From the NCBI GenBank assembly GCA_027050775.1, contig JALUBH010000027.1, positions 124,001 to 188,000 on the forward strand: DNA of 64,000 bases, read 5' to 3'. This DNA is from Campylobacteraceae bacterium. GTDB lineage: Bacteria; Campylobacterota; Campylobacteria; Campylobacterales; Sulfurospirillaceae. Every line of letters starts with the position of its first letter. Positions within the stretch are counted from its first letter, which is position 1. Shown here piece by piece: positions 1 through 64,000 of the stretch. A program made the position numbers and the translations under genes. The notes under the pieces were generated by a model, which saw nothing but the letters and a program-made list of their open reading frames with translations, was not told the origin of the DNA and ran no database searches.

Positions 1-28
1 CTTCTAATATTTCTTGAATATCATCCAT
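1..28 (-). CDS. cheA: CheA chemotaxis histidine kinase, first nine codons only
   Basis: An ATG at 28 opens the peptide MDDIQEILE and the frame runs off the left edge of the window. CheA proteins of Campylobacterota begin with this kind of sequence, the start of the HPt phosphotransfer domain. The gene lies 10 nt downstream of cheV in the same direction, the cheV-cheA arrangement known from Campylobacter. With nine codons visible, the call rests on the N-terminus plus context. CheA would phosphorylate CheY and the receiver domain of CheV in the chemoreceptor array. Confidence 0.7.
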
Positions 29-38
29 AGCCCAGCCT

Positions 39-989
39 TTACTCTTCGTCTTTTATATGCGATTTTAAAACATTGGAAATCTCTTTATAAAAAACCGCTG
101 CATCAAATTTTGTCAAATAGGCTTCACCGCCCGCCTCTTTACCTCTTAACTCACTAAAATGGTCACTTATGGAAGAGTTAAATACTATAGGTATCTCTTT
201 AAATCTATTATCATCTTTTACATTTGCCGCAAAATGAAAACCGTCCATTTGAGGCATTTCTACATCGCTTATGATTATCTTTAACTCTGCGTTTAATCTA
301 TCACCATAAACACCATGCAGTTCTTCAAGTTTTTTAAGACCTTCTAATCCATCTTTTGCTTCTACAACTTTTAAGCCCATCTTTTTAAGAGCATCGCTTA
401 CCAATTTTCTAGCTACCATACTGTCATCAAGTACCAAAGCAGTGCCTTCTAGTTGCATAATCTCATTTGTGTCCATGTTGGTTCTTGGCTTATAAAATCC
501 AAGCTCTTCAACTACGCTCTCAAGATCCAAGATGAGCAGCACCTCATCATTTTCTATCCTTGTAACTCCTGTTATCTGACTTTTATCCAAAGTTCCCATG
601 CCTGACACAAAAGATGCCGGCTCTATATCTTTCCAGCTTATCCTTCTGATTCTTTTGGCTTCATGAACAATAAAACCTATCAAAATATCACTAAATTCGG
701 TGATAACGATTCTTGGTTTTATTTTACTATCCACCGGCTCTGTTATATTCATCCACTTTGCCAAATTTACAACAGGAATCACTACACCACGCAAATCAAA
801 AATACCCTCTATGTACTCCGGTACTCCGGGAAGTTGAGTGAGATTTGGGATCTTGATAATTTCGCGAACTTTTGATACATTCACTCCATAAATACCTTCA
901 TATATCTCTTCGCCTTCTTGCTTAAAAATACGAAAATCAACCAGCTCCATCTCATTGGAGCCCACTTTTAGCACGTTGTCATCAAACAT
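39..989 (-). CDS. cheV: CheV chemotaxis coupling protein (CheW-REC)
   Basis: CheV couples chemoreceptors to CheA and carries a phosphorylatable receiver that tunes adaptation. Residues about 10-165 form a CheW-like domain (LPGVPEYIEGIFDLRG is the typical CheW motif). Residues about 183-310 form a receiver with acidic pocket LVLDDS, phospho-acceptor Asp242 in SDVEMPQMDG and conserved Lys in YLTKF. The length of 316 aa is normal for the family. It is followed 10 nt later by cheA, and its start overlaps the end of the upstream phosphatase gene by 8 nt, so the three are probably co-transcribed. Confidence 0.95.
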   Translation of the reverse strand: MFDDNVLKVGSNEMELVDFRIFKQEGEEIYEGIYGVNVSKVREIIKIPNLTQLPGVPEYIEGIFDLRGVVIPVVNLAKWMNITEPVDSKIKPRIVITEFSDILIGFIVHEAKRIRRISWKDIEPASFVSGMGTLDKSQITGVTRIENDEVLLILDLESVVEELGFYKPRTNMDTNEIMQLEGTALVLDDSMVARKLVSDALKKMGLKVVEAKDGLEGLKKLEELHGVYGDRLNAELKIIISDVEMPQMDGFHFAANVKDDNRFKEIPIVFNSSISDHFSELRGKEAGGEAYLTKFDAAVFYKEISNVLKSHIKDEE

Positions 990-1719
990 CGTAGCCCCTT
1001 AGTTTAGTTTCTATAAATTCTATCTCAGGTGACAATTGTACAATAAAATAACTTTGATTGCACGCAAAAGAAGAAAAGTTTATATATTTGAGTCTTTTAT
1101 GCAAAAAGCTTCTGTTTTGGTGATAGTGACCTTCTGCTATAATATCTACATTTTGTTCTATATTTTTATCAATTTTATCTTCCATAATTTTTTGGAAATT
1201 ATCTATCTTTTGGCATATATCTTTCTTTTGCAAATTCTCTTCTATTTTTTTTGATATACAAAATCCACAAAACCTGTCAATGCCATCAAGCACCCTCAGC
1301 AAAGCCCTGTTTCTTATCATCTTGGTATATACTGTATGAATTGCTCCTCCATATTTATCACCATGAGAAAGAAGAGCTTTTTTATCAGAGATATCAAATA
1401 GTACCGGCTGCATACTTATGTCTATGATTTTGGTATTTTTGAAAAGATTTTTTAATGCAAAATCATGATTTCCTTCAAAGTAGAAAACCTCTTTTTCTTT
1501 TGCAATCTCTTCTATCAAATCTACATAATTCTTATATTCTTCTCTTAAATATCTCACTTCGCCAACGAGCAAATCAAACATATCACCCATAAGAAAAAGC
1601 TGTGGTGGATCAAGATCCTTTGACTTGAGTTTTAAAAGAAAATGGTAAAAACTATCTCTAGTGTCACTTTCGTGTGCATCACTTATGAAAACTGCACCAT
1701 TTTTTATCTTAAGGCACAT
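982..1719 (-). CDS. LpxH-like metallophosphoesterase
   Basis: This is a calcineurin-like metallophosphatase of 245 aa. The metal-binding signature motifs appear in order: SDAH (13-16), GDMFD, GNHD, then SHGD and GHYH near the C-terminus. The size and the first motif cluster match UDP-2,3-diacylglucosamine diphosphatase (LpxH), which removes UMP in lipid A synthesis at the inner face of the inner membrane. lpxB lies three genes upstream in the same direction, and lpxA and fabZ are nearby, which supports a lipid A role. Other phosphoesterases share these motifs, so the substrate is inferred. It overlaps argC by 11 nt and cheV by 8 nt. Confidence 0.65.
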   Translation of the reverse strand: MCLKIKNGAVFISDAHESDTRDSFYHFLLKLKSKDLDPPQLFLMGDMFDLLVGEVRYLREEYKNYVDLIEEIAKEKEVFYFEGNHDFALKNLFKNTKIIDISMQPVLFDISDKKALLSHGDKYGGAIHTVYTKMIRNRALLRVLDGIDRFCGFCISKKIEENLQKKDICQKIDNFQKIMEDKIDKNIEQNVDIIAEGHYHQNRSFLHKRLKYINFSSFACNQSYFIVQLSPEIEFIETKLRGYDV

Positions 1720-2731
1720 AAGATATAGTTGGAATTCCTAAATTTTCTTCAAGTTGAAACATGATATTTGCATTTACAACTGCTTGTGATGAAGAACCCC
1801 TTAGGATATTGTCAATGGCAGCATTTAAGTATAGTTTTTTACCCTCTACCTTGGCAAATATATCACAAAAATTTGTACCGCTTGGGGATTTTATATCTAC
1901 TGGTTTATCATATATTCTTACAAATCTTTCGTTTTTATAAAACTCTTTAAGTAAACTTGGAGCATCTACTCCTTCATCTTTTAAAAGCATATAGCTATCC
2001 ACCATTTCACCCCTTATCAAAGGTAAAAGATGGGGAACGAAGTTTATATCAAATTCTTTTTTTGATTGAAGCCTCATCTTTTCTGCAATCTCTGGCTGAT
2101 GTCTGTGCATCAAAGGATTATAGGCAAAGATATTTTCATCTATTGAGACAAAGTGTGTTTTTGGGGTACATTTTTTACCGGCCCCGCTCACTCCACTCTT
2201 CGCATCTATAAAGATTGGAAAATTTTCATCTATCAAATCACAAAACGGCAATAAACTCAAAAGTGCAGCCGTAGGGTAGCATCCGGGATTTGCTACTAAA
2301 GAGCTGTTTTTGATCTCATTTCTATAAAATTCAGGCAAGCCATAGACTGCATTTTGAAGATTTTCTTTATCTGTATGCTTGCAATAATACGCTTCATAAG
2401 TATCAAGCTCTAGCCTATAATCAGCTGAAAGATCTACTACTTTTACACCTAATTCCAACAACTCACTTGCAAAACCCATAGCAGTCTTATGAGGGAGTGC
2501 CAAAAATGCCAAATCCGCAACTTTTGCAATCTCTTTTGCATTACTTTTTAAAACACTTTGAGACAACACTCCTTTCAAAGAAGGGTGCAACTCCTCCACC
2601 CTCACTTCGCCTTCACTGTTTCCTATATATACTATCTCAAAAATCGGATGGGTTATCAGTAGCTTGAGAAGCTCAAGTCCTGTATATCCGCTTGCTCCTA
2701 TTATGGCTACGGGGATCTTTTTATTATTCAA
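1709..2731 (-). CDS. argC: N-acetyl-gamma-glutamyl-phosphate reductase
   Basis: ArgC is a cytosolic enzyme that reduces N-acetylglutamyl-phosphate to the semialdehyde with NADPH in arginine synthesis. The N-terminal Rossmann motif IIGASGYTGLELL and the active-site sequence NPGCYPTAALL (Cys151) are present, and 340 aa is the usual length. The start is a TTG inside the 3' end of greA (8 nt overlap). It is preceded at 7 nt by AGGAG, and no ATG occurs before the Rossmann motif. Tight overlaps with greA and the phosphatase gene indicate one operon. Confidence 0.95.
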   Translation of the reverse strand: MNNKKIPVAIIGASGYTGLELLKLLITHPIFEIVYIGNSEGEVRVEELHPSLKGVLSQSVLKSNAKEIAKVADLAFLALPHKTAMGFASELLELGVKVVDLSADYRLELDTYEAYYCKHTDKENLQNAVYGLPEFYRNEIKNSSLVANPGCYPTAALLSLLPFCDLIDENFPIFIDAKSGVSGAGKKCTPKTHFVSIDENIFAYNPLMHRHQPEIAEKMRLQSKKEFDINFVPHLLPLIRGEMVDSYMLLKDEGVDAPSLLKEFYKNERFVRIYDKPVDIKSPSGTNFCDIFAKVEGKKLYLNAAIDNILRGSSSQAVVNANIMFQLEENLGIPTISYVP

Positions 2732-3212
2732 ATTTTATCTCCTCATAATCAACACTCAATATTTCATACTCTTTGACTCCCAAAGGGAGCTGAACTTTTA
2801 CTTCATCTCCCGCCTCTTTTCCCAAAAGACATTTTGCTAGCGGTGAATGGTATGAGATAAGCCCCTTGTCAGGATTGCTCTCAGTACTTCCTACTATCGT
2901 ATAAGTCAACTCCTCTTCACTGTCTATATCTTCCAAAGATACAGTTGAGCCAAATCTTACTTTGTCGTGAGTATATGAACCTGGATCGACAACTTGAGCT
3001 CTTGTCATAAGATCGCTCAATTCACCGGTTCTATTTTCTATAAAAGCCAATTTTTCCTTTGCTGCATGGTACTCTGAATTTTCTTTTAAATCTCCATGGC
3101 TTCTCGCTATATCCAACTCTATCACAATTTCAGGTCTTTGTACTTTTATCAAATCATTTAACTCTCTACTCAATTTTTGAAAACCAAAATCAGTCATCGG
3201 CTCTTTTGTCAT
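2724..3212 (-). CDS. greA: Transcription elongation factor GreA
   Basis: GreA enters the RNA polymerase secondary channel and stimulates cleavage of backtracked transcripts. The N-terminal coiled coil has the expected acidic tip (IARSHGDLKENSEYHAAKEK), followed by an FKBP-like C-terminal domain with KVRFGSTV and SPLAKCLLGKEAGDEV. Its 162 aa are close to the standard 158. It overlaps lpxB by 4 nt and argC by 8 nt. The greA-lpxB pairing is also known from Campylobacter. Confidence 0.96.
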   Translation of the reverse strand: MTKEPMTDFGFQKLSRELNDLIKVQRPEIVIELDIARSHGDLKENSEYHAAKEKLAFIENRTGELSDLMTRAQVVDPGSYTHDKVRFGSTVSLEDIDSEEELTYTIVGSTESNPDKGLISYHSPLAKCLLGKEAGDEVKVQLPLGVKEYEILSVDYEEIKFE

Positions 3213-4270
3213 ATTTTCTCTCCAACTATTTTTTTTGTTATTATATCTAACATATCGTTTAAGGAGCCTTTTTGTAAAAGCTCCCTTACATGCAAAGAGT
3301 TTTCAAAAAACTTCTCTTTATCTGTCTTTTTATACTCACTATAGAGATTATCACTTGTGACCTCATCTTGTAAAAGCTCTACATGTAGAGGCGGTAAAGA
3401 TGAAAAATCATACAGTATATTTGCAAGTCCAACATGCTTGAGCTTGACAAATTTCTTGGCAATCATATAGTCTAAATTTTTAGCCTTATATGCCAAAATG
3501 AAAGGAGTTCCTATCAATGCCGCCTCAAGAGTCGCGGTACCGGAGCATACAAATGCAAATTCGCTCTGCAAAAATGCTTCTTTTGCATCTCTTATGACTT
3601 CAAATTTTTCGATATCCCCATAAATCTCAGATATCTGTTCATCCTTAAAAAATGGTGGTATCACAAGTAGAGCTCTTTTACCTATCTTTTGCATCAACTC
3701 TTTAAAAATAGGCATCAACTTTCTTATCTCACTCTTCCTACTTCCTGGTAGATATGATATGATACCGCTTTTTTTGTACTCACTTTTATACTCTTTTATC
3801 TCATCAAGAAGTGGGTGACCGACATAGACAGAGCGGTTATAGTATCGGCTCTCAAATGGTAAAACAGAGGCTAAAATATCACAATATTTTTCTACTTTCG
3901 CTACTCTTTTTGCTTTCCATGCCCAAACCTGCGGAAGTATATAATAGACTATCTTAGCACTTGGATTTTTCTCTTTTATGGCTTTTGCCAAAGGAAGGTT
4001 AAAAGCCGGAGAATCTATAAGTAGTACAATATCGGTTTTGAAACTGAGCTTAACTAGCTCTTTTATGGCTTTTTTTGCTTTTCTTATCTTTGAAATAACA
4101 TCCAAAAAACCCATAATTGAAAAAGCAGAAGAGGGAAGATAAGGCTTGGCAAATTTTTCATCAAATATACCAAAAAGTTCATAATTTTCCAATTTTTGCA
4201 AAAGCGGTTCGAGATGCAAATTTGCAGACGGCTCCAGTGATGAAACCAAAATTTTTATAGGTTTACCCAA
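3209..4270 (-). CDS. lpxB: Lipid-A-disaccharide synthase
   Basis: LpxB is a peripheral inner-membrane GT-B glycosyltransferase (family GT19) that condenses UDP-2,3-diacylglucosamine with lipid X. Recognisable motifs are PQVWAWKAKR, YVGHPLLDE, YLPGSRKSEI and CSGTATLEAAL, the last two lining the nucleotide site. The protein has 353 aa, slightly short but typical of Campylobacterota. It starts with TTG, five nt after a GGAG. One of the three full CTCTACATGTAGAG palindromes of the window lies in this gene at 3377-3390. Confidence 0.95.
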   Translation of the reverse strand: MGKPIKILVSSLEPSANLHLEPLLQKLENYELFGIFDEKFAKPYLPSSAFSIMGFLDVISKIRKAKKAIKELVKLSFKTDIVLLIDSPAFNLPLAKAIKEKNPSAKIVYYILPQVWAWKAKRVAKVEKYCDILASVLPFESRYYNRSVYVGHPLLDEIKEYKSEYKKSGIISYLPGSRKSEIRKLMPIFKELMQKIGKRALLVIPPFFKDEQISEIYGDIEKFEVIRDAKEAFLQSEFAFVCSGTATLEAALIGTPFILAYKAKNLDYMIAKKFVKLKHVGLANILYDFSSLPPLHVELLQDEVTSDNLYSEYKKTDKEKFFENSLHVRELLQKGSLNDMLDIITKKIVGEKI

Positions 4271-4326
4271 AATATCTCCATTTTTTTACACTACCACTCT
4301 TTACTAAAAATAAAGATGTGCTCAGA

Positions 4327-4614
4327 CTAAGAAGTCGGGCACTTTGTAGCGCCAATGTATGCTCTTATATGGCAAGGTATTCCATCGGGAGAGACAAGCG
4401 CTACCCTATCGCCCTCACACAGAACAGTCTCTTTTGGCATAAGTCTGTGATTTACAAAAGCACCCTCCACACTGTCCAACTCAAGCTCGAGACTCAAAGC
4501 AAGCTCAGCCACACTGATGCCGTCTTTGATCTGCATTGGAGTATTTCCACACTTCACACCCTTTTTTTCCAGTTCATTTCTTAAAAATGAAAAAGCGTTA
4601 AATGTAATATTCAT
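4327..4614 (-). CDS. MoaD/ThiS-like beta-grasp protein without C-terminal GG
   Basis: The 95-aa product has the MoaD/ThiS (ubiquitin-like) pattern: an FLRNELE helix start, ISVAELALSLELELDSVEGAFVNHRLMPKETVL, then GDRVALVSP. Family members used as sulfur carriers end in Gly-Gly. Here the chain continues past the normal end with PDGIPCHIRAYIGATKCPTS, which contains two cysteines and no diglycine. It is therefore unlikely to be thiocarboxylated in the usual way without processing. It is 3 nt downstream of a small membrane protein gene and 56 nt upstream of lpxB. The fold assignment is fairly safe; the function is unknown. Confidence 0.6.
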   Translation of the reverse strand: MNITFNAFSFLRNELEKKGVKCGNTPMQIKDGISVAELALSLELELDSVEGAFVNHRLMPKETVLCEGDRVALVSPDGIPCHIRAYIGATKCPTS

Positions 4615-4616
4615 AT

Positions 4617-5066
4617 CTATGTTTCCTTTAAATCTTTTTTTAGAATCTTTATACTTTTTGATATGTCTTTTCTATATATGTATATGTATTTTCTTCCTTT
4701 ATAAAGCAAGTCTCCTTTGAATTTTATATCTCCTACTTGAAATGACTGATTCTCTTTCATAAACTGCAGTTTTCCAAAATAGTGCCCTATGGGTTCATAT
4801 ATGGTTGCAAAAGCCAAAATAATCACAATCATATAGATTCTAGTAAAAAATTTTGAAAATTTACAGTACAAAACCAAATAACCAACTATAAAAAAACTAG
4901 GAATGATTAGATAAAAATTTTGATTGTCTATAAATATAGCATTAAAATACACATTTATATTATAAAAGTTAAAGTAGTTGAGTTTAATCCCTATAAAATA
5001 TAAAAAATCAATCAAAGAGACAAAAGTGATACCGATGAAAAAACTGTTAAAGACACGATAGATCAT
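4617..5066 (-). CDS. Hypothetical small membrane protein
   Basis: A 149-aa protein I cannot assign to a family. It has about three hydrophobic segments (roughly 5-27, 48-68 and 75-92) followed by a basic C-terminal tail with FQVGDIKFKGDLLYKGRKY, probably a small cytoplasmic or periplasmic beta-rich domain. Its start overlaps the TsaC-like gene by 4 nt and its stop is 2 nt before the MoaD-like gene, so it is translated as part of the carB-side operon. No catalytic motif is visible. Confidence 0.65.
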   Translation of the reverse strand: MIYRVFNSFFIGITFVSLIDFLYFIGIKLNYFNFYNINVYFNAIFIDNQNFYLIIPSFFIVGYLVLYCKFSKFFTRIYMIVIILAFATIYEPIGHYFGKLQFMKENQSFQVGDIKFKGDLLYKGRKYIYIYRKDISKSIKILKKDLKET

Positions 5067-5503
5067 CTCAGCCTCCTTTTTGTTATTTTACCACATTTTA
5101 TGATTTTTGAGGGATTTTTCTCGCCAAAGCCAAATTTATCAAATACAATAACATCAGATTTCTCTCTCGCAAAACTCTCTTTAAACCCACAACCTGAGGG
5201 ATTTGAAGAGGTAGAGTATAGCCATCTTAGTTTTTTTAAAAACTTCAAATGCTCCTTGTCTTTTACGACTCTTATCGCCAAATTGTTTGGGTATACTATC
5301 GTTATTTTTTTTGCTCTTCTAAGCATTTTTTTGTGGATTTGAGGAACTCTTGTAAAAGTTTTTAAAGTCTGCAAAGAATCAACACTAACGATGAAACCTT
5401 TTTTATCTCTCCTATTTTTTATCTCTTTTAATCTCTTATCATTTTGAGATAAAAAACCGACAGTTGTATCAGTTTGAGCTAAATATACAACTGACGGATT
5501 CAT
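5063..5503 (-). CDS. Short Sua5/YciO/YrdC-family protein (TsaC-like)
   Basis: Sua5/YrdC proteins make threonylcarbamoyl-AMP for the t6A37 modification of ANN-decoding tRNAs. The 146-aa product shows the family start VVYLAQTDTTVGFLSQND, the basic KNRRDKKGF element and the substrate-binding STSSNPSG motif. It is shorter than E. coli TsaC (about 190 aa), as is usual in Campylobacterota. It lies 1 nt after carB and overlaps the next membrane-protein gene by 4 nt. Confidence 0.75.
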   Translation of the reverse strand: MNPSVVYLAQTDTTVGFLSQNDKRLKEIKNRRDKKGFIVSVDSLQTLKTFTRVPQIHKKMLRRAKKITIVYPNNLAIRVVKDKEHLKFLKKLRWLYSTSSNPSGCGFKESFAREKSDVIVFDKFGFGEKNPSKIIKCGKITKRRLR

Positions 5504-5504
5504 T

Positions 5505-8500
5505 TTATGACTTCAGATAATCTTGCAGAGCTTTTGGCTCATAGACACTCTCATTTTGAATATGAGCTAGACTCTTCGCAGCCACTGTAGCAGCTGCTAT
5601 AGTAGTAAAGTATGGGATACTAAATCTCAAGACTGATTGGCGAATTTTTTTAGCATCATCTTTGCTCGATTTATTATCGCTTGTGTTTATCACCAAGTCA
5701 ACCTCTCCGTTTTTAAGTCTGTCTTCGACATTTGGTCTGCCTTCACTAATCTTATAGACAAATTCGCTCACAACTCCTGTTTCGCTAAGCACCTTATGAG
5801 TCCCGCCTGTCGCTAAAATCTTAAAACCCAAATCGTTAAATCTTTTACCGATTTTTGCTGCATATTTTTTATCATTATTGGTCAAAGAGATAAAAACCGT
5901 GCCACTCTTCGGCAAGATGTTATTTGAAGCTATCTGTGATTTTGCAAATGAAGTAGCAAAATCCTTGCTGATACCCATAACTTCACCTGTCGATTTCATC
6001 TCTGGCCCTAATATAAGGTCTGCTCCTTGAAGTTTATTAAAAGGAAAAACCGCCTCTTTTACCGCTACATGTCCTTTTGATTTTGCTTTTAAAAGTCCGT
6101 CTTCTTCTATTACGACATCAAATGTATCATAATACTCTAGCGCATCTCTTAGATTTCCCTGCCACATAACTCTTGTCGCTACTTTTGCCAAAGGAACTCC
6201 TGTTGCTTTTGAGACAAAAGGTACTGTTCTGCTCGCCCTTGGATTCACTTCTATCATATATACATCATCTCTATATATGGCAAATTGTATGTTCATAAGT
6301 CCTACAACACCTAAATTTAGAGCTATTTTTTTTGTCTGTTGTTCTATTTTTTTTATCAATCTTTTGCTTAGGCTGACTGCCGGAAGTGAGCAGGCGCTAT
6401 CACCACTGTGAATTCCCGCCTCTTCGATATGTTGCATGATGGCACCTAGATACACATCTTTCCCATCACATATGGCATCCACATCTATCTCTATGGCATT
6501 ATCTAGAAATTGGTCAATCAAAACCGGTGAACTGTGGCTGACACTTACAGCTTCATCCATATATTCTCGCAATTCACTCTCATTGTAAACTATACGCATC
6601 GCTCTGCCACCTAGGACATAGCTAGGTCTTACAAGTACAGGATAGCCAATCTCTTTGGCTTTTTCTATAGCCTCCTCTTTACTTGTTGCGGTATCATTTC
6701 TAGGTTGCAAAAGTTCATTTTCCTCGATAAAAGCAGAGAATTTCTCTCTATCTTCAGCTTCATCTATCACTCTTGCAGTTGTGCCTATAATCTTTGCTCC
6801 GATTACAGTCAATCTTTTTGCTATCTTCAAAGGAGTTTGACCCCCAAAATGAACTATGATGCCATCGGGCTCTTCGCTCTCAACCACACTTCTTACATGT
6901 TCAAAATCTATAGGCTCAAAATAGAGTATATCGCTCGTATCATAATCTGTAGATACAGTCTCAGGATTGCAGTTATACATGATTGTCTTTATGCCCATAT
7001 CATTTAGAGCATAAGCCGCATGAACACAACAGTAGTCAAACTCTATACCTTGACCTATCCTGTTTGGTCCTCCGCCTATTATCATCACTTTTTTTTCTTT
7101 ACTTTTTTCTTTTTTCTTTTTTGGAAGTTTTGTGATATTTGTACTCGAATAAAGATATGGGGTGAGCGCTTTAAATTCTGCTGCACAGGTATCTACTTCA
7201 TTGTACTCAAAATCAATACCAAGCTTTTGTCTCGCAAAATATATATCATTTTGAGTGAGCTCTAAGTTGTCATATTTATTTATCAGCCATGCTATCTTTT
7301 TATCCGAAAAACCGTAACTTTTTGCCTCTCTTAGGAGTTTTTCATCATTTAGAGCAAACATATCAAGCTTTTTCTCAAATCTTACCAAGTCTTCAAATTG
7401 ATGTAAAAACCACTTGTCTATCTTACTTAGCATATGAACTTCATCTACGCTGAAACCTCGACCAAGCGCCTCCATGACACACAATACTCTAAACTCATTT
7501 GGACGACGAATCTCTTTTTTTAGTTTTTCATCATCATATTTAATCTCATCAAATCCACTTAACCCTACCTCTAATGAACATAATGCCTTTTGAAACGACT
7601 CTTTAAAAGTTCTTCCTATCGCCATCACTTCACCGACGCTTTTCATAGATGTTGTCAGTGTAGAATCGGCTACCGGAAATTTTTCAAATGTAAAACGAGG
7701 AATTTTCGTAACTATATAATCAATCACAGGCTCAAAACTAGCGGCAGTTCCTGTGATATCATTTGTAATTTCATCTAATCTGAAACCGACTGCTAACAGT
7801 GTTGCTACCTTGGCGATCGGGTAACCCGTAGCTTTTGAAGCAAGAGCACTACTTCTACTAACACGAGGATTCATCTCTATGACAGTCATCCTTCCATTTT
7901 GAGGATTTATAGCAAACTGCACATTGCTTCCACCGGTATCTACACCTATTTCTCTTAGAATTGCAAAAGAGGCATTTCTCATATTTTGATACTCTTTGTC
8001 GGTTAGAGTTAAAGCGGGAGCCATAGTGATACTATCTCCCGTATGCACACCCATAGGATCAAAGTTTTCTATGGAGCAAACTATAATACAGTTGTCACTG
8101 CTATCTCTTATAACCTCCATCTCATACTCTTTCCAACCCAAAAGAGACTCTTCTATAAGTATTTCATTTATAGGGCTAGCTTCCAATCCACCAGTTGCCA
8201 AATCTTTAAATTCATCTATATTGTAAGCAACTCCACTTCCACCACCTGCTAGCGTATATGAAGCTCTGATTATGAGAGGAAATCCTATCTCTTCGGCGGC
8301 AATTTGAGCTTCTTTTAAATTGTAGGCATATTTACTTTTTGGCAAATCCATGCCAATTTTTAGCATCGCTTCTTTAAATGCCTGTCTATCTTCGCCTTTT
8401 TTTATAGCTTCCGGTTTTGCACCTAAAAATTCTATACCCTCTAGCATACCTTTTTCATACATGCTCATGGCAACATTTAGTGCTGTTTGTCCTCCCATGG

Positions 8501-8765
8501 TGGGTAAAATAGCATCTATCTTCTCTTTTTTTATAATTTTTTCAATAATCTCTTCATTGATAGGTTCTATATAGGTTCTATCTGCAAACTCCGGGTCTGT
8601 CATGATAGTAGCCGGATTTGAGTTTATCAGCACAACTTTGTAACCTAGCTCTTTTAGAGTCTTGGCTGCTTGTGTTCCCGAGTAGTCAAACTCACAAGCC
8701 TGACCAATCACAATAGGACCTGAACCTATCAAAAGTATCGTTTTTACATCATCTCTTTTTGGCAT
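5505..8765 (-). CDS. carB: Carbamoyl-phosphate synthase large subunit
   Basis: CarB makes carbamoyl phosphate from bicarbonate, ammonia (delivered by CarA) and two ATP, feeding arginine and pyrimidine synthesis. Its 1086 aa show two homologous ATP-grasp halves. The first opens with [20 protein letters not shown] and the second with [19 protein letters not shown], each with [15 protein letters not shown]-type ATP-site strands and [10 protein letters not shown] / [12 protein letters not shown]-terminal MGS-like allosteric domain follows ([19 protein letters not shown]). carA is not in the window. Confidence 0.98.
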
Positions 8766-8776
8766 TTATCACTCCA

Positions 8777-9523
8777 CTAATTTTTTGTTATCACATGTAA
8801 GTATGTTGGAACTCTTAAATTTATATACGGCTGTACTATCACTGTTTTTGAGGACTCTTCTTGTATTACTTTCACAACTTTTCCAACTCTTACTCCTTGA
8901 AAAAATATATTATCTAGCCCACTTGTTACCACATCGTCACCAACTTTTGGATTCATCCAAAGCGGGATATATTTGACAAGTATATCTTTTTTATCACCCT
9001 CTAAAACTCCGGGAATCTTCTCTTTTCCCACATAAACTGAAAATATAGAGTTAGGGTCGCCCAAAAGTAGTCCTAAGGGATGAGAATTTTTATCTACTAC
9101 TATTCCTGCGGTATAGCCTTGATATAACAGTCCATAAATCTTACTCTTGTTAAAATCTTTAAAATCAAGCCAAACTCTATTGTAATTATTTAAATTTGAG
9201 TAAGAGATGGCTCTTATCATCTTTACGCTAGGCTTGTAAGCGGAAAGATTGTTATCTTTTAATATAGCATTTAATTTTCCTGCAAACGCTATAGATAAAA
9301 GAGCAGATTTTTCCAACTCTTTTATCTCTTTTTTTTGTTGTATTATGGTTTTTTGCTGAGCAAAATGCTCCTCTATCGTGTTATTTATATACTCTTTCGC
9401 ATCAAGATAACGCGTAAGAATATAATTATTAAAACCGACAACATAGCCTCTGCCGGTATCAGTAAACTTGACTGAAATAAATATCAATAAAACTAAAAAA
9501 AGTAGAAGTTTTAGTCTATTCAT
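8777..9523 (-). CDS. mreC: Rod shape-determining protein MreC
   Basis: MreC is a bitopic inner-membrane protein that links MreB filaments to periplasmic elongation enzymes. The 248-aa product has one N-terminal transmembrane segment (about 4-22), a coiled coil (about 45-75) and a periplasmic beta-rich region with [17 protein letters not shown] and [19 protein letters not shown], the family hallmark. It overlaps mreB by 8 nt and precedes carB by 11 nt. This is the same mreB-mreC-carB neighbourhood I know from Campylobacter. Confidence 0.93.
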
Positions 9524-10550
9524 TTGCCAAATGCTGAAGTAGTTCTATCTCTTCCAAAGCTCTACCAGTTCCTTTTGCAACAGCCAACAAAGGCTCCTCT
9601 GCAACAAATACCGGTAGTTTAACAAGGTCGGATAGATATTTATCAAATCCTCGGATAAGTGCTCCACCTCCTGTTAGGACTATACCGTTTTCCACAATAT
9701 CTCCGGCAAGATCAGGTGGCATAATCTCCAAAACATCTTTTAGTGCATCTGCTATCTCTTTTATAGGCTCTTTTGTAGCATCTCTTACATCTTCACTTGA
9801 CAACTCAATCCTACTCAAAAGTCCACTGACTTGATCTCTTCCTTTTACAATCGCACTAAGTGGTTCTTCTAGGGCTATTGCTGATCCGATTTCTATCTTG
9901 ATCTCCTCCCCTGCTCGCTCGCCAATAAGAAGGTTGTACTTTTTCTTTACATAATCAACTATAGCCATATCGATTTTGTCTCCGGCAGTTCTGATTGACT
10001 TGCTTATAACCAAACCACCTAACGATACAACTCCTATCTCCGTCGTACCGCCTCCTATGTCTATCACCAAACTTCCTTTTGGCTCTCTTACGGGCAAATC
10101 CGCACCGATAGCAGCTGCCATCGGTTCTTCTATCAAAAATACTTCTCTAGCACCTGCACTCATAGCAGACTCTCTTACCGCTTTTCTCTCGACTTGCGTA
10201 AGTCCATAAGGCACACAAATGATAATACGAGGTCTCAAAAAACTCTTTCTTTTATGAGCTTTTTCTATAAAATACCTTATCATTTTCTCAGTCATATCAA
10301 AATCAGCTATCACTCCATCTTTCATCGGGCGAATAGCTTGGATACTACCTGGAGTTTTTCCAAGCATATTTTTTGCTTCTTGTCCTACTGCTAAAATTCT
10401 TTGTTTGCCTGTTTTGTCACTTTGAATTGCCACAACTGAAGGCTCATTTATGATGATACCCCTGCCTTTAACAAGAACTAAAGTATTTGCTGTACCCAAA
10501 TCGATACTCATATCACTCGAAAAGAATCCTATGATTTGATCTAATATCAT
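9516..10550 (-). CDS. mreB: Actin-like rod shape protein MreB
   Basis: MreB polymerises under the inner membrane and guides lateral wall synthesis. The actin-fold nucleotide motifs are present: [17 protein letters not shown] (phosphate 1), [18 protein letters not shown] (phosphate 2) and [14 protein letters not shown] (adenosine). The length is 344 aa. The gene is separated from clpX by 195 nt filled with two tandem hairpin repeats. The last of these ends just before the start, and the ribosome site AGGCA lies 5 nt upstream of the ATG, so mreB expression is probably controlled through this leader. Confidence 0.97.
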
Positions 10551-10566
10551 TTATCTGCCTTTTTTT

Positions 10567-10733
10567 ATTTTACTGTCATCTTTTATAGAGGCAAAGCCTC
10601 TATAAAATTCACACTCTACTAAAGCTTAGGCTTGCGCCTAGAAGCTTATTATTTTACTGTCATCTTGTCAAGGAAGTGAATTCCTTGACAATTCACGCTC
10701 TACTGAAGCTAGACCTTGCGGTCAGAAGCTATT
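10567..10733 (-). repeat. Tandem pair of hairpin leader repeats in front of mreB
   Basis: Two imperfect copies of about 84 bp (10651-10733 distal, 10567-10650 proximal, read on the minus strand) fill the clpX-mreB gap. Each has a first hairpin with a GCAA loop (stem GACC/GGTC in one, AGGC/GCCT in the other), then GCTTTAGTAGAG-like and GAATT elements. A second hairpin follows: 12 bp with a TTT loop at 10581-10607 in the proximal copy, and an 11-bp stem of different sequence in the distal copy. Both end in GATGACAGTAAAAT. The stems differ but remain paired, whereas the loops and linkers are conserved. Confidence 0.85.
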
Positions 10734-10745
10734 GTTCTACTGACC

Positions 10746-11969
10746 TTATGCGCTTTTTTTCTCTTTTTTTATATATAGTGGCTTTGCGCCATCAACCACT
10801 ACATCTTTTGTTATCACCACTTCATAGCCACTAAGCTCTGGAAGTTCATACATAACATCTATCATAGTTTCTTCCATGATTGCTCTTAGCCCTCTTGCTC
10901 CTGTTTTTCTTTTTATCGCCAAACTTGCCACCTCTTCTAAGGCTTCTTTTTCAAATGTCAATTCAACATTATCGATTGCAAAAAGTTTTTTATACTGTTT
11001 AAATATGGCATTTTTAGGCTCTGTTAAAATCTTTACCATATCATCTTGTGTTATCTCATTTAGAGTTGCTAGCACATGAAGCCGTCCTACGAGTTCTGGT
11101 ATAAGTCCAAAATGCACCAAGTCATCCGGTTCAACCAAATCCAAAAGTTTCCAATCTTCACTCTTAGCCCTCTTCTCTTGTCCAAATCCTAAAACATTTT
11201 TTCCGATTCGTCTTTTGATTATATCTTCCAAGCCATCAAATGCACCACCGCATACAAATAAAATTCCGGAAGTATCTATCTGTATAAACTCTTGATTTGG
11301 ATGCTTTCTACCACCTTTTGGCGGGATATTTACTATGCTTCCTTCTATAAGTTTCAAGAGTGCCTGTTGAACTCCTTCACCACTCACATCTCTGGTGATT
11401 GAGCGATTTTCACTCATCCTAGCTATCTTATCTATCTCATCTATAAAAACAATACCCTGCTCCGCTCTTTTTACATCTCCGTCAGCTGCTTGAAGAAGTT
11501 TGGTTAAAATATTTTCAACATCTTCTCCAACATACCCGGCTTCAGTTAAACTAGTAGCATCGGTGATAGCCAGCGGAACATCCAAAAACTTTGATAGAGT
11601 TTGAGCCATCAGGGTTTTTCCGCTTCCTGTCGGACCTATAAGCAGTATATTTGATTTTGATATTTCCGTATCGTCTTCTACAGCCAAGTTCTTAAATATC
11701 CTCTTGTAGTGGTTGTAAACTCCAACCGAAAACACTTTTTTGGCACGATTTTGACCAACTACGAACTGATTTAAAGCCTTGGTCAACTCTTTTGGAACCA
11801 AAATCTCATAATCTGGCTTTTTTTCCTCACTGCTGCTCTCTTCATCACCAAAAAATATCTTATAAGCAGATATGACGCAATGCTCACAAATATAAACATT
11901 TTCACCTGCAATTAACCTTGTATCACTGCTCTCTTTAGTGCCGCAAAAACTACATTCACGATTTGTCAT
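10746..11969 (-). CDS. clpX: ATP-dependent Clp protease ATPase subunit ClpX
   Basis: ClpX is the AAA+ unfoldase that feeds substrates to ClpP. The N-terminal zinc-binding domain has Cys6, Cys9, Cys28 and Cys31. Walker A is GPTGSGKT (112-119), the pore loop is GYVGEDVEN, Walker B is VFIDEID (174-180), and sensor/arginine-finger sequences lie near [11 protein letters not shown]. The length of 407 aa is normal. lpxA ends 1 nt upstream of the ATG, so the two genes are in one transcript. Confidence 0.98.
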
Positions 11970-12755
11970 CTATTTTTTCCTCTCATACGGTATGCCTCTT
12001 TTTGTTTCCAATATAAATATACACATCTGTTTTACTTTTTCATTTTTTTCATTTTTCATCAACTCTTGAGCAACATCTTTGATAGGCAAACCAGATCTGA
12101 ACAGTTTCCTGTACGCACTCTGAAGTGCTCTTATGTCACCTTTTTCAAATCTTCTTTTTATGCCAACAGCATTCAATCCTTTGACTACTGCACGATTTCC
12201 CTCAGCCATGCAAAAAGGTGGTATATCTTGGCTTATAGCGCTAGCACCTCCTATCATACATCCCTCACCAATTTTTACAAATTGATGAATCGGTGTCAAG
12301 CCGCCTATAACCGTATGGCTTCCAATCTCTACATGTCCCGCAAGCGTAGCATTATTTGCCATAATAACACTATCACCCACTTGACAATCGTGCGCTATAT
12401 GTGAATAAATCATAATAAAACAATCGTTACCTATCCTTGTAGTTCCGCCCCCATGAATAGTTCCGGCATTTACAGTCACAAACTCTCTTAAAATATTTCG
12501 CTTACCAATGCGTACTTTCACATCATCTTCGGCTTTGTGTCCTATATCTTGTGGCGGCATCCCGATTATCGCATAAGGGTATATCTTTGTCCCTTCGCCT
12601 ACGAGAGTATCTCCATACACTCCCGCTCCCTGCATGATTTCAACATCATCTTCCAATACAGCTTTTGATGAAACAAATGCAAAAGCGGCAATTTTCACAT
12701 TTGTTCCTAGTTTTGCACCGTCTTGAACAACGGCACTTGGGTGAATATCTGACAT
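11970..12755 (-). CDS. lpxA: UDP-N-acetylglucosamine acyltransferase
   Basis: LpxA transfers a 3-hydroxyacyl chain from ACP to UDP-GlcNAc, the first step of lipid A synthesis. The sequence is a left-handed beta-helix of hexapeptide repeats with the catalytic-His region IYSHIAHDCQVGD and NAGTIHGGGTTRIG, followed by an alpha-helical C-terminus. I place the start at the ATG at 12755 (MSDIHPSAVV), giving 261 aa, the family length. A TTG seven codons upstream is also in frame but would overlap fabZ. A CTCTACATGT half-palindrome lies at 12327-12336. Confidence 0.96.
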   Translation of the reverse strand: MSDIHPSAVVQDGAKLGTNVKIAAFAFVSSKAVLEDDVEIMQGAGVYGDTLVGEGTKIYPYAIIGMPPQDIGHKAEDDVKVRIGKRNILREFVTVNAGTIHGGGTTRIGNDCFIMIYSHIAHDCQVGDSVIMANNATLAGHVEIGSHTVIGGLTPIHQFVKIGEGCMIGGASAISQDIPPFCMAEGNRAVVKGLNAVGIKRRFEKGDIRALQSAYRKLFRSGLPIKDVAQELMKNEKNEKVKQMCIFILETKRGIPYERKK

Positions 12756-12765
12756 CTCTACTACT

Positions 12766-13215
12766 CTATTTATCAACTATCATAGCTTTTAATTCGGCCT
12801 CGGCTACAAGTTTGTCATCTACATAGGCCTTACCATCGAGTACCCAGATAGACCCTCTGTGTTTTATAACACCAAGCTTGTAAACAAGTCTGTCTCCCGG
12901 TCTTACAGGTGCTCTGAACTTCGCTTTATCTATACTCATAAAGTAAACAACCTTCTCTTTTGTATCTTCTTGCCCCTCTTCATCCATGCTTTTAAAAGCC
13001 AATATACCGCCGGCTTGCGCCATCCCTTCGATAATCATAACACCTGGATATATAGGATGTCCCGGAAAGTGCCCGCCAAAAACAGGCTCCTGAATAGTTA
13101 CATTTTTATAAGCCTCTATAGAAGCTCCTGCCTCTAAACCTATAACTCTATCGACTAGTAAAAAAGGGGGTCTATGAGGTAATATCTCTTGGATTTCAAC
13201 TACATCTATAATCAA
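12766..13215 (-). CDS. fabZ: 3-hydroxyacyl-ACP dehydratase FabZ
   Basis: FabZ dehydrates 3-hydroxyacyl-ACP in fatty acid elongation and competes with LpxA for the same substrate, which explains the pairing of the two genes. The hot-dog fold signature [14 protein letters not shown] and active-site helix [21 protein letters not shown] (catalytic His and Glu) are present in 149 aa. The start is a TTG at 13215 preceded by AAAGGC; the only nearby ATG is out of frame and runs straight into a stop. Confidence 0.96.
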
Positions 13216-13275
13216 TTTTTTGCCTTTTTTTGACCTTATAAAACATAAGGTTGGATTTTATAAAATTTAAACATT

Positions 13276-14364
13276 TTACCCAATTTTTACTAAATTTTCC
13301 CTAACATCTTCATAGATAATTGAATTTAAATGAATTTCATATTTTTGAATTTTTATCTCATTTAAAATTATGATTGGAAAGAGAGTTGGCAAAAAGGTGC
13401 TCGACACAGATGCTCTTACTCTCATCTCATCGTTTACGCGTAGAGGACATTTCATCATTTCGTTGATATTTTTATACTCTGTTTTTGCTATATTGTTGAA
13501 CTTTTCTAAAGACAAAAACAGTATATTTTCTTTATTAAAATACCCTATGCCTTCTTCTATATAAGATATTTTTCCTTTTACAAACTCTCTTGAAAGCTTA
13601 GAATAAAAAAGAAAATAACTAGGCACTGCCATATTTTTTTCCTCTTTAACAAATGCTCTTAAAAGCCTATAATTTAAAAAACTTTCTCTCCTTAATCTAA
13701 AGTTTAACCCACTATTTTCACACTTAATCACATCTTCATATAAAACAATTCTATCTTCGATGCAAGAGGGTAAAATCTGTTGTGTTATCGGTGACATCAG
13801 CTCATCTTTCAAGCGATTTTGACCCTCTCTTTGAGCAGAGAGTGCAAACAAACAACCACAATAGTTTTGATGATACAACATCTCTCTTTTTGCCATGGCA
13901 AACTGTTCGTTTGTTCCACCGCCCTTTCTAAAATCAGGGGTTAGAACTCTAAGAGCATATTTTTTCTCTATCTCATCAGCATTTTTTCTTAATTGTTCTA
14001 TAGATTTTTTTGGACTTGTTAGTAGTGTTGTTGTTATCTCTTTTTCACCTATTTCCAATGCTTTCAGAGCTGTATTGACTAACCTGTTATCAAAACAAAT
14101 ACTACATCTTTTACCTTTTTCAGGTTCATTTTCCAAACCTCTTACAGCCTCAATCCATCCTTCATAATCATACTCACCTTCAAGCAGTTCGATACCTAGT
14201 TTATCACAACTTCTCTGCACATCTAAGAGACGGAGTCTGTACTCACTATAGGGATGAATATTTGGATCATAAAAATAACCAATCAATTTTTTTTGAGGAT
14301 ATAGCCCGGATAACTTCTGCAAGAAAAAATGGCTATCGACTGAGCAGCATATATGAACTAACAA
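13276..14364 (-). CDS. queH: Epoxyqueuosine reductase QueH, long form
   Basis: QueH (DUF208) performs the last step of queuosine synthesis on tRNA, reducing epoxyqueuosine with an iron-sulfur cofactor. The motifs are VHICCSVDSHFF at the N-terminus, KGKRCSICFDNRL, TTLLTSPKKS and QNYCGCLFA, giving the expected pairs of cysteines. Residues beyond about 195 form an extra C-terminal region of about 165 aa that many bacterial QueH proteins lack; I recognise no domain in it. A TTG start eight nt after AAGGA is used. queH is separated from fabZ by 60 nt. Confidence 0.88.
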   Translation of the reverse strand: MLVHICCSVDSHFFLQKLSGLYPQKKLIGYFYDPNIHPYSEYRLRLLDVQRSCDKLGIELLEGEYDYEGWIEAVRGLENEPEKGKRCSICFDNRLVNTALKALEIGEKEITTTLLTSPKKSIEQLRKNADEIEKKYALRVLTPDFRKGGGTNEQFAMAKREMLYHQNYCGCLFALSAQREGQNRLKDELMSPITQQILPSCIEDRIVLYEDVIKCENSGLNFRLRRESFLNYRLLRAFVKEEKNMAVPSYFLFYSKLSREFVKGKISYIEEGIGYFNKENILFLSLEKFNNIAKTEYKNINEMMKCPLRVNDEMRVRASVSSTFLPTLFPIIILNEIKIQKYEIHLNSIIYEDVRENLVKIG

Positions 14365-14407
14365 TTTTGCGATTCCTTTTCTAGAAATTATAGTATAATT
14401 TTGTAAA

Positions 14408-17400
14408 TTGATAAGGAGAATTACAATAAAATATATAAAAAGTTTTAAATTTTGGATCTTTTTTGTAATTTTGATTTACACCTTTATTGGTTTTTTCTTT
14501 CTTCCTTGGTTTATAACAGATAAATTACCAACCATATTAAAAGATAAAATCGGCATCAATATCTCCATCAGAAAGGCTCATTTTAATCCATATACTCTTG
14601 AGCTTAGACTAAATAATATCACTGTAGATGATTTGAAAAATAAGCCAGTTTTTAAATTAAAAACTTTTTATGCAAACTATACAATTTTCGGACTTTTAAA
14701 TAAAACATTTCTATTTAGCAACATCACTATAAATTCACCTTTTTTATATGCAACTATAAATGAAAATGGAAAGATAAACCTGAACAATATCTTGCCGAAG
14801 AACAAAGATAATAAAAATACCTCAGGTTCTAAAAAAACATCATTGCCAAGTATATTGCTTAGAAAAATAGATATAAAAAATGGTCAAATTGAGATAAAAG
14901 ACAATAGAAAAAATAGACAATTTACATTAGATTTGGGACCTTACAACTTTATAGCGCATGATATAAGCACTGACAAAGGCGAGTTAAACGCATATACATT
15001 TGAAACGCTAGTCAATGGTAAAAGCAAGATGTCTTGGAGGGGCGGAATGAGCATAGAGCCATTAAAACTTTATGGAAAACTAACACTCAAAGCTCTAAAA
15101 TTACCAATATTTTACAAGTATGCACTACCAAATATAGATGCATCACTAGAAAAAGGTTCCTTATGGCTTACACTTCCTTATCAGATAGATATATCAAAAG
15201 AGATAAGGCTTAGGATTGATCATGCCAGGTTCCATCTTGCAAACCTTAAATTAAAAGAGAAAAAAAGTGCTCAAATCTTGATTGATGCAAAAAATATCAG
15301 TATTAATGATTTTAACTTAGATTGGCCAAAACAGAATATTGTAGTGGAAAATTTTAAAATATCCGACGCAAGCATATACCCTAAATTTACAAAAAACGGC
15401 AAACTAAATTTTGCAAAAGCTTTTTTCATAAGAACAGAGAAAAAAAGCGATATAAATAGTACAAAAATTGTAAAGCCTTGGAATTACCTACTTAAAAATG
15501 CCAAAATCGCAAGAACAAATATATATTTTGATAATCAAAACATGAAAAAAGAGACAAAAACAGCCCTAACTCAAATATCTCTACATGTAGAGAATATCTC
15601 ATCAAACAAACAAAACCCTATAAGGTATAAACTAAGCTCATTGCTCAATGATAATTCAAACATCTCGATATCCGGAAATATAATCCAAAAGCCACTTAGC
15701 ACGATATCTCAATTAAAACTCACAAATATACTGCCAACCGATTTTATCAACTATTTCAACCCTTATATAAATTTCAAATTAAAAAGTGCAAGTATAAATG
15801 CGCAGGCCGACATAAATGCAACTTTTGAAAAAAAATTGCATTTAGAGGTAGCATCAAACGGCTCTTTAAACAATCTTGTCATCAATTCAAAAAATGGTAA
15901 AAAGCTGGTAAATTTTCAAAAATTTGCCATCAATGGCTTGGATTTGAGATTTCCTAAACAATTTGTAACCATAAACAATGCATCAGTAACAAAAGCATTT
16001 GTAAATGCAAAACTTAAAAAAAATGGTGATATTAATCTACTTAAAGCATTTGTACCAACAAGCAAAAAGAAGCAAAACAAAAAAGAGTCAAAAAGAGCAA
16101 AGCCCTGGAAATTTTTGATAAAAAATGCAAATATAGATAAAAGTACAGTAGCATTTTTAGATAAAACACTGACAACTCCAACCAAAAGCAGACTCTGGGA
16201 TATATCTCTACATGTAGAGAATATCTCATCAAACAAAAAATCGCCCATAAAATTCACTCTTAAAAGCAGGCTAAACAAAAAAACAAATATAAAACTCTTA
16301 GGGAAAGTGATACAAAAGCCACTTTTGATAAGCTCTAAGATAGACTTTAAAAAGATAAATATTGTAGATTTTACGAACTATTTTTCATCATATATCAACT
16401 TTAAACTCAAAGAGGCTTATGTGGATTTAAGTGGAAATATACGAGCAAACTTGGAGAAAAATCCAAAGATAAAGCTTTATTTAAACACTTCAGTGAGCAA
16501 CTTGCTAATTGATTCACAAAATAACAAAAAACTTTTGAAATGGCAAAAACTCTCGATAAATGGGGTAAAATTTCAAAACTCCCCGATGTCCATCAGCATA
16601 AAAACAATCAACTTAAACAAGCCGTACATAAGAGCTCATATCGCGAAAAATCACTCTACGAACTTTTCAAATCTTATAAAAAAGAGTAAAGAAAAGGTAA
16701 AGAAAAAAGAGAAATCCACACCTTTAAAACTCAAAATCGGAGACATCAAACTTGTTGATGGCACAACAGATTTTAGTGATGCAAGTCTGCCTTTTCCTTT
16801 TTACACCAACATACATGATCTCAACGGCTATATAACAACACTTGATTTTGGCTCCACAACTCCATCAAAGTTAAAACTCGATGGTAAAATAGACAAATAT
16901 GGATATGCTGATATAAAAGGTGTTTTATTGCCTTTTAAAATCAAACAAAAAGCTGATATAAATGTACTTTTAAAAAATATCAACCTAACAAGCCTAACAC
17001 CATATTCGGGTAAATTTTTAGGATATAAAATCAAAAATGGAAAACTCTCTATGGATTTAAATTATAAAATATCCAAAGCATCCCTCATAGGAAAAAACAA
17101 GATAAACATAGACACGCTAGACTTAGGAGAGAGTGTCAAAAGCAAAGACGCCGTAAATCTTCCGCTAAAACTAGCGCTCGCTCTTCTAAAAGACTCAAAC
17201 AATCAGATAGACATAGATTTGCCCGTCAGCGGAAATATGAACAATCCAAATTTTAGCTATGGGGGCATAGTATGGAAAGCTATAGGCCACCTGATCACAG
17301 GTATCGTCACTGCTCCATTTAAATTTTTAGGTTCACTCCTTGGGATAAAAGGGGAAGATTTAAAAGCCATAGATTTTGAATCGGGCTCATACAAAATCAT

Positions 17401-17959
17401 CTCATCCGAAGTTGAAAAACTTGACAATTTAAATAAAATTATGGGCAAGAGACCAAATATCAAGCTAGAAATCATAGGAGAATATAGCAAGATTATAGAC
17501 ACAAAAGAGTTGCAAAATCACAAAATTGAGAAAATCATAAAAGATAAACTCACAAAACTAAAAAAAGATACAAATGCAACAGAAGTTGACAACTATGGAA
17601 AAGTATTAAAATCTCTATATATCAAAAAATTCTCTGTGTCAAAATATACAAAATTAAAACAAAAATTTACTATCTTACAAAAAGTTGACGATAACAAAAG
17701 TAAAAAAAAGAAGGTCAAAACAAAAATAGTCTTAGATGTAACAGCATTTAATACAAAAATGCAAAAAGAGCTGGCACAAGTCATCACAATCCCAAAAAGC
17801 GAGCTTATCTCACTAGCAAACAAGAGGGCAAATGCCATCAAAAATATGCTTATAAAAAGATACAAGATAGATAAAACCAGACTAAAAATCCTAACTCCAA
17901 AAGCCAAAAACGCTAAAAGAGACAGATGGATAGAGTGTGCGTTGAAGATAAGTATATAA
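14408..17959 (+). CDS. Large AsmA-like DUF748 protein
   Basis: DUF748 proteins belong to the AsmA/TamB-like group implicated in outer-membrane biogenesis and lipid transfer. This copy has up to 1183 aa: an N-terminal membrane anchor (about 16-38), then long beta-rich repeats with the DUF748 hallmark LSMDLNYKI...IDTLDLGE...LPLKLALALLKDSN and a C-terminal part opening with KLEIIGEYS. Two internal units about 209 residues apart share ISLHVENISSNK. The coordinates give the longest frame from a TTG. However, AAGGAG at 14413-14418 lies inside it, 7 nt before an ATA codon at 14426, so the true start is uncertain. The EamA gene follows with no gap. Confidence 0.88.
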   Translation: MIRRITIKYIKSFKFWIFFVILIYTFIGFFFLPWFITDKLPTILKDKIGINISIRKAHFNPYTLELRLNNITVDDLKNKPVFKLKTFYANYTIFGLLNKTFLFSNITINSPFLYATINENGKINLNNILPKNKDNKNTSGSKKTSLPSILLRKIDIKNGQIEIKDNRKNRQFTLDLGPYNFIAHDISTDKGELNAYTFETLVNGKSKMSWRGGMSIEPLKLYGKLTLKALKLPIFYKYALPNIDASLEKGSLWLTLPYQIDISKEIRLRIDHARFHLANLKLKEKKSAQILIDAKNISINDFNLDWPKQNIVVENFKISDASIYPKFTKNGKLNFAKAFFIRTEKKSDINSTKIVKPWNYLLKNAKIARTNIYFDNQNMKKETKTALTQISLHVENISSNKQNPIRYKLSSLLNDNSNISISGNIIQKPLSTISQLKLTNILPTDFINYFNPYINFKLKSASINAQADINATFEKKLHLEVASNGSLNNLVINSKNGKKLVNFQKFAINGLDLRFPKQFVTINNASVTKAFVNAKLKKNGDINLLKAFVPTSKKKQNKKESKRAKPWKFLIKNANIDKSTVAFLDKTLTTPTKSRLWDISLHVENISSNKKSPIKFTLKSRLNKKTNIKLLGKVIQKPLLISSKIDFKKINIVDFTNYFSSYINFKLKEAYVDLSGNIRANLEKNPKIKLYLNTSVSNLLIDSQNNKKLLKWQKLSINGVKFQNSPMSISIKTINLNKPYIRAHIAKNHSTNFSNLIKKSKEKVKKKEKSTPLKLKIGDIKLVDGTTDFSDASLPFPFYTNIHDLNGYITTLDFGSTTPSKLKLDGKIDKYGYADIKGVLLPFKIKQKADINVLLKNINLTSLTPYSGKFLGYKIKNGKLSMDLNYKISKASLIGKNKINIDTLDLGESVKSKDAVNLPLKLALALLKDSNNQIDIDLPVSGNMNNPNFSYGGIVWKAIGHLITGIVTAPFKFLGSLLGIKGEDLKAIDFESGSYKIISSEVEKLDNLNKIMGKRPNIKLEIIGEYSKIIDTKELQNHKIEKIIKDKLTKLKKDTNATEVDNYGKVLKSLYIKKFSVSKYTKLKQKFTILQKVDDNKSKKKKVKTKIVLDVTAFNTKMQKELAQVITIPKSELISLANKRANAIKNMLIKRYKIDKTRLKILTPKAKNAKRDRWIECALKISI

Positions 17960-18853
17960 ATGAGAACAAAAAACTACATGCCTTATCTCATTATGATTTT
18001 ACCTCCTCTTTTTTGGGCTGGTAATTTCATAGTAGGTCGTGCTGTTTCAAATCAACACGCACCACTAGGACTCTCTTTTTACAGATGGTTTTATGCTACT
18101 TTAATCATCACTCCGTTTGCATTAAAATCTATATGGGAACAAAGAGAGATAATCAAAAAATTCTTTTGGCGTATCACTCTGCTTGCAATTTTGAGCATCA
18201 GCACATTTAACTCACTTGCATATATCAGTCTGCAATACACAACTGCCACAAATGCCTTGCTCTTAAACTCTTTTATCCCTATATTTATACTGATCATTTC
18301 TGCACTGTTTTTTAGTGAAAAAATCTCAAACAAGCAAATAGCAGGCGTATTTATATCGCTCAGCGGAGTCCTTGCAATCATAAGTAAACTAAATACTGAC
18401 ACTATTTTAGCTCTACATGTAAATAGGGGAGATTTATGGATGTTGCTCGCTGCCCTTGATTGGGCTATGTACTCGATACTGCTTAAACATTTAAGACCTA
18501 TAGAGTTGAAACCTTTGGCATTTCTAGGAATCATGATGATGATAGGAACTCTGGTTTTATACCCTGTTTTTCTTGCCAACCCATTTGGTGAGTCAGATAT
18601 CATCTGGAACAAAGATATGGTCATGGCAATCATATATATAGCAGTTTTTCCATCTATCGTCTCATATGTAGCATGGAATCACGGCATGCATAAACTCGGA
18701 GCATCGATAGGCGGACAGTACATCCATCTAATGCCTCTCTTTGGTGCTTTTATGGCAGTGATATTTTTAAAAGAGCGCATACATCTCTATCATATAGTAG
18801 GGGCATGTTGCATAGGTTCTGGTCTGTGGCTTAGTATAAGTACCCAAAAATAG
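17960..18853 (+). CDS. EamA-family (DMT superfamily) transporter
   Basis: A 297-aa inner-membrane protein with about ten hydrophobic helices arranged as two EamA halves. The first half has PPLFWAGNFIVGRAV and ASINSLAYISLQYTTATNALLLN-like features; the second has DWAMYSILLKHL and GGQYIHLMPLFGAFMAVIFLKE. The family exports or imports small metabolites such as amino acids; the substrate cannot be read from the sequence. The ATG directly abuts the stop of the DUF748 gene, implying translational coupling. A 10-nt CTCTACATGT site lies inside at 18411-18420. Confidence 0.9.
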   Translation: MRTKNYMPYLIMILPPLFWAGNFIVGRAVSNQHAPLGLSFYRWFYATLIITPFALKSIWEQREIIKKFFWRITLLAILSISTFNSLAYISLQYTTATNALLLNSFIPIFILIISALFFSEKISNKQIAGVFISLSGVLAIISKLNTDTILALHVNRGDLWMLLAALDWAMYSILLKHLRPIELKPLAFLGIMMMIGTLVLYPVFLANPFGESDIIWNKDMVMAIIYIAVFPSIVSYVAWNHGMHKLGASIGGQYIHLMPLFGAFMAVIFLKERIHLYHIVGACCIGSGLWLSISTQK

Positions 18854-18858
18854 AAAAC

Positions 18859-18972
18859 TGACATTATGCACTTTTTTCTAGAAAAGTCCTACTTTTTGTG
18901 GCTTTAGGGGGTTGTAGGGACTTGAGCCCCTGCCACTATAACGAGCTTTGCTCATTATAGTGCATAAGGTCA
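18859..18972. repeat. Orphan hairpin repeat between convergent genes, terminator-like
   Basis: The gap between the convergent EamA and bcp genes holds a 13-bp inverted repeat (TGACATTATGCAC at 18859-18871 and its partner at 18960-18972, one mismatch). This encloses a hairpin at 18934-18962 (CACTATAA...TTATAGTG with inner GAGC-TTT-GCTC). On the plus strand GGCTTTAG at 18900-18907, the GCTTTGC apex and the trailing AAGGTCAG match the leader repeats seen before mreB and the msr regulator. No gene starts after it, so here it could only serve as a two-way terminator or be a remnant. Confidence 0.6.
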
Positions 18973-18976
18973 GAAA

Positions 18977-19444
18977 CTAAGCTTTTAGCTCCTTTAGTTT
19001 TTCTTTTACCGCTTCTACATGTCCTTTGACTTTCACCTTGTTCCAAATAGCTTTGATTTCTCCATCAGGTGAAATTATAAAGGTTGAGCGAACTACTCCC
19101 ATATACTCTCTTCCGTACATCTTTTTGAGTTGCCATACACCATAGCTTTCTAAAACCTCTTTGTTTTCATCAGCCAAAAGTGTAATTTTCAAATCTTTTT
19201 TTTCTATAAAATTTCTATGTTTTTTAGGGCTATCGGGGCTTACTCCCAAGACAACAGCATCTAAGTCTTCAAACTCAGGTAAAGCAGAAGTAAACTCACA
19301 AGCTTCAGTAGTACACCCTGGAGTATTATCCTTTGGATAGAAGTACAAAACTACCCACTTTCCACTCAAATCCCTCAAACAAATCTCAACCTCATCTTGA
19401 TTTGGCAAACAAAATTCCGGCGCTTTTTGGTTAATCTCTAACAT
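18977..19444 (-). CDS. bcp: Thiol peroxidase Bcp (PrxQ)
   Basis: A cytosolic peroxiredoxin of 155 aa that reduces H2O2 and organic peroxides at the expense of thioredoxin. The peroxidatic motif NTPGCTTEACEF supplies Cys44 and resolving Cys49, the spacing typical of the atypical 2-Cys Bcp/PrxQ group. Thioredoxin and its reductase are encoded elsewhere in the window. The start is ATG at 19444, with AAGGA a few nt upstream. The leader contains an exceptional 28-bp perfect inverted repeat. Confidence 0.95.
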   Translation of the reverse strand: MLEINQKAPEFCLPNQDEVEICLRDLSGKWVVLYFYPKDNTPGCTTEACEFTSALPEFEDLDAVVLGVSPDSPKKHRNFIEKKDLKITLLADENKEVLESYGVWQLKKMYGREYMGVVRSTFIISPDGEIKAIWNKVKVKGHVEAVKEKLKELKA

Positions 19445-19456
19445 GTTTCTTTCCTT

Positions 19457-19548
19457 TTTTAATTAAATTTTTCAAAACTATTTCTTAGAGGCAAATCCTT
19501 CCGCAGGGCTAAAGCCTCACGAAATAGTTTTGAAAAATTTAATTAAAA
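19457..19548 (-). repeat. 28-bp perfect inverted repeat in the bcp leader
   Basis: The arms at 19457-19484 and 19521-19548 are perfectly complementary over 28 bp, with a 36-nt interior. The interior, read toward bcp, contains GAGGC...GCCTC, GCTTTAG and AAGGATTT, resembling the core of the leader repeats before mreB. The structure ends at the bcp ribosome site AAGGA, 12 nt upstream of the start. It could be a diverged, enlarged member of the same family or an independent palindromic element. Confidence 0.85.
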
Positions 19549-19606
19549 TTATATCCATAAATGATAAATATTTGCCAATCTTCATCAAATCTCCATAAAC
19601 AACCTC

Positions 19607-19612
19607 TATAAT
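19607..19612 (+). promoter_or_regulatory. Putative -10 box of the cytochrome P460 gene
   Basis: TATAAT at 19607-19612, 30 nt ahead of the ATG, within an A/T-rich stretch. No convincing -35 hexamer is found at the usual distance, which is normal for sigma-70 promoters of Campylobacterota. The ribosome site GAGGAG follows shortly before the start. Confidence 0.45.
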
Positions 19613-19642
19613 TTCTTTACAAATCAATTTTGAGGAGAAAAA

Positions 19643-20173
19643 ATGAAGAAAATTAGTATAGCGTTGGCAGCAGTTGTTCTTAGTACCGCAACACTTTTTG
19701 GTGCGGATGTATATCTTAGCGATAATGCAAAAGTTCCTAATTTAACGATGAAAAACACAGGTCTTAGTTTTAAAGATATAGAGGGTTATCAAAACTATAA
19801 AATAGTCGCTACCCACTTTAGAAAAGACAAAAATGAGATAAGGTATATATTGGCAAATCCTGTTGCATACAATGCCCTAAGAGCTAAGGCAAAAGTGATG
19901 CCAAACGGTAGCAAAGTAGTGAAGATTGGCTGGAGTGTAAATGATATGGCTTCGTTTCCATCAGCTCTTGAAGCGGATAAAATCCAAAGAGTTGAATACA
20001 TGATAAAAGATGCCACAAAACACAAAGAGAGCGATGGTTGGGGATATGCAAGATTTGTTAAGAAAAACGGCAAGTACAAAGCATGGGGCGGAGATCCTAA
20101 AAGCTGTGTAGCCTGCCATGCAAGTGTAAAATCAAATGACGCACTTTTCACAAAATTTCAAAAAATGTTCTAG
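19643..20173 (+). CDS. Periplasmic cytochrome P460-family protein
   Basis: A 176-aa exported c-type cytochrome with a signal peptide (1 to about 20, ending LFGA). The P460-family body includes YKIVATHFRKDKNEIRYILAN and GWGYARFVKKNGKYKAWGGD, and a single haem-binding CVACH motif lies at 155-159. Characterised P460 proteins oxidise hydroxylamine or bind NO, but many homologues are uncharacterised. The catalytic lysine cross-link cannot be judged from the primary sequence. It sits 16 nt before a lipoprotein gene and upstream of the msr two-component system, suggesting a periplasmic stress or nitrogen-oxide role. Confidence 0.87.
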   Translation: MKKISIALAAVVLSTATLFGADVYLSDNAKVPNLTMKNTGLSFKDIEGYQNYKIVATHFRKDKNEIRYILANPVAYNALRAKAKVMPNGSKVVKIGWSVNDMASFPSALEADKIQRVEYMIKDATKHKESDGWGYARFVKKNGKYKAWGGDPKSCVACHASVKSNDALFTKFQKMF

Positions 20174-20189
20174 AAATTAAAGGAAAAAT

Positions 20190-20585
20190 ATGAAAACAAA
20201 ATTATTATTAACAATAGCGGCGACTACAACACTACTTTTTGCCGGTTGTTCAACTAGCAATAGCAACTTAAATGCAAATTCGCAAATGGTATCACATCTA
20301 AGTGACAGCTCCGGCATGACTCTATATACATTTGATAAAGATACGACAAATCAATCAAACTGCTACAATGGTTGTGAGAAAAAATGGCCTGTTTTTTATG
20401 GAAATTTAGATAAACTAAAACTTCCAAGTGATGTATTAAAATCAGATTTTGGAACAATCACAAGAAAAAACGGTGTCATGCAAGCTACTTATAAAACCAA
20501 ACCATTGTATTACTTTTTCAAAGATACAAAATCAGGTGATACAAACGGTGACGGCAAAAAAGGTGTTTGGCACATAATAAAATAA
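20190..20585 (+). CDS. Lipoprotein of the secreted Y-X4-D repeat family
   Basis: A 131-aa lipoprotein: the signal peptide ends in LFAGC with lipid-modified Cys20. The remainder matches the family annotated as secreted repeat with Y-X4-D motif (COG4315-like), with LYTFDKDT near residue 46 and LYYFFKDTKSGDTNGDGKKG near the C-terminus, and the CYNGCEKKWPVF cysteine pair. The biochemical role of the family is unknown. It is encoded 16 nt after the cytochrome P460 gene, so the two are probably co-transcribed. Confidence 0.85.
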   Translation: MKTKLLLTIAATTTLLFAGCSTSNSNLNANSQMVSHLSDSSGMTLYTFDKDTTNQSNCYNGCEKKWPVFYGNLDKLKLPSDVLKSDFGTITRKNGVMQATYKTKPLYYFFKDTKSGDTNGDGKKGVWHIIK

Positions 20586-20597
20586 GAAATGAGGAAA

Positions 20598-20713
20598 CTC
20601 GTGCAATACTGCGAGGAATTTTAAACGGCTGACGCTCCTATATAGAGCGTCAGCTCGTGCTTTAGTCGCGAGGAATTTTTTAGGGGCTTTGCCCCTAAAA
20701 AAGGGGACAGTTA
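20598..20713 (+). repeat. Tandem pair of hairpin leader repeats in front of the msr response regulator
   Basis: Copy 1 starts at 20598 (CTCGTGCAATACTGCGAGGAATTTT), and copy 2 starts at 20654 with CTCGTGCTTTAGTCGCGAGGAATTTT-like sequence. Between them is a 10-bp hairpin (20628-20637 with 20645-20654). Copy 2 continues into a perfect 12-bp hairpin with a TTT loop (20676-20687 with 20691-20702) and then GGGGACAG, the ribosome site of the regulator ATG at 20715. The core GCTTTAGT, GAATT, GCTTTGC apex and GACAG tail are shared with the mreB leader. Confidence 0.85.
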
Positions 20714-20714
20714 A

Positions 20715-21398
20715 ATGAAAAAAAAGATCCTGATAGTAGAAGATGAAGAGAGCATAGTTGAGTTTATAAAAAATCGACTGCAGAGCAATCTTTATGATAC
20801 ACATATCGCATATGATGGAAGAGAGGCTATCTCCAAAATAGCCTCAAATTCATATGACTTAATCACGCTTGATGTCATGCTTCCGCATGTAGATGGATTT
20901 GAGATATGCAAAACCATAAGAAAAAAATCAAAAAAGTGCTTAATTGTTATGATTAGCGCACTTGATACGATGGAATTTAAGACAAAAGGGTATGATTGCG
21001 GGATAGATGACTATATCGCAAAGCCATTTTCTGCTAGAGAGTTGGCTATTAAAATCAAATCTTTGTTAAAAAGAAAAGAGGAACTCGCTTGCCTTAAGGA
21101 TAAATCTCTTTGCGATATAATTCTCAAAGAAGAGGCAAAAGAGGTACTTGTAGATGGCTTTAAGATAGAGTTTACACCAAGTGAATATACAATCTTATCT
21201 GTATTGATAAACAATAAAAACAGAGTCTTTTCAAGAGCAGATTTGGCTCAAATCATATATGACAATTATCTAGGAGAGATAGATGAGCAGGGCATAAACA
21301 GCCATATTTACCATATAAGAGAAAAGGTCAAAGAGTATTATGATAAAGAGATTATAAAAACCGTAAGAGGGATAGGATACAAGATATATGAAAATTAA
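20715..21398 (+). CDS. OmpR-family response regulator
   Basis: The 227-aa regulator has a receiver domain (1 to about 118) with acidic pocket EDEE, phospho-acceptor Asp53 in LDVMLPHVDGFE and conserved Lys in AKPF. A winged-helix DNA-binding domain follows (about 125-225; FTPSEYTILSVLINN, KTVRGIGYKIY). It is translated with the histidine kinase (11-nt overlap), which itself overlaps the MsrAB gene. The system therefore very likely controls periplasmic methionine sulfoxide repair. Its start lies directly behind the hairpin leader repeats. Confidence 0.95.
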   Translation: MKKKILIVEDEESIVEFIKNRLQSNLYDTHIAYDGREAISKIASNSYDLITLDVMLPHVDGFEICKTIRKKSKKCLIVMISALDTMEFKTKGYDCGIDDYIAKPFSARELAIKIKSLLKRKEELACLKDKSLCDIILKEEAKEVLVDGFKIEFTPSEYTILSVLINNKNRVFSRADLAQIIYDNYLGEIDEQGINSHIYHIREKVKEYYDKEIIKTVRGIGYKIYEN

Positions 21399-22407
21399 AT
21401 CATTTTTGATCATCATCTATACTTTAGCGGGGTTTTTTATATCTATTTTAAGCTCATTTTTGACTTATATCATCATCGGCAAACCTATCGGGGTGACTAT
21501 GGTTATTCAGATTGTATTTGTGGTTATTTTTCTAACTCCTGTTGTAGGTATTATAAGTTTTATACTCGGAAGATACCTTTCTTTGAAGTTTGATTTTATA
21601 AAAAATCGCTTAGAGGATATCAGAAATGAAAATTATGTCAAAGATACCAGCAAAAACACGATAACAGAGATAAATGATATAAATGACAATATGAACTTTT
21701 TGTCTGACCAATTAAAATATCTCATAGAAGATTTGAAACAAAAAAACCAAGATCTATCGAACCTACTTATATCTATGGCTCATGACATAAAGACGCCGAT
21801 AACTATACTCAATGGCTATATAGAGGAAATGGAAGACGGTATGATAGAGAGCCAAAATCTTCCTCAAGCACTAACTCACATGAAAGAGGAGATAAAGTTT
21901 TTGGATGAATTGACAGTAGATATGCTTGAATTTATAACATCTATGGATAGGCATAAAACCAAGGAAAAGATAGAATTATATACTTTGGTGCAAGATGAAA
22001 TCTTCCCTGTGTTGCCACTAAAAGCAGATGTAAAATACCTAAATGAGCTTGAAGAAGGATTTTTTATAGAGTTTAATAGAATAGATTTAAAAAAGGTAAT
22101 CTTAAATCTATTGGATAACGCTATAAAACACACGGAAGTTGGCTACATAAAGGTATATGATAAAAACGATATCATTGTATTTGAAAATAGTGGAGATATG
22201 ATAGATGAAGAGTTTAAAGAAAAGATTTTTGAGCCTTTTTTCTCGATAGACAAAAGCAAAAACAGGAAGAAAAGCGGCTTTGGGCTGGGTTTAAGTATAG
22301 TAAAAAACCTATGCCTTAGTAACAACTACACATGTACTTTACATAGTAGTGATAAAATAAAAACACTGTTTTATTTAAAAAAAGTTAACAAGGAGATGAT
22401 AAAATGA
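21388..22407 (+). CDS. Membrane sensor histidine kinase
   Basis: The 339-aa protein has two transmembrane helices (about 7-30 and 38-62) separated by only a few residues, so there is no sizeable periplasmic sensor. The signal is probably sensed in or near the membrane. The HisKA domain has His132 in MAHDIKTPITIL. The HATPase domain shows NLLDNAIKHT (N box), a FENSGD segment and KSGFGLGLSIVKN (G2 box). It overlaps the response regulator by 11 nt and the msrAB gene by 4 nt, a strict three-gene translational unit. Confidence 0.94.
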   Translation: MKIKSFLIIIYTLAGFFISILSSFLTYIIIGKPIGVTMVIQIVFVVIFLTPVVGIISFILGRYLSLKFDFIKNRLEDIRNENYVKDTSKNTITEINDINDNMNFLSDQLKYLIEDLKQKNQDLSNLLISMAHDIKTPITILNGYIEEMEDGMIESQNLPQALTHMKEEIKFLDELTVDMLEFITSMDRHKTKEKIELYTLVQDEIFPVLPLKADVKYLNELEEGFFIEFNRIDLKKVILNLLDNAIKHTEVGYIKVYDKNDIIVFENSGDMIDEEFKEKIFEPFFSIDKSKNRKKSGFGLGLSIVKNLCLSNNYTCTLHSSDKIKTLFYLKKVNKEMIK

Positions 22408-23636
22408 AATTTATAATTTTAATACTAGGAATAGCAATGTCGATTTATGCGAAGCAAGAAACTATAGTTTTTAGTGCGGGGTGTTTCTGGGGAGTGGAAA
22501 AACATTTTGAGCAAATCCCCGGAGTCATAGATGCAAAATCAGGATATGCGGGAGGAAACTATCCAAATCCCACTTATGATACTGTTTTAAAGTATAGACA
22601 CTCCACGCCAAAAGGCTTGGTAAATTACACAGAATCAGTCGAAGTCAAATTTGATGATACAAAGGTAAGTGCTAAAAAACTTATCAAGGATTTTTGGGAA
22701 CTTCACAACCCAACTCAAATAGACGGACAAGGTAACGATATAGGCAATAACTACAGAAGTGCTATATTTTACACAAATGAAAGACAACACAAAATCGCTC
22801 TTGAGACAAGAGATGAGTATCAAAAACTTCTAAGCAAAGCAGGATACGGCAAGATAACCACACAGATAGAGCCTTTAGAGAGGTTTTATGATGCTGAGAG
22901 TTATCACCAAAACTATCTTCAAAAAAATCCAAATGGTTATTGCCCGAATCACGCAACGGGTGTAAAATTTGAAAAAACAAAAAAGCAGATCTCTTATATC
23001 AAACCTCTTGGAGGAAAAGAGATTGTCGTTATAGATGCCGTAGATTGTCCATATTGTGAAAAATTCAAAAAAGATGTTACCTCTTCATACAATGGAGACA
23101 CGCCTCTTAGGACTGCACACAGTGATCAACTAAAAAACTTTGATATTAAGACAAAACTTGATGCTACGCCTACCATCCTTTTTATAGATAACGGAAAAGA
23201 GATTTTCGCCCACAGGGGATATATGGATAAAAAAGATTTTTACAAGGCATTAGGTTTGTTTAAACTAGGTCAAAACAGTGAAGCTTTCAATGTTGCTTTT
23301 AATCAAGGCACAGACGGCAGATACTGCAAACAGTACGATATATTTAAACATACTCCAGATGGCGTCTTTATAGATAAACTCTCCGGAGACATACTTTTTG
23401 ATACAAGAGACAGGTTTAACTCCGGCTCTGGATGGCTTAGTTTTTTCAAAGCGGTTGACGGCTCAGTGATAGAAAGAGAAGACAACAGCTATGGTATGCA
23501 CCGAGTTGAAGTCATTGCCAAAAAGAGTGGCATCCACTTAGGACATGTATTTGATGATGCCCCTGGAGGCAGACAAAGGTTTTGTATAAATGCTACCGTT
23601 TTGGATTTTGTACCAAGAGATAAAGTACAAAAATAA
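22404..23636 (+). CDS. msrAB: Periplasmic MsrA-thioredoxin-MsrB fusion
   Basis: Three redox domains lie behind an N-terminal signal sequence (1 to about 16). They are MsrA (about 19-190; catalytic Cys27 in GCFWG, GYAGG, NPNGYCPNH), a thioredoxin-like domain (about 205-290; DCPYC at 214-218, cis-Pro ATPTILF), and MsrB (about 300-405; GWLSF, GIHLGHVFDD, catalytic Cys394 in RFCINA). The MsrB part lacks the usual zinc CXXC pairs and has SGSGW in place of SGCGW. It should repair both epimers of methionine sulfoxide in exported proteins. The domain order differs from Neisseria PilB (Trx-MsrA-MsrB). Confidence 0.93.
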   Translation: MKFIILILGIAMSIYAKQETIVFSAGCFWGVEKHFEQIPGVIDAKSGYAGGNYPNPTYDTVLKYRHSTPKGLVNYTESVEVKFDDTKVSAKKLIKDFWELHNPTQIDGQGNDIGNNYRSAIFYTNERQHKIALETRDEYQKLLSKAGYGKITTQIEPLERFYDAESYHQNYLQKNPNGYCPNHATGVKFEKTKKQISYIKPLGGKEIVVIDAVDCPYCEKFKKDVTSSYNGDTPLRTAHSDQLKNFDIKTKLDATPTILFIDNGKEIFAHRGYMDKKDFYKALGLFKLGQNSEAFNVAFNQGTDGRYCKQYDIFKHTPDGVFIDKLSGDILFDTRDRFNSGSGWLSFFKAVDGSVIEREDNSYGMHRVEVIAKKSGIHLGHVFDDAPGGRQRFCINATVLDFVPRDKVQK

Positions 23637-23645
23637 CAAAAAATT

Positions 23646-23653
23646 GATATAAT
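23646..23653 (+). promoter_or_regulatory. Putative -10 box of trxC
   Basis: GATATAAT at 23646-23653 lies between msrAB and trxC, 31 nt ahead of the trxC ATG and followed by a strong AGGAGG ribosome site. No clear -35 hexamer is seen. It suggests that trxC can be transcribed independently of the msr operon. Confidence 0.45.
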
Positions 23654-23684
23654 TAAAGAAATATTTTACACAGGAGGACTTAGA

Positions 23685-24107
23685 ATGAAAGTTATTTGTC
23701 CACATTGTCAAGCCATAAACAATGTACCTAAAAAAGATGATTATAAAAAAGCAAACTGCGGTAAATGCAAAAATTCACTATTAGAAGCAAAACCGATAGA
23801 GTTGACAAGCTCAAACATAGATAGAATTTTAGAAAATTCTGATATACCGGTCATTGTTGATTTTTGGGCTCCTTGGTGTGGGCCTTGCAAGATGATGGCT
23901 CCCGTTTTTGCAGATGTCGCTACCGGTTTTCCACTAAAAGTGCTATTTGCGAAGGTAAATACAGAAAATGAGCAGTTTCTAGGAAGCAGATTTAAGATAA
24001 GAAGCATCCCGACTCTAGTTGTCTTTAAAAATGGCAAAGAAGTCGATAGAATCTCAGGTGCACTAGATCCTGTATCTCTTGAAAATTATGTGAGGCAGTT
24101 TAGTTAG
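23685..24107 (+). CDS. trxC: Thioredoxin 2 with N-terminal zinc finger
   Basis: TrxC of 140 aa. An N-terminal zinc ribbon (Cys5-X2-Cys8, Cys25-X2-Cys28) precedes a thioredoxin fold with the WCGPC active site at 64-68 and cis-Pro in IRSIPTLVVF. TrxC-type thioredoxins are typically oxidative-stress responsive in the cytosol, which agrees with the neighbouring msr and P460 genes. The gene ends convergently with the histidine kinase gene, overlapping by 4 nt. Confidence 0.95.
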   Translation: MKVICPHCQAINNVPKKDDYKKANCGKCKNSLLEAKPIELTSSNIDRILENSDIPVIVDFWAPWCGPCKMMAPVFADVATGFPLKVLFAKVNTENEQFLGSRFKIRSIPTLVVFKNGKEVDRISGALDPVSLENYVRQFS

Positions 24108-25987
24108 TCAAGCGGGATAGATATAACAAACTCTGTCCCCGCGTTTTTATTTGTAAAACTTAGCTCTCCTTGAAAATTATTTTCTATTATAATTTTTGAC
24201 ATATATAAGCCAACACCGGTACCTTTAGATTGGGATTTTGTTGTAAAGTAGGGTTCAAATATCTTGTCCTTAATCTCCAATGGCACTCCTAGGGCATTAT
24301 CTTGAATCATAATTTTTACTCTTTTATCAATTTTCACTGCTGTTATCTCCACTCTGCCATTCTTCACTTTATTTGACAATATAGCATCCTTGGCATTATT
24401 TAGGATATTTAAAAATACCTGCTCTAGTTTTTTCTTGTCTCCTTTTATAAAAATACTACTGTCACAAATGCAAAAAATATCAATCAAGTTGTGCTCAAAT
24501 GAGCATTGCGCCATATAAATCATATCCTTCAACTCTTCTTTAAGATTAAAATTTTCAACATATACGGATGGCTTGAAAAAATCTCTAAAAACATCTATCG
24601 TTTTGGAAAGATATGTTATATTTTTCTCCATCCTAGAAAAGCTTTTTAGCATTATCTCTTTCGAAAGATAGCCTTCTTTTTCTAGCAACATCATTTTACT
24701 GACCGATATGCCGAGTGTATTTAGAGGCTGTTTCCATTGGTGAGATATATTTCCGAGCATCTCTCCCATTGATGCCAATTTATTTTGGTTTTGTATAAGC
24801 ATCAACTGTTTTTTGCTTTTTTCCATCTCATTAAGAATCGTACTTTTATATTTTAAAAATATTTTTTTGCTTTTTTGCGTCAAAATAAAGAGTAAAATAC
24901 TCAACAAAATTGCAATTAGAACAAAAACGATTGCTAACCTAACAAGTGTGTCGTGTAATTCAATTTTTATCTCTTTTTCTCTGTTGTGTATTGACATCTC
25001 TATGTCATTAAGATTTTCGCCCAAGCCTACTGCCCATTTCCATCTATCTAGCCCTGATATATAAGACATTTTCTGAGTTGTTTTTTTCATATCTAGATTT
25101 GTCTTAGCCCTATAGTCTATGAAACCTCCACCATCTTTTGCTATTTTTATAGCCTTATCGATAAAGTTTTTTATATCTTTATCATTCATGCTTGATATAT
25201 TTTTACTCATATATAGGCTACTCAAATGGGTCAAGATTTTGCCATTATAAGATAAGGTAAAAAAATACCTATCTTCGCCATATCCCATATCTTGTATCTC
25301 TTTGAGTATCTTTTCTTGTAGTTTTTGCTCAAAATCAACCACATATTCACCGGTGCCTATAAACCAGTCAAGTGGCTCAAAATATTTACTATATCCAATT
25401 TTTTTATATCCTATATACTCTTCATTTGGCTTTTTCCAATACCAGGTATAAAAAGTACTACCATTTCTTTTGCACAATCTAGCCATATTTTTTACAACCA
25501 AATCACCCTTTATATCTGTGTAGTTTGAGAAATCATCCCCTTCAAATTGTGGCTCTACAGGTAGCAAAATATTCTTTAGCTTTATAGAATATATGAAAAA
25601 ATAACCTCTATTTTGATTAAATCTTATAGGTCTAAGTGCGTCCTTTATCATTTTTTCGATTACTTTTTTATCTTTGCCCCTATTTTGCATATATATATTC
25701 ATACTTATCGCATATGCCATATTGACTTTTTGTTTCAACTTCTTTTTCAAAGTCTCTTTTGCGATTCTTCTTTGATAGTTTATATGCCGCATTAGCGCTA
25801 GAACTTCATTTTTAATTCTATTTTTCTTAATTTGTAAGAAGTTTTTTTTCATATTCTCTATATTTTGTTTACCTACTTGAATTTTATTACCAATGACTAC
25901 AAAGAATATGACTACAAAAAAAATAATAACTAGCAAAACAGGAATCAATTTTATCAATTTTAAAACTTGTTTCTCTTGTTTATCCAC
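24104..25987 (-). CDS. Cache-domain sensor histidine kinase
   Basis: The 627-aa kinase has TM1 (about 13-33), a large periplasmic double Cache region (about 60-330; RGYFFIYS and DRYFFTLSYNGKILTHL are typical Cache strands; DWFIGTGEYV and RWKWAVGLGEN close the two modules), and TM2 (about 350-370). The H box is GNISHQWKQPLNTLG (His416), the variant common in Campylobacterota, followed by HATPase motifs NILNNAKDAI and GTGVGLYMSK. The GTG start is preceded by AAGGA. It is the last gene of a three-gene signalling cluster whose other members are two response regulators. Confidence 0.93.
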   Translation of the reverse strand: MDKQEKQVLKLIKLIPVLLVIIFFVVIFFVVIGNKIQVGKQNIENMKKNFLQIKKNRIKNEVLALMRHINYQRRIAKETLKKKLKQKVNMAYAISMNIYMQNRGKDKKVIEKMIKDALRPIRFNQNRGYFFIYSIKLKNILLPVEPQFEGDDFSNYTDIKGDLVVKNMARLCKRNGSTFYTWYWKKPNEEYIGYKKIGYSKYFEPLDWFIGTGEYVVDFEQKLQEKILKEIQDMGYGEDRYFFTLSYNGKILTHLSSLYMSKNISSMNDKDIKNFIDKAIKIAKDGGGFIDYRAKTNLDMKKTTQKMSYISGLDRWKWAVGLGENLNDIEMSIHNREKEIKIELHDTLVRLAIVFVLIAILLSILLFILTQKSKKIFLKYKSTILNEMEKSKKQLMLIQNQNKLASMGEMLGNISHQWKQPLNTLGISVSKMMLLEKEGYLSKEIMLKSFSRMEKNITYLSKTIDVFRDFFKPSVYVENFNLKEELKDMIYMAQCSFEHNLIDIFCICDSSIFIKGDKKKLEQVFLNILNNAKDAILSNKVKNGRVEITAVKIDKRVKIMIQDNALGVPLEIKDKIFEPYFTTKSQSKGTGVGLYMSKIIIENNFQGELSFTNKNAGTEFVISIPLD

Positions 25988-26017
25988 AGTTTGCTTCCTT
26001 AGCTAAGTACTTATTAG

Positions 26018-27334
26018 TTAAAATTGTTCTTCAAAAAACTTAAAACCGTTTTTTCCTGCCTTTTTAGCTGTATACATGGCTATATCTGCATTTTTAAGCA
26101 ATATATTTTCCGTTTTGTCGCCTCTGTTTGGATTATATGTATCTATGCCTATAGAGCAGCTTATATTTACTTTTAGAGCATTGTTCAGCTCAAATTCATC
26201 TCTAAGTTTTGATAAAATATCATTTGCTACAAACATAACATTTTGCAAATCGGTTATCTCTTCTATTATAATTACAAATTCATCGCCACCAAATCTAGCC
26301 AAAGTATCTACTTTCCTGATTGTTGATTTCATCCTTAGAGATACTGCTTTTAACAACTCATCTCCTACAATATGTCCATGTGTATCGTTTATATTTTTAA
26401 ATTCATCCAAATCCACAAACAAAAGTGCAAATTTCAAACATCCTCGATTGCTTCTTAAAATCGCTTGTTTTAATCTATCAAATAAAAGTGTTCTATTTGG
26501 GAGCTTGGTGAGTGCATCATAACTTGCAAGATATTCGAGCTCCTTCTTTTTGTTTATCTCAACAGTTTTGTCCTGAATTAGCTTAAGTAGAGCATAAATA
26601 TCTCCATTTGTGTCCTTTATGGGGATAGTTTTTATGCTAGAGTAAACTTGAATTCCATCTTTAGATATATTTTCATGAAACTCTACTTCGTTTTTACCAC
26701 TCTTTATAGCGATTGTGTTGTCACATTTACGACCCATTAAATCACAAGGGATATCAAATCCATAGAGCACTTGATAACACTTGATGGAAGATTTATCTTT
26801 CCAATGTCTGCTTTTCTTGATCATATTGTTTGCAAAAAGTATATTTCTATCTAAATCCAAAACCATCATAGGATCCGGAAACTCCTCCAAAATGGCCTGC
26901 ATTAGCATCTTCTTTTTTTTAAGTTCCCTATCTTTTTGTATAACTTCATACTCTTTTAGTAAAGCATCCAACAGCAGTATTGCATTTGTAGGCTTTATCA
27001 TATAGCCAGATATTTTACACTTTAGCGCTCTTAAAAAAACATTGTTTTCAGCATAAATAGTATGTAGTAAAATAGGAGTTTTTTTATCAAGTTTTTTTAT
27101 TTTTTTGGCCATATCAAGACCATCCATAACTGGCATTCCAAAATCGCTCAAAACTATATCAGGATAATTTTGAATAAATTTTTCTAAACCCTCTTTCCCG
27201 TCTTTTGCTCTAAAACATTGTTTAAAATAAATATCAAAAAGCTCTCCAAGCTCTTCTAATTCACTTTCATCATCCTCCACTATAAGGATAGTAGCATCTT
27301 TCAAAAGATGATATTTACTTTGTTGGTTCTTCAT
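26018..27334 (-). CDS. REC-PAS-GGDEF diguanylate cyclase
   Basis: The 438-aa regulator has a receiver domain (12-130; Asp64 in LSDFGMPVMDG), a PAS domain (about 144-255) containing three cysteines in a loop (KCYQVLYGFDIPCDLMGRKC), and a GGDEF domain (about 270-436; signature at 349-353). The allosteric RxxD inhibitory site (RKVD, 340-343) lies five residues ahead of GGDEF. It should make c-di-GMP from two GTP. The PAS CX10CX4C-like loop suggests metal or redox sensing, which is only an inference. It overlaps the OmpR-type regulator by 4 nt. Confidence 0.93.
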   Translation of the reverse strand: MKNQQSKYHLLKDATILIVEDDESELEELGELFDIYFKQCFRAKDGKEGLEKFIQNYPDIVLSDFGMPVMDGLDMAKKIKKLDKKTPILLHTIYAENNVFLRALKCKISGYMIKPTNAILLLDALLKEYEVIQKDRELKKKKMLMQAILEEFPDPMMVLDLDRNILFANNMIKKSRHWKDKSSIKCYQVLYGFDIPCDLMGRKCDNTIAIKSGKNEVEFHENISKDGIQVYSSIKTIPIKDTNGDIYALLKLIQDKTVEINKKKELEYLASYDALTKLPNRTLLFDRLKQAILRSNRGCLKFALLFVDLDEFKNINDTHGHIVGDELLKAVSLRMKSTIRKVDTLARFGGDEFVIIIEEITDLQNVMFVANDILSKLRDEFELNNALKVNISCSIGIDTYNPNRGDKTENILLKNADIAMYTAKKAGKNGFKFFEEQF

Positions 27335-28017
27335 CTTGGACTATTTATCATATATCTTCCACCATATATATTTTCTATCAAACCATCACAATTTAGCTTT
27401 TTTCTCAATTTATATATGATATTTCTAAGCTTTTTGGAGCTATACTCTTTTTGTTCGTAATCCCATAAGTAGTAAAATAGATCCACATCTTTTATCGGTA
27501 TATCTATATTTTTTATGAGTATTTGCAAAAGCTTGACTTCACTTTGTGTAAGCTTCAGGGCCTTTTTATTTTTAATAAGAAGTGATTTTTCCAAATTCCA
27601 CAAGAAATTACCCTCAAGAAGTATCTCTTTTTCAGATAATTTCAATTTTTCATAACAAAGCTTCATGGCATCTTTTAATTTTTTTGAATCAAGAGGTTTA
27701 ACAAGATAGTCCATAATACCAAGTTTTATGGCTTTGAGCAACTTATCTTTATCGTCGTATGCACTAATTATGATAACAGGAGTTTTGATTCCATTGACAA
27801 AAAGTTTTTCAACCAAAGAGAATCCGTCATTTTTAGGCATTTGGATATCTGTAAAGATTATATCCGGTTTTTTTTGCAAAATGATGCCAAGTGCTTCTTT
27901 TGCACCGACGGCTCTATAAACAGTAGAAAATTCTAAATTTAAATATTCACTCATACATTCGAGTGATTCTATATCATCGTCCACTACAAGAGCTGAATAA
28001 CTTTGAAATCTATTCAT
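27331..28017 (-). CDS. OmpR-type response regulator
   Basis: This has a receiver domain (phospho-acceptor in FTDIQMPKNDGFS) and a C-terminal winged helix (KALKLTQSEVKLLQILIKN...KLRNIIYKLRKKL). I start it at the ATG at 28017 (MNRFQSYSALVVDDD, 228 aa), preceded by AAAGGT at about 5 nt. A TTG six codons upstream is also in frame. It is first in a cluster with the GGDEF protein and the Cache kinase, and the kinase is its probable partner. Confidence 0.9.
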   Translation of the reverse strand: MNRFQSYSALVVDDDIESLECMSEYLNLEFSTVYRAVGAKEALGIILQKKPDIIFTDIQMPKNDGFSLVEKLFVNGIKTPVIIISAYDDKDKLLKAIKLGIMDYLVKPLDSKKLKDAMKLCYEKLKLSEKEILLEGNFLWNLEKSLLIKNKKALKLTQSEVKLLQILIKNIDIPIKDVDLFYYLWDYEQKEYSSKKLRNIIYKLRKKLNCDGLIENIYGGRYMINSPR

Positions 28018-28094
28018 ACTAACCTTTGATTGCAAACTGTACTAAGCGAGAAAATTATACCTAAACATTGTCTCCCAATTGTCGTTTTTGTTTT

Positions 28095-29519
28095 TTAACT
28101 ACAAATTACAACAGATTTCACCTCGGTATAGTCATCTTCTATAGCAAATTTTGGACCCTCTTTGCCTATGCCGCTGTGTTTAAAGCCACCATATGGCTGT
28201 ATATCAAAACGCAGAGTCGGTATGTCATTTATCACGACTCCACCTGCTTCTAGCTCATCTATAGCATCTGTTGTCATAGCTAAGTCATTTGTAAAAATAG
28301 AGTATTGCAAACCGAAAAGAGAATCATTCATGGATTGTTTTGCCTCTTCATAGTTATCTTTTGCTATCAAAGATACAATAGGAGCAAAAACTTCTTGGCA
28401 AACTATATTCATATCTTCTTTAACATCCACCATGATAGTCGGCTCCAACACCAAACCTTTGTTTGTGCCGCCAAATAGGACTTTTGCACCTTCTTGTTTT
28501 GCATTTGCTATCCAAATTTTTGCTTTATCTATCGCATCTTCATTTATCATAGGACCTATAAAAGTTTTATCGTCATAAGGATTTCCTGTTACAAGCTTAC
28601 TGCTTTGTTCTGCAAGAAGCTTTGAAAATTCATCATAGACCTCTACATGTACATATATTCTCTGAAGAGAAATACAGACTTGACCTGAATTTACAAAAGC
28701 TCCTACGGCACACTTTTTGGCAGCATCTTTAAGGTTGGCTGATTTATCTATAAATGTAGCAGCATTTCCGCCTAATTCTAATGCTATCCTTTTTATACCC
28801 GCTTTTTTTATAATACTATTTCCCACAGGAACACTTCCTGTAAAACTGATGACTCTTGGAATCTTGCTGGTAACTAAGGCATCATTTACACCTTCACCAC
28901 TATAGACCACACTAAGTGCATCTTTTATGGCATATGGGCTTTGTATAAAGAGTTTTGCAAGAGAATATGCACAAAGTGGTGCGGCAGAGCTTGGTTTTAG
29001 AACAACTGCATTGCCACTGACGAGTGCCGGAGCAATCTTGTGTGCCACTAGATTTAACGGGAAGTTAAAAGGGGTGATAGCAAGTGCGACTCCCACGGGA
29101 ACTCTTTTGAAAAATGCCAAAGTTTTTTTACCGCTTGGCATCGCCGTCGTATCAAAACTCTCTCCACCTATGCTAATCATCGTGTGAGCCGAGAGCCTTA
29201 TAGTCTCTATACATCTAGTCACTTCACCTCTGGCAAAAACCATCGGTTTGCCCACTTCATCACAAATAAGTTTTGCAAATTTTTCACTCTGCTCTTCTAA
29301 TTTATCAGCTACATCTTCAAGCCAAGAGACTCTTTGATGAAGAGGTGATTTCTTAGTCTCTTTTGAAGCACTTTTTGCCTTTAAATATGCCATTTCAACA
29401 TCGTCCACTCCGCACGCAGGATAAGTTGATACGATATTGGAATTAAAAGGATTTTTAACCTCTATTACATTTGGTGTACTTTTCTCTTCACTTCCTAGAT
29501 ACATCTTTGCCTTATTCAT
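28095..29519 (-). CDS. NAD(P)-dependent aldehyde dehydrogenase
   Basis: The 474-aa ALDH-superfamily enzyme oxidises an aldehyde to its acid. The cofactor-binding motifs ITPFNFPLNLVAHKIAPAL and FTGSVPVG are present, with catalytic Glu248 in LELGGN and Cys282 in NSGQVCISLQR. The substrate cannot be told; the sequence resembles the lactaldehyde/succinate-semialdehyde branch. It is monocistronic, divergent from ilvE with a 77-nt gap. Confidence 0.92.
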   Translation of the reverse strand: MNKAKMYLGSEEKSTPNVIEVKNPFNSNIVSTYPACGVDDVEMAYLKAKSASKETKKSPLHQRVSWLEDVADKLEEQSEKFAKLICDEVGKPMVFARGEVTRCIETIRLSAHTMISIGGESFDTTAMPSGKKTLAFFKRVPVGVALAITPFNFPLNLVAHKIAPALVSGNAVVLKPSSAAPLCAYSLAKLFIQSPYAIKDALSVVYSGEGVNDALVTSKIPRVISFTGSVPVGNSIIKKAGIKRIALELGGNAATFIDKSANLKDAAKKCAVGAFVNSGQVCISLQRIYVHVEVYDEFSKLLAEQSSKLVTGNPYDDKTFIGPMINEDAIDKAKIWIANAKQEGAKVLFGGTNKGLVLEPTIMVDVKEDMNIVCQEVFAPIVSLIAKDNYEEAKQSMNDSLFGLQYSIFTNDLAMTTDAIDELEAGGVVINDIPTLRFDIQPYGGFKHSGIGKEGPKFAIEDDYTEVKSVVICS

Positions 29520-29596
29520 CTCAAACTCCTAAAACATTATTTAATCTAAACTTGGGTATCATTATAGCTATTTTAATATTATAGGTTGAAAAAATT

Positions 29597-30511
29597 ATGG
29601 AAAAAGCAAAATTTATTTGGATGGATGGCAAATTAACTCCTTGGGATGAGGCAAATATACACATATTAACTCACACACTTCACTACGGAAATGGTGTCTT
29701 TGAGGGCACAAGAGCTTATATGACAAAAGACGGACTAGCAATTTATAGATTAAGAGACCATACAAAAAGACTTCTAAATTCAGCAAAGATTACAAGAATT
29801 TCACCTGCATATTCATTAGAAGAGTTAGAAAATGCACAACTAGAAATCCTAAGGGCAAATGATTTTAAATCAAATGTTTATATAAGACCACTTATATACC
29901 TAGGATACGGGATTATGGGACTGTATCATGTAAATGCTCCCGTAAAGACTGCTATAGCAGCTTGGGAATGGGGTAGTTACCTAGGAGATGAAGGTCTTGA
30001 AAAAGGCATAAGAGTTAAAATCTCATCTTTTACTAGAAATCCCGTTAGCTCCACTATGGGAAAAGCAAAAGCAGCAGCAAACTACTTAAATTCACAACTA
30101 GCAAAATATGAAGCTATGGATGCAGGATATGAAGAGGCACTTTTACTCGACGAGGATGGATTTGTTGCTGAGGGAAGTGGAGAGTGTTTCTTTATCGTAA
30201 GAGATGGTGTTCTTATATCTCCGCCAAACGACACATCACTTGAGAGCATCACACAAAGCAGCGTACTTATGCTAGCTCGCGATGCGGGCATACCTGTGGA
30301 GCGAAGAAGAATAACAAGAGATGAGGTATATGTGGCTGATGAAGCATTTTTTACAGGAACCGCTGCTGAAGTTACTCCTATAAGAGATGTGGATAATTAC
30401 CAAATAGGTAATGGAAAAAGAGGAGATATAACCAAACAACTTCAAAATGCATATTTTGATGTGGTTTATGGAAGAGATGAAAAACATAGAGACCTGTTAA
30501 CATTCATTTAG
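29597..30511 (+). CDS. ilvE: Branched-chain amino acid aminotransferase
   Basis: IlvE is a class IV PLP aminotransferase (304 aa) that makes or degrades Leu, Ile and Val from the 2-oxo acids. Signature features are HTLHYGNGVFEGTRAY, the PLP lysine Lys158 in GKAKAAANYLNS, and the C-terminal EGSGECFFIVRDG and TGTAAEVTPI that bind the phosphate. It stands first in a plus-strand run with a prohibitin-like gene and hisIE (40-nt gap to the next gene). Confidence 0.95.
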   Translation: MEKAKFIWMDGKLTPWDEANIHILTHTLHYGNGVFEGTRAYMTKDGLAIYRLRDHTKRLLNSAKITRISPAYSLEELENAQLEILRANDFKSNVYIRPLIYLGYGIMGLYHVNAPVKTAIAAWEWGSYLGDEGLEKGIRVKISSFTRNPVSSTMGKAKAAANYLNSQLAKYEAMDAGYEEALLLDEDGFVAEGSGECFFIVRDGVLISPPNDTSLESITQSSVLMLARDAGIPVERRRITRDEVYVADEAFFTGTAAEVTPIRDVDNYQIGNGKRGDITKQLQNAYFDVVYGRDEKHRDLLTFI

Positions 30512-30551
30512 ATTGTTACGGTAGACTAAAATCAAAACTTAAAGGAAAGAA

Positions 30552-31637
30552 ATGCCAGTTGATCTGAATGATTATTTTAAAAAGAAGAGTGGAAGCAATA
30601 GTGGAGGTGGAAACGGTGGAAATAATCGACCAACTCCCAATTTTGAACCACCTGAATTTATGAAAAACTTAGGGAAAAAAGCAGGTTTTTTGTATGTATT
30701 GATAGCCGTAGTTGTGATTTTAGTAATCGCCAAACCTTTTGTTGTGGTAAACTCGGGAGAGATGGGTATAAAATCAACAGCAGGAAAGTTTGACCCTACC
30801 CCTTTGAATCCAGGATTTCACCTATACATACCTTTTATACAAGATATATTTTTAGTGGATACCAAAGTAAGAGTTATGAACTACACATCGGTAAGCGAGC
30901 AAGAAAGAACAGAAAGAGGCTCCGGTATAAAAAATAAAAATGCGATATCTGTACTTGATGCTCGTGGACTTCCTGTATCAATAGACCTTACCGTTCAATA
31001 CAAACTAGAGCCGTCAACTGCTCCTCAAACTATAGCTACATGGGGCATGTCATGGGAAGACAAGATCATAAATCCTGTCGTAAGAGATGTTACAAGAAAT
31101 GTTGTAGGCCAATATACGGCAGAAGAATTACCTGTTAAAAGAAATGCTATAGCTGCTAAAATCGATCAGCAAATTAGAAAAAATATAAATGCTCAGCCTG
31201 GCCACCCCGTAAAACTCCTAACAGTACAACTTAGGAAAATCATACTTCCTCAAAAGATAAAAGATCAGATAGAGATAGTCCAAATTGCAAAACAACAGGT
31301 TCAAAGGACCAAGTACGAAGTAGAACAAGCAAATCAAGAAGCAATGAAAAAAGCTGCACTTGCCACCGGTAATGCAAATGCAAGAAAGATTGAAGCTAAA
31401 GGTCAAGCAATTGCCGTTAAAATTGAAGCTGATGCAAATGCCTATGCAAATATAGAAATTGCCAAGAGTATAACAGCAAATTTATTGAAACTCAAGCAAA
31501 TAGAGGTTCAAGGTAAGTTTAATGACGCTCTGCAAGTAAATAAAGATGCAAAAATCTTCCTAACTCCTGGTGGTGTCGTTCCAAATATCTGGGTTGACAC
31601 AAAAGACAACAAACAAATGACAAGTATAAGTAAATAG
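30552..31637 (+). CDS. Prohibitin-family (SPFH/band 7) membrane protein
   Basis: The 361-aa bitopic protein has a Gly/Asn-rich N-terminus (about 12-30), one transmembrane helix (about 44-63), an SPFH/band-7 domain ([32 protein letters not shown]), and a helical coiled region rich in Ala and Lys (about 245-320). Prohibitin-like SPFH proteins form membrane rings that regulate AAA proteases or microdomains. It differs from HflK/HflC in layout, so prohibitin-like is the best description. hisIE starts 8 nt downstream and shares the transcript. Confidence 0.88.
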
Positions 31638-31645
31638 GAGCTTTA

Positions 31646-32329
31646 GTGAATCAGAAGCTAATAGACAGTATAAATTGGGATAAAAACCCACTAATCCCCG
31701 TTATCGCACAAGAGAGCGATAACGGGAAGGTATTGATGCTTGCTTACACAAATAAAGAAGCTTTAGAGCTGACTTTAAAAACAAAAGTTGCACATTATTA
31801 CTCGAGAAGTCGAAAAAAACTCTGGAAAAAAGGCGAGCAAAGCGGTAACATCCAAGAAGTAAAAGAGATATATCTTGATTGTGACAGCGATACCGTGCTG
31901 CTAAAAGTAAAACAAAATGGTGTCGCCTGTCATACCGGTAGATACTCTTGCTTTTTCAATAGAATAGATACAACCGAAGAACTACCTCCTGCAGAGGAGA
32001 CTATTGATGTGTATAGCATAAGTGACACTTTGTATCATGTCATAAGCGAGCGAAAAAGTGCAGATCCTAAAAAATCTTATGTTGCATCACTTTTCAAAAA
32101 AGGCGAAAATTCTATTTTGAAAAAAGTGGCAGAAGAAGCGGGGGAGTTCTGTTTTGCCATAAAAGACAAAGATGAAAAAGAGATAGTGTATGAAGCGGCA
32201 GATTTAGCATTTCATATACTCGTAGCACTTGGATATGCAGATATAAATCCTGATCTTGTAAAGCAGGAGCTCAAAAGAAGATTTGGACTAAGTGGAATAG
32301 AGGAGAAAAATAGCAGAAATAATGAATGA
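31646..32329 (+). CDS. hisIE: Bifunctional HisI-HisE (PR-AMP cyclohydrolase / PR-ATP pyrophosphatase)
   Basis: This catalyses steps two and three of histidine synthesis. The HisI domain (1 to about 110) carries [24 protein letters not shown] and [10 protein letters not shown] with the metal-binding cysteines. The HisE domain (about 122-215) carries [24 protein letters not shown] and [13 protein letters not shown]. Its 227 aa match the fused form common in Campylobacterota. Translation starts at GTG, directly after AGGAG. It overlaps the following DUF2393 gene by 8 nt. Confidence 0.96.
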
Positions 32330-32861
32330 ATTAAAATTTTCGATATTTAACTATATTAACCATTTTGGCTTATATGATTATCTGGCTTATATTTGGCTAT
32401 TTTTGACATTTTTAATTTTACTATTTTTGGCTATGCTATTTATAAAAAAATCTACAAAATTTTCGATTTTATTGATACTCTTGTCATTTATCCTGCTTTT
32501 TGCAGGTCCTTTTATTTTAAAATACTTTTTGGATAAAACTTTGCGACCTGTTTTGGTTAGCCATATAAAATACCAAAAGTTACATTTTTCCAACACATTA
32601 ATTATTGATTCTTCCATAGAAAATATTTCACAAAAACCATATAATTTTTGTCAAATAGATACAAAAATCTATAAGCCTTCAAATTCAAAATTAAAAGATT
32701 TCATAAACAGACTAAAGCCTATCGAGTATAGGTCGATTTTAAGTAAAAGAGAGTTAGAGGCTGGAGCAACTATGCAAAATAGAACGATATTTTATAATTT
32801 TTCATATAGTGGCGATATAAATATTTCTGTTAATGCAGAGTGCTATAGAGCTAAGAAATGA
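32322..32861 (+). CDS. DUF2393-family membrane protein, first copy
   Basis: The 179-aa product has two transmembrane helices (about 19-43 and 48-70), then a soluble beta-rich region ([30 protein letters not shown]) probably in the periplasm. The layout matches the DUF2393 family, which is restricted largely to Campylobacterota and has no known function. It is translationally coupled to hisIE (8-nt overlap) and to the second DUF2393 gene (4-nt overlap). Confidence 0.8.
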
Positions 32862-33406
32862 TCTCTTACTTTACAATCGTACACAAAATAACTCTTGTTA
32901 TCTTTTTTATATTGTTTTTAATTTTACTTATTCTCTCTTTTAAAGAGACGAGAAAAAAAGTGCTTGTTGCCATGATTTTTTCTAATTTTCTTGTTATATC
33001 AACGCTAGCTGTTTTTTCTATGTTTGTTCTTGATAAATATACAAAAAAAGCAAGACTAGAAGATGTAACTCATTCGAGAGTTCTAATTACCGAGTCGCTC
33101 GTTATATCTGGGAGAATTAGAAATATCGGTAAATTTGGTATATCAAAATGTTTTCTACATGTAAAGCTTGTAAACAATGCAGTAGAATCAAATAATCTAA
33201 GCGGATCAACCCTATATAAACCCACTAGTGGCCTTGGTTTTTTGACAAACAAGATAGAAGGCAACGAAAAACAATCCACGATCAAAAAAGATTTTCTAAT
33301 AGCTAAAAATCTCAGAGTAGATGAATTGAGAAATTTTAGTGCGTCCATGAGATACCCACCATATTTTGTAAAGCCTAGATTAATTTACAAGTTACATTGC
33401 AGGTAA
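32858..33406 (+). CDS. DUF2393-family membrane protein, second copy
   Basis: The 182-aa protein has the same layout as the preceding gene: two N-terminal helices (about 9-28 and 36-57), then the beta-rich domain with VLITESLVISGRIRNIGKFGISKCFLHVKLV. The corresponding SSIENIS and SGRIRNIG segments show that the pair arose by duplication but diverged strongly. It overlaps the first copy by 4 nt and ends convergently 8 nt from purF. The two may form a heteromeric complex; this is an inference. Confidence 0.8.
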   Translation: MISYFTIVHKITLVIFFILFLILLILSFKETRKKVLVAMIFSNFLVISTLAVFSMFVLDKYTKKARLEDVTHSRVLITESLVISGRIRNIGKFGISKCFLHVKLVNNAVESNNLSGSTLYKPTSGLGFLTNKIEGNEKQSTIKKDFLIAKNLRVDELRNFSASMRYPPYFVKPRLIYKLHCR

Positions 33407-33414
33407 GCGACACC

Positions 33415-34752
33415 TTATTTGATAAAATAGTTTCCATCAAAACTTACAAGTGAGTATTTTCTTTCATCCCCTATACTTTTAACCAATGATTTTATAGTAA
33501 GGAAACTCAACGAGTCAGCTTTTATATATGCTCTAACTTCTTCAACACTCTTATTTGCACTTATGAGCTCTTTGTAGCTAGGAGTATCTATACCATATTT
33601 GCAAGGGTGTTCTATAGTTGGAGAAGTGATACACATATGCACCTCTTTTGCTCCAGAATCTTTCAATATTTTTATAATTCGTTTTGCTGTCGTGCCTCTA
33701 ACAAGACTGTCATCTATGACTACTATTTTTTTGCCTTTTAGCAAAGAATTTATAGGAGAGAGTTTGAGTTTGACTTTCATATCTCTTCTCGCTTGAGTTG
33801 GCTCTATAAAGGTTCTACCAACATAGTGATTTCTTACTATACCCATCTCAAAAGGGATTCCACTTTGCTTTGCATAACCAAGTGCCGCGCTAACGCCACT
33901 ATCAGGTACAGGAATAACCAAATCAGCATCTATAGGATTTTCCCTAGCCATGGCTCTTCCCATCTCTTGACGCACAGCGTATACACTCTTGCCCTCTATC
34001 ACACTATCCGGTCTTGCAAAATATATATATTCAAATGCACAGATTCTAGGATCCGGCTCAAAAAGCTGTATGCTTTCAAACCCCTCTTTTGCTTTATCGA
34101 AGATAATCATCTCGCCTGGTCTCACATCTCTTATAAACTTTGCTCCAACCAAATCAAATGCACATGTCTCACTAGAGACTATATATCCCCCATCTTCCAA
34201 TTGTCCCAAAGCAAAAGGTCTAACACCATATCTGTCTCGTATGGCAAAAATTTTATTTCGCCCTTGAATTACCAAGCAATAAGCACCTTTTATGACGCCT
34301 AGGGCTTCAATAATTCTATCTTTTAAATGCTCTTTATGGCTTCTAGCTATAAGGTGAATAATATTTTCCGTATCCATATCAGATTGAAAAATCGCACCCT
34401 CATCTATAAGCATTTTCTTTATATTTTCACCGTTTATAAGATTTCCATTGTGTGCAACAGCTATCTCTCCTAACTTATAGTTAGCATAGATAGGCTGAGC
34501 ATCTATAACAGATTTACTTCCTGCAGTTGAGTATCTGTTGTGCCCGATAGCCATATCGCCTACCAAGTGTCCAAGAGCCTCTTCATCAAAAACTTCAGTT
34601 ACCAAGCCTTTCTTCTTGACTTTGCTTAGTTTTTTTCCATCACTTGAGCAAATTCCAGTAGCTTCTTGTCCACGATGTTGCATCGCAAACAAAGAGTAAT
34701 AAGCAACCCTAGAGGCCTCAGTAGAACCAAATACACCAACTATCGCACACAT
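33415..34752 (-). CDS. purF: Amidophosphoribosyltransferase
   Basis: PurF makes phosphoribosylamine from PRPP and glutamine, the committed step of purine synthesis. The N-terminal Ntn-type glutaminase begins MCAIVGVFGS, so Cys becomes the nucleophile after Met removal and no propeptide is needed. The phosphoribosyltransferase domain has the PRPP loop VVIDDSLVRGTT. Its 445 aa are normal for the family. It is followed upstream by dapB (10-nt gap), so the operon runs trxA to purF direction. Confidence 0.97.
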   Translation of the reverse strand: MCAIVGVFGSTEASRVAYYSLFAMQHRGQEATGICSSDGKKLSKVKKKGLVTEVFDEEALGHLVGDMAIGHNRYSTAGSKSVIDAQPIYANYKLGEIAVAHNGNLINGENIKKMLIDEGAIFQSDMDTENIIHLIARSHKEHLKDRIIEALGVIKGAYCLVIQGRNKIFAIRDRYGVRPFALGQLEDGGYIVSSETCAFDLVGAKFIRDVRPGEMIIFDKAKEGFESIQLFEPDPRICAFEYIYFARPDSVIEGKSVYAVRQEMGRAMARENPIDADLVIPVPDSGVSAALGYAKQSGIPFEMGIVRNHYVGRTFIEPTQARRDMKVKLKLSPINSLLKGKKIVVIDDSLVRGTTAKRIIKILKDSGAKEVHMCITSPTIEHPCKYGIDTPSYKELISANKSVEEVRAYIKADSLSFLTIKSLVKSIGDERKYSLVSFDGNYFIK

Positions 34753-34762
34753 TATATATCCT

Positions 34763-35545
34763 TTAAAGACCGAGACAATCGTTTATGCTATACAAGCCAT
34801 TATCTTGATTTACTATCCATTTTGCGGCTCTTATGGCACCCTTAGCAAATGTATCTCTACTTGTCGCAGTATGGTTTAGTTCCAAAAATTCTCCATCATT
34901 GTAAAATCCAACCGTATGCCTACCTACTATATCTCCTCCGCGAAGCGACATAATAGCTATCTCTTCTTTACTTCTCTCACCAATCAAACCGTTCCTGCCA
35001 CTTACCCTCACTTTTTCAAGGTCTAAACCTCTAGCATTTGCAGCATTTTCACCTAGTGTCATAGCTGTTCCACTAGGCGCATCTTTTTTATATCTGTGAT
35101 GTTGCTCCACTATCTCTATATCAAAATCAGCAAGAGCAGAGGAAGCCATTGAGACAAGCTTGTTCAAAACAGCAACTCCCAAAGACATATTTGTTGAGTA
35201 CAATATAGGCATAAGCTTGGAAGCCTCATCGAGTAAATTTTGTTGGTGCGCACTCAATCCTGTTGTCCCTATAACCAAAGGTGTCGGATGCTCAAGTGCG
35301 GCCTCTAGCAAAGTTTCAGTAGCAAATGCTATCGTAAAGTCTATCACTACATCACTATTTTCAAACAACTGCTCATAAGATTCGGTCACAATAGACTCTT
35401 GTGGGATTGGAAAATTAAACTCCTCTATAGCATGAAGCATATACGGCTTTACTAAATCATCATTTTTTAAATTTTCTATCAATAGATGTCCAACTCTTCC
35501 GGTTGAACCGTGAATTCCCGCTTTCATAATATTTTTACTACTCAT
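34763..35545 (-). CDS. dapB: 4-hydroxy-tetrahydrodipicolinate reductase
   Basis: DapB reduces hydroxytetrahydrodipicolinate with NAD(P)H in lysine/diaminopimelate synthesis. The Rossmann motif [10 protein letters not shown] and the catalytic segment [15 protein letters not shown] (His and Lys) are clear; the length is 260 aa. The first ATG, overlapping trxB by 8 nt, has GGAG 7 nt upstream and is preferred over a second ATG six codons in. The LL-diaminopimelate aminotransferase of the same pathway is encoded at 38972-40183. Confidence 0.96.
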
Positions 35546-36470
35546 TTACATACTCCAAAGCTTGAATACCCGCAGTTGCACCATCACCTGCAGCACAAAC
35601 TACCTGTTTTGAAGCATCTACCCTTAAATCTCCTGCTGCAAACAATCCCTTGACAGATGTATGCATCTTAAGATCAACTATAACATTTCCATTTTCACTC
35701 AACTCGCAAAGCGAACTATCGTCTTTTTGCATCAATATCTGGTTATTTACATTCATACCAACAAATACAAAAATTCCAGGAACTCTTATATCTCTTTTGT
35801 TTCCGTGTTTATCTTCTACAAAGATACCATTGACTCCACTATTATCACCTGCTATCTCATCAATAACAGAATTCAACACTAACTCAATTTTCTGGTTATT
35901 TTTTACTTTTTCTACCGTAACAGGACTTGCTCTAAACTTATCTCTTCTGTGGATAAGATATACTTTAGAGCAGATATTTGCAAGATATAGAGCTTCTTCA
36001 AGTGCGGTATCACCACCACCTAGCACTGCAACCTCTTTTCCCCTATAAAAAAATCCATCACATGTAGCGCAAGTGCTTACTCCTCTTCCAAAAAATAGGC
36101 TCTCACCTTTAACTCCTGATCTTCTAGGTGTACTTCCTGTGCAGACAATCACACTCTTAGCTTCAATTACCTCACCACCTAATAGCAAAACTTCAAAGAT
36201 ACCATCTTCTCTTTTAGATACGAGGCTTACCTCATCCATCCTGTGCTTTAAACCAAATCTCATACATTGCTCAGGCCAATGTTGCATCATGTCCATTCCA
36301 CTCATCACTTCGGTAATCCCAGGATAGTTTTCTATCTCACTACTACTTGTAATCTGACCCCCTGGAAGACCTTTTTCAAACATGGCGACTTTTTTTAATC
36401 CACCTCTTGTTGCGTAAAGACCGGCGGTCAGGCCAGCTGGTCCGCCACCTATTATCGCTAAATCTAACAT
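35538..36470 (-). CDS. trxB: Thioredoxin reductase
   Basis: A low-molecular-weight thioredoxin reductase of 310 aa. It shows FAD-binding [11 protein letters not shown] at the N-terminus, redox-active Cys134-Ala-Thr-Cys137 in STCATCDGF, the NADPH-binding [16 protein letters not shown] and C-terminal FAAGDLRV. It reduces the thioredoxins encoded at 36978 and 23685. It follows the unnamed thioredoxin-like gene by 20 nt and overlaps dapB by 8 nt. Confidence 0.97.
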
Positions 36471-36490
36471 TTTTTATCCTTATTTATTTT

Positions 36491-36937
36491 TTATTTTATT
36501 ACTTCTATCATGCTGTCTTGTTTGTATAACAAATTTTTAAATTTCTTTATCCTAAAAGCACTCGGAACTTCATATATATTGAACCTTTGTATCAACTTTA
36601 AGAGTGTATTCATTCCCGATGTCAGATATATAACACCATTTTTTTTACCTCTTCTTTTTTGATACAAATCTATAGCTATTATAGGATTTGATTTATTAAT
36701 TTTTTGTAAAACTTTATTGATATTTTGCATGTTAGAACTATAAATCAAAACAGTATAATACTTACTCTTTGGAACAAATACATCACTTTTCTCATAATAA
36801 ATCCAATTTTGAAAATTTATAAATTTATACTCAGAAAAACGATAATTAAAGTATGCAAAAGCGCCAGCAATCATCAGGGCACCAAAAAACGAAGCAAAAA
36901 GATAGTTTAGGGAGAAGAGTTTTCTTCTCCCTTTCAT
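36491..36937 (-). CDS. Membrane-anchored protein with a thioredoxin-like fold lacking CXXC
   Basis: The 148-aa product has one N-terminal transmembrane anchor (about 10-30) and a periplasmic domain. The domain reads like a degenerate thioredoxin fold: strand YYTVLIYSS, a helix, strand PIIAIDLYQ, a helix, then RFNIYEVPSAFRI in the place of the cis-proline strand. No cysteine is present, so it cannot be a redox enzyme. Its position between trxA and trxB suggests descent from or interaction with the thioredoxin system. I do not recognise a named family. The first codons contain a 9-bp hairpin. Confidence 0.65.
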   Translation of the reverse strand: MKGRRKLFSLNYLFASFFGALMIAGAFAYFNYRFSEYKFINFQNWIYYEKSDVFVPKSKYYTVLIYSSNMQNINKVLQKINKSNPIIAIDLYQKRRGKKNGVIYLTSGMNTLLKLIQRFNIYEVPSAFRIKKFKNLLYKQDSMIEVIK

Positions 36938-36977
36938 CTGTGTATCTCTCTTTTTTTATAAAAAAAGATCGAAATCA

Positions 36978-37295
36978 TTATAGATATGAATCGATTTTAT
37001 CGGCTAAAACTTGCTTTGAAGATGCGCCAATCATTTGATCGACCAATTCACCATCTTTGAAAAATAGAATTGTTGGAATTGATCTAATGCCGTATTTTAC
37101 AGCTATATCTTGCTCTTCATCTGTGTTTACTTTACAAATTTTTGCTTTTCCTTCATAATCATCAGCCAACTCTTCGATAACCGGAGCTATCATTCTACAA
37201 GGTCCACACCATGGAGCCCAGAAATCAACTAAAGCTACGCCTTCGCTAACTGTGCTATCAAAATTTGATGCATTTAACTCTATATATTTTCCCAT
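36978..37295 (-). CDS. trxA: Thioredoxin 1
   Basis: A cytosolic thioredoxin of 105 aa with active site WCGPC (Cys30, Cys33), buried Asp in LVDFWAPW and cis-Pro in IRSIPTILFF. It is the general disulfide reductant, recycled by TrxB encoded two genes downstream. Its intergenic gap of 83 nt to yraN is A/T-rich and probably contains the promoter, but no clear hexamers are distinguishable. Confidence 0.97.
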   Translation of the reverse strand: MGKYIELNASNFDSTVSEGVALVDFWAPWCGPCRMIAPVIEELADDYEGKAKICKVNTDEEQDIAVKYGIRSIPTILFFKDGELVDQMIGASSKQVLADKIDSYL

Positions 37296-37378
37296 TATAT
37301 TCTCCTGCTTATTTATTTAAAGGTGCTATTATACAAATACTATCTTTAAAGTTACCATAGATATAATTTTTAGTTCTT

Positions 37379-37705
37379 TTAAAACCCAATATTTTCCATG
37401 ATTTCTATACCCTCAGGAGTTACCAAAGCTGCGCTGATTTGGTACTCTTCTTCATGATTATTCACTAAAAAATAATAATCTATAGTTTTGATAATTTTTC
37501 TCATTTTCTCTGGTGTTATTCTATAAACAGGGTTATAGTTTTTTGAATATTTAACCTCAAAAAAAGTTATAACCTCATCTTTCAAAGCCACTATATCTAT
37601 CTCGCCAAATTTTGAATGAAAATTTTTTTTAAGTATTTTATAACCATTTTTTACCAAAAATTTTCTGACACTCTCTTCGGCTTTATTTCCTATTTCTAAA
37701 CTCAA
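37379..37705 (-). CDS. yraN: YraN-family nuclease-fold protein
   Basis: A 108-aa member of UPF0102. The restriction-endonuclease-like core is visible as SKFGEIDIVALKDEVITFFEVKY (Glu-Asp...Glu-X-Lys). The cellular role of YraN proteins is unresolved. The TTG start follows the hom stop by 1 nt and is preceded by GAAGAG. The hom-yraN-trxA order is the one I recall from Campylobacter. Confidence 0.88.
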   Translation of the reverse strand: MSLEIGNKAEESVRKFLVKNGYKILKKNFHSKFGEIDIVALKDEVITFFEVKYSKNYNPVYRITPEKMRKIIKTIDYYFLVNNHEEEYQISAALVTPEGIEIMENIGF

Positions 37706-37706
37706 G

Positions 37707-38975
37707 TTACTCTTCTATTCTGATCATTGCAGATTTTCTTTTTACAAAATCACACTTATTTATCTTGGCTATCGCATTTCGTATATCTTTTTCGTAGCAT
37801 TTATGTGTGGAAAAAAGAAGTGTTGCATGTTTTGAATTTTGACTCTGTTTTTGCAAAAAACTATTTATAGATATATCATACTCGCCCAAAATATTCGAGA
37901 TTCCAGATAATACTCCAATTCTATCTTCAACCTCTACTCTGAGATAGTATTTTGTATAAATTTCATCTGCATTTTTAAGTTTCAATACATCATCTTCCAA
38001 AATCTTTTTAAAGCCGAGCATTGGGGAGTTGTTGCCGTTTCTAACGATATCTATGATATCAGCTATCACTGAGCTAGCTGTTGCATCTCCGCCTGCTCCC
38101 GGTCCATAATACATAGTCTCGCCCACGCAATCTCCAACTACACTAACACCATTCATAACTCCGTCAACTTTAGCTAACATTTCACTTTTTCGTATAAGCG
38201 CCGGATGCACTCTTAATTCGACGCTCTCTGCACTCTTTTTTGCAATTGTGAGCAGTTTTATATTGTAACCAAATTCGTTTGCAAAAAATATATCCTCGCT
38301 ATTTATATTTTCTATACCTTCAATCAAAATATCTTCGGGTTTTGCATCTATCCCATAAGCAATACTTGCCAAGATTAAAAGTTTATGAGCAGCATCAAAA
38401 CCACCAATATCAAATGAAGGATCAGCTTCTGCATAACCTAATTTTTGTGCCTCTGCGAGTATCTCATCAAACTCTACACCCTCGTTCATCATCTTTGTAA
38501 GCATATAGTTACATGTACCGTTCATTATGCCTTTTATCGACTTTATATGATTTGCACTCAAACCTTCTCTTAGTGCTTTAATTATCGGAATTCCACCTGC
38601 GACACTCGCTTCAAATCCTATCGCATTTCTATTTGCACTTTGCTGCAACTCATATCTATGATATGCGAGCATTGCCTTATTGGCTGTTACAACTGCTTTT
38701 CCTTTTGCTAAAGCTTTTTTTACGACTTCAAAAGCTTCATCAACACCGCCCATAAGCTCTACCACCACATCTATGCTATCATCATTCAAGATGTCGTCAA
38801 TATCGTTGCTTAAGGGTATATCAACACCTCTGTCTTTGTCCAAATTTTTTACGACACCCAAAGCAGGTATTATCTCTTTTCCGGCACGAGCTGTGATAAT
38901 ATCTCTGTTTTTTTGTAAAATCTTTATAACGCTACTTCCGACTGTTCCTACACCTATGATTCCTATTTTTATCAT
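37707..38975 (-). CDS. hom: Homoserine dehydrogenase
   Basis: Hom reduces aspartate semialdehyde to homoserine for threonine and methionine. The domains in order are an N-terminal Rossmann domain (IGIIGVGTVGSSVIKIL), a catalytic region with TANKAMLAYH, GIMNGTCNYMLTKM and PGAGGDATASSVIADI, and a C-terminal ACT domain (about 345-420, YLRVEVEDRIGVLSGISNILGE) for feedback regulation. The length is 422 aa. It overlaps the aminotransferase gene by 4 nt. Confidence 0.97.
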   Translation of the reverse strand: MIKIGIIGVGTVGSSVIKILQKNRDIITARAGKEIIPALGVVKNLDKDRGVDIPLSNDIDDILNDDSIDVVVELMGGVDEAFEVVKKALAKGKAVVTANKAMLAYHRYELQQSANRNAIGFEASVAGGIPIIKALREGLSANHIKSIKGIMNGTCNYMLTKMMNEGVEFDEILAEAQKLGYAEADPSFDIGGFDAAHKLLILASIAYGIDAKPEDILIEGIENINSEDIFFANEFGYNIKLLTIAKKSAESVELRVHPALIRKSEMLAKVDGVMNGVSVVGDCVGETMYYGPGAGGDATASSVIADIIDIVRNGNNSPMLGFKKILEDDVLKLKNADEIYTKYYLRVEVEDRIGVLSGISNILGEYDISINSFLQKQSQNSKHATLLFSTHKCYEKDIRNAIAKINKCDFVKRKSAMIRIEE

Positions 38976-40183
38976 TTTTCCAAACTCTTTAAATATTTTT
39001 TTACATTTCTTGCTGCTTGCCTGATTCTGTTTTCATTTTCTATCAAGGCAATTCTAACATAATTGTCACCATGTTCTCCAAAGCCTATACCGGGGCTTAC
39101 TGCGAGCTTCGCCTCTGTTAAAAGCTGCTTTGAAAACTCCATACTGCCTAGATGAGAAGCAACTTTTGGTATTTTTGCCCATATAAACATAGTAGCTTTT
39201 GGCTTTGCCATATCCCAGCCTGCATTTTTAAAACTCTCTACCAATACATCTCTTCTTTTTTTGTATATCTCAATAATTCCGTCCACACACTCTTGTGGAC
39301 CGTCAAGTGCCACAGTAGAAGCTACCTGTATAGGGGTGAACATACCATAATCAAACCAAGATTTTATCTTTTGAAGCGCACCTATAAGCTTCGGATTTCC
39401 GACAAAAAAACCAACTCTCCATCCAGCCATATTGTAACTTTTTGATAGGGTTGTACTCTCTACAGCCACATCTTTTGCGCCCTCTATCTCAAAAATAGAT
39501 GGTGTTTTATATCCATCATAAGTTATATCCGCATATGCAATATCACTTATGATATAAAATCTCTCCTCTTTGGCATAAGCCACCAATCTTTCATAAAAAG
39601 ATTTCTCAACCGTAACTGTTGTCGGATTGTGAGGGAAATTGACTACAACAAACTTTGGTTTTGGAGCTGAATCTCTAAAAGATTTTTTCAACTTAAAGAA
39701 AAACTTTTCAACATCAAGCTCAAAATTTTCGTTAAAATCCAAACCCATCTTGTGTACATTTCCACCTGCTAGAATGAAAGCTTGAGAATGTATAGGATAT
39801 GCAGGATCAGGCACTATAGCTACATCTCCTGGATTTGTGATAGCTTGGGCAAGATGCACATAGCCCTCTTTACTACCTAGTGTTGCGACTGCTTCACTAT
39901 CTGCATCCAAATCCACTCCATACCTTCTTTTGTACCAGTTACAAATAGCTAGTCTTAGTTTATATATACCTTTACTTACACTATATCCGTGCGTTTTGTC
40001 TTTATCAACTGATTCTATAAGTTTGTCGATGATATGCTGCGGTGTCCTTCCATCTGGATTTCCCATCGAAAAGTCGATGATATCTTCACCTCTTCGTCTT
40101 GCTTTTAGTTTTATCTCATTGATCTCGGCAAACACATAGTTTGGCAATCTCTCTATCGTATTAAATCTTATCTCATCAAACAT
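38972..40183 (-). CDS. LL-diaminopimelate aminotransferase-type class I aminotransferase
   Basis: The 403-aa PLP enzyme has the PLP lysine Lys248 in STTLSKSYNMAGWRVGFF, substrate-site SMGNPDGRTP and HNPTTVT. In Campylobacterota this gene is annotated as LL-diaminopimelate aminotransferase, which fits dapB nearby. The fold is shared with alanine aminotransferase AlaC, so the substrate is inferred. The ATG sits immediately behind two tandem hairpin repeats, with AAGGAG 7 nt upstream. The same repeat family precedes mreB. Confidence 0.88.
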   Translation of the reverse strand: MFDEIRFNTIERLPNYVFAEINEIKLKARRRGEDIIDFSMGNPDGRTPQHIIDKLIESVDKDKTHGYSVSKGIYKLRLAICNWYKRRYGVDLDADSEAVATLGSKEGYVHLAQAITNPGDVAIVPDPAYPIHSQAFILAGGNVHKMGLDFNENFELDVEKFFFKLKKSFRDSAPKPKFVVVNFPHNPTTVTVEKSFYERLVAYAKEERFYIISDIAYADITYDGYKTPSIFEIEGAKDVAVESTTLSKSYNMAGWRVGFFVGNPKLIGALQKIKSWFDYGMFTPIQVASTVALDGPQECVDGIIEIYKKRRDVLVESFKNAGWDMAKPKATMFIWAKIPKVASHLGSMEFSKQLLTEAKLAVSPGIGFGEHGDNYVRIALIENENRIRQAARNVKKYLKSLEK

Positions 40184-40190
40184 TTTATTT

Positions 40191-40351
40191 CTCCTTTAAG
40201 AGGAGCAGAGCCCCTCTTAAATTCCCCTCACTAAAGCTTCGCCTTTGGCGAGAAGAACTTTCATCTTATTTCTCACTCAAGAGGAGCAGAGCCCCTCTTA
40301 AATTCCCCTTGACTATTGCTTCGCCTTTGGCGAGAAGAACTTTCATCTTAT
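40191..40351 (-). repeat. Tandem pair of hairpin leader repeats in front of the aminotransferase
   Basis: Two copies of about 82 bp, nearly identical and head to tail, fill the 177-nt gap. Each reads GAAATAAGATGAAAG, CTTCTCGCC-AAA-GGCGAAGC (first hairpin), then GCTTTAGTGAGGGGAATTT in the proximal copy or GCAATAGTCAAGGGGAATTT in the distal copy. The second hairpin is AAGAGGGG-CTCTG-CTCCTCTT (40198-40218 in the proximal copy). The proximal copy runs into AAAGGAG, the ribosome site of the downstream gene; in the distal copy this position has decayed to GAGTGAG. Confidence 0.88.
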
Positions 40352-40360
40352 TTCTAATTT

Positions 40361-41188
40361 TTATTGCTGAATATCGCTACTTAAGTATATCGATAGACCA
40401 TGTTTTATATTGTCTAGCGTATAGATATCTCCAATCCGGATATACTTACTATCTTGGGGCACATCTAATTTTAAAACATATGTTCTGTCGTCTATCTTTG
40501 TTTGTGATATTACATGTAGAGCACTATCTAAAAAAACAACCGACGGGTACCAATGGTCACTAAAGCTAGTTCTAATTTTGATTTTTACAGCATCATTAGA
40601 GTATATGAGATATGGCTCAATTGGCTTTTTGAGTTTGACATTTGTATCTAGATCTATCTTTTTTGCATTGAGTCTCGCTCCATCAGAATTTATCTTATAC
40701 ACCCATAGATTGTCATCTTTTTTCTCTATATCCTCTATTTCACATCCTCTTTTTACAAGTTCATCGGAAAACAGAAGAGGGTTTATAAGGTGTTTTGTCT
40801 TTAGGTTGATAATCCAGATAAATTCATTCTCTTTTTTTGTAGCTCTAGTTGTCAAAAAGTAGTTATACCCTATGGATTCTAGCGACCCTTTGATCACTTT
40901 CATAAAAATAAGCGGATTTTTTTTGGTTATAAATTTTACTTTTAAAGTTATGGGCTTATTGTAAAAAAGTTTAAATAAACCATTGTCTTCCAAAACTTTT
41001 ATAACTTTTAGACTATCCACATTTCCATCACTCACCCTATAAAAACTATCGCTATTTTTAAAGAGCACTTTTAGCAAATTTTCCTCTTTAGAATACTCTT
41101 GAGAAGATATGAAATTTTCTATCTTTTCTTGTAAATTTGCAAAAAGAGAAACAGATACAAGAAGAATTAAAACGATATACTTTACCAA
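40361..41188 (-). CDS. Conserved hypothetical exported protein
   Basis: The 275-aa product has a signal peptide (1 to about 17, ILLVSVSLFAN) and no recognised enzyme motif. The mature part is mixed alpha/beta, with a basic first half and a beta-rich end (WYPSVVFLDSALHVISQTKIDDRTYVLKLDVP). It starts at TTG within the last codons of the RodZ-like gene, with AAAGG 6 nt upstream, so it is coupled to that gene. The neighbouring order is the same as I recall in Campylobacter, where it is also a periplasmic protein of unknown function. Confidence 0.75.
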   Translation of the reverse strand: MVKYIVLILLVSVSLFANLQEKIENFISSQEYSKEENLLKVLFKNSDSFYRVSDGNVDSLKVIKVLEDNGLFKLFYNKPITLKVKFITKKNPLIFMKVIKGSLESIGYNYFLTTRATKKENEFIWIINLKTKHLINPLLFSDELVKRGCEIEDIEKKDDNLWVYKINSDGARLNAKKIDLDTNVKLKKPIEPYLIYSNDAVKIKIRTSFSDHWYPSVVFLDSALHVISQTKIDDRTYVLKLDVPQDSKYIRIGDIYTLDNIKHGLSIYLSSDIQQ

Positions 41189-42090
41189 CGCGAACCTTTG
41201 TTTAACTCTTTAAATTTTTTATCTGTTATAACTGATATTTGACCGGATTTGATATATAATCTGATAGGATTTTGGGATCTAAATTTCTTAAGCTCACCAT
41301 TAAAATATAGATTAAAATTACCATGTCCTGTTGTAATAATCTGATCTCTTGAAGCATCTAGGGCAAAATTATTTGTTCCTAGAAACGATTTTCTTTTAAA
41401 ATTATCAAGATAAATTATGCCAAGCCAAAGTTTGGATTTTGGGGAAATATAATCATCTGCCTCTTTTAGTGTCTTAGAATTTGTTGTATTTTTATCAACA
41501 ACCGAGGTGTTTTGTTCTTGTATTGATTTTACTATTGAGTTATTTATATCACCTGCTTTTGCGGTATTTGTTTTGTTTAACTCGTTATTTATACTTTGAT
41601 TTATATCTATTTCTGTTGTTGTGTTGTTTTCATCTTGAGTTATATTTTTTTCTAAAGTCTCTTTTGCCTCATTTACGACCGGGGTATGCTCATAAGTATA
41701 GTTCGTATCTGTTCCAACTAGCGGATTCTGAAACAAATCTTGCTTTTTATTTAAAAATACATAAGCTCCATACAGTATAGCTACCAAAACGAACATTAAC
41801 AATATTATAAATAAAAACTTGACAAAATTTCTCTGTTTTTTAACTATAAAAATTTTTACACCGTCATCTTCTATTTTATTTGCACTCCAAAATTTTTCCG
41901 CTTCATTTAGCCAATCTGTTAACTCCAGCTTATAGTCTCTTGCCAAAATTTTCGCAAACCCGATTGTACTTGCTCTGTTTAGTTTATCAAACTGTGAATT
42001 TATCATATACTCTAAATTTTTCGTTTCTATATGTGTTTTATTTGAAACTTCTTTTAATCCTATCTCTTCTAGCGTCTTAAACTCATCCAT
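41182..42090 (-). CDS. RodZ-like bitopic protein (HTH, TM, periplasmic tail)
   Basis: Starting at ATG 42090 (MDEFKTLEEIGLKEVSNKTHI), the 302-aa product has an N-terminal helix-turn-helix-like domain (about 1-68) resembling RodZ. A basic juxtamembrane segment and one transmembrane helix (about 91-113) follow. Then comes a low-complexity Asn/Thr/Glu-rich linker (about 130-215) and a C-terminal beta domain. RodZ binds MreB in rod-shaped bacteria; here the gene is not near mreB. The start used has AGGA upstream and overlaps the methyltransferase gene by 8 nt. RodZ assignment is an inference from architecture. Confidence 0.6.
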   Translation of the reverse strand: MDEFKTLEEIGLKEVSNKTHIETKNLEYMINSQFDKLNRASTIGFAKILARDYKLELTDWLNEAEKFWSANKIEDDGVKIFIVKKQRNFVKFLFIILLMFVLVAILYGAYVFLNKKQDLFQNPLVGTDTNYTYEHTPVVNEAKETLEKNITQDENNTTTEIDINQSINNELNKTNTAKAGDINNSIVKSIQEQNTSVVDKNTTNSKTLKEADDYISPKSKLWLGIIYLDNFKRKSFLGTNNFALDASRDQIITTGHGNFNLYFNGELKKFRSQNPIRLYIKSGQISVITDKKFKELNKGSRW

Positions 42091-42766
42091 TAAAAATCCT
42101 ATCACAAAGTATCGCCGTTGCAGCACTCACATTTAAAGAGTCAAACTCTCTCGCCATTTTTATAGAAACAATTTCATCTAATTTGGATTTTATCTTATTT
42201 GGTATACCCTCACCTTCGCTACCCATCATCAATGCGATTTTTGAAGTAAACTTTATATCTTTTATATTCTTACCATTCATATCGGCACCATAAAGCTTAA
42301 AACCTATCTGTCTAAGTTCATTTGTCAAATCGAGAGTATTTGGCTCCAAGACTATCGGCATCTCAAAAACTGCTCCACTGCTAGTCCTGATGATGGCTTC
42401 TAGATTTATACTTTTTATGCCACTTATTATGATAGCATCCACTCCAAAAGCATAGGCACTTCTGATGATGGCTCCTATATTTCCAACATCTGTAATACCT
42501 TGAAGTATAAGTAAAAAATTTGAGTTTTTTACCTCTTTAAACTCTTTTAAATCCAAATCCGCTATATGAGCGATAAATCCTTGATGATTTCCACCATGAC
42601 TTAACGCCTGTGCTTTTTTGTTATCTACCAAGGAGACATTATCGCAAACTCTTTTTAGCTTATTAAAAAGCTTGGGGTCGCATTTTTTAGATAACCGAAC
42701 TTCAAGTAAACTGCTTGGATAATTTTGCAAAATATATAAAAATAGTTGTTTTCCATAGATAATCAT
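42083..42766 (-). CDS. TrmH-family RNA 2'-O-methyltransferase (RlmB-like)
   Basis: A SPOUT methyltransferase of 227 aa with an N-terminal substrate-binding region (IIYGKQLFLYILQN). The knotted SAM domain shows DVGNIGAIIRSAYAFGVDAIII, MGSEGEGIP and SLNVSAATAI. RlmB modifies G2251 of 23S rRNA in E. coli; the exact target here is inferred. It sits 32 nt downstream of rsmI in an rRNA-modification cluster. Confidence 0.9.
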   Translation of the reverse strand: MIIYGKQLFLYILQNYPSSLLEVRLSKKCDPKLFNKLKRVCDNVSLVDNKKAQALSHGGNHQGFIAHIADLDLKEFKEVKNSNFLLILQGITDVGNIGAIIRSAYAFGVDAIIISGIKSINLEAIIRTSSGAVFEMPIVLEPNTLDLTNELRQIGFKLYGADMNGKNIKDIKFTSKIALMMGSEGEGIPNKIKSKLDEIVSIKMAREFDSLNVSAATAILCDRIFNG

Positions 42767-42798
42767 GGCTTCATTGTATCCAAAATATCTTTAAAAAA

Positions 42799-43614
42799 CT
42801 ATTTTTCACGCAGAGCAGCATAACACTCTTTTATACTTTTTCCACTTAGTTTTGAGAGAAGTTTTGCTTTTTGTTTTGGATGAATATCTAGATTTTTTAT
42901 GTCATTTTCACTGATTTTTTCACCCTCTTCTTTCTCTTTTGGCTCTAAGACCAAAGCCCACTCTCCTTTTGTATTTATAGATTTTAAAAAAGCCGGAAAG
43001 TTTAAAGATTTTGAAAAAAACTTTTTTTCAAATTTTTTGGTAGCCTCTTTTATGGCAAAAAGCTCTCTTTTTGGGCACATCCTTGCCAACTCGGATGCTA
43101 GTTTTTCTATTCTGTGAGGAGCTTCATAGATAACCACCGGATTTGTCAAGCTTATCACTTCATCAAGAGCACTTGCTCTCTCTTTTCCTTTGTGAGGCAA
43201 AAAACCATAAAACACAAACTCTTTTGAATCAAATCCGCTAGAAGCATAAGCTAAAAGTGCAGCATTTGCTCCTGGAAGAACTTCATACGGTATATTTTTT
43301 TCTTGACAGTACCTCACTAAATTTGCTCCGGGATCACTAACGCAAGGCATCCCTGCATCACTCATAAAACCGATATTTTGTTCAAAAAAATTATCTTCCA
43401 AAGAGTTCAAAATCTTTTTGTCATTATGGGAGTGAAAGGAGATGAATTGTTGTATTTTAAAATTTATATTATTTCTTAAATGCAGAAGATTTAAAAGTTT
43501 CTTTGTGACTCTTGTGTCTTCACAAAGTAGAATTTGAATTTCAGTTAGGAGTTTTAAACTTCTAACTGAAATATCATCAATATTTCCTATCGGTGTAGGA
43601 ATTAGATAGACCAA
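42799..43614 (-). CDS. rsmI: 16S rRNA cytidine-1402 2'-O-methyltransferase
   Basis: RsmI methylates the ribose of C1402 in the ribosomal P site. The tetrapyrrole-methylase fold is clear from LIPTPIGNIDDISVRSL, LCEDTRVTKKLL, SDAGMPCVSDPGA and LPGANAALLAYASSGF. The length is 271 aa. The best in-frame start is a TTG at 43614 without an obvious ribosome site, so the exact start is uncertain. It lies 25 nt after rpmE. Confidence 0.94.
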   Translation of the reverse strand: MVYLIPTPIGNIDDISVRSLKLLTEIQILLCEDTRVTKKLLNLLHLRNNINFKIQQFISFHSHNDKKILNSLEDNFFEQNIGFMSDAGMPCVSDPGANLVRYCQEKNIPYEVLPGANAALLAYASSGFDSKEFVFYGFLPHKGKERASALDEVISLTNPVVIYEAPHRIEKLASELARMCPKRELFAIKEATKKFEKKFFSKSLNFPAFLKSINTKGEWALVLEPKEKEEGEKISENDIKNLDIHPKQKAKLLSKLSGKSIKECYAALREK

Positions 43615-43639
43615 ACTTTTGGCACCAAGACTCTGAGAG

Positions 43640-43840
43640 TTATTTCATATTGTATTTTTTCTTAAACTTCTCAACTCTACCTGCAGCATCTACTATCTTT
43701 TCTGAGCCCGTAAAGAAAGGGTGACACTCATTGCAGATATCTATCCTCATCTCAGGTTTGTTTGACATTGTTTCAAATTTATTTCCACAAGCGCAAGTAA
43801 CAGTACATTGTACATATTGGGGATGAATATTTTTTTTCAT
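43640..43840 (-). CDS. rpmE: 50S ribosomal protein L31 (zinc form)
   Basis: The 66-aa L31 retains zinc ligands Cys16-X-Cys18 and Cys36-X2-Cys39 (CACGN and CNECHPFF). It binds the central protuberance bridging to the small subunit. It has its own promoter and a leader of about 100 nt with a hairpin, and is followed closely by rsmI, so ribosome protein and rRNA modification are co-expressed. Confidence 0.97.
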
Positions 43841-43898
43841 TTTGTTTTCCTTAATAGTTTGAATTTAAAGTCCCCTAATGATAAGTAAAAATTAACTT

Positions 43899-43925
43899 AG
43901 CGATAGACCTTTCGAGCCTACCGCT
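43899..43925 (-). promoter_or_regulatory. Hairpin in the rpmE leader
   Basis: An 8-bp stem (AGCGATAG and CTACCGCT, one G-T wobble) with an 11-nt loop lies in the 5' leader between the putative rpmE promoter and start codon. It could be a site for translational feedback by L31, but nothing beyond the fold supports this. Confidence 0.4.
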
Positions 43926-43947
43926 ATATAGGGGGAGGGGAATTATA

Positions 43948-43976
43948 ATTATAACACAATCCTTATAAGAATTCAA
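43948..43976 (-). promoter_or_regulatory. Sigma-70-type promoter of rpmE
   Basis: Read on the minus strand, TTGAAT (43971-43976) and TATAAT (43948-43953) are separated by exactly 17 nt, unusually close to the general sigma-70 consensus for this window. Transcription would start near 43941, giving a leader of about 100 nt before the rpmE ATG. Confidence 0.6.
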
Positions 43977-44017
43977 GATAAGCATTTTAAAATAAGCCAA
44001 TTTGGGCATAAATCACA

Positions 44018-44683
44018 CTAATTTAATACAGATGCAGTATATAAAATCGCTGTTTCGCTCCTTAGGATTATTTTACTGTTCAGTCCTATAATATTTGATT
44101 TGTCCATCTTCTCTCTCTCATTTTTTGAGAAACCTCCCTCGCAACCCACCAAATAAGAGCTAAATTCATCACTTTTAGTTATATTCTCTCCACCAAAATC
44201 GATGATTTTACTATGTGGATATAGTGCAAGATATTCATTTAGATCTTGAAGAATCTCAAATTCCATCAAAGAGCTCCTGCCACACTGCTGGGATGAATTT
44301 ACGAGTATTCTTTTTAGCCTATTTGTATCTATCTTAAAGTTTTTTTGAGAAAAATCACAATACACAAAACTTATCTTAGATATTCCTAATTCATTCAAAA
44401 AAGGCAGTGTTTTTTCTATGGTTTTAGGATCAACCACGCACCACCCTACATGTAGAGCTTTTTTTGCTTCAACTTTGTAAGTTTTGCTTTGTATTAACTC
44501 TAAAATTGCATCTTTTTTATCTACTTTTATCAACTTATATTGATACAAAATATCATCACTAAGATTTCTAAAAAAAAGGGCTTGACCATTTTTTACCCTT
44601 CTTACTTTAAATATATGTGCATACTCTTTGGTTTTTAAGTGCAGCGAGTCACAACCTGAATCTTTAGAGTATATAAATTGCAT
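44018..44683 (-). CDS. rsmE: 16S rRNA uracil-1498 N3-methyltransferase
   Basis: A SPOUT methyltransferase of 221 aa. An N-terminal PUA-like RNA-binding part (HIFKVRRVKNGQALFFRN) is followed by the knotted domain with SQQCGRSSLMEF, LVGCEGGFSKNER and ILRSETAILY, the RsmE signature. It targets U1498 near the decoding site. The gene follows a membrane-protein gene with no gap. Confidence 0.94.
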   Translation of the reverse strand: MQFIYSKDSGCDSLHLKTKEYAHIFKVRRVKNGQALFFRNLSDDILYQYKLIKVDKKDAILELIQSKTYKVEAKKALHVGWCVVDPKTIEKTLPFLNELGISKISFVYCDFSQKNFKIDTNRLKRILVNSSQQCGRSSLMEFEILQDLNEYLALYPHSKIIDFGGENITKSDEFSSYLVGCEGGFSKNEREKMDKSNIIGLNSKIILRSETAILYTASVLN

Positions 44684-45097
44684 CTACTTTGTTGAGTAAA
44701 CTATCGCCATTGTAACTATAATGAGCGCTGCATCTATGAGGTGTTTTCTCTTTGAAAACCTGACAAACCTACCTCTTCTTCTTTCATCATCACTTCTTAG
44801 GGATTTGAATTTTTTATATCTTCTTATAGTCATCATAAGAATTACAAACCAGACTAGAATCATAAAAATAACAGAATAGTGAATGGTAAACTTTGCAACA
44901 GCTAGAAGCACCAACCCTGTAAACAAGACAGCTGCTAGGAACATGTAATAAATAGGTAGGATAGTCCTGACTCTCTTCACAAGCCCCTTATAGTCTAACT
45001 TATCATTTATAAAAAAATAGTTTATAACAGCTAGAATCAAAAGTATGCCTACAAATGCCGTATGAAACTTTATCGTAGTGTTAAATAGTTCATCCAT
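44684..45097 (-). CDS. Hypothetical four-helix membrane protein
   Basis: The 137-aa protein has four hydrophobic segments (about 12-30, 45-66, 70-90 and 115-133 in the start used here) and a very basic loop (RRYKKFKSLRSDDERRRGRFVRFSK) before the last helix. I recognise no named family. The start chosen is ATG 45097 with AGGAGG 6 nt upstream; the TTG two codons earlier would leave too little spacing. It overlaps nothing but follows moaA by 2 nt and abuts rsmE. Confidence 0.7.
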   Translation of the reverse strand: MDELFNTTIKFHTAFVGILLILAVINYFFINDKLDYKGLVKRVRTILPIYYMFLAAVLFTGLVLLAVAKFTIHYSVIFMILVWFVILMMTIRRYKKFKSLRSDDERRRGRFVRFSKRKHLIDAALIIVTMAIVYSTK

Positions 45098-45099
45098 TT

Positions 45100-46068
45100 T
45101 CAACCTCCTGTTTCATAAAAAGCTCTATCTGATGTCTCATTTGCATCATCACTGCTCCATTTATTTTTTTCAGGCTTGTTTGCCAATACCTCTTTTAGAA
45201 TATTAGCAGCTCCTTGCACATCGCCCTTTTGAACTGCATCTTTTATACTCATAGCTTCATCAAAATACAAGCAAGGTATAAGCATACCCTCTGCTGTCAA
45301 TCTGATGCGATTGCAATCTTCACAAAAATCGTGTTTATGCGGATCTATAATACCAAATCTATAACCATCTTCCAACTCAAAAAGATGGGCTGGGGACGAG
45401 GCAACTCTACCAACCGGCTTAAATTTGTATTTTTTAGATATGATTTCTTGGATTTCATCCACACTCAAGCCTTGAAGCTTATCTTTTGCAAACTTGTTTT
45501 CCATATATTCGATATACCTTATCGGTATATTTTTCTCTCTTGCAAACTCCAGTAAATCAAGTACTTCATCATCATTTATGCCCTTTAGAGGAACTGTGTT
45601 TATCTTCACTCCCAAACCTACATGTAGAGCCCGCTCTATGCCTTCTAAAACTTTTACAAGAACATCTCTTTGTGCTATCTTCATAGCGACTCCGGCTTTT
45701 AGTGAATCAAGTGAAACATTTATTCTCTTGAGCCCGGCATCTTTTAAACTTTTTGCTGTCTCTTTGAGTAGAAATCCATTTGTAGTCAAAGCTAGATCCA
45801 TATCACTTTTATAATCACTTATCATTTTTACAAATTTATCCAAATCAGCTCTCAATAGCGGTTCTCCGCCTGTTATCCTTATCTTGTCAATTCCCTCATC
45901 AATACCAACTTTTATAAATAAAAAGAGGTCTTCAAAACTAAGCAAATTCTCTTTTGGTACCCAAGAAAACGGCTTCTCAGGCATACAATACTGACACCTA
46001 AAATTACATCTTTCCGTAACAGAAACTCTTAGATAATTTACTTTTCTCCCATATCCGTCTATTAACAT
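45100..46068 (-). CDS. moaA: GTP 3',8-cyclase (molybdopterin synthesis)
   Basis: A radical SAM enzyme that converts GTP to 3',8-cyclo-GTP, the first step of molybdenum cofactor synthesis. Radical SAM cysteines Cys21, Cys25 and Cys28 lie in CNFRCQYC. The second cluster motif is [21 protein letters not shown], and the chain ends in the functional Gly-Gly. I start it at ATG 46068 ([21 protein letters not shown], 322 aa), with AAGGT upstream. An upstream in-frame extension of 20 codons is unlike the family. Confidence 0.96.
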
Positions 46069-46203
46069 ATTTTTTACCTTTTTAACTAGCCTCGCATCCG
46101 TAGAACGGTGCATAGAACGGGTCAACAAACATCTTGTAAGATTAGAAGAAGTTTATTAATTGAAGTATTATACACTTCCTAACTAACAAATTAATAAAAT
46201 TTT

Positions 46204-46211
46204 GATATAAT
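46204..46211 (+). promoter_or_regulatory. Putative -10 box of the energy-taxis pair
   Basis: GATATAAT at 46204-46211 in an A/T-rich region, 24 nt before the ATG of the PAS protein and followed by AAAGGATGG. The same octamer precedes trxC. No -35 hexamer is evident. Confidence 0.45.
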
Positions 46212-46235
46212 CACCAAAAAATAAAGGATGGTTCT

Positions 46236-46748
46236 ATGTCAAAAGCAACTCCCACAAATATAGAATTTGAACTTAGTGAACAAGATTTTTTGGTCTCCAA
46301 AACCGATAAAAGAGGTATTATAACCTACTGTAATGAACCTTTTATGAAAGCAGCTGGGGGAGAAGAGAAAGATCTTTTGGGAAAACCTCACAATGTTGTC
46401 AGACATCCAGATATGCCAAAGGCTGTATTTAAACTTTTTTGGGACAAAATTCAAGATGGAAACGAGATATTTGCTTATGTAAAAAATCTCCGTTTTGATG
46501 GGGGATTTTACTGGGTTTATGCAAATGTTACAGCATCTTTTGATGAAAAAGGCGACATCATCGGATACTACTCCGTTAGAAGAAAAGTCAATCCAAAAGG
46601 ACTAGATATCATACAACCTATATACAAAAAAATGCTTTCGATTGAAAAAAATAGCAACATAAACGATAGTGTAAGATATCTAAATGATTTATTAGAGGAA
46701 AAAGGAGTCAGTTATGAAGAGTTTTCAAATGATTTACAAAGATTATAA
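46236..46748 (+). CDS. PAS-domain energy-taxis sensor (CetB/Aer-like)
   Basis: The 170-aa soluble protein has one PAS domain (about 20-120) bearing the Aer-type signature [23 protein letters not shown] and [16 protein letters not shown]. In Aer and CetB this fold binds FAD and senses the redox state of the respiratory chain. The following gene is an MCP with a short membrane hairpin, its likely signalling partner, overlapping by 35 nt. Confidence 0.88.
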
Positions 46749-48138
46749 ACCTCAGATTTTATTTGGGATTACACTAGCATTTATAGTGTCGTATGGTTTC
46801 TTAAATGGTGATGTAGTAAATAATTCTACTATGTTTTTAGGACTAATGGCAGGCTCGTTTTTTAGTGCTGATAAAAAATTGGGATGCAGTAAAGATTTGT
46901 ACGAAAAGATACTCGATGTGACCAATAGCGCAAGAAATGGCAACCTTGAACCAAGAATAGTAAATATAGACAAAAAAGACCCTCTATGCAAAATAGCCCT
47001 TGGAGTTAATGATATGCTTGATCAAGTAGAGGCATTTATGAGAGAAACTAAAACTTCCATAGAGTCTGCTAGTCAAGGAAAAACCTATAGAAATATTTTC
47101 AATGCAGGCTTTCGTGGTCTCTTTGAAACAAATGGAAAATACATAACAGCCGGTGTTCAAGGCATAATTGACGGAGAGAAAGGAAAGATAAAAGGCACAT
47201 TATCAAATAAATTTTCTGAACTTGGAAATGGCATTAAAGGAATCTTTGGAATCCAAGAAAATCTAAGTAATAATGTCAAGCTTATCAACGATATAGCCCA
47301 GATGTCACAACATACGGCAGACAAATCAAATGAGAGCTTAGGAGTGGTTTCTAGTATATCTGATGGTATGAAAGAGTTACTTGATTTGATCGTTAGCACA
47401 AATGAGGCTATAAACTCACTCAACGAAAGAGCGAGCGAGATAAGTTCTGTCGTAAACCTTATAAAAGACATAGCTGACCAAACAAATCTTTTAGCATTAA
47501 ATGCTGCCATAGAAGCTGCGCGAGCAGGAGAACACGGTAGAGGCTTTGCTGTTGTTGCCGATGAAGTTAGAAAACTTGCGGAGAGAACCCAAAAGGCGAC
47601 CCAAGAGATTGCCATAACCGTACAAACACTACAGCAAGAGACAAATGGTATATATGCCAATTCTGAGAGGATTGACGGTATAGCAAACAATTCAGTTGAA
47701 AATATCATCAATTTTGAGTCAACCCTAAATGAATTTAGTAAAGATGCCACAAAAACAGCAGATATATCACTCAAAGTGGAAAATAAAACATTTACAATCC
47801 TTGCAGAAATAGACCATATCGCTTTTAAGACAAAAGCTTATAGCGCAGTATTAAATGAACAAAAAGATGAAATATTTACTAATGACCACACTTGCAGACT
47901 TGGCAAATGGTATTATGATGGGGAGGGCAAAAAACTCTTTGAAAAAACAAAGAACTATCCTCTAATCAAGGAGCCTCACAAAGTAGTCCATGAAAGTGTC
48001 ACGAATAATTTGGAGATTATAAAACATGGTTTTGATATAGATAAACTTGACTTGATTATAGAGAACTTTACAGCCATGGAAAAAGCGAGTGAAAAATTAT
48101 TTAATTTACTTGATGATATGAGCGAAGAGAAAATTTAA
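46714..48138 (+). CDS. CetA-like methyl-accepting chemotaxis protein with C-terminal CZB domain
   Basis: The 474-aa receptor has two adjacent transmembrane segments (about 14-31 and 37-52) without a periplasmic ligand domain. A HAMP-like region follows (about 65-115), then a signalling coiled coil with the conserved tip [21 protein letters not shown]-terminal CZB zinc-binding domain (about 375-455; [36 protein letters not shown]) completes it. The architecture and the upstream PAS gene match the Campylobacter CetA/CetB bipartite sensor. It starts at ATG 46714 inside the PAS gene, with AAAGGAG 7 nt upstream. Confidence 0.92.
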
Positions 48139-48848
48139 CTCCTATCTAAAAGACTCATCGTCCCAAAGAAATCTCTTACAGATGAGTCTTTTATGAAGCT
48201 AATATTATAAGGATGCATCGCCTCAAAGATTTTAAAATTTTTGGAATATGGTATCTTTTTTTGTATCTCTTTTGATATATTCCCTAGCATAATCAAACCA
48301 ATATCTCTGCCTTCTAACAACTTTAAAAGCTCACTTATGAAGGGCAAAAATTCTTTCACATGTAGGCGTGTATCTTTTTTATTTGTAAATATCAGAGATA
48401 TATTTAGAAGCAAGACTCCACTTTTCTCAAAGTTCTCTTTTAAGTCCATGATATTGCTTATAAGATTTTTTTTATCGACTCTTTTTATAGCATTTGGAGT
48501 TGTATCATCTTCAGATAAAATGCCTTTTGAAACCAAGAGCATTTTGATAAAATTTCTAAGACTAGTTGCTCGATTTACACTTTTACTCAACCCATTTTCG
48601 CTAAAAATTTCCCCCACTGCTCCATCTATAAAAGCATATCCTATGGCACTTTGTTCTCTAGGATATGGGTCTTGACCAAAAAGTATATATCTTGTTTTCT
48701 CTAAAGGTAAAGTTTTAAAAGCATTTAAAAAATTATCATAAGAAGGAAAATACTTTTTATCGTTTTCTAAAAAATATCTATATTGTGGTCGAAATTTACT
48801 GTAAGATTTTTCTACTATACTTTGCCAAGAGGGATCTACTCTTATCAC
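48135..48848 (-). CDS. Divergent family-1 uracil-DNA glycosylase-like protein
   Basis: The 237-aa protein has the water-activating loop FGQDPYP (57-63, catalytic Asp60), followed by AIGYAF (uracil pocket), then [13 protein letters not shown] and [11 protein letters not shown] in the places of the family strands. The C-terminal leucine-loop motif, HPSPLS in classical Ung, reads MHPYNISF here. It probably excises uracil or a related base from DNA but is clearly divergent. GTG start; the stop overlaps the convergent MCP gene by 4 nt. Confidence 0.75.
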
Positions 48849-49351
48849 TTTAGATTTGCCAACTTAAGTATCAAATCAACTTCGCCTATACCAATTCTCA
48901 AATCTTTTGCTATCATCGCCTCACTTTTTCCTTTTTTGTATTGAGAGATGATCAATTTTTCATTTGAATCAACCATATTTGGTGCTACAAAATTCACTGT
49001 TTTCTTTCCATCTTCGAGAGCGTCAATCCTCATTATCTGTTCATCTTGAAAATCACGCATTACATCTTCTATCTCTTTTATGGATTCCACCAAAGGAGCA
49101 AGTGATTTTTGGACTTCATCTGCTACTTTTGCTTTTAACTTAATTTCAATAGCATCAAATTCAAGATGTTTTTGTGAGAAAATATTTTCGATTTTTTTGG
49201 CTGTACTGTGATTTTCTCTGTTTAAATCTTCGATAATTCTTTCATAGATTTTCAATTTTCTAGATACTTCTTGATCTCTTATAAAATTCAAAAAAAAGAG
49301 CACGAGCATCAAGACACTCAATGCGATTATAGCTATCAACTCTATATTCAC
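48845..49351 (-). CDS. Membrane-anchored coiled-coil protein with C-terminal HTH-like motif
   Basis: The 168-aa protein has an N-terminal transmembrane helix (about 5-23), a long coiled coil (about 30-115) and a C-terminal segment YKKGKSEAMIAKDLRIGIGEVDLILKLA that reads like a sigma-70-region-4-type or resolvase-type helix-turn-helix. I know no named family. GTG start with GGAG 5 nt upstream. It follows the next gene without a gap and overlaps the glycosylase gene by 4 nt. Confidence 0.7.
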   Translation of the reverse strand: MNIELIAIIALSVLMLVLFFLNFIRDQEVSRKLKIYERIIEDLNRENHSTAKKIENIFSQKHLEFDAIEIKLKAKVADEVQKSLAPLVESIKEIEDVMRDFQDEQIMRIDALEDGKKTVNFVAPNMVDSNEKLIISQYKKGKSEAMIAKDLRIGIGEVDLILKLANLK

Positions 49352-49879
49352 TTATTCTCCCTTTAAGGCTTTTGCCTCTCTTATCATTATTCTTTCTCTT
49401 GCGCTCATATAAGTGCTCCAGTCCTTGATATCAGACTCATGCATCAAAACAATCTCTGCTATATCTTTATTTAATGCCCTGAAAAAAAATGGAAACTCTC
49501 TTTTTGGAAAAACAGGCATTAAGATTCGTCCATAATACCTTACATCTTGTCTCAATCCACCCTCTATCAGTTTAAAATGTTCAAATCCTATAGATTCCAC
49601 ATCTTTTTTAAACTCTAAAGCAAGATAAACTGGTTTTTCATTTTTTATAAAAGCAGTTAAATCATCAATCTTTCTATGTAATTCCACGATCAAATTTAGT
49701 AAAACCTGATCACTCTCACTTGTTTCACCCCTTGCTTTTGCAAGCTTCAACCACTGTCCGACACTGTCTTCATCGCTACTGACTAGCTTGTCAAATTCTC
49801 TTTTGTACTTCTCATCATCTTCGCCAATCTCACTGAAGTTTATCTTCAAAGGAGCCGGTACAAATCTTATATTTTCCAT
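49352..49879 (-). CDS. Hypothetical cytoplasmic protein
   Basis: A 175-aa soluble protein with a helical first half (LLNLIVELHRKIDDLTAFI) and a beta-rich second half (LRQDVRYYGRILMPVFPKREFPFFFRALN). The second half could be a PilZ-like barrel, but no RxxxR or D/NxSxxG c-di-GMP motif is visible, so I do not assign it. It is 15 nt downstream of mqnP and abuts the coiled-coil protein gene, suggesting a shared transcript. Confidence 0.65.
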   Translation of the reverse strand: MENIRFVPAPLKINFSEIGEDDEKYKREFDKLVSSDEDSVGQWLKLAKARGETSESDQVLLNLIVELHRKIDDLTAFIKNEKPVYLALEFKKDVESIGFEHFKLIEGGLRQDVRYYGRILMPVFPKREFPFFFRALNKDIAEIVLMHESDIKDWSTYMSARERIMIREAKALKGE

Positions 49880-49894
49880 CTCTTACTCCATTGC

Positions 49895-50764
49895 TTAGAT
49901 TCTATCAAACCAAATAAATATAAAAAATATGATACCTAAGTATCCATTTAAGGTAAAAAATGCCCTATCTATCTTTGAAAAATCTTTTGATACGATTTTG
50001 TGTTCATAAAAAAGTATTATAGCTGAAATTAAAACTCCCAAATATGCCCAAAAACCCAAATTTGCCAAGTATACAAAAAATAGCCAAAAAAGTATAGTTT
50101 GAAAATGAAACAGTCTAGATATAAACATAGTTGCATCTTTACCATATTTTGAAGGAATTGAAAACAGCTTGTTTTGTTTATCATACTCAATATCTTGCAA
50201 AGAGTAGAGTAAATCAAACCCTGCTACCCAGTAGCTAACGCCGATACAGAGCATAAGCGACCATATAGGTATGTCTCCGCCAATCGCAACAGCTCCGGCT
50301 ATCGGTGCCAATCCTAAAGATAGTCCCAAAACCAAATGAGCAGTCGGTGAAAATCTTTTAAAAATAGAGTATCCGCCCAATATAATCAAAATCGGGACAG
50401 AGAGCCAAAAAGCCAAAGAGTTTATAAAATACGCAACGATGATAAAAATAGCAGCATTTATCACTATAAATATCATGATATTTTTTTCGCCGATTCTGCC
50501 ATCTACGCTTGGTCTTGAAGCAGTTCTAGGATTGAACTTATCTATATCTTTATCTGCCCATCTGTTAAAACTCATGGCAAAGTTTCTAGCACTAATCGCC
50601 GCTAATAAACCTAGAAAAAGCAACCTCCAACCAAACCACATGGTGCCATTTAAAATAGAAGAGTAAACAATCATAGAGACAAAGATAAATGGCAAAGAGA
50701 AAACCGAGTGCTTAAACACAATAAGCTCTCCTATATCTTTGAGAACTTTTATAAATCTTTGCAT
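49895..50764 (-). CDS. mqnP: UbiA-family prenyltransferase, probably MqnP of menaquinone synthesis
   Basis: The 289-aa integral membrane enzyme has about eight helices and the two prenyl-diphosphate-binding motifs: NRWADKDID (67-75) and DLLYSLQDIEYD. UbiA homologues attach the isoprenoid tail to an aromatic ring. Campylobacterota make menaquinone by the futalosine route, where the prenyltransferase is MqnP, so that is the likely role. Menaquinone is the electron acceptor of the Nuo complex encoded downstream. Confidence 0.88.
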   Translation of the reverse strand: MQRFIKVLKDIGELIVFKHSVFSLPFIFVSMIVYSSILNGTMWFGWRLLFLGLLAAISARNFAMSFNRWADKDIDKFNPRTASRPSVDGRIGEKNIMIFIVINAAIFIIVAYFINSLAFWLSVPILIILGGYSIFKRFSPTAHLVLGLSLGLAPIAGAVAIGGDIPIWSLMLCIGVSYWVAGFDLLYSLQDIEYDKQNKLFSIPSKYGKDATMFISRLFHFQTILFWLFFVYLANLGFWAYLGVLISAIILFYEHKIVSKDFSKIDRAFFTLNGYLGIIFFIFIWFDRI

Positions 50765-50824
50765 ACACTACCCCACTTCAAATGTTTTAAGTTTTAATTT
50801 TACTATAAATGAGATTAAAAGTGT

Positions 50825-50830
50825 TATAAT
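50825..50830 (+). promoter_or_regulatory. Putative -10 box of miaA
   Basis: TATAAT at 50825-50830, preceded by TGT (weak extended -10) and followed by AGGAG and the ATG at 50853. The mqnP gene diverges from here. No -35 hexamer is evident. Confidence 0.45.
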
Positions 50831-50852
50831 TCATACTTTAGGAGTAAAAATA

Positions 50853-51743
50853 ATGAGAACAGTAGCAATACTAGGTCCAACTGCTAGCGGAAAAACTTCG
50901 CTATCTATAAAGCTTGCCAAAAAGTTTAACGCAAATATACTCTCTCTTGATTCACTTAGTATATATAAAGAGATAGATATAGCATCTGCAAAACCAACAT
51001 CAAACGAGAGAGAAGGTATCAGGCATTTTGGGATTGACGAGATATACCCTGATGTTAATTTTAATGTCTCAATTTTTTTTGATATATATAATAAAGCAAA
51101 AAAATATTCAGAAAAAGATGGGAAAGATCTCATTATTGTAGGCGGTACGGGCTTCTATCTAAAATCCCTTCTTACCGGTCTTAGCCAAAAACCAAATATA
51201 ACACAAGAGACAAAACAAAAAGTTGCAATTGCACTAAGAGATATAAATGATGCCTTTAAATTTATCCAAAAAAAAGACCAAACTTACGCACAAAAAATCT
51301 CTAATAGCGACTCATACAGAATTGAAAAATGGTTTGAGATATATCTTCAAAGTGGTCTTGGAGCAAGTGAGTATTTTAAACTATATAAGCAAGAACCACT
51401 TATAAAAAATATGGAGATATTTGAGATAGAGATGCAAAAAGATATACTCAAACAAAGGATTAATCTAAGAACCGAAGAGATGATAAGAAATGGCTTGATA
51501 GATGAGGTAGTCTATCTTGAAAAAACCTACACTAGAGCTCCAAACTCTATGAGATCCATAGGCATAAAAGAGACTTTAAGATTTCTTGACGGCTTCATAG
51601 GTTTAGATGGATTAAAAGAAGAAATCAGTCTAAACACCGCAAAACTAGCCAAAAGGCAGAGAACATTTAACTCCACACAATTTGCTCCGCATGTAAAAGG
51701 AGATATCAAATATATATTTGATATGCTAGTAATACCAAATTAA
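50853..51743 (+). CDS. miaA: tRNA dimethylallyltransferase
   Basis: MiaA isopentenylates A37 of tRNAs that read UNN codons. The P-loop GPTASGKT (8-15), LDSLSIYKEIDIASAKP and VGGTGFYLKSLL are diagnostic; the end has the basic KLAKRQRTF motif. I start it at ATG 50853 (MRTVAILGPTASGKTSL, 296 aa), with AGGAG 8 nt upstream. A longer in-frame reading would extend into the divergent mqnP gene. It converges on pflA with a 1-nt gap. Confidence 0.96.
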   Translation: MRTVAILGPTASGKTSLSIKLAKKFNANILSLDSLSIYKEIDIASAKPTSNEREGIRHFGIDEIYPDVNFNVSIFFDIYNKAKKYSEKDGKDLIIVGGTGFYLKSLLTGLSQKPNITQETKQKVAIALRDINDAFKFIQKKDQTYAQKISNSDSYRIEKWFEIYLQSGLGASEYFKLYKQEPLIKNMEIFEIEMQKDILKQRINLRTEEMIRNGLIDEVVYLEKTYTRAPNSMRSIGIKETLRFLDGFIGLDGLKEEISLNTAKLAKRQRTFNSTQFAPHVKGDIKYIFDMLVIPN

Positions 51744-51744
51744 A

Positions 51745-54138
51745 TCAATTGTTTAAAAGCTCTAAATTATCCTTGCATAACCCTCTCCATGAGTTTCCTT
51801 TTGGAATTTTTGTACATTCTAAAAAATACTTTCTTGCTTTCTTGGTGTTTTTTAATTTTAAATTTAATTCGCCCATTTCATATAGCACTCTAGATCTATC
51901 TTTATCATTCATTTTTTCTGCCAAGAGACCTTTTGCTATCTTTTGTGCTTTTTGTATCCTAGAGAGCCTTTTGAGGGCATCTATGTATAAAAATTCTACC
52001 TTGGGGCTATAGTAATTTACTCCAAATTTATGCTGCAAAGATATTATCTTTTTCAAGTAGCTAATAAGCAATAAATCTTCCCTCGTACTATTGGCATAAT
52101 TTGCCATTTTATAGTATGGTTCTATATTTTTGATATCATTTGGCCACTGCTTTTCTAATTTATGCGACATAGCTAATGCTTTGTTATACATTCTTTGATA
52201 AAAATAAGAATTGAATAAAGCCCTATACACAGATGCTTTAATTGGTTTTTTAACTATTTTTGAGAGTTTAAACAGATCATCTCTAAGAGAGATTATCTTG
52301 TTATATTTCTGTAATTTTTGATATGAAATTATAAGATTTTGCAACCAAACAAATTTCTCTTTTAAGTTTCTAGCCTTTAGTTTTGAATTTGATAGGTCAT
52401 TTGCTTTTTTATACCTAGCAGTGACCATAAAACAGTCAAACAGACCGTTGGAATTACCTATACTATACATATCAACAGAATTTACCTCAAGCAGATTTAT
52501 AGCATTTTGGCATCTTTTTTTCTTTAAATCTTTGTTAATCAACACTATAGATGCTTTCGTTAAAATATCTTTGCCGAGTGTAGAATTTTTATCTTCGGCA
52601 CTCAACAATAGAGGTTTCATATCTATCACATTTTTATATTTTTTTTCTCTTAAAAGTAGTTTTGCTTTTTCTATAACAGCTTTATCTTTTATGTCATTAT
52701 TGTATTTAGAAATCAACAGATTATAGTAATTTAACAATTTTGTCTGATTTGTATCTTTTATCTTAAAAAATAGTCTATCTATCGCTCTATTTACCTCATT
52801 GATATATATACCGTCTTTGTACTCTTTTTTGTACTCTTTGTACCTAGCATACGCTTTATTTACATCACCGGCTTGTGCATACCAATCACCGGCTTGCTTC
52901 AATAACAGCTCTTTGGTATCATATTCACCCTTTTTCAAATTATTTAACAACAAATCATTTAAAGTTGCGGCTATCTTTTCCAAACCGTTTGCGGCAAGTT
53001 TAACCGCTAGATTTGAAGTTGCATCTTTGTCTTTGAGAAGATATTTTTTGTTTGCATTTAAGACTTTCAGAAGATACTCTTTAGCTTTTTTAGCTTTGCC
53101 CATATTTATATTAGAATTTGCCAATCTGATTGCAGCAAGTGATGCTATGTCCAAATTTTTTGCGCTATATAGGACATCTTCGTAAAGTTTCATGGCTTTT
53201 ATTTTTTTATTTTTATTATATAAAGAATCTGCAAAATACAAGATCGCTTTTTTTGTATAAGGACTATTTTTATGTTCTGTTACCAAGATATCTAGAAAAT
53301 AGTTTGCATCAGAACTAGAATCTGCTCTCAAATAACCTTTTACCAAAATCAAAAGAACTTGAGGTATACTCTCATTTGAGGAAAATTCCCTGATCCAACT
53401 TTTTGCCAGTTTTGTCACATCGCTATTTGCATATCTATCTGAGACCGGGGAAATATTCTTTTCTATACTTATATCTATAGATTTTAGTTTATAAAGCAAT
53501 AAATCGCTCTTAAATATACTGTTTGGATACTGTTTTAAAACCCTATCTACATCTTTAACAGTGTCATCATAATCTTGATTTTTAAACTCTTTTTGAATAT
53601 CAAGATAGTACCCTATATCCTTGCCATTCATGTCAGATATCGGTGCACCATTTAAATCTACAGGACCGATATACGGTTTTAGATACTCATCATATGTCAC
53701 AGGAAAATTTATACCATCACTCTTTGAAACTTTTCCAAAAGGATATTTTTTATACAATAAAATAACCCAGTGCTTGCTCTTTGTTGCGATTTTTTCATCT
53801 GCAACATCTCTTGTATCATAAAGCTTTTCATTCAAGGGGAAAAGTTTTGAATTGTATTTCGGATCTATTTTAATATAAAATTCATTATTTTTCTCTAAAA
53901 AATCTACATCAACAAATCGAAGCTTTTTTTCTTCAATCTTTGTTTTTACTATCTTGTTAAATTTACAAATATAATTTTTCTTATCGAGTGCAAGAGGAAT
54001 TGTATGGCACTCAATAGCATCATTGTCAACGATATGTAAGATAGCGTAGGTATTCCCGTTTTCTTTTGCACTGTTTAAGTATATATTTAAAGCAAAAACT
54101 TGAATAGATACTATGAGTATTAGGATTAGAAATTTCAT
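51745..54138 (-). CDS. pflA: PflA-like flagellar motor protein (TPR-rich, exported)
   Basis: The 797-aa protein has a signal peptide (1 to about 16), a beta-rich N-terminal domain (about 20-170) and a long array of TPR-like helical repeats (about 190-790; NSPYTKKAILYFADSLYNKNKKIKAMKLYED). In Campylobacter jejuni, PflA (about 788 aa) is a periplasmic scaffold disk protein of the flagellar motor encoded directly after nuoN, exactly the position here. The name rests on architecture, length and synteny. The start ATG has no visible ribosome site and follows a 14-bp hairpin. Confidence 0.8.
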   Translation of the reverse strand: MKFLILILIVSIQVFALNIYLNSAKENGNTYAILHIVDNDAIECHTIPLALDKKNYICKFNKIVKTKIEEKKLRFVDVDFLEKNNEFYIKIDPKYNSKLFPLNEKLYDTRDVADEKIATKSKHWVILLYKKYPFGKVSKSDGINFPVTYDEYLKPYIGPVDLNGAPISDMNGKDIGYYLDIQKEFKNQDYDDTVKDVDRVLKQYPNSIFKSDLLLYKLKSIDISIEKNISPVSDRYANSDVTKLAKSWIREFSSNESIPQVLLILVKGYLRADSSSDANYFLDILVTEHKNSPYTKKAILYFADSLYNKNKKIKAMKLYEDVLYSAKNLDIASLAAIRLANSNINMGKAKKAKEYLLKVLNANKKYLLKDKDATSNLAVKLAANGLEKIAATLNDLLLNNLKKGEYDTKELLLKQAGDWYAQAGDVNKAYARYKEYKKEYKDGIYINEVNRAIDRLFFKIKDTNQTKLLNYYNLLISKYNNDIKDKAVIEKAKLLLREKKYKNVIDMKPLLLSAEDKNSTLGKDILTKASIVLINKDLKKKRCQNAINLLEVNSVDMYSIGNSNGLFDCFMVTARYKKANDLSNSKLKARNLKEKFVWLQNLIISYQKLQKYNKIISLRDDLFKLSKIVKKPIKASVYRALFNSYFYQRMYNKALAMSHKLEKQWPNDIKNIEPYYKMANYANSTREDLLLISYLKKIISLQHKFGVNYYSPKVEFLYIDALKRLSRIQKAQKIAKGLLAEKMNDKDRSRVLYEMGELNLKLKNTKKARKYFLECTKIPKGNSWRGLCKDNLELLNN

Positions 54139-54148
54139 ATTGTTATTA

Positions 54149-54183
54149 TAGCATATTAGAGCCTATTGAGCTCTAATATGCTA
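54149..54183. terminator. 14-bp perfect hairpin between nuoN and pflA
   Basis: Arms 54149-54162 and 54170-54183 pair perfectly over 14 bp with a 7-nt loop. It lies after the nuoN stop and before pflA, both on the minus strand. It is not followed by a run of T on the minus strand, so it would be an atypical terminator. It may instead be an mRNA-stabilising or processing element. On the minus strand its trailing end forms TATAAT, 6 nt before the pflA ATG. Confidence 0.5.
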
Positions 54184-54226
54184 TTTTGGCTATATAATGG
54201 GCAAAGCTCTTACAAGTGAGAGAGAC

Positions 54227-55714
54227 TCAAAATCCACTAGATTGCATCAATTGTGTTACCATTGTCAATATTGGCTCTACAAATATTGATGCCAATACCG
54301 TAAAAGCCAAAGAAAAACCGACTACAACTTTGATAGGCGTAGAAGAGTTTGCTATATAAATATTACCGTCTTCCGTGATAGGATCTTTTAAAAACATATA
54401 AACTATAAGTTTTGTATAGTAATAAACCGCTATAGCACTATTGATAACCATGATGACTGCCAAAACAATATGACCACTATCCACAACAGAACTTATAAGA
54501 TATAGCTTGCCCCAAAATACTGAAAATGGTGGCATTCCTGCTAATGTAAACATAAATACAGCCATTATCATCGCCATCATAGGCGATACTTTAACTAAAC
54601 CTGAAAACTTGGTAAATGGATGTTGATACCTACTATCCCAAAGATTTTTCTTATGTCTGGCAATCCAAAGCATAGTAAATGCACCTATATTTGTAAACAT
54701 AAAGAGTATCCAATATAAGAAAATAGCTGAATTTGCTTGTGTGCTTCCTATCATAAGAGCGGTGAGAACAAAGCCGGCATGAGCTATGGAACTAAATGCA
54801 AGCATTCTCTTAACATCTTCTTGAACAAGTGCAGTTATGTTTGCCAAAAACATTGTGATAACAGCTAAAAATATCAATATATCTTGAACCCATACAATAT
54901 GTGCATGTAAAAATATATCCAAAAACCTTATAGCTATAACAAGTCCTGCGATCTTAGGAACCACTGACATATATCCTGCAAGTGGAGCTGAACTTCCTTC
55001 ATAAACATCTGGTGTCCATGTATGAGTTGGAACGACAGATAGTTTAAATCCTAATGCTATAAGCATAAATACTACTCCCGCAAGAATGGCAACTCCAGGG
55101 GCATAATTTCTTGCACTTAAAACTTTTTCTATAACAGAAAGCTCTACGCTTCCTGTCAAAGCATAAAATACCAAAGATGACAAGGCAAAAAATCCAGCAG
55201 CCAAAGCACCCATTGTAAAATATTTTATCGCTGCTTCAAAGGCCTTGTTTCTGTTGTGCAATGCTATCAAGGTATACAAAGAGAGGCTTGCAGTCTCAAG
55301 TCCTAAAAATATAAGTATAAGATTATCGGTTGCTACCATAAACTGAAAGCCCACTATCATAAACATAAAAAGTGCATAGTATTCTGCTTTTTTAAACTCT
55401 TTAAAAGGCTTGTTACTTAGCGCCGTAATTATAATTAGAGCTGAGCTTATAAGTATAATTCCTTGTGCAAGTATGGATATACCATCAACCAACATCATAT
55501 TGAAAAAGCCATGTTTTGACCCACTTAAACCTATGAGGGCAGTAAAATCAAAAAGTATAAAAAGCAGAGTCAACATCACATAAAAACTCTTATCTAAATT
55601 TTTATTGAAAAGATCGATGCAAATTACAATAAGAGCTCCAAAAGACAAGATAGCCATTGGCGCTAAAAGTGCCATATTTAAATTAGCTAAACTAACTGAG
55701 ATAGGACTTAACAT
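54227..55714 (-). CDS. nuoN: NADH-quinone oxidoreductase subunit N
   Basis: One of the three Mrp-antiporter-like proton-pumping subunits of complex I. The 495-aa protein has about 14 transmembrane helices with the conserved lysine and glutamate sites, among them GLETASLSLYTLIALHNRN, GFKLSVVPTHTWTPDVYEG and LAFSSIAHAGFV. It is the last gene of the nuo operon, adjoining nuoM (1-nt overlap), and is followed by pflA. Confidence 0.96.
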   Translation of the reverse strand: MLSPISVSLANLNMALLAPMAILSFGALIVICIDLFNKNLDKSFYVMLTLLFILFDFTALIGLSGSKHGFFNMMLVDGISILAQGIILISSALIIITALSNKPFKEFKKAEYYALFMFMIVGFQFMVATDNLILIFLGLETASLSLYTLIALHNRNKAFEAAIKYFTMGALAAGFFALSSLVFYALTGSVELSVIEKVLSARNYAPGVAILAGVVFMLIALGFKLSVVPTHTWTPDVYEGSSAPLAGYMSVVPKIAGLVIAIRFLDIFLHAHIVWVQDILIFLAVITMFLANITALVQEDVKRMLAFSSIAHAGFVLTALMIGSTQANSAIFLYWILFMFTNIGAFTMLWIARHKKNLWDSRYQHPFTKFSGLVKVSPMMAMIMAVFMFTLAGMPPFSVFWGKLYLISSVVDSGHIVLAVIMVINSAIAVYYYTKLIVYMFLKDPITEDGNIYIANSSTPIKVVVGFSLAFTVLASIFVEPILTMVTQLMQSSGF

Positions 55715-57243
55715 TATTTTGTACCTCCTACGCTATTTACTCTTAAGAGCAGTTCTCTTGTATCAGGCAGTACAGCCTTTTTCTCCATCAAAACTATCAT
55801 CTTTTTCACACTTATATCAATTGTATTTAAGATTGGCTTAGGATATACACCCAAAACTACTACCAAAGCAACTAAAGGTATAAGAGCTGTAAATTCTCTC
55901 TTATCTAAATCTTTCAATGCTTTATTTTCAGCCTTGACCAACTTGCCAAAAAATGCTCTTTTAAAAAGTACCAACATATAAACAGCACCTAAAATGATAC
56001 CGGTTCCCGCTAGTAGTGTCATAAACCAATTTACTCTATAAAATCCGAGTAAAGATAAAAATTCACCTACAAAACCTACAGTTAGAGGTAAACCGACAGC
56101 TGCCATCATCACCACGCCAAATATAGCGGCATAGCGGGGCATAATAGTCGCCAGCCCTCCAAATTCACTTATCATTTTTGTATGCCGTCTGTCATATATG
56201 ACTCCAACTAACATAAACAGGGCTCCACTGACAATTCCATGACTCAACATCAAAAATATCGCTCCTGTAATTCCCTCCGCATTCATAGCAAAAGTTCCCA
56301 AAACTATAATACCCATATGAGATATGGAGCTATATGCGATTACCTGCTTCATATCCTCTTGTGCATAAGCCACCATGGATGCGTATATAACCATAATGAT
56401 GGCGATAATCGCCACCGGATATAAAAAGTATACAGATGCATCTGGAAAAAGTGGAAGTGAAAATCTTATAAAAGCGTAAGTTCCCATTTTCAACATCACA
56501 GCAGCTAGCAAAATAGATCCAACTGTCGGTGCCTGTCCATGAGCATAAGGCAACCATGTATGGAATGGAAACATCGGCACCTTTACTGCAAATGCTAAGA
56601 AAAATGCACCAAATAACCAAAGTTGTGTGCTAAAAGGCAAGACCAAAAGATACCAATCAGGAATAGAAAAACTCCATGTACCTGTTGCTATATAGTACTG
56701 ATAACCTAGATACAATATACCAACGAGCATCAAAGCAGAACCTGCAAATGTATATAGGAAAAATTTAATAGCTGCATAAATTCTTTGTCCGCTACCCCAA
56801 GCACCAATGATATAAAGCATTGGTATCAAAGAGAGTTCCCAAAAGATATAAAACAAAATCATATCAAGGCTCAAAAAGACACCAACGAGTGTCATCTCTA
56901 AGAAGAGTATAGTAATAACTAGATTTTTTATATCTTTTTTTATATTTAAAGATATCAATGACACAAGAGTCATAAATGTACTAAGTATCACTAGAAATAG
57001 AGATATTCCATCTACCCCAAGGTAATAGCTAACACCAAATTGTGAAATCAAAGGTACATACTCTACAAATTGAAAACCTGCATTGCTTTTATCAAACCCT
57101 ATCCATAAGACAATAGAGAGTAAAAACTCTACCAATGCAACTGTTACACCAAAAGTTTTTGCACTCTCTTTAGATACAATAAAACCGAAAAAAACGGCAA
57201 CAAGTGGAAAAAATACGATTAATGATAATATATGTTCCATCAT
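55714..57243 (-). CDS. nuoM: NADH-quinone oxidoreductase subunit M
   Basis: A 509-aa antiporter-like pumping subunit with about 14 helices. Key-site segments are FWELSLIPMLYIIGAWG (glutamate), VPMFPFHTWLPYAHGQAP and IAYSSISHMGIIVLG. Two tandem ATG codons open the gene. The second (57240) has the better 6-nt spacing from GGAG, so the product may begin one residue later. It lies 6 nt behind nuoL. Confidence 0.97.
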   Translation of the reverse strand: MMEHILSLIVFFPLVAVFFGFIVSKESAKTFGVTVALVEFLLSIVLWIGFDKSNAGFQFVEYVPLISQFGVSYYLGVDGISLFLVILSTFMTLVSLISLNIKKDIKNLVITILFLEMTLVGVFLSLDMILFYIFWELSLIPMLYIIGAWGSGQRIYAAIKFFLYTFAGSALMLVGILYLGYQYYIATGTWSFSIPDWYLLVLPFSTQLWLFGAFFLAFAVKVPMFPFHTWLPYAHGQAPTVGSILLAAVMLKMGTYAFIRFSLPLFPDASVYFLYPVAIIAIIMVIYASMVAYAQEDMKQVIAYSSISHMGIIVLGTFAMNAEGITGAIFLMLSHGIVSGALFMLVGVIYDRRHTKMISEFGGLATIMPRYAAIFGVVMMAAVGLPLTVGFVGEFLSLLGFYRVNWFMTLLAGTGIILGAVYMLVLFKRAFFGKLVKAENKALKDLDKREFTALIPLVALVVVLGVYPKPILNTIDISVKKMIVLMEKKAVLPDTRELLLRVNSVGGTK

Positions 57244-57249
57244 CTACTC

Positions 57250-59106
57250 CTACATCATCGGTCTATAAAAGATTGCCAATGCTAGCAGCACAACTGTACC
57301 TACTATCATCCATCTTAGCATATCGGAAAGATTTCCGCTTTGCATTTTTCTACTCTCTTGACCGCTTTTGTAGAACACTTTTGCTATCAAGTCAACACTG
57401 AAGTCGATTATTCGTACATCTATTTGCTTCCATGCAAATCTAGACAACACATAGTATGGTTTAAAAATCGCCACTTCATAAAGTTTTGGTATATAGTATT
57501 GATTTTTTAACAATATATACAGAGGCATTGTTTCAATTTGTTTACTAAAGCCTCCCTTGTAATACTTATATATTGTTGCAACTATAACCAATATAACAAA
57601 GGCAGAAGTTAAGAATATCAATTCAACCTCAGTCGAATGAGACAAACTAAACTCATACTTTGACAAAACTCTAGTCACAAAAGCTTCAAACGGTTTCTCA
57701 AAAAATCCGGCTATTGTTGAAAGTATTCCCAACGGCAATAATGACCAAAGCACAAACGGATAAGTTTCATGTGGATGAAATCCAAGTTTTTTATAGACTT
57801 TATCTCCAAAAAATACCAACATTATCAATCTAAAACTATAAAATGCAGTCATGCCTGCTCCGATAAAGAGTGCAAACCATATATAAAAGTTGCTTCCATT
57901 AAAAGCGGCCTCCAAAATCTTATCTTTGCTAAAAAATCCTGCGAATGGATAAACACCACAAAGTGCAAACGAAGCAACTGCCATCAAAATCGCGGTATAT
58001 GGCATCACCTTAAACAGACCACCCATCTTTTTAATATCAAGCTCATCATCCATAGCGTGCATTATATTTCCTGCCCCTAAGAAAAGTAAAGACTTGAAAA
58101 ATGCATGTGTCATCAGATGAAAAAGTGCTATCCAATAAGCCCCTAAACCGGCAGCTACAAACATATACCCTAATTGAGAAAGCGTAGAGTATGCGATGAT
58201 TTTCTTTAAATCCCGATGCACCAAGGCCATAGAAGCTGCAAATACTGCTACAAAAGCTCCTAAAGTAGCAATAATATGTCCAACTTCAGGTATAAGTGAA
58301 AAAAGATCGCTCGCTCGAATCACAAGATATACACCGGCTGTTACCATGGTAGCAGCATGAATCAAAGCTGAAACAGGCGTAGGTCCTTCCATAGCATCTG
58401 CCAACCATGTATGAAATGGAAATTGGGCTGATTTTCCCATTGCACCGATAAATAAAAGAAGTCCGATGGTTGCTACAACACTGACATTCATACTTCCCGC
58501 ATGAGCAAAAATAGTTTCATAATCAAATGTTCCAAACTGCCAATATATCAAGAATAGACCCATAAGCATACCGAGATCGGCAACTCTATTCATAATAAAG
58601 GCTTCATTTCCAGCCCAAGACGCAGTATCTTTTTCGTACCAAAATCCAATCAAGAGATAAGAACATAGTCCGACACCTTCCCATCCTATGAAAAGACCGA
58701 CAAAGTTATCACTCATCACAAGAACCAACATTGCAAAAACAAAAGCTGATATATAGGTAAAAAATCTATTATACCCCTTATCGTGCATCATGTATCCCAT
58801 AGAGTAGATGTTTACAACAGATGACACAAGGGTAACTGTTACCATCATAATAACAGAAACATTATCAACCATAAAACCAAACGGTATGTTTAAATTTCCT
58901 GCACTTATCCAGTCCATCAGCTTCACATGTAGAGTTAATCCGTCATGAACTGCAAACATAAGTGTCAAAGATGATACGAAAGATAACAACAACAATGCTG
59001 ATGTAACAAGTGCTGTTATGACATTTTTCTTTTTGGCGGTGAAAAGCAAGCTAAAGAGTGAGCCGACGACGGGGGCAAATAGTGCTACATATAAATATTT
59101 TTCCAT
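57250..59106 (-). CDS. nuoL: NADH-quinone oxidoreductase subunit L
   Basis: The 618-aa distal pumping subunit of complex I. GWEGVGLCSYLLIGFWY, MGKSAQFPFHTWLADAMEGPTPVSALIHAATMVTAGVYL and IAYSTLSQLGYMF mark the family. A C-terminal amphipathic lateral helix and extra helix follow (about 520-615). It lies 2 nt after nuoK. A half-palindrome ACATGTAGAG occurs at 58925-58934. Confidence 0.97.
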   Translation of the reverse strand: MEKYLYVALFAPVVGSLFSLLFTAKKKNVITALVTSALLLLSFVSSLTLMFAVHDGLTLHVKLMDWISAGNLNIPFGFMVDNVSVIMMVTVTLVSSVVNIYSMGYMMHDKGYNRFFTYISAFVFAMLVLVMSDNFVGLFIGWEGVGLCSYLLIGFWYEKDTASWAGNEAFIMNRVADLGMLMGLFLIYWQFGTFDYETIFAHAGSMNVSVVATIGLLLFIGAMGKSAQFPFHTWLADAMEGPTPVSALIHAATMVTAGVYLVIRASDLFSLIPEVGHIIATLGAFVAVFAASMALVHRDLKKIIAYSTLSQLGYMFVAAGLGAYWIALFHLMTHAFFKSLLFLGAGNIMHAMDDELDIKKMGGLFKVMPYTAILMAVASFALCGVYPFAGFFSKDKILEAAFNGSNFYIWFALFIGAGMTAFYSFRLIMLVFFGDKVYKKLGFHPHETYPFVLWSLLPLGILSTIAGFFEKPFEAFVTRVLSKYEFSLSHSTEVELIFLTSAFVILVIVATIYKYYKGGFSKQIETMPLYILLKNQYYIPKLYEVAIFKPYYVLSRFAWKQIDVRIIDFSVDLIAKVFYKSGQESRKMQSGNLSDMLRWMIVGTVVLLALAIFYRPMM

Positions 59107-59108
59107 TT

Positions 59109-59411
59109 TTAACCCTTCATCATCTGTAAGCTATCTAAATCAATAGTTCCGCTTCTCTTATACCAAAGAACCAGTAGACCTAGACCAACTGCAACTTCAC
59201 TTGCTGCAATTGCTATAATAAAAAATGAAAATATCTGCCCACTTAAATCACCATAATACTTTGAAACCGCTGCAAAACCTATATTTACTGCATTTAGTAA
59301 AATCTCCGTGGAGAAGAAGAGCATCAAAAGATTTTTCCTTCTCAAAACTCCCACGATACCTAGCGAAAACAAGATACCTGTAAGAGTTAAATAGTGTGTC
59401 AGTGTTATCAT
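59109..59411 (-). CDS. nuoK: NADH-quinone oxidoreductase subunit K
   Basis: The 100-aa three-helix membrane subunit with the conserved buried glutamates (STEILLNAVNIGF and AASEVAVGLGLLVLWYKR) of the E-channel. It overlaps nuoJ by 4 nt. The length and sequence are canonical. Confidence 0.97.
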   Translation of the reverse strand: MITLTHYLTLTGILFSLGIVGVLRRKNLLMLFFSTEILLNAVNIGFAAVSKYYGDLSGQIFSFFIIAIAASEVAVGLGLLVLWYKRSGTIDLDSLQMMKG

Positions 59412-59950
59412 TTTTCACCCCTTGCTACTTCTATGTTTGATGGAGTCTCTTCTATTTTTACCTTCACCAATACAATTCCTGCTATCATTGCTGCCAACAA
59501 CATTATAGCCGCAACTTCAAATGGTATTAAGTATTTTGTAAATAAAATCAAGCCTATCATTTGCACATTACCTACACCATGTATGGTTGGATATAATGCT
59601 TCGACTCTAGTCGAATAAATCGGAGCCATCAAAATAAATATCACGAAGATAGCCGATAAAATGGATAGAGTATATATAATCTTCTTAAATTTAATATTCT
59701 CTTTTATATCTCTAGCCGAATCAAAAAACATCATACCAAAAGCGTAAAGTGCCATCACCGCGCCCGTATATACAATAATTTGTACAACTCCTAAAAAATC
59801 GGCACCTAGCAAAAAGTAGAAGCCCGATATCAATATCATTCCTCCTGCCAATGCACTCATTGCGTAGAGTACATTTTCGCTAAATACCACGATACCAAAC
59901 ATCCCAATCACTAAAATTGAAAATGTATAAAATGCAATTATTTCAAACAT
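59408..59950 (-). CDS. nuoJ: NADH-quinone oxidoreductase subunit J
   Basis: The 180-aa membrane subunit with five helices. The TM3 region FLGVVQIIVYTGAVMALYAFGMM, whose pi-bulge rotates during the catalytic cycle, is clear. It overlaps nuoK by 4 nt and follows nuoI by 7 nt. Confidence 0.96.
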   Translation of the reverse strand: MFEIIAFYTFSILVIGMFGIVVFSENVLYAMSALAGGMILISGFYFLLGADFLGVVQIIVYTGAVMALYAFGMMFFDSARDIKENIKFKKIIYTLSILSAIFVIFILMAPIYSTRVEALYPTIHGVGNVQMIGLILFTKYLIPFEVAAIMLLAAMIAGIVLVKVKIEETPSNIEVARGEK

Positions 59951-59957
59951 ATCTACC

Positions 59958-60572
59958 TCAATACGCTAGTGGTGTTTTTTTGACAAACTGATCAGCATCT
60001 CTACTCAATGCACCAAAACCCGGAAACTCTTTTTGCTTTTTCTCTTTAAATTCATCCAATGGAGTCAACATATCTTCCTTAAATCCAAAATGCGCCCTTT
60101 GTTCGCTCGCATGCTCATAATCATCACCATGTACGATAGCAAGCTCAGGGCAAACCTCAGCACAATAGCCACAAAAGATACATCTACCAAAATTTATACT
60201 ATATTCAGTTACAAGTTTTCTACTTTTTTCATCTACTTTTGTATCCATCTTTATACAATTTGCTATACAAATCTTTTCACAAAGACCACATCCAATACAC
60301 CTCTCATGCCCACTCTCAAAAAGCCTCATAAGTCTATGAATTGCTCTATATCTAGGACTCATTTGAAGTTTTTGCATTGGGTATTGGACTGTGTGAATAT
60401 TGAATTTTATCATCTCTCTAAAAACTATCCAAAGACCTACAAAAAGCTCTCCTTTTACCGCCCTCGAGGCAAATTTCTTAAATCTTCCCCAACTATCAGG
60501 TGCCTGCGGCTCTCCCTCGAAATATATATAACCAGGAGTTGCATTTCTGTTTTTAAAACCTCTTAATTCCAT
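59958..60572 (-). CDS. nuoI: NADH-quinone oxidoreductase subunit I
   Basis: The 204-aa peripheral-arm subunit holds the two [4Fe-4S] clusters N6a and N6b. The ligand motifs CIGCGLCEKICIANCIK and CIFCGYCAEVCPELAI are both complete. It passes electrons toward cluster N2 and quinone. It lies 10 nt after nuoH. Confidence 0.97.
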   Translation of the reverse strand: MELRGFKNRNATPGYIYFEGEPQAPDSWGRFKKFASRAVKGELFVGLWIVFREMIKFNIHTVQYPMQKLQMSPRYRAIHRLMRLFESGHERCIGCGLCEKICIANCIKMDTKVDEKSRKLVTEYSINFGRCIFCGYCAEVCPELAIVHGDDYEHASEQRAHFGFKEDMLTPLDEFKEKKQKEFPGFGALSRDADQFVKKTPLAY

Positions 60573-60582
60573 ATCGACCCCC

Positions 60583-61575
60583 CTATACCAAGACTATGCC
60601 GGTAATCAGCACATTTATAAGTGAAAGTGGCATCAACACTTTCCAACAAAACCACATCAATTGATCCGGTCTGATATGTGGCCAGGCTGCTCTAACCCAC
60701 AAAAACAAGAAAATCCAAAGTGAGACTTTTAAAAGCATAGCTAGTGCACCCGGGATGAACCACAAGTCATTGTATCCGCCTAAAAATATTATACTTACCA
60801 AAACAGATATAGTTATCATATTTGCATATTCACCGATAAAAAACAGGCCCCATCTCATGCCGGAGTACTCAGTAGCATAGCCCGAAACAACTTCTGCCTC
60901 AAACTCTATCAGATCAAATGGAGTTCTATTTGTTTCAGCAAAACCGGCTATCGCAAAAAGTACAAAAGCTAAAGGTTGCTTCCATATAAGCCAATGCGAG
61001 ACTCCACCTATCTGATAATCATTCATATCTATCAAAGATAATGTGCCCATCATCATAACAGGACCCAAAATCGATAAACCACTGACGACTTCAAAACTAA
61101 GAAGTTGTATAACTGCTCTAGCGCCTCCTATTAGAGACCATTTATTTGCGCTGCTAAGTCCCGCCAATAGAGGTCCATACATCCCAACTGATGCAGCACC
61201 CATAACAAACAGCAAACCAACATTTATATCAGAAATGATAGGATGAACCGTATATCCAAAAACTGTAAATTCCGGAAAATATGGTACCGCTGCAACCGCT
61301 ACAAAGGCCGAAGCTGCTGCAACCACAGGAGCTATGATAAATATAGGCTTTATCGTATTTTGAGGTATAATATCCTCTTTTGTAAAGAGCTTTATACCGT
61401 CTGCCGCTAATTGCAGCAGCCCATAAGGACCAACATGCATAGGTCCAAGTCTTCTTTGCATAAACGCAAGTACTTTTCTCTCTATAAATGTCGCGAAAGC
61501 TCCCATCGCTGCCACAACGGAGAGAACCACTACCGCCTTTACTACCGTTTCAATTATTAAGGCTGTTTCAATCAT
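60583..61575 (-). CDS. nuoH: NADH-quinone oxidoreductase subunit H
   Basis: The 330-aa membrane subunit forming the quinone chamber and the start of the proton path. Conserved stretches are ATFIERKVLAFMQRRLGPMHVGPYGLLQ, FAETNRTPFDLIEFEAEVVSGY and LWVRAAWPHIRPDQLMWFCWK. It overlaps nuoG by 8 nt. Confidence 0.97.
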   Translation of the reverse strand: MIETALIIETVVKAVVVLSVVAAMGAFATFIERKVLAFMQRRLGPMHVGPYGLLQLAADGIKLFTKEDIIPQNTIKPIFIIAPVVAAASAFVAVAAVPYFPEFTVFGYTVHPIISDINVGLLFVMGAASVGMYGPLLAGLSSANKWSLIGGARAVIQLLSFEVVSGLSILGPVMMMGTLSLIDMNDYQIGGVSHWLIWKQPLAFVLFAIAGFAETNRTPFDLIEFEAEVVSGYATEYSGMRWGLFFIGEYANMITISVLVSIIFLGGYNDLWFIPGALAMLLKVSLWIFLFLWVRAAWPHIRPDQLMWFCWKVLMPLSLINVLITGIVLV

Positions 61576-64000
61576 TTTTTACACCTTTTATCGTTACTTT
61601 TGCAAATCTGTACCCACTCTCAAAAAACGGCATCACATCCAACTTTGTATCAAAAGTAGGCAGGTAAGGAATCATACCTCCTATCTGATGATCAAATTTC
61701 ACAGCAACTACTAACTTTGCATTTTTTGTGCTAATTGTAACCATAGCGCCATCTTTAAGGTTGTGTGCTTCCATAAAATCACTTGAAGCATAAAGAGCAC
61801 CTGCCTCATTTAGCTGATGTGCCTTGTTTGTAAAGGCACTAAACTGCATCACAGGATTTGCCAGATATACTAAAGTTTCATCACCAAAATCAAACTCTTC
61901 TATCTCTTGAACTTCATCTTTTGCTTCACTCTCTTTTATATCAAGAAGATAACCTCTGTTCTCATATCCTGAATTTAAAAACTCATTTGGTAATTCGTCA
62001 AACTCTTCACTTTTAAAACCCTCTATATTTCCAAGCTCTACTGTATAATCTATCGTATTTTCAGCTCTAAGTCCTAACTCATTTGCCAAATCATTTAGAC
62101 AATAACCATCAAACTCAAGAGCAACATTTGTAGGAACAACCCTTTTATTTAAAGATGTGAATGTTCCCTCTTGCTGATTTAGAGCAGGCAAGCTTAAATC
62201 ACCCTTGCCTAAAGAGCTAAGGTTAAAGTCAGCTTTTACATTGTAACCCACGACTTTTTTACCTGTTTTTTCATCTAAATCACAAATTAAAGATACACCC
62301 AAAGTGTTTGTTTTAGATGGAATTATTAGAATATCAAAAGATGTAAACCTCTCGATAAGTCCTAAAAGTTTTGCTAGATTTTTTGCTCTTTTATGATTAT
62401 ACAGATCCTCACCCGCTACTAAAGAAAATTTATCTTTTTTTGCTAACATTTTTGTCAACTTTGTATCAAAGTCATCAGGTAAACCGGCCATATCATATAA
62501 AGAGTTATGATCAACCTCTATCTCTCTTTCTATATTTTTACTTATAGTTTTGACGACTTCTTTTTCCTCGCCACTCTGTTCATCTTTAACCATCTCTTTT
62601 ATCTGCTCTTTTACAACTTCAGTGATAGTTTTTTTCTCTTTTTTATGAAAGTTGGCAAGATACTTAACTACGCTATCGGGAAGCTTCTCCTTGTCTCCAA
62701 AAAGATCTAAAATTAGATACATTATACTCTCTTCAACACCAACTTTATGATTTATGCAAAGTATGTTTTTAGAGTAACCACCCAAGATAGGATCAATTAT
62801 AGGATGAAAATAGAGTCCAGCTCCTTTGTTCATAGTAAGGGCATTGTTTATAGCATATCCTACATTTGGATTATCACTTTTAACATAAGAGCCTACACTG
62901 ATTATAAAATTACTCTCTTGTAAACTTTTTATATCTGCACTATATAGGGCTTTTCCACTTGCTTCCCTAAAATTTTTCAAGAAATTTTTATAAGCAAAAG
63001 CATCATCATTAACCAACTTATACCCAAACTTCTCTTTGAGTTTTTGAAGTATATATGCCTCTTCGTTTGTGATAAAACTATCAAATTTTATGCTATCAGC
63101 CTCTTCTTTGAAGAACTTAACAGCTTTTTTTATAGCATCTTCATCTCTGCCTTCTGTTTCATTTTCAAAATCATATCCGTATCTTATACCACCGTGTAGG
63201 GGCGCATAATTATAGTCACTACTAACTCTGTAAATCCTCTCTTTAGGATTTAGTATACTTGTCTGTTTGACATCATAATATATCAAAGAACAGTCACTAC
63301 TGTGAGGATTTGCTGCTGGAATCTTTCTTAATTCCCAAGCGTTTGAAGTGTATTGAAAATCTGTTCCAACCAAAGCACCTACAGGACAAACAGCCGTACA
63401 TTCACCGCAGTTTGTACACTCAAGAGTATCTGCTCCGCTTGCGATACCAATAACAGATTTTTGTAATTTATTCCACATGGCATAAGTATCTTTTGGTGCA
63501 ACCTCTTTCCACTCTTTTGGAAGAGCTTCTCCACCCCTTGGAACTGTTTTTAATACAGATTCGCCTATCATATCTTTACAAACTGTTACACATCTTTCAC
63601 AAACTATACATAAAGATGAATCATAATGTATAAATCCCCAGTTATGAGACGGTCTTTTTGTATCTGGTATTGCATATGTTTGATGATCAACTCCCATCTC
63701 GAGAGTAAAATTTTGTAATTCGCACTCGCCGCTTTGGTCACAAACACCACACTCTAGCGGATGATTTATGTCATAAACCTGCATGATAGCTTTTCTCTCT
63801 ACCTCTATCTCTTCGGTTTTGGTAGTAACCACCATACCATCTTTCGCTTTTGCATTGCAAGAGTATGCTCTTTTACCATCTATCTCAACCAAACACAATC
63901 TACAAGCAAGAGTCGGTGAGCAGTTTGTAAGATAGCAGATTGCCGGTATAAAAATACCGTTTCTTCTTGCTATACCCAGTATATATTCACCCTCTTTTGC
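61568..64000 (-). CDS. nuoG: NADH-quinone oxidoreductase subunit G, 5' end outside the window
   Basis: The frame is open to 64000, so the true start lies beyond the window; a TTG at 63898 encodes an internal Leu between conserved cysteines. Visible features are the N-terminal [2Fe-2S] ligands (Cys in IPAICYL, CSPTLACRLCL, AYSCNA), the His/Cys N5 region (HPLECGVCDQSGECELQ), 4Fe-4S motifs CIVCERCVTVC and CTNCGECTAVCP, then a degenerate molybdopterin-type domain. About 800 residues are present. A highly charged Lys/Glu insertion lies near 62515-62645. It transfers electrons through the peripheral arm. Confidence 0.95.
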   Translation of the reverse strand, partial: AKEGEYILGIARRNGIFIPAICYLTNCSPTLACRLCLVEIDGKRAYSCNAKAKDGMVVTTKTEEIEVERKAIMQVYDINHPLECGVCDQSGECELQNFTLEMGVDHQTYAIPDTKRPSHNWGFIHYDSSLCIVCERCVTVCKDMIGESVLKTVPRGGEALPKEWKEVAPKDTYAMWNKLQKSVIGIASGADTLECTNCGECTAVCPVGALVGTDFQYTSNAWELRKIPAANPHSSDCSLIYYDVKQTSILNPKERIYRVSSDYNYAPLHGGIRYGYDFENETEGRDEDAIKKAVKFFKEEADSIKFDSFITNEEAYILQKLKEKFGYKLVNDDAFAYKNFLKNFREASGKALYSADIKSLQESNFIISVGSYVKSDNPNVGYAINNALTMNKGAGLYFHPIIDPILGGYSKNILCINHKVGVEESIMYLILDLFGDKEKLPDSVVKYLANFHKKEKKTITEVVKEQIKEMVKDEQSGEEKEVVKTISKNIEREIEVDHNSLYDMAGLPDDFDTKLTKMLAKKDKFSLVAGEDLYNHKRAKNLAKLLGLIERFTSFDILIIPSKTNTLGVSLICDLDEKTGKKVVGYNVKADFNLSSLGKGDLSLPALNQQEGTFTSLNKRVVPTNVALEFDGYCLNDLANELGLRAENTIDYTVELGNIEGFKSEEFDELPNEFLNSGYENRGYLLDIKESEAKDEVQEIEEFDFGDETLVYLANPVMQFSAFTNKAHQLNEAGALYASSDFMEAHNLKDGAMVTISTKNAKLVVAVKFDHQIGGMIPYLPTFDTKLDVMPFFESGYRFAKVTIKGVKND

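Follow-up and report, generated by a model that had tools for sequence, protein, structure and literature searches.

A dispersed double-hairpin repeat anchored at start codons in Sulfurospirillaceae

We describe a dispersed repeat, ~82 nucleotides (nt) long and built of two covarying hairpins, that almost always lies directly before a start codon and precedes dozens of unrelated genes in a Campylobacteraceae bacterium and its relatives. Toward the gene, each unit consists of hairpin 1 (a 4- to 5-bp stem with a loop that is often GCAA or GACA), a core (GCTTTAGT...GAATT), hairpin 2 (11 to 12 bp, capped by GGC-TTT-GCC or GGAA-TTCAC-TTCC), and lastly a tail that runs up to the start codon. From sequence comparisons, we lean slightly toward reading it as a tandemly multiplying leader element that would act in RNA as a portable translation-start module.

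Structure and copies of the unit

An earlier note on a 64,000-nt stretch of the source genome, referred to here as the window, had proposed a dispersed family of hairpin leaders under structural selection, with six copies in the window. A covariance model (CM) built from 29 units returned five full units there, with folding z-scores of −1.8 to −4.7. These are listed below together with a truncated unit and a small open reading frame (mini-ORF).

10650..10733, minus strand: distal copy (unit 1) in the mreB array, of type A; its core is GTAGAGCGTGAATT and its tail, AAGATGACAGTAAAATA, has no Shine-Dalgarno (SD) sequence; hairpin 1 at ~10711-10724 (GACC-GCAA-GGTC), hairpin 2 at ~10665-10691; CM score 93.0 bits, folding z-score −3.3
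10566..10649, minus strand: proximal copy (unit 2) in the mreB array, also of type A; hairpin 1 at ~10627-10640 (AGGC-GCAA-GCCT), hairpin 2 at ~10581-10607; CM score 93.4 bits, folding z-score −4.6, also identified by sequence
20598..20634, plus strand: truncated unit before the response regulator gene, with a short hairpin 1 and core GCAATACTGCGAGGAATTTT; identified by sequence, folding z-score −4.5
20635..20717, plus strand: full unit before the response regulator gene, type B; core GTCGCGAGGAATTT, tail AAAAAAGGGGACAGTTAA with SD; CM score 80.3 bits, also identified by context
40262..40342, minus strand: distal copy in the LL-DAP aminotransferase array, resembling type C; CM score 43.7 bits
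40266..40346, minus strand: mini-ORF of the distal LL-DAP aminotransferase unit, MKVLLAKGEAIVKGNLRGALLLLSEK followed by a stop; identified by translation and an ORF survey
40180..40260, minus strand: proximal copy in the LL-DAP aminotransferase array, of type C; its core is GTGAGGGGAATT and its tail, AAAGGAGAAATAAA, includes an SD; CM score 64.5 bits, folding z-score −4.7

Both sequence and the CM place copies before mreB, the response regulator gene (the msr regulator of the earlier note), and the LL-DAP aminotransferase gene, as had been claimed. The mreB gene retains its own SD (AAAAAAGGCAGATAAATG) downstream of unit 2. The truncated unit is merged into a long palindrome, which provides hairpin 1 of the following unit, and that unit has its 3′ end exactly at the response regulator ATG (20715). 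The proximal LL-DAP aminotransferase unit ends on the ATG of its gene (40183). The mini-ORF of the distal unit begins at an upstream ATG, remains open across both hairpins, and stops one base before the initial ATG of the next unit. The mreB pair shows the stem replacement exactly as first described: GACC-GCAA-GGTC in one copy becomes AGGC-GCAA-GCCT in the other with the loop kept, and the second stems differ in sequence and are still paired over 11 to 12 bp.

Membership was narrower than the proposed six copies in two respects. The orphan at 18859-18972 is not matched by the CM and instead belongs to a separate foldback repeat of ~120 bp (18856-18975; inverted ends CTGACATTATGCACT...AGTGCATAAGGTCAG; folding z-score −5.9), a MITE-like element with 22 matches in the genome, the long ones 77 to 92% identical. 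The palindrome before bcp (ttaattaaatttttcaaaactatttc...gaaatagttttgaaaaatttaattaa, 19461-19550), taken earlier for a diverged member, is likewise unmatched and stands outside the double-hairpin family.

Beyond the window, the family is larger and more ordered than first described, and its genome copy number and stem covariation bear out the idea of a dispersed leader family under structural selection. The search for further copies that had been proposed returned at least 97 matches in the source genome at an E value of ≤0.1, and 61 arrays were analyzed. Ten congeners hold at least 21 to 116 copies each at an E value of ≤0.001, and at least one copy at an E value of ≤1e-6 occurs in 35 of the 44 genomes of a family-wide survey, and none of the family's five genera lacks members; one genus, g3, has just 0 to 3 copies per genome. 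All of these counts are lower bounds drawn from 150 scored candidates per genome (103 in the 44-genome survey). The core pattern gave 43 genome matches, compared with 4 for a reversed control.

The covariation that the earlier note had proposed to check lies far above that of column shuffles. Across both stems, 90.1% of stem cells are paired versus 67.3% in the shuffles, with 118 double-sided stem changes versus 42.6, and structures slid along the alignment pair at 40 to 64%, all worse than the proposed stems. This evidence is strong but not independent, since the alignment was made from these same, related copies. The left and right ends of the unit are unrelated in the alignments, with no terminal inverted repeats. 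No T run of the kind expected of an intrinsic terminator or attenuator follows hairpin 2; its place is taken by an A-rich tail with an SD or GATGACA. Pseudoknot pairing between the core and the hairpin 2 loop and pairing of the core with the tail were both rejected, as no supporting covariation was seen (judged by eye on A1). At one locus (L202; L028, L029), half-units carrying hairpin 1 and GCTTTAGT and lacking hairpin 2 are interspersed with full units; this alternation suggests modular exchange.

A search of the window against Rfam gave no family at threshold, in agreement with the earlier note, which knew of no named family with such a layout. The best weak match, freshwater-2 (RF02980), scored 24.4 bits against a threshold of 49.9 and was rejected, the aligned part being a generic hairpin followed by SD-ATG. 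Rp_sR47 at locus L304 was also below threshold. Literature searches, with most subscription papers outside their scope, returned no description of the double-hairpin family.

Position at start codons and the SD rule

The earlier note did not mention that the 3′ end of the unit sits exactly on the start codon, that the tail holds an SD, that a mini-ORF can be coupled to the gene, or that presence varies between species. In four genomes, 186 of 204 arrays have a same-strand gene start within 45 nt of the array 3′ end; in the mirror test at the 5′ end, this holds for 29 of 189. In many operons, the array occupies the entire gap, from within a few bases of the upstream stop to the downstream ATG.

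The tail varies with this position. Units at a start codon carry an SD-like tail (GGGGACA or GGAGACA), whereas units set back from the gene have GATGACA or GAAAACA. Among the last units of arrays, 144 have both SD and ATG, 13 SD only, 9 ATG only, and 53 neither (Fisher test, P = 7e-29), and SD and ATG are also associated in internal units (P = 1.6e-6); both P values overstate the evidence because copies are related by descent. Nine abutting units have no matched SD; one of them adjoins the 16S rRNA 5′ end, and two lie beside opposite-strand tRNA genes. The ATG is no start codon at these three sites, which favors selection for the SD rather than a mere preference for the target, though the cases are few. 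Three units (L196, L197, and L453) point into opposite-strand tRNA genes and end beside the tRNA with ATGG or GTGG; L453 is the counterpart of the L197 site in genome G006.

A second motif tracks the tail. The AGGA of the core and the tail SD (GGRGA), which flank hairpin 2, are present or absent together across several core sequences (counts of 210/17/17/108). Shared ancestry within subfamilies could explain this co-occurrence, as could selection to avoid stray binding of ribosomes or a protein, for instance CsrA, that recognizes two sites.

Coupled mini-ORFs and a proposed start module

A subset of the family contains a leader ORF whose stop overlaps or adjoins the downstream start. These mini-ORFs, confined to a minority of units, are 26 to 28 codons long; each starts at an upstream ATG, crosses both hairpins, and stops on the downstream start (ATGA, TAATG, and similar). 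An ATG often opens type B and type C units; in tandem arrays, it is the one that ends the previous unit. In two genomes, with one fixed rule picking both ATGs, the ATG frame is open in 44 of 54 units, compared with 6 and 20 for the two alternative frames; the exact ATGA overlap is present in 34 of the 54. In G006, a holdout genome that had no part in forming the idea, 11 of 16 units are open versus 3 and 7 in the other frames, and 9 have exact overlaps; in G021, neither testable unit showed the mini-ORF.

ATG-to-ATG distances are mostly 80 or 83 nt (both 2 mod 3), and the left and right halves combine in three phase arrangements (34, 6, and 3 units) with the same total. Since three reading phases are in use, what is conserved is openness ending on the next start and not the peptide. 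The peptides are wholly different, as illustrated by MKHTEVLLRALVARNFCGIHFRKKGTIV before argF in congener G005 and MKYSMQSISFSERNLTWALLKSKETII before a response regulator gene in the source genome. A conserved leader peptide was ruled out because frames vary among copies and type A units have a stop within hairpin 1. Coupling is found in 43 of 95 abutting arrays versus 0 of 18 set-back arrays and is enriched in tight operons without being exclusive to them (24/41, 14/42, and, where there is no same-strand upstream gene, 5/12). In one argF array (L183; G000:C20), three units form a single continuous ORF of ~82 codons over 81-bp repeats, followed by the overlap with the argF start.

We propose that the unit would be transcribed with its gene and would fold as hairpin 1, a single-stranded core, and hairpin 2, with the tail reaching the start codon; in type B and type C units, the tail would also provide the SD. 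In these two types, a ribosome could start at the tail SD or at the unit's own ATG. Starting at the ATG would give a mini-cistron, clearest in tight operons, whose translation would melt both hairpins and allow reinitiation at the gene through the stop-start overlap. Type A units, which stand further from the gene and lack an SD, would have been inserted upstream of a native SD that was kept, with loss of the SD-like sequence. Units would spread by some copying mechanism and would be retained where translation of the next gene was preserved or reset. Parts of this scheme have precedent: among coupled genes, ATGA (−4 nt) is described as the most frequent spacing, and in an established model the upstream ribosome unfolds the RNA (PMC12548453).

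If this reading is right, ~100 genes per genome would receive their translation start from a single portable repeat that parallels, in nature, the bicistronic leaders built by engineers, and selection would act on the open frame and the stop-start overlap and not on the peptide. Congeners with filled and empty versions of the same site would make effects on translation and operon coupling measurable gene by gene. Several observations count against the module: the mini-ORF is limited to a minority of units and did not appear in G021, coupling is not exclusive to tight operons, many sites have no unit in a congener and hence none of them individually requires one, and the units in RNase P RNA and at the 16S 5′ end described below cannot act on translation.

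History of the sites and alternative readings

In congener G005, 26 of the 61 arrays have a counterpart before the same gene. The sites before argF, with a unit in six genomes, and dnaK, with a unit in three genomes of genus g3, are common to more than one genus, and the mreB site probably is as well. Among named relatives, MreB is closest in Sulfurospirillum sp. UBA12182 (91%) and in Sulfurospirillaceae bacterium STD2_19 (89%), which makes the source organism a probable member of the Sulfurospirillaceae. The former has a diverged double hairpin before mreB, recognized by eye, and the latter has a clpX-mreB gap of 12 nt with no unit. In a complete congener, G009, many sites are empty, with an ordinary SD and genes that often overlap (hemB-argF, AGGGAGGAAAGACTCATGAGACAT). 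Sites that are filled in some species and empty in G009 and STD2_19 imply gain or clean loss of units.

Clusters are head-to-tail direct tandems with a period of mostly 76 to 91 nt, and no alternating inverted pairs of the BIME type were found among them. Median similarity is 0.82 between adjacent tandem units, 0.73 between orthologous sites, and 0.67 between random sites; tandem units being most alike, arrays must grow or homogenize locally.

The unit also occurs outside mRNA. At least four genomes from genera g3 and g4 (L497, L499, L501, and L502) have an RNase P RNA whose P12 loop contains a full, sense-oriented copy; the RNase P model RF00010 scores 254 to 261 bits there, and the unit is inside the inserted part; four further loci (L495, L496, L498, and L500) share the same RNase P sequence context. 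In G021, a unit adjoins the 16S rRNA 5′ end (L470, 98-179, minus strand; TTTAATGGAGAGTTTGATCC). The P12 and 16S copies each end on ATGG. The unit is thus tolerated as an RNA domain beyond mRNA leaders and can live as a domain within a ribozyme, and these copies shift weight toward an insertion element, alongside or instead of a pure translation device.

The leading rival is a selfish, non-autonomous mobile hairpin, of the REP/REPIN type or a MITE derived from IS200/IS605, that inserts beside an ATG and persists where the gene start is recreated, the SDs and open frames being survivors of selection against damage. We consider it possible though unlikely. It would account for the wide range of copy number among congeners, the greater likeness of neighboring than of orthologous units, the clean empty sites, and the copies in RNase P helix P12 and at the 16S 5′ end, and the genome encodes five Y1 (IS200/RAYT-type) transposases (L031 to L035). 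However, no model match lies at any of the five Y1 loci with their flanks of ~1.5 kb, and permutation gave no sign of target-site duplication (P of 0.1 to 0.8). Nearly all copies at starts are in the sense orientation, and this, together with the sites common to more than one genus, exceeds what tolerance alone needs. In single cases, such as argF in G005, a copy of the gene start at the left edge of the unit looks convincing, but such duplication failed the same permutation test and was rejected. One Y1 locus, L033, has strong hairpins of its own nearby (GGGCCCGCGTAGCGGGC).

A bolder version of the start module, which we hold as doubtfully as the selfish hairpin, is that dozens of housekeeping genes have had their native starts replaced by a self-spreading and complete start kit (hairpin, SD, start-codon junction, and a mini-cistron open in the needed frame), in some cases by tandem copies, and that this kit has also colonized RNase P RNA and the 16S 5′ flank. 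Such a kit would be a mobile element adapted to make host genes depend on it for translation.

The paired AGGA and SD motifs raise a third reading, in which core AGGA and tail GGRGA at the base of hairpin 2 form a candidate two-site target and the unit is a CsrA-controlled leader, by analogy with the translated 27-amino-acid ORF before E. coli iraD. The genome carries csrA, and iraD ORF27 is arranged in a closely similar way, its stop lying on the start codon and its SD being a CsrA site (PMC5574718). We regard this as improbable: the co-occurrence of the motifs may reflect only subfamily descent or selection for the tail SD, the GGA motifs lie outside hairpin loops, and the downstream genes are broadly housekeeping with no obvious regulon. 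Slightly less probable still are hairpins that stabilize or process mRNA between cistrons with no part in initiation; strong hairpins do occupy many operon gene gaps, but this leaves the SD rule, the exact start-codon anchoring, and the open mini-ORFs unexplained. A metabolite riboswitch or single-regulon leader would fit the leader position and covarying stems but is very unlikely, given tandem copies before dozens of unrelated genes, the lack of any Rfam family at threshold, and no large conserved core of the ligand-binding type.

ERIC, BOX, and NEMIS/Correia elements are MITE-like, short non-autonomous repeats that form RNA hairpins near genes; unlike them, the units have no terminal inverted repeats or target duplication and hold a fixed place and orientation at start codons. 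Rfam freshwater-2 resembles the unit in having a hairpin followed by an SD and start codon. REP, BIME, and REPIN sequences with their RAYT transposases (PMC3116915, PMC2817692), including GTAG-tagged REPs (PMC3733652), are similarly dispersed, high-copy, extragenic, and often clustered hairpins. The present units differ in their ~82-nt length, two dissimilar hairpins, single orientation to the gene, and start-codon anchoring with an SD, and they show neither alternating inverted pairs nor a RAYT beside copies. The TAACTGA repeats of Beggiatoaceae are also tandem and lie no more than several nt upstream of start codons, before functionally unrelated genes that include ribosomal protein genes, and a posttranscriptional role has been proposed for them; they are heptamers, and the abstract describes no two-hairpin unit or mini-cistron (PMC4679880). 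E. coli iraD ORF27 is a single-gene precedent for a coupled leader ORF: it is 27 codons long with a stop overlapping the iraD start, and its translation opens the structure over the ribosome-binding site of the gene (PMC5574718). It differs in serving one gene without a repeat family, and CsrA control is shown in iraD and only a candidate for the units. We know of no described family that matches the two-hairpin, start-anchored layout, and we class the unit as a dispersed non-autonomous hairpin repeat that is unusual for its adaptation to the translation start.
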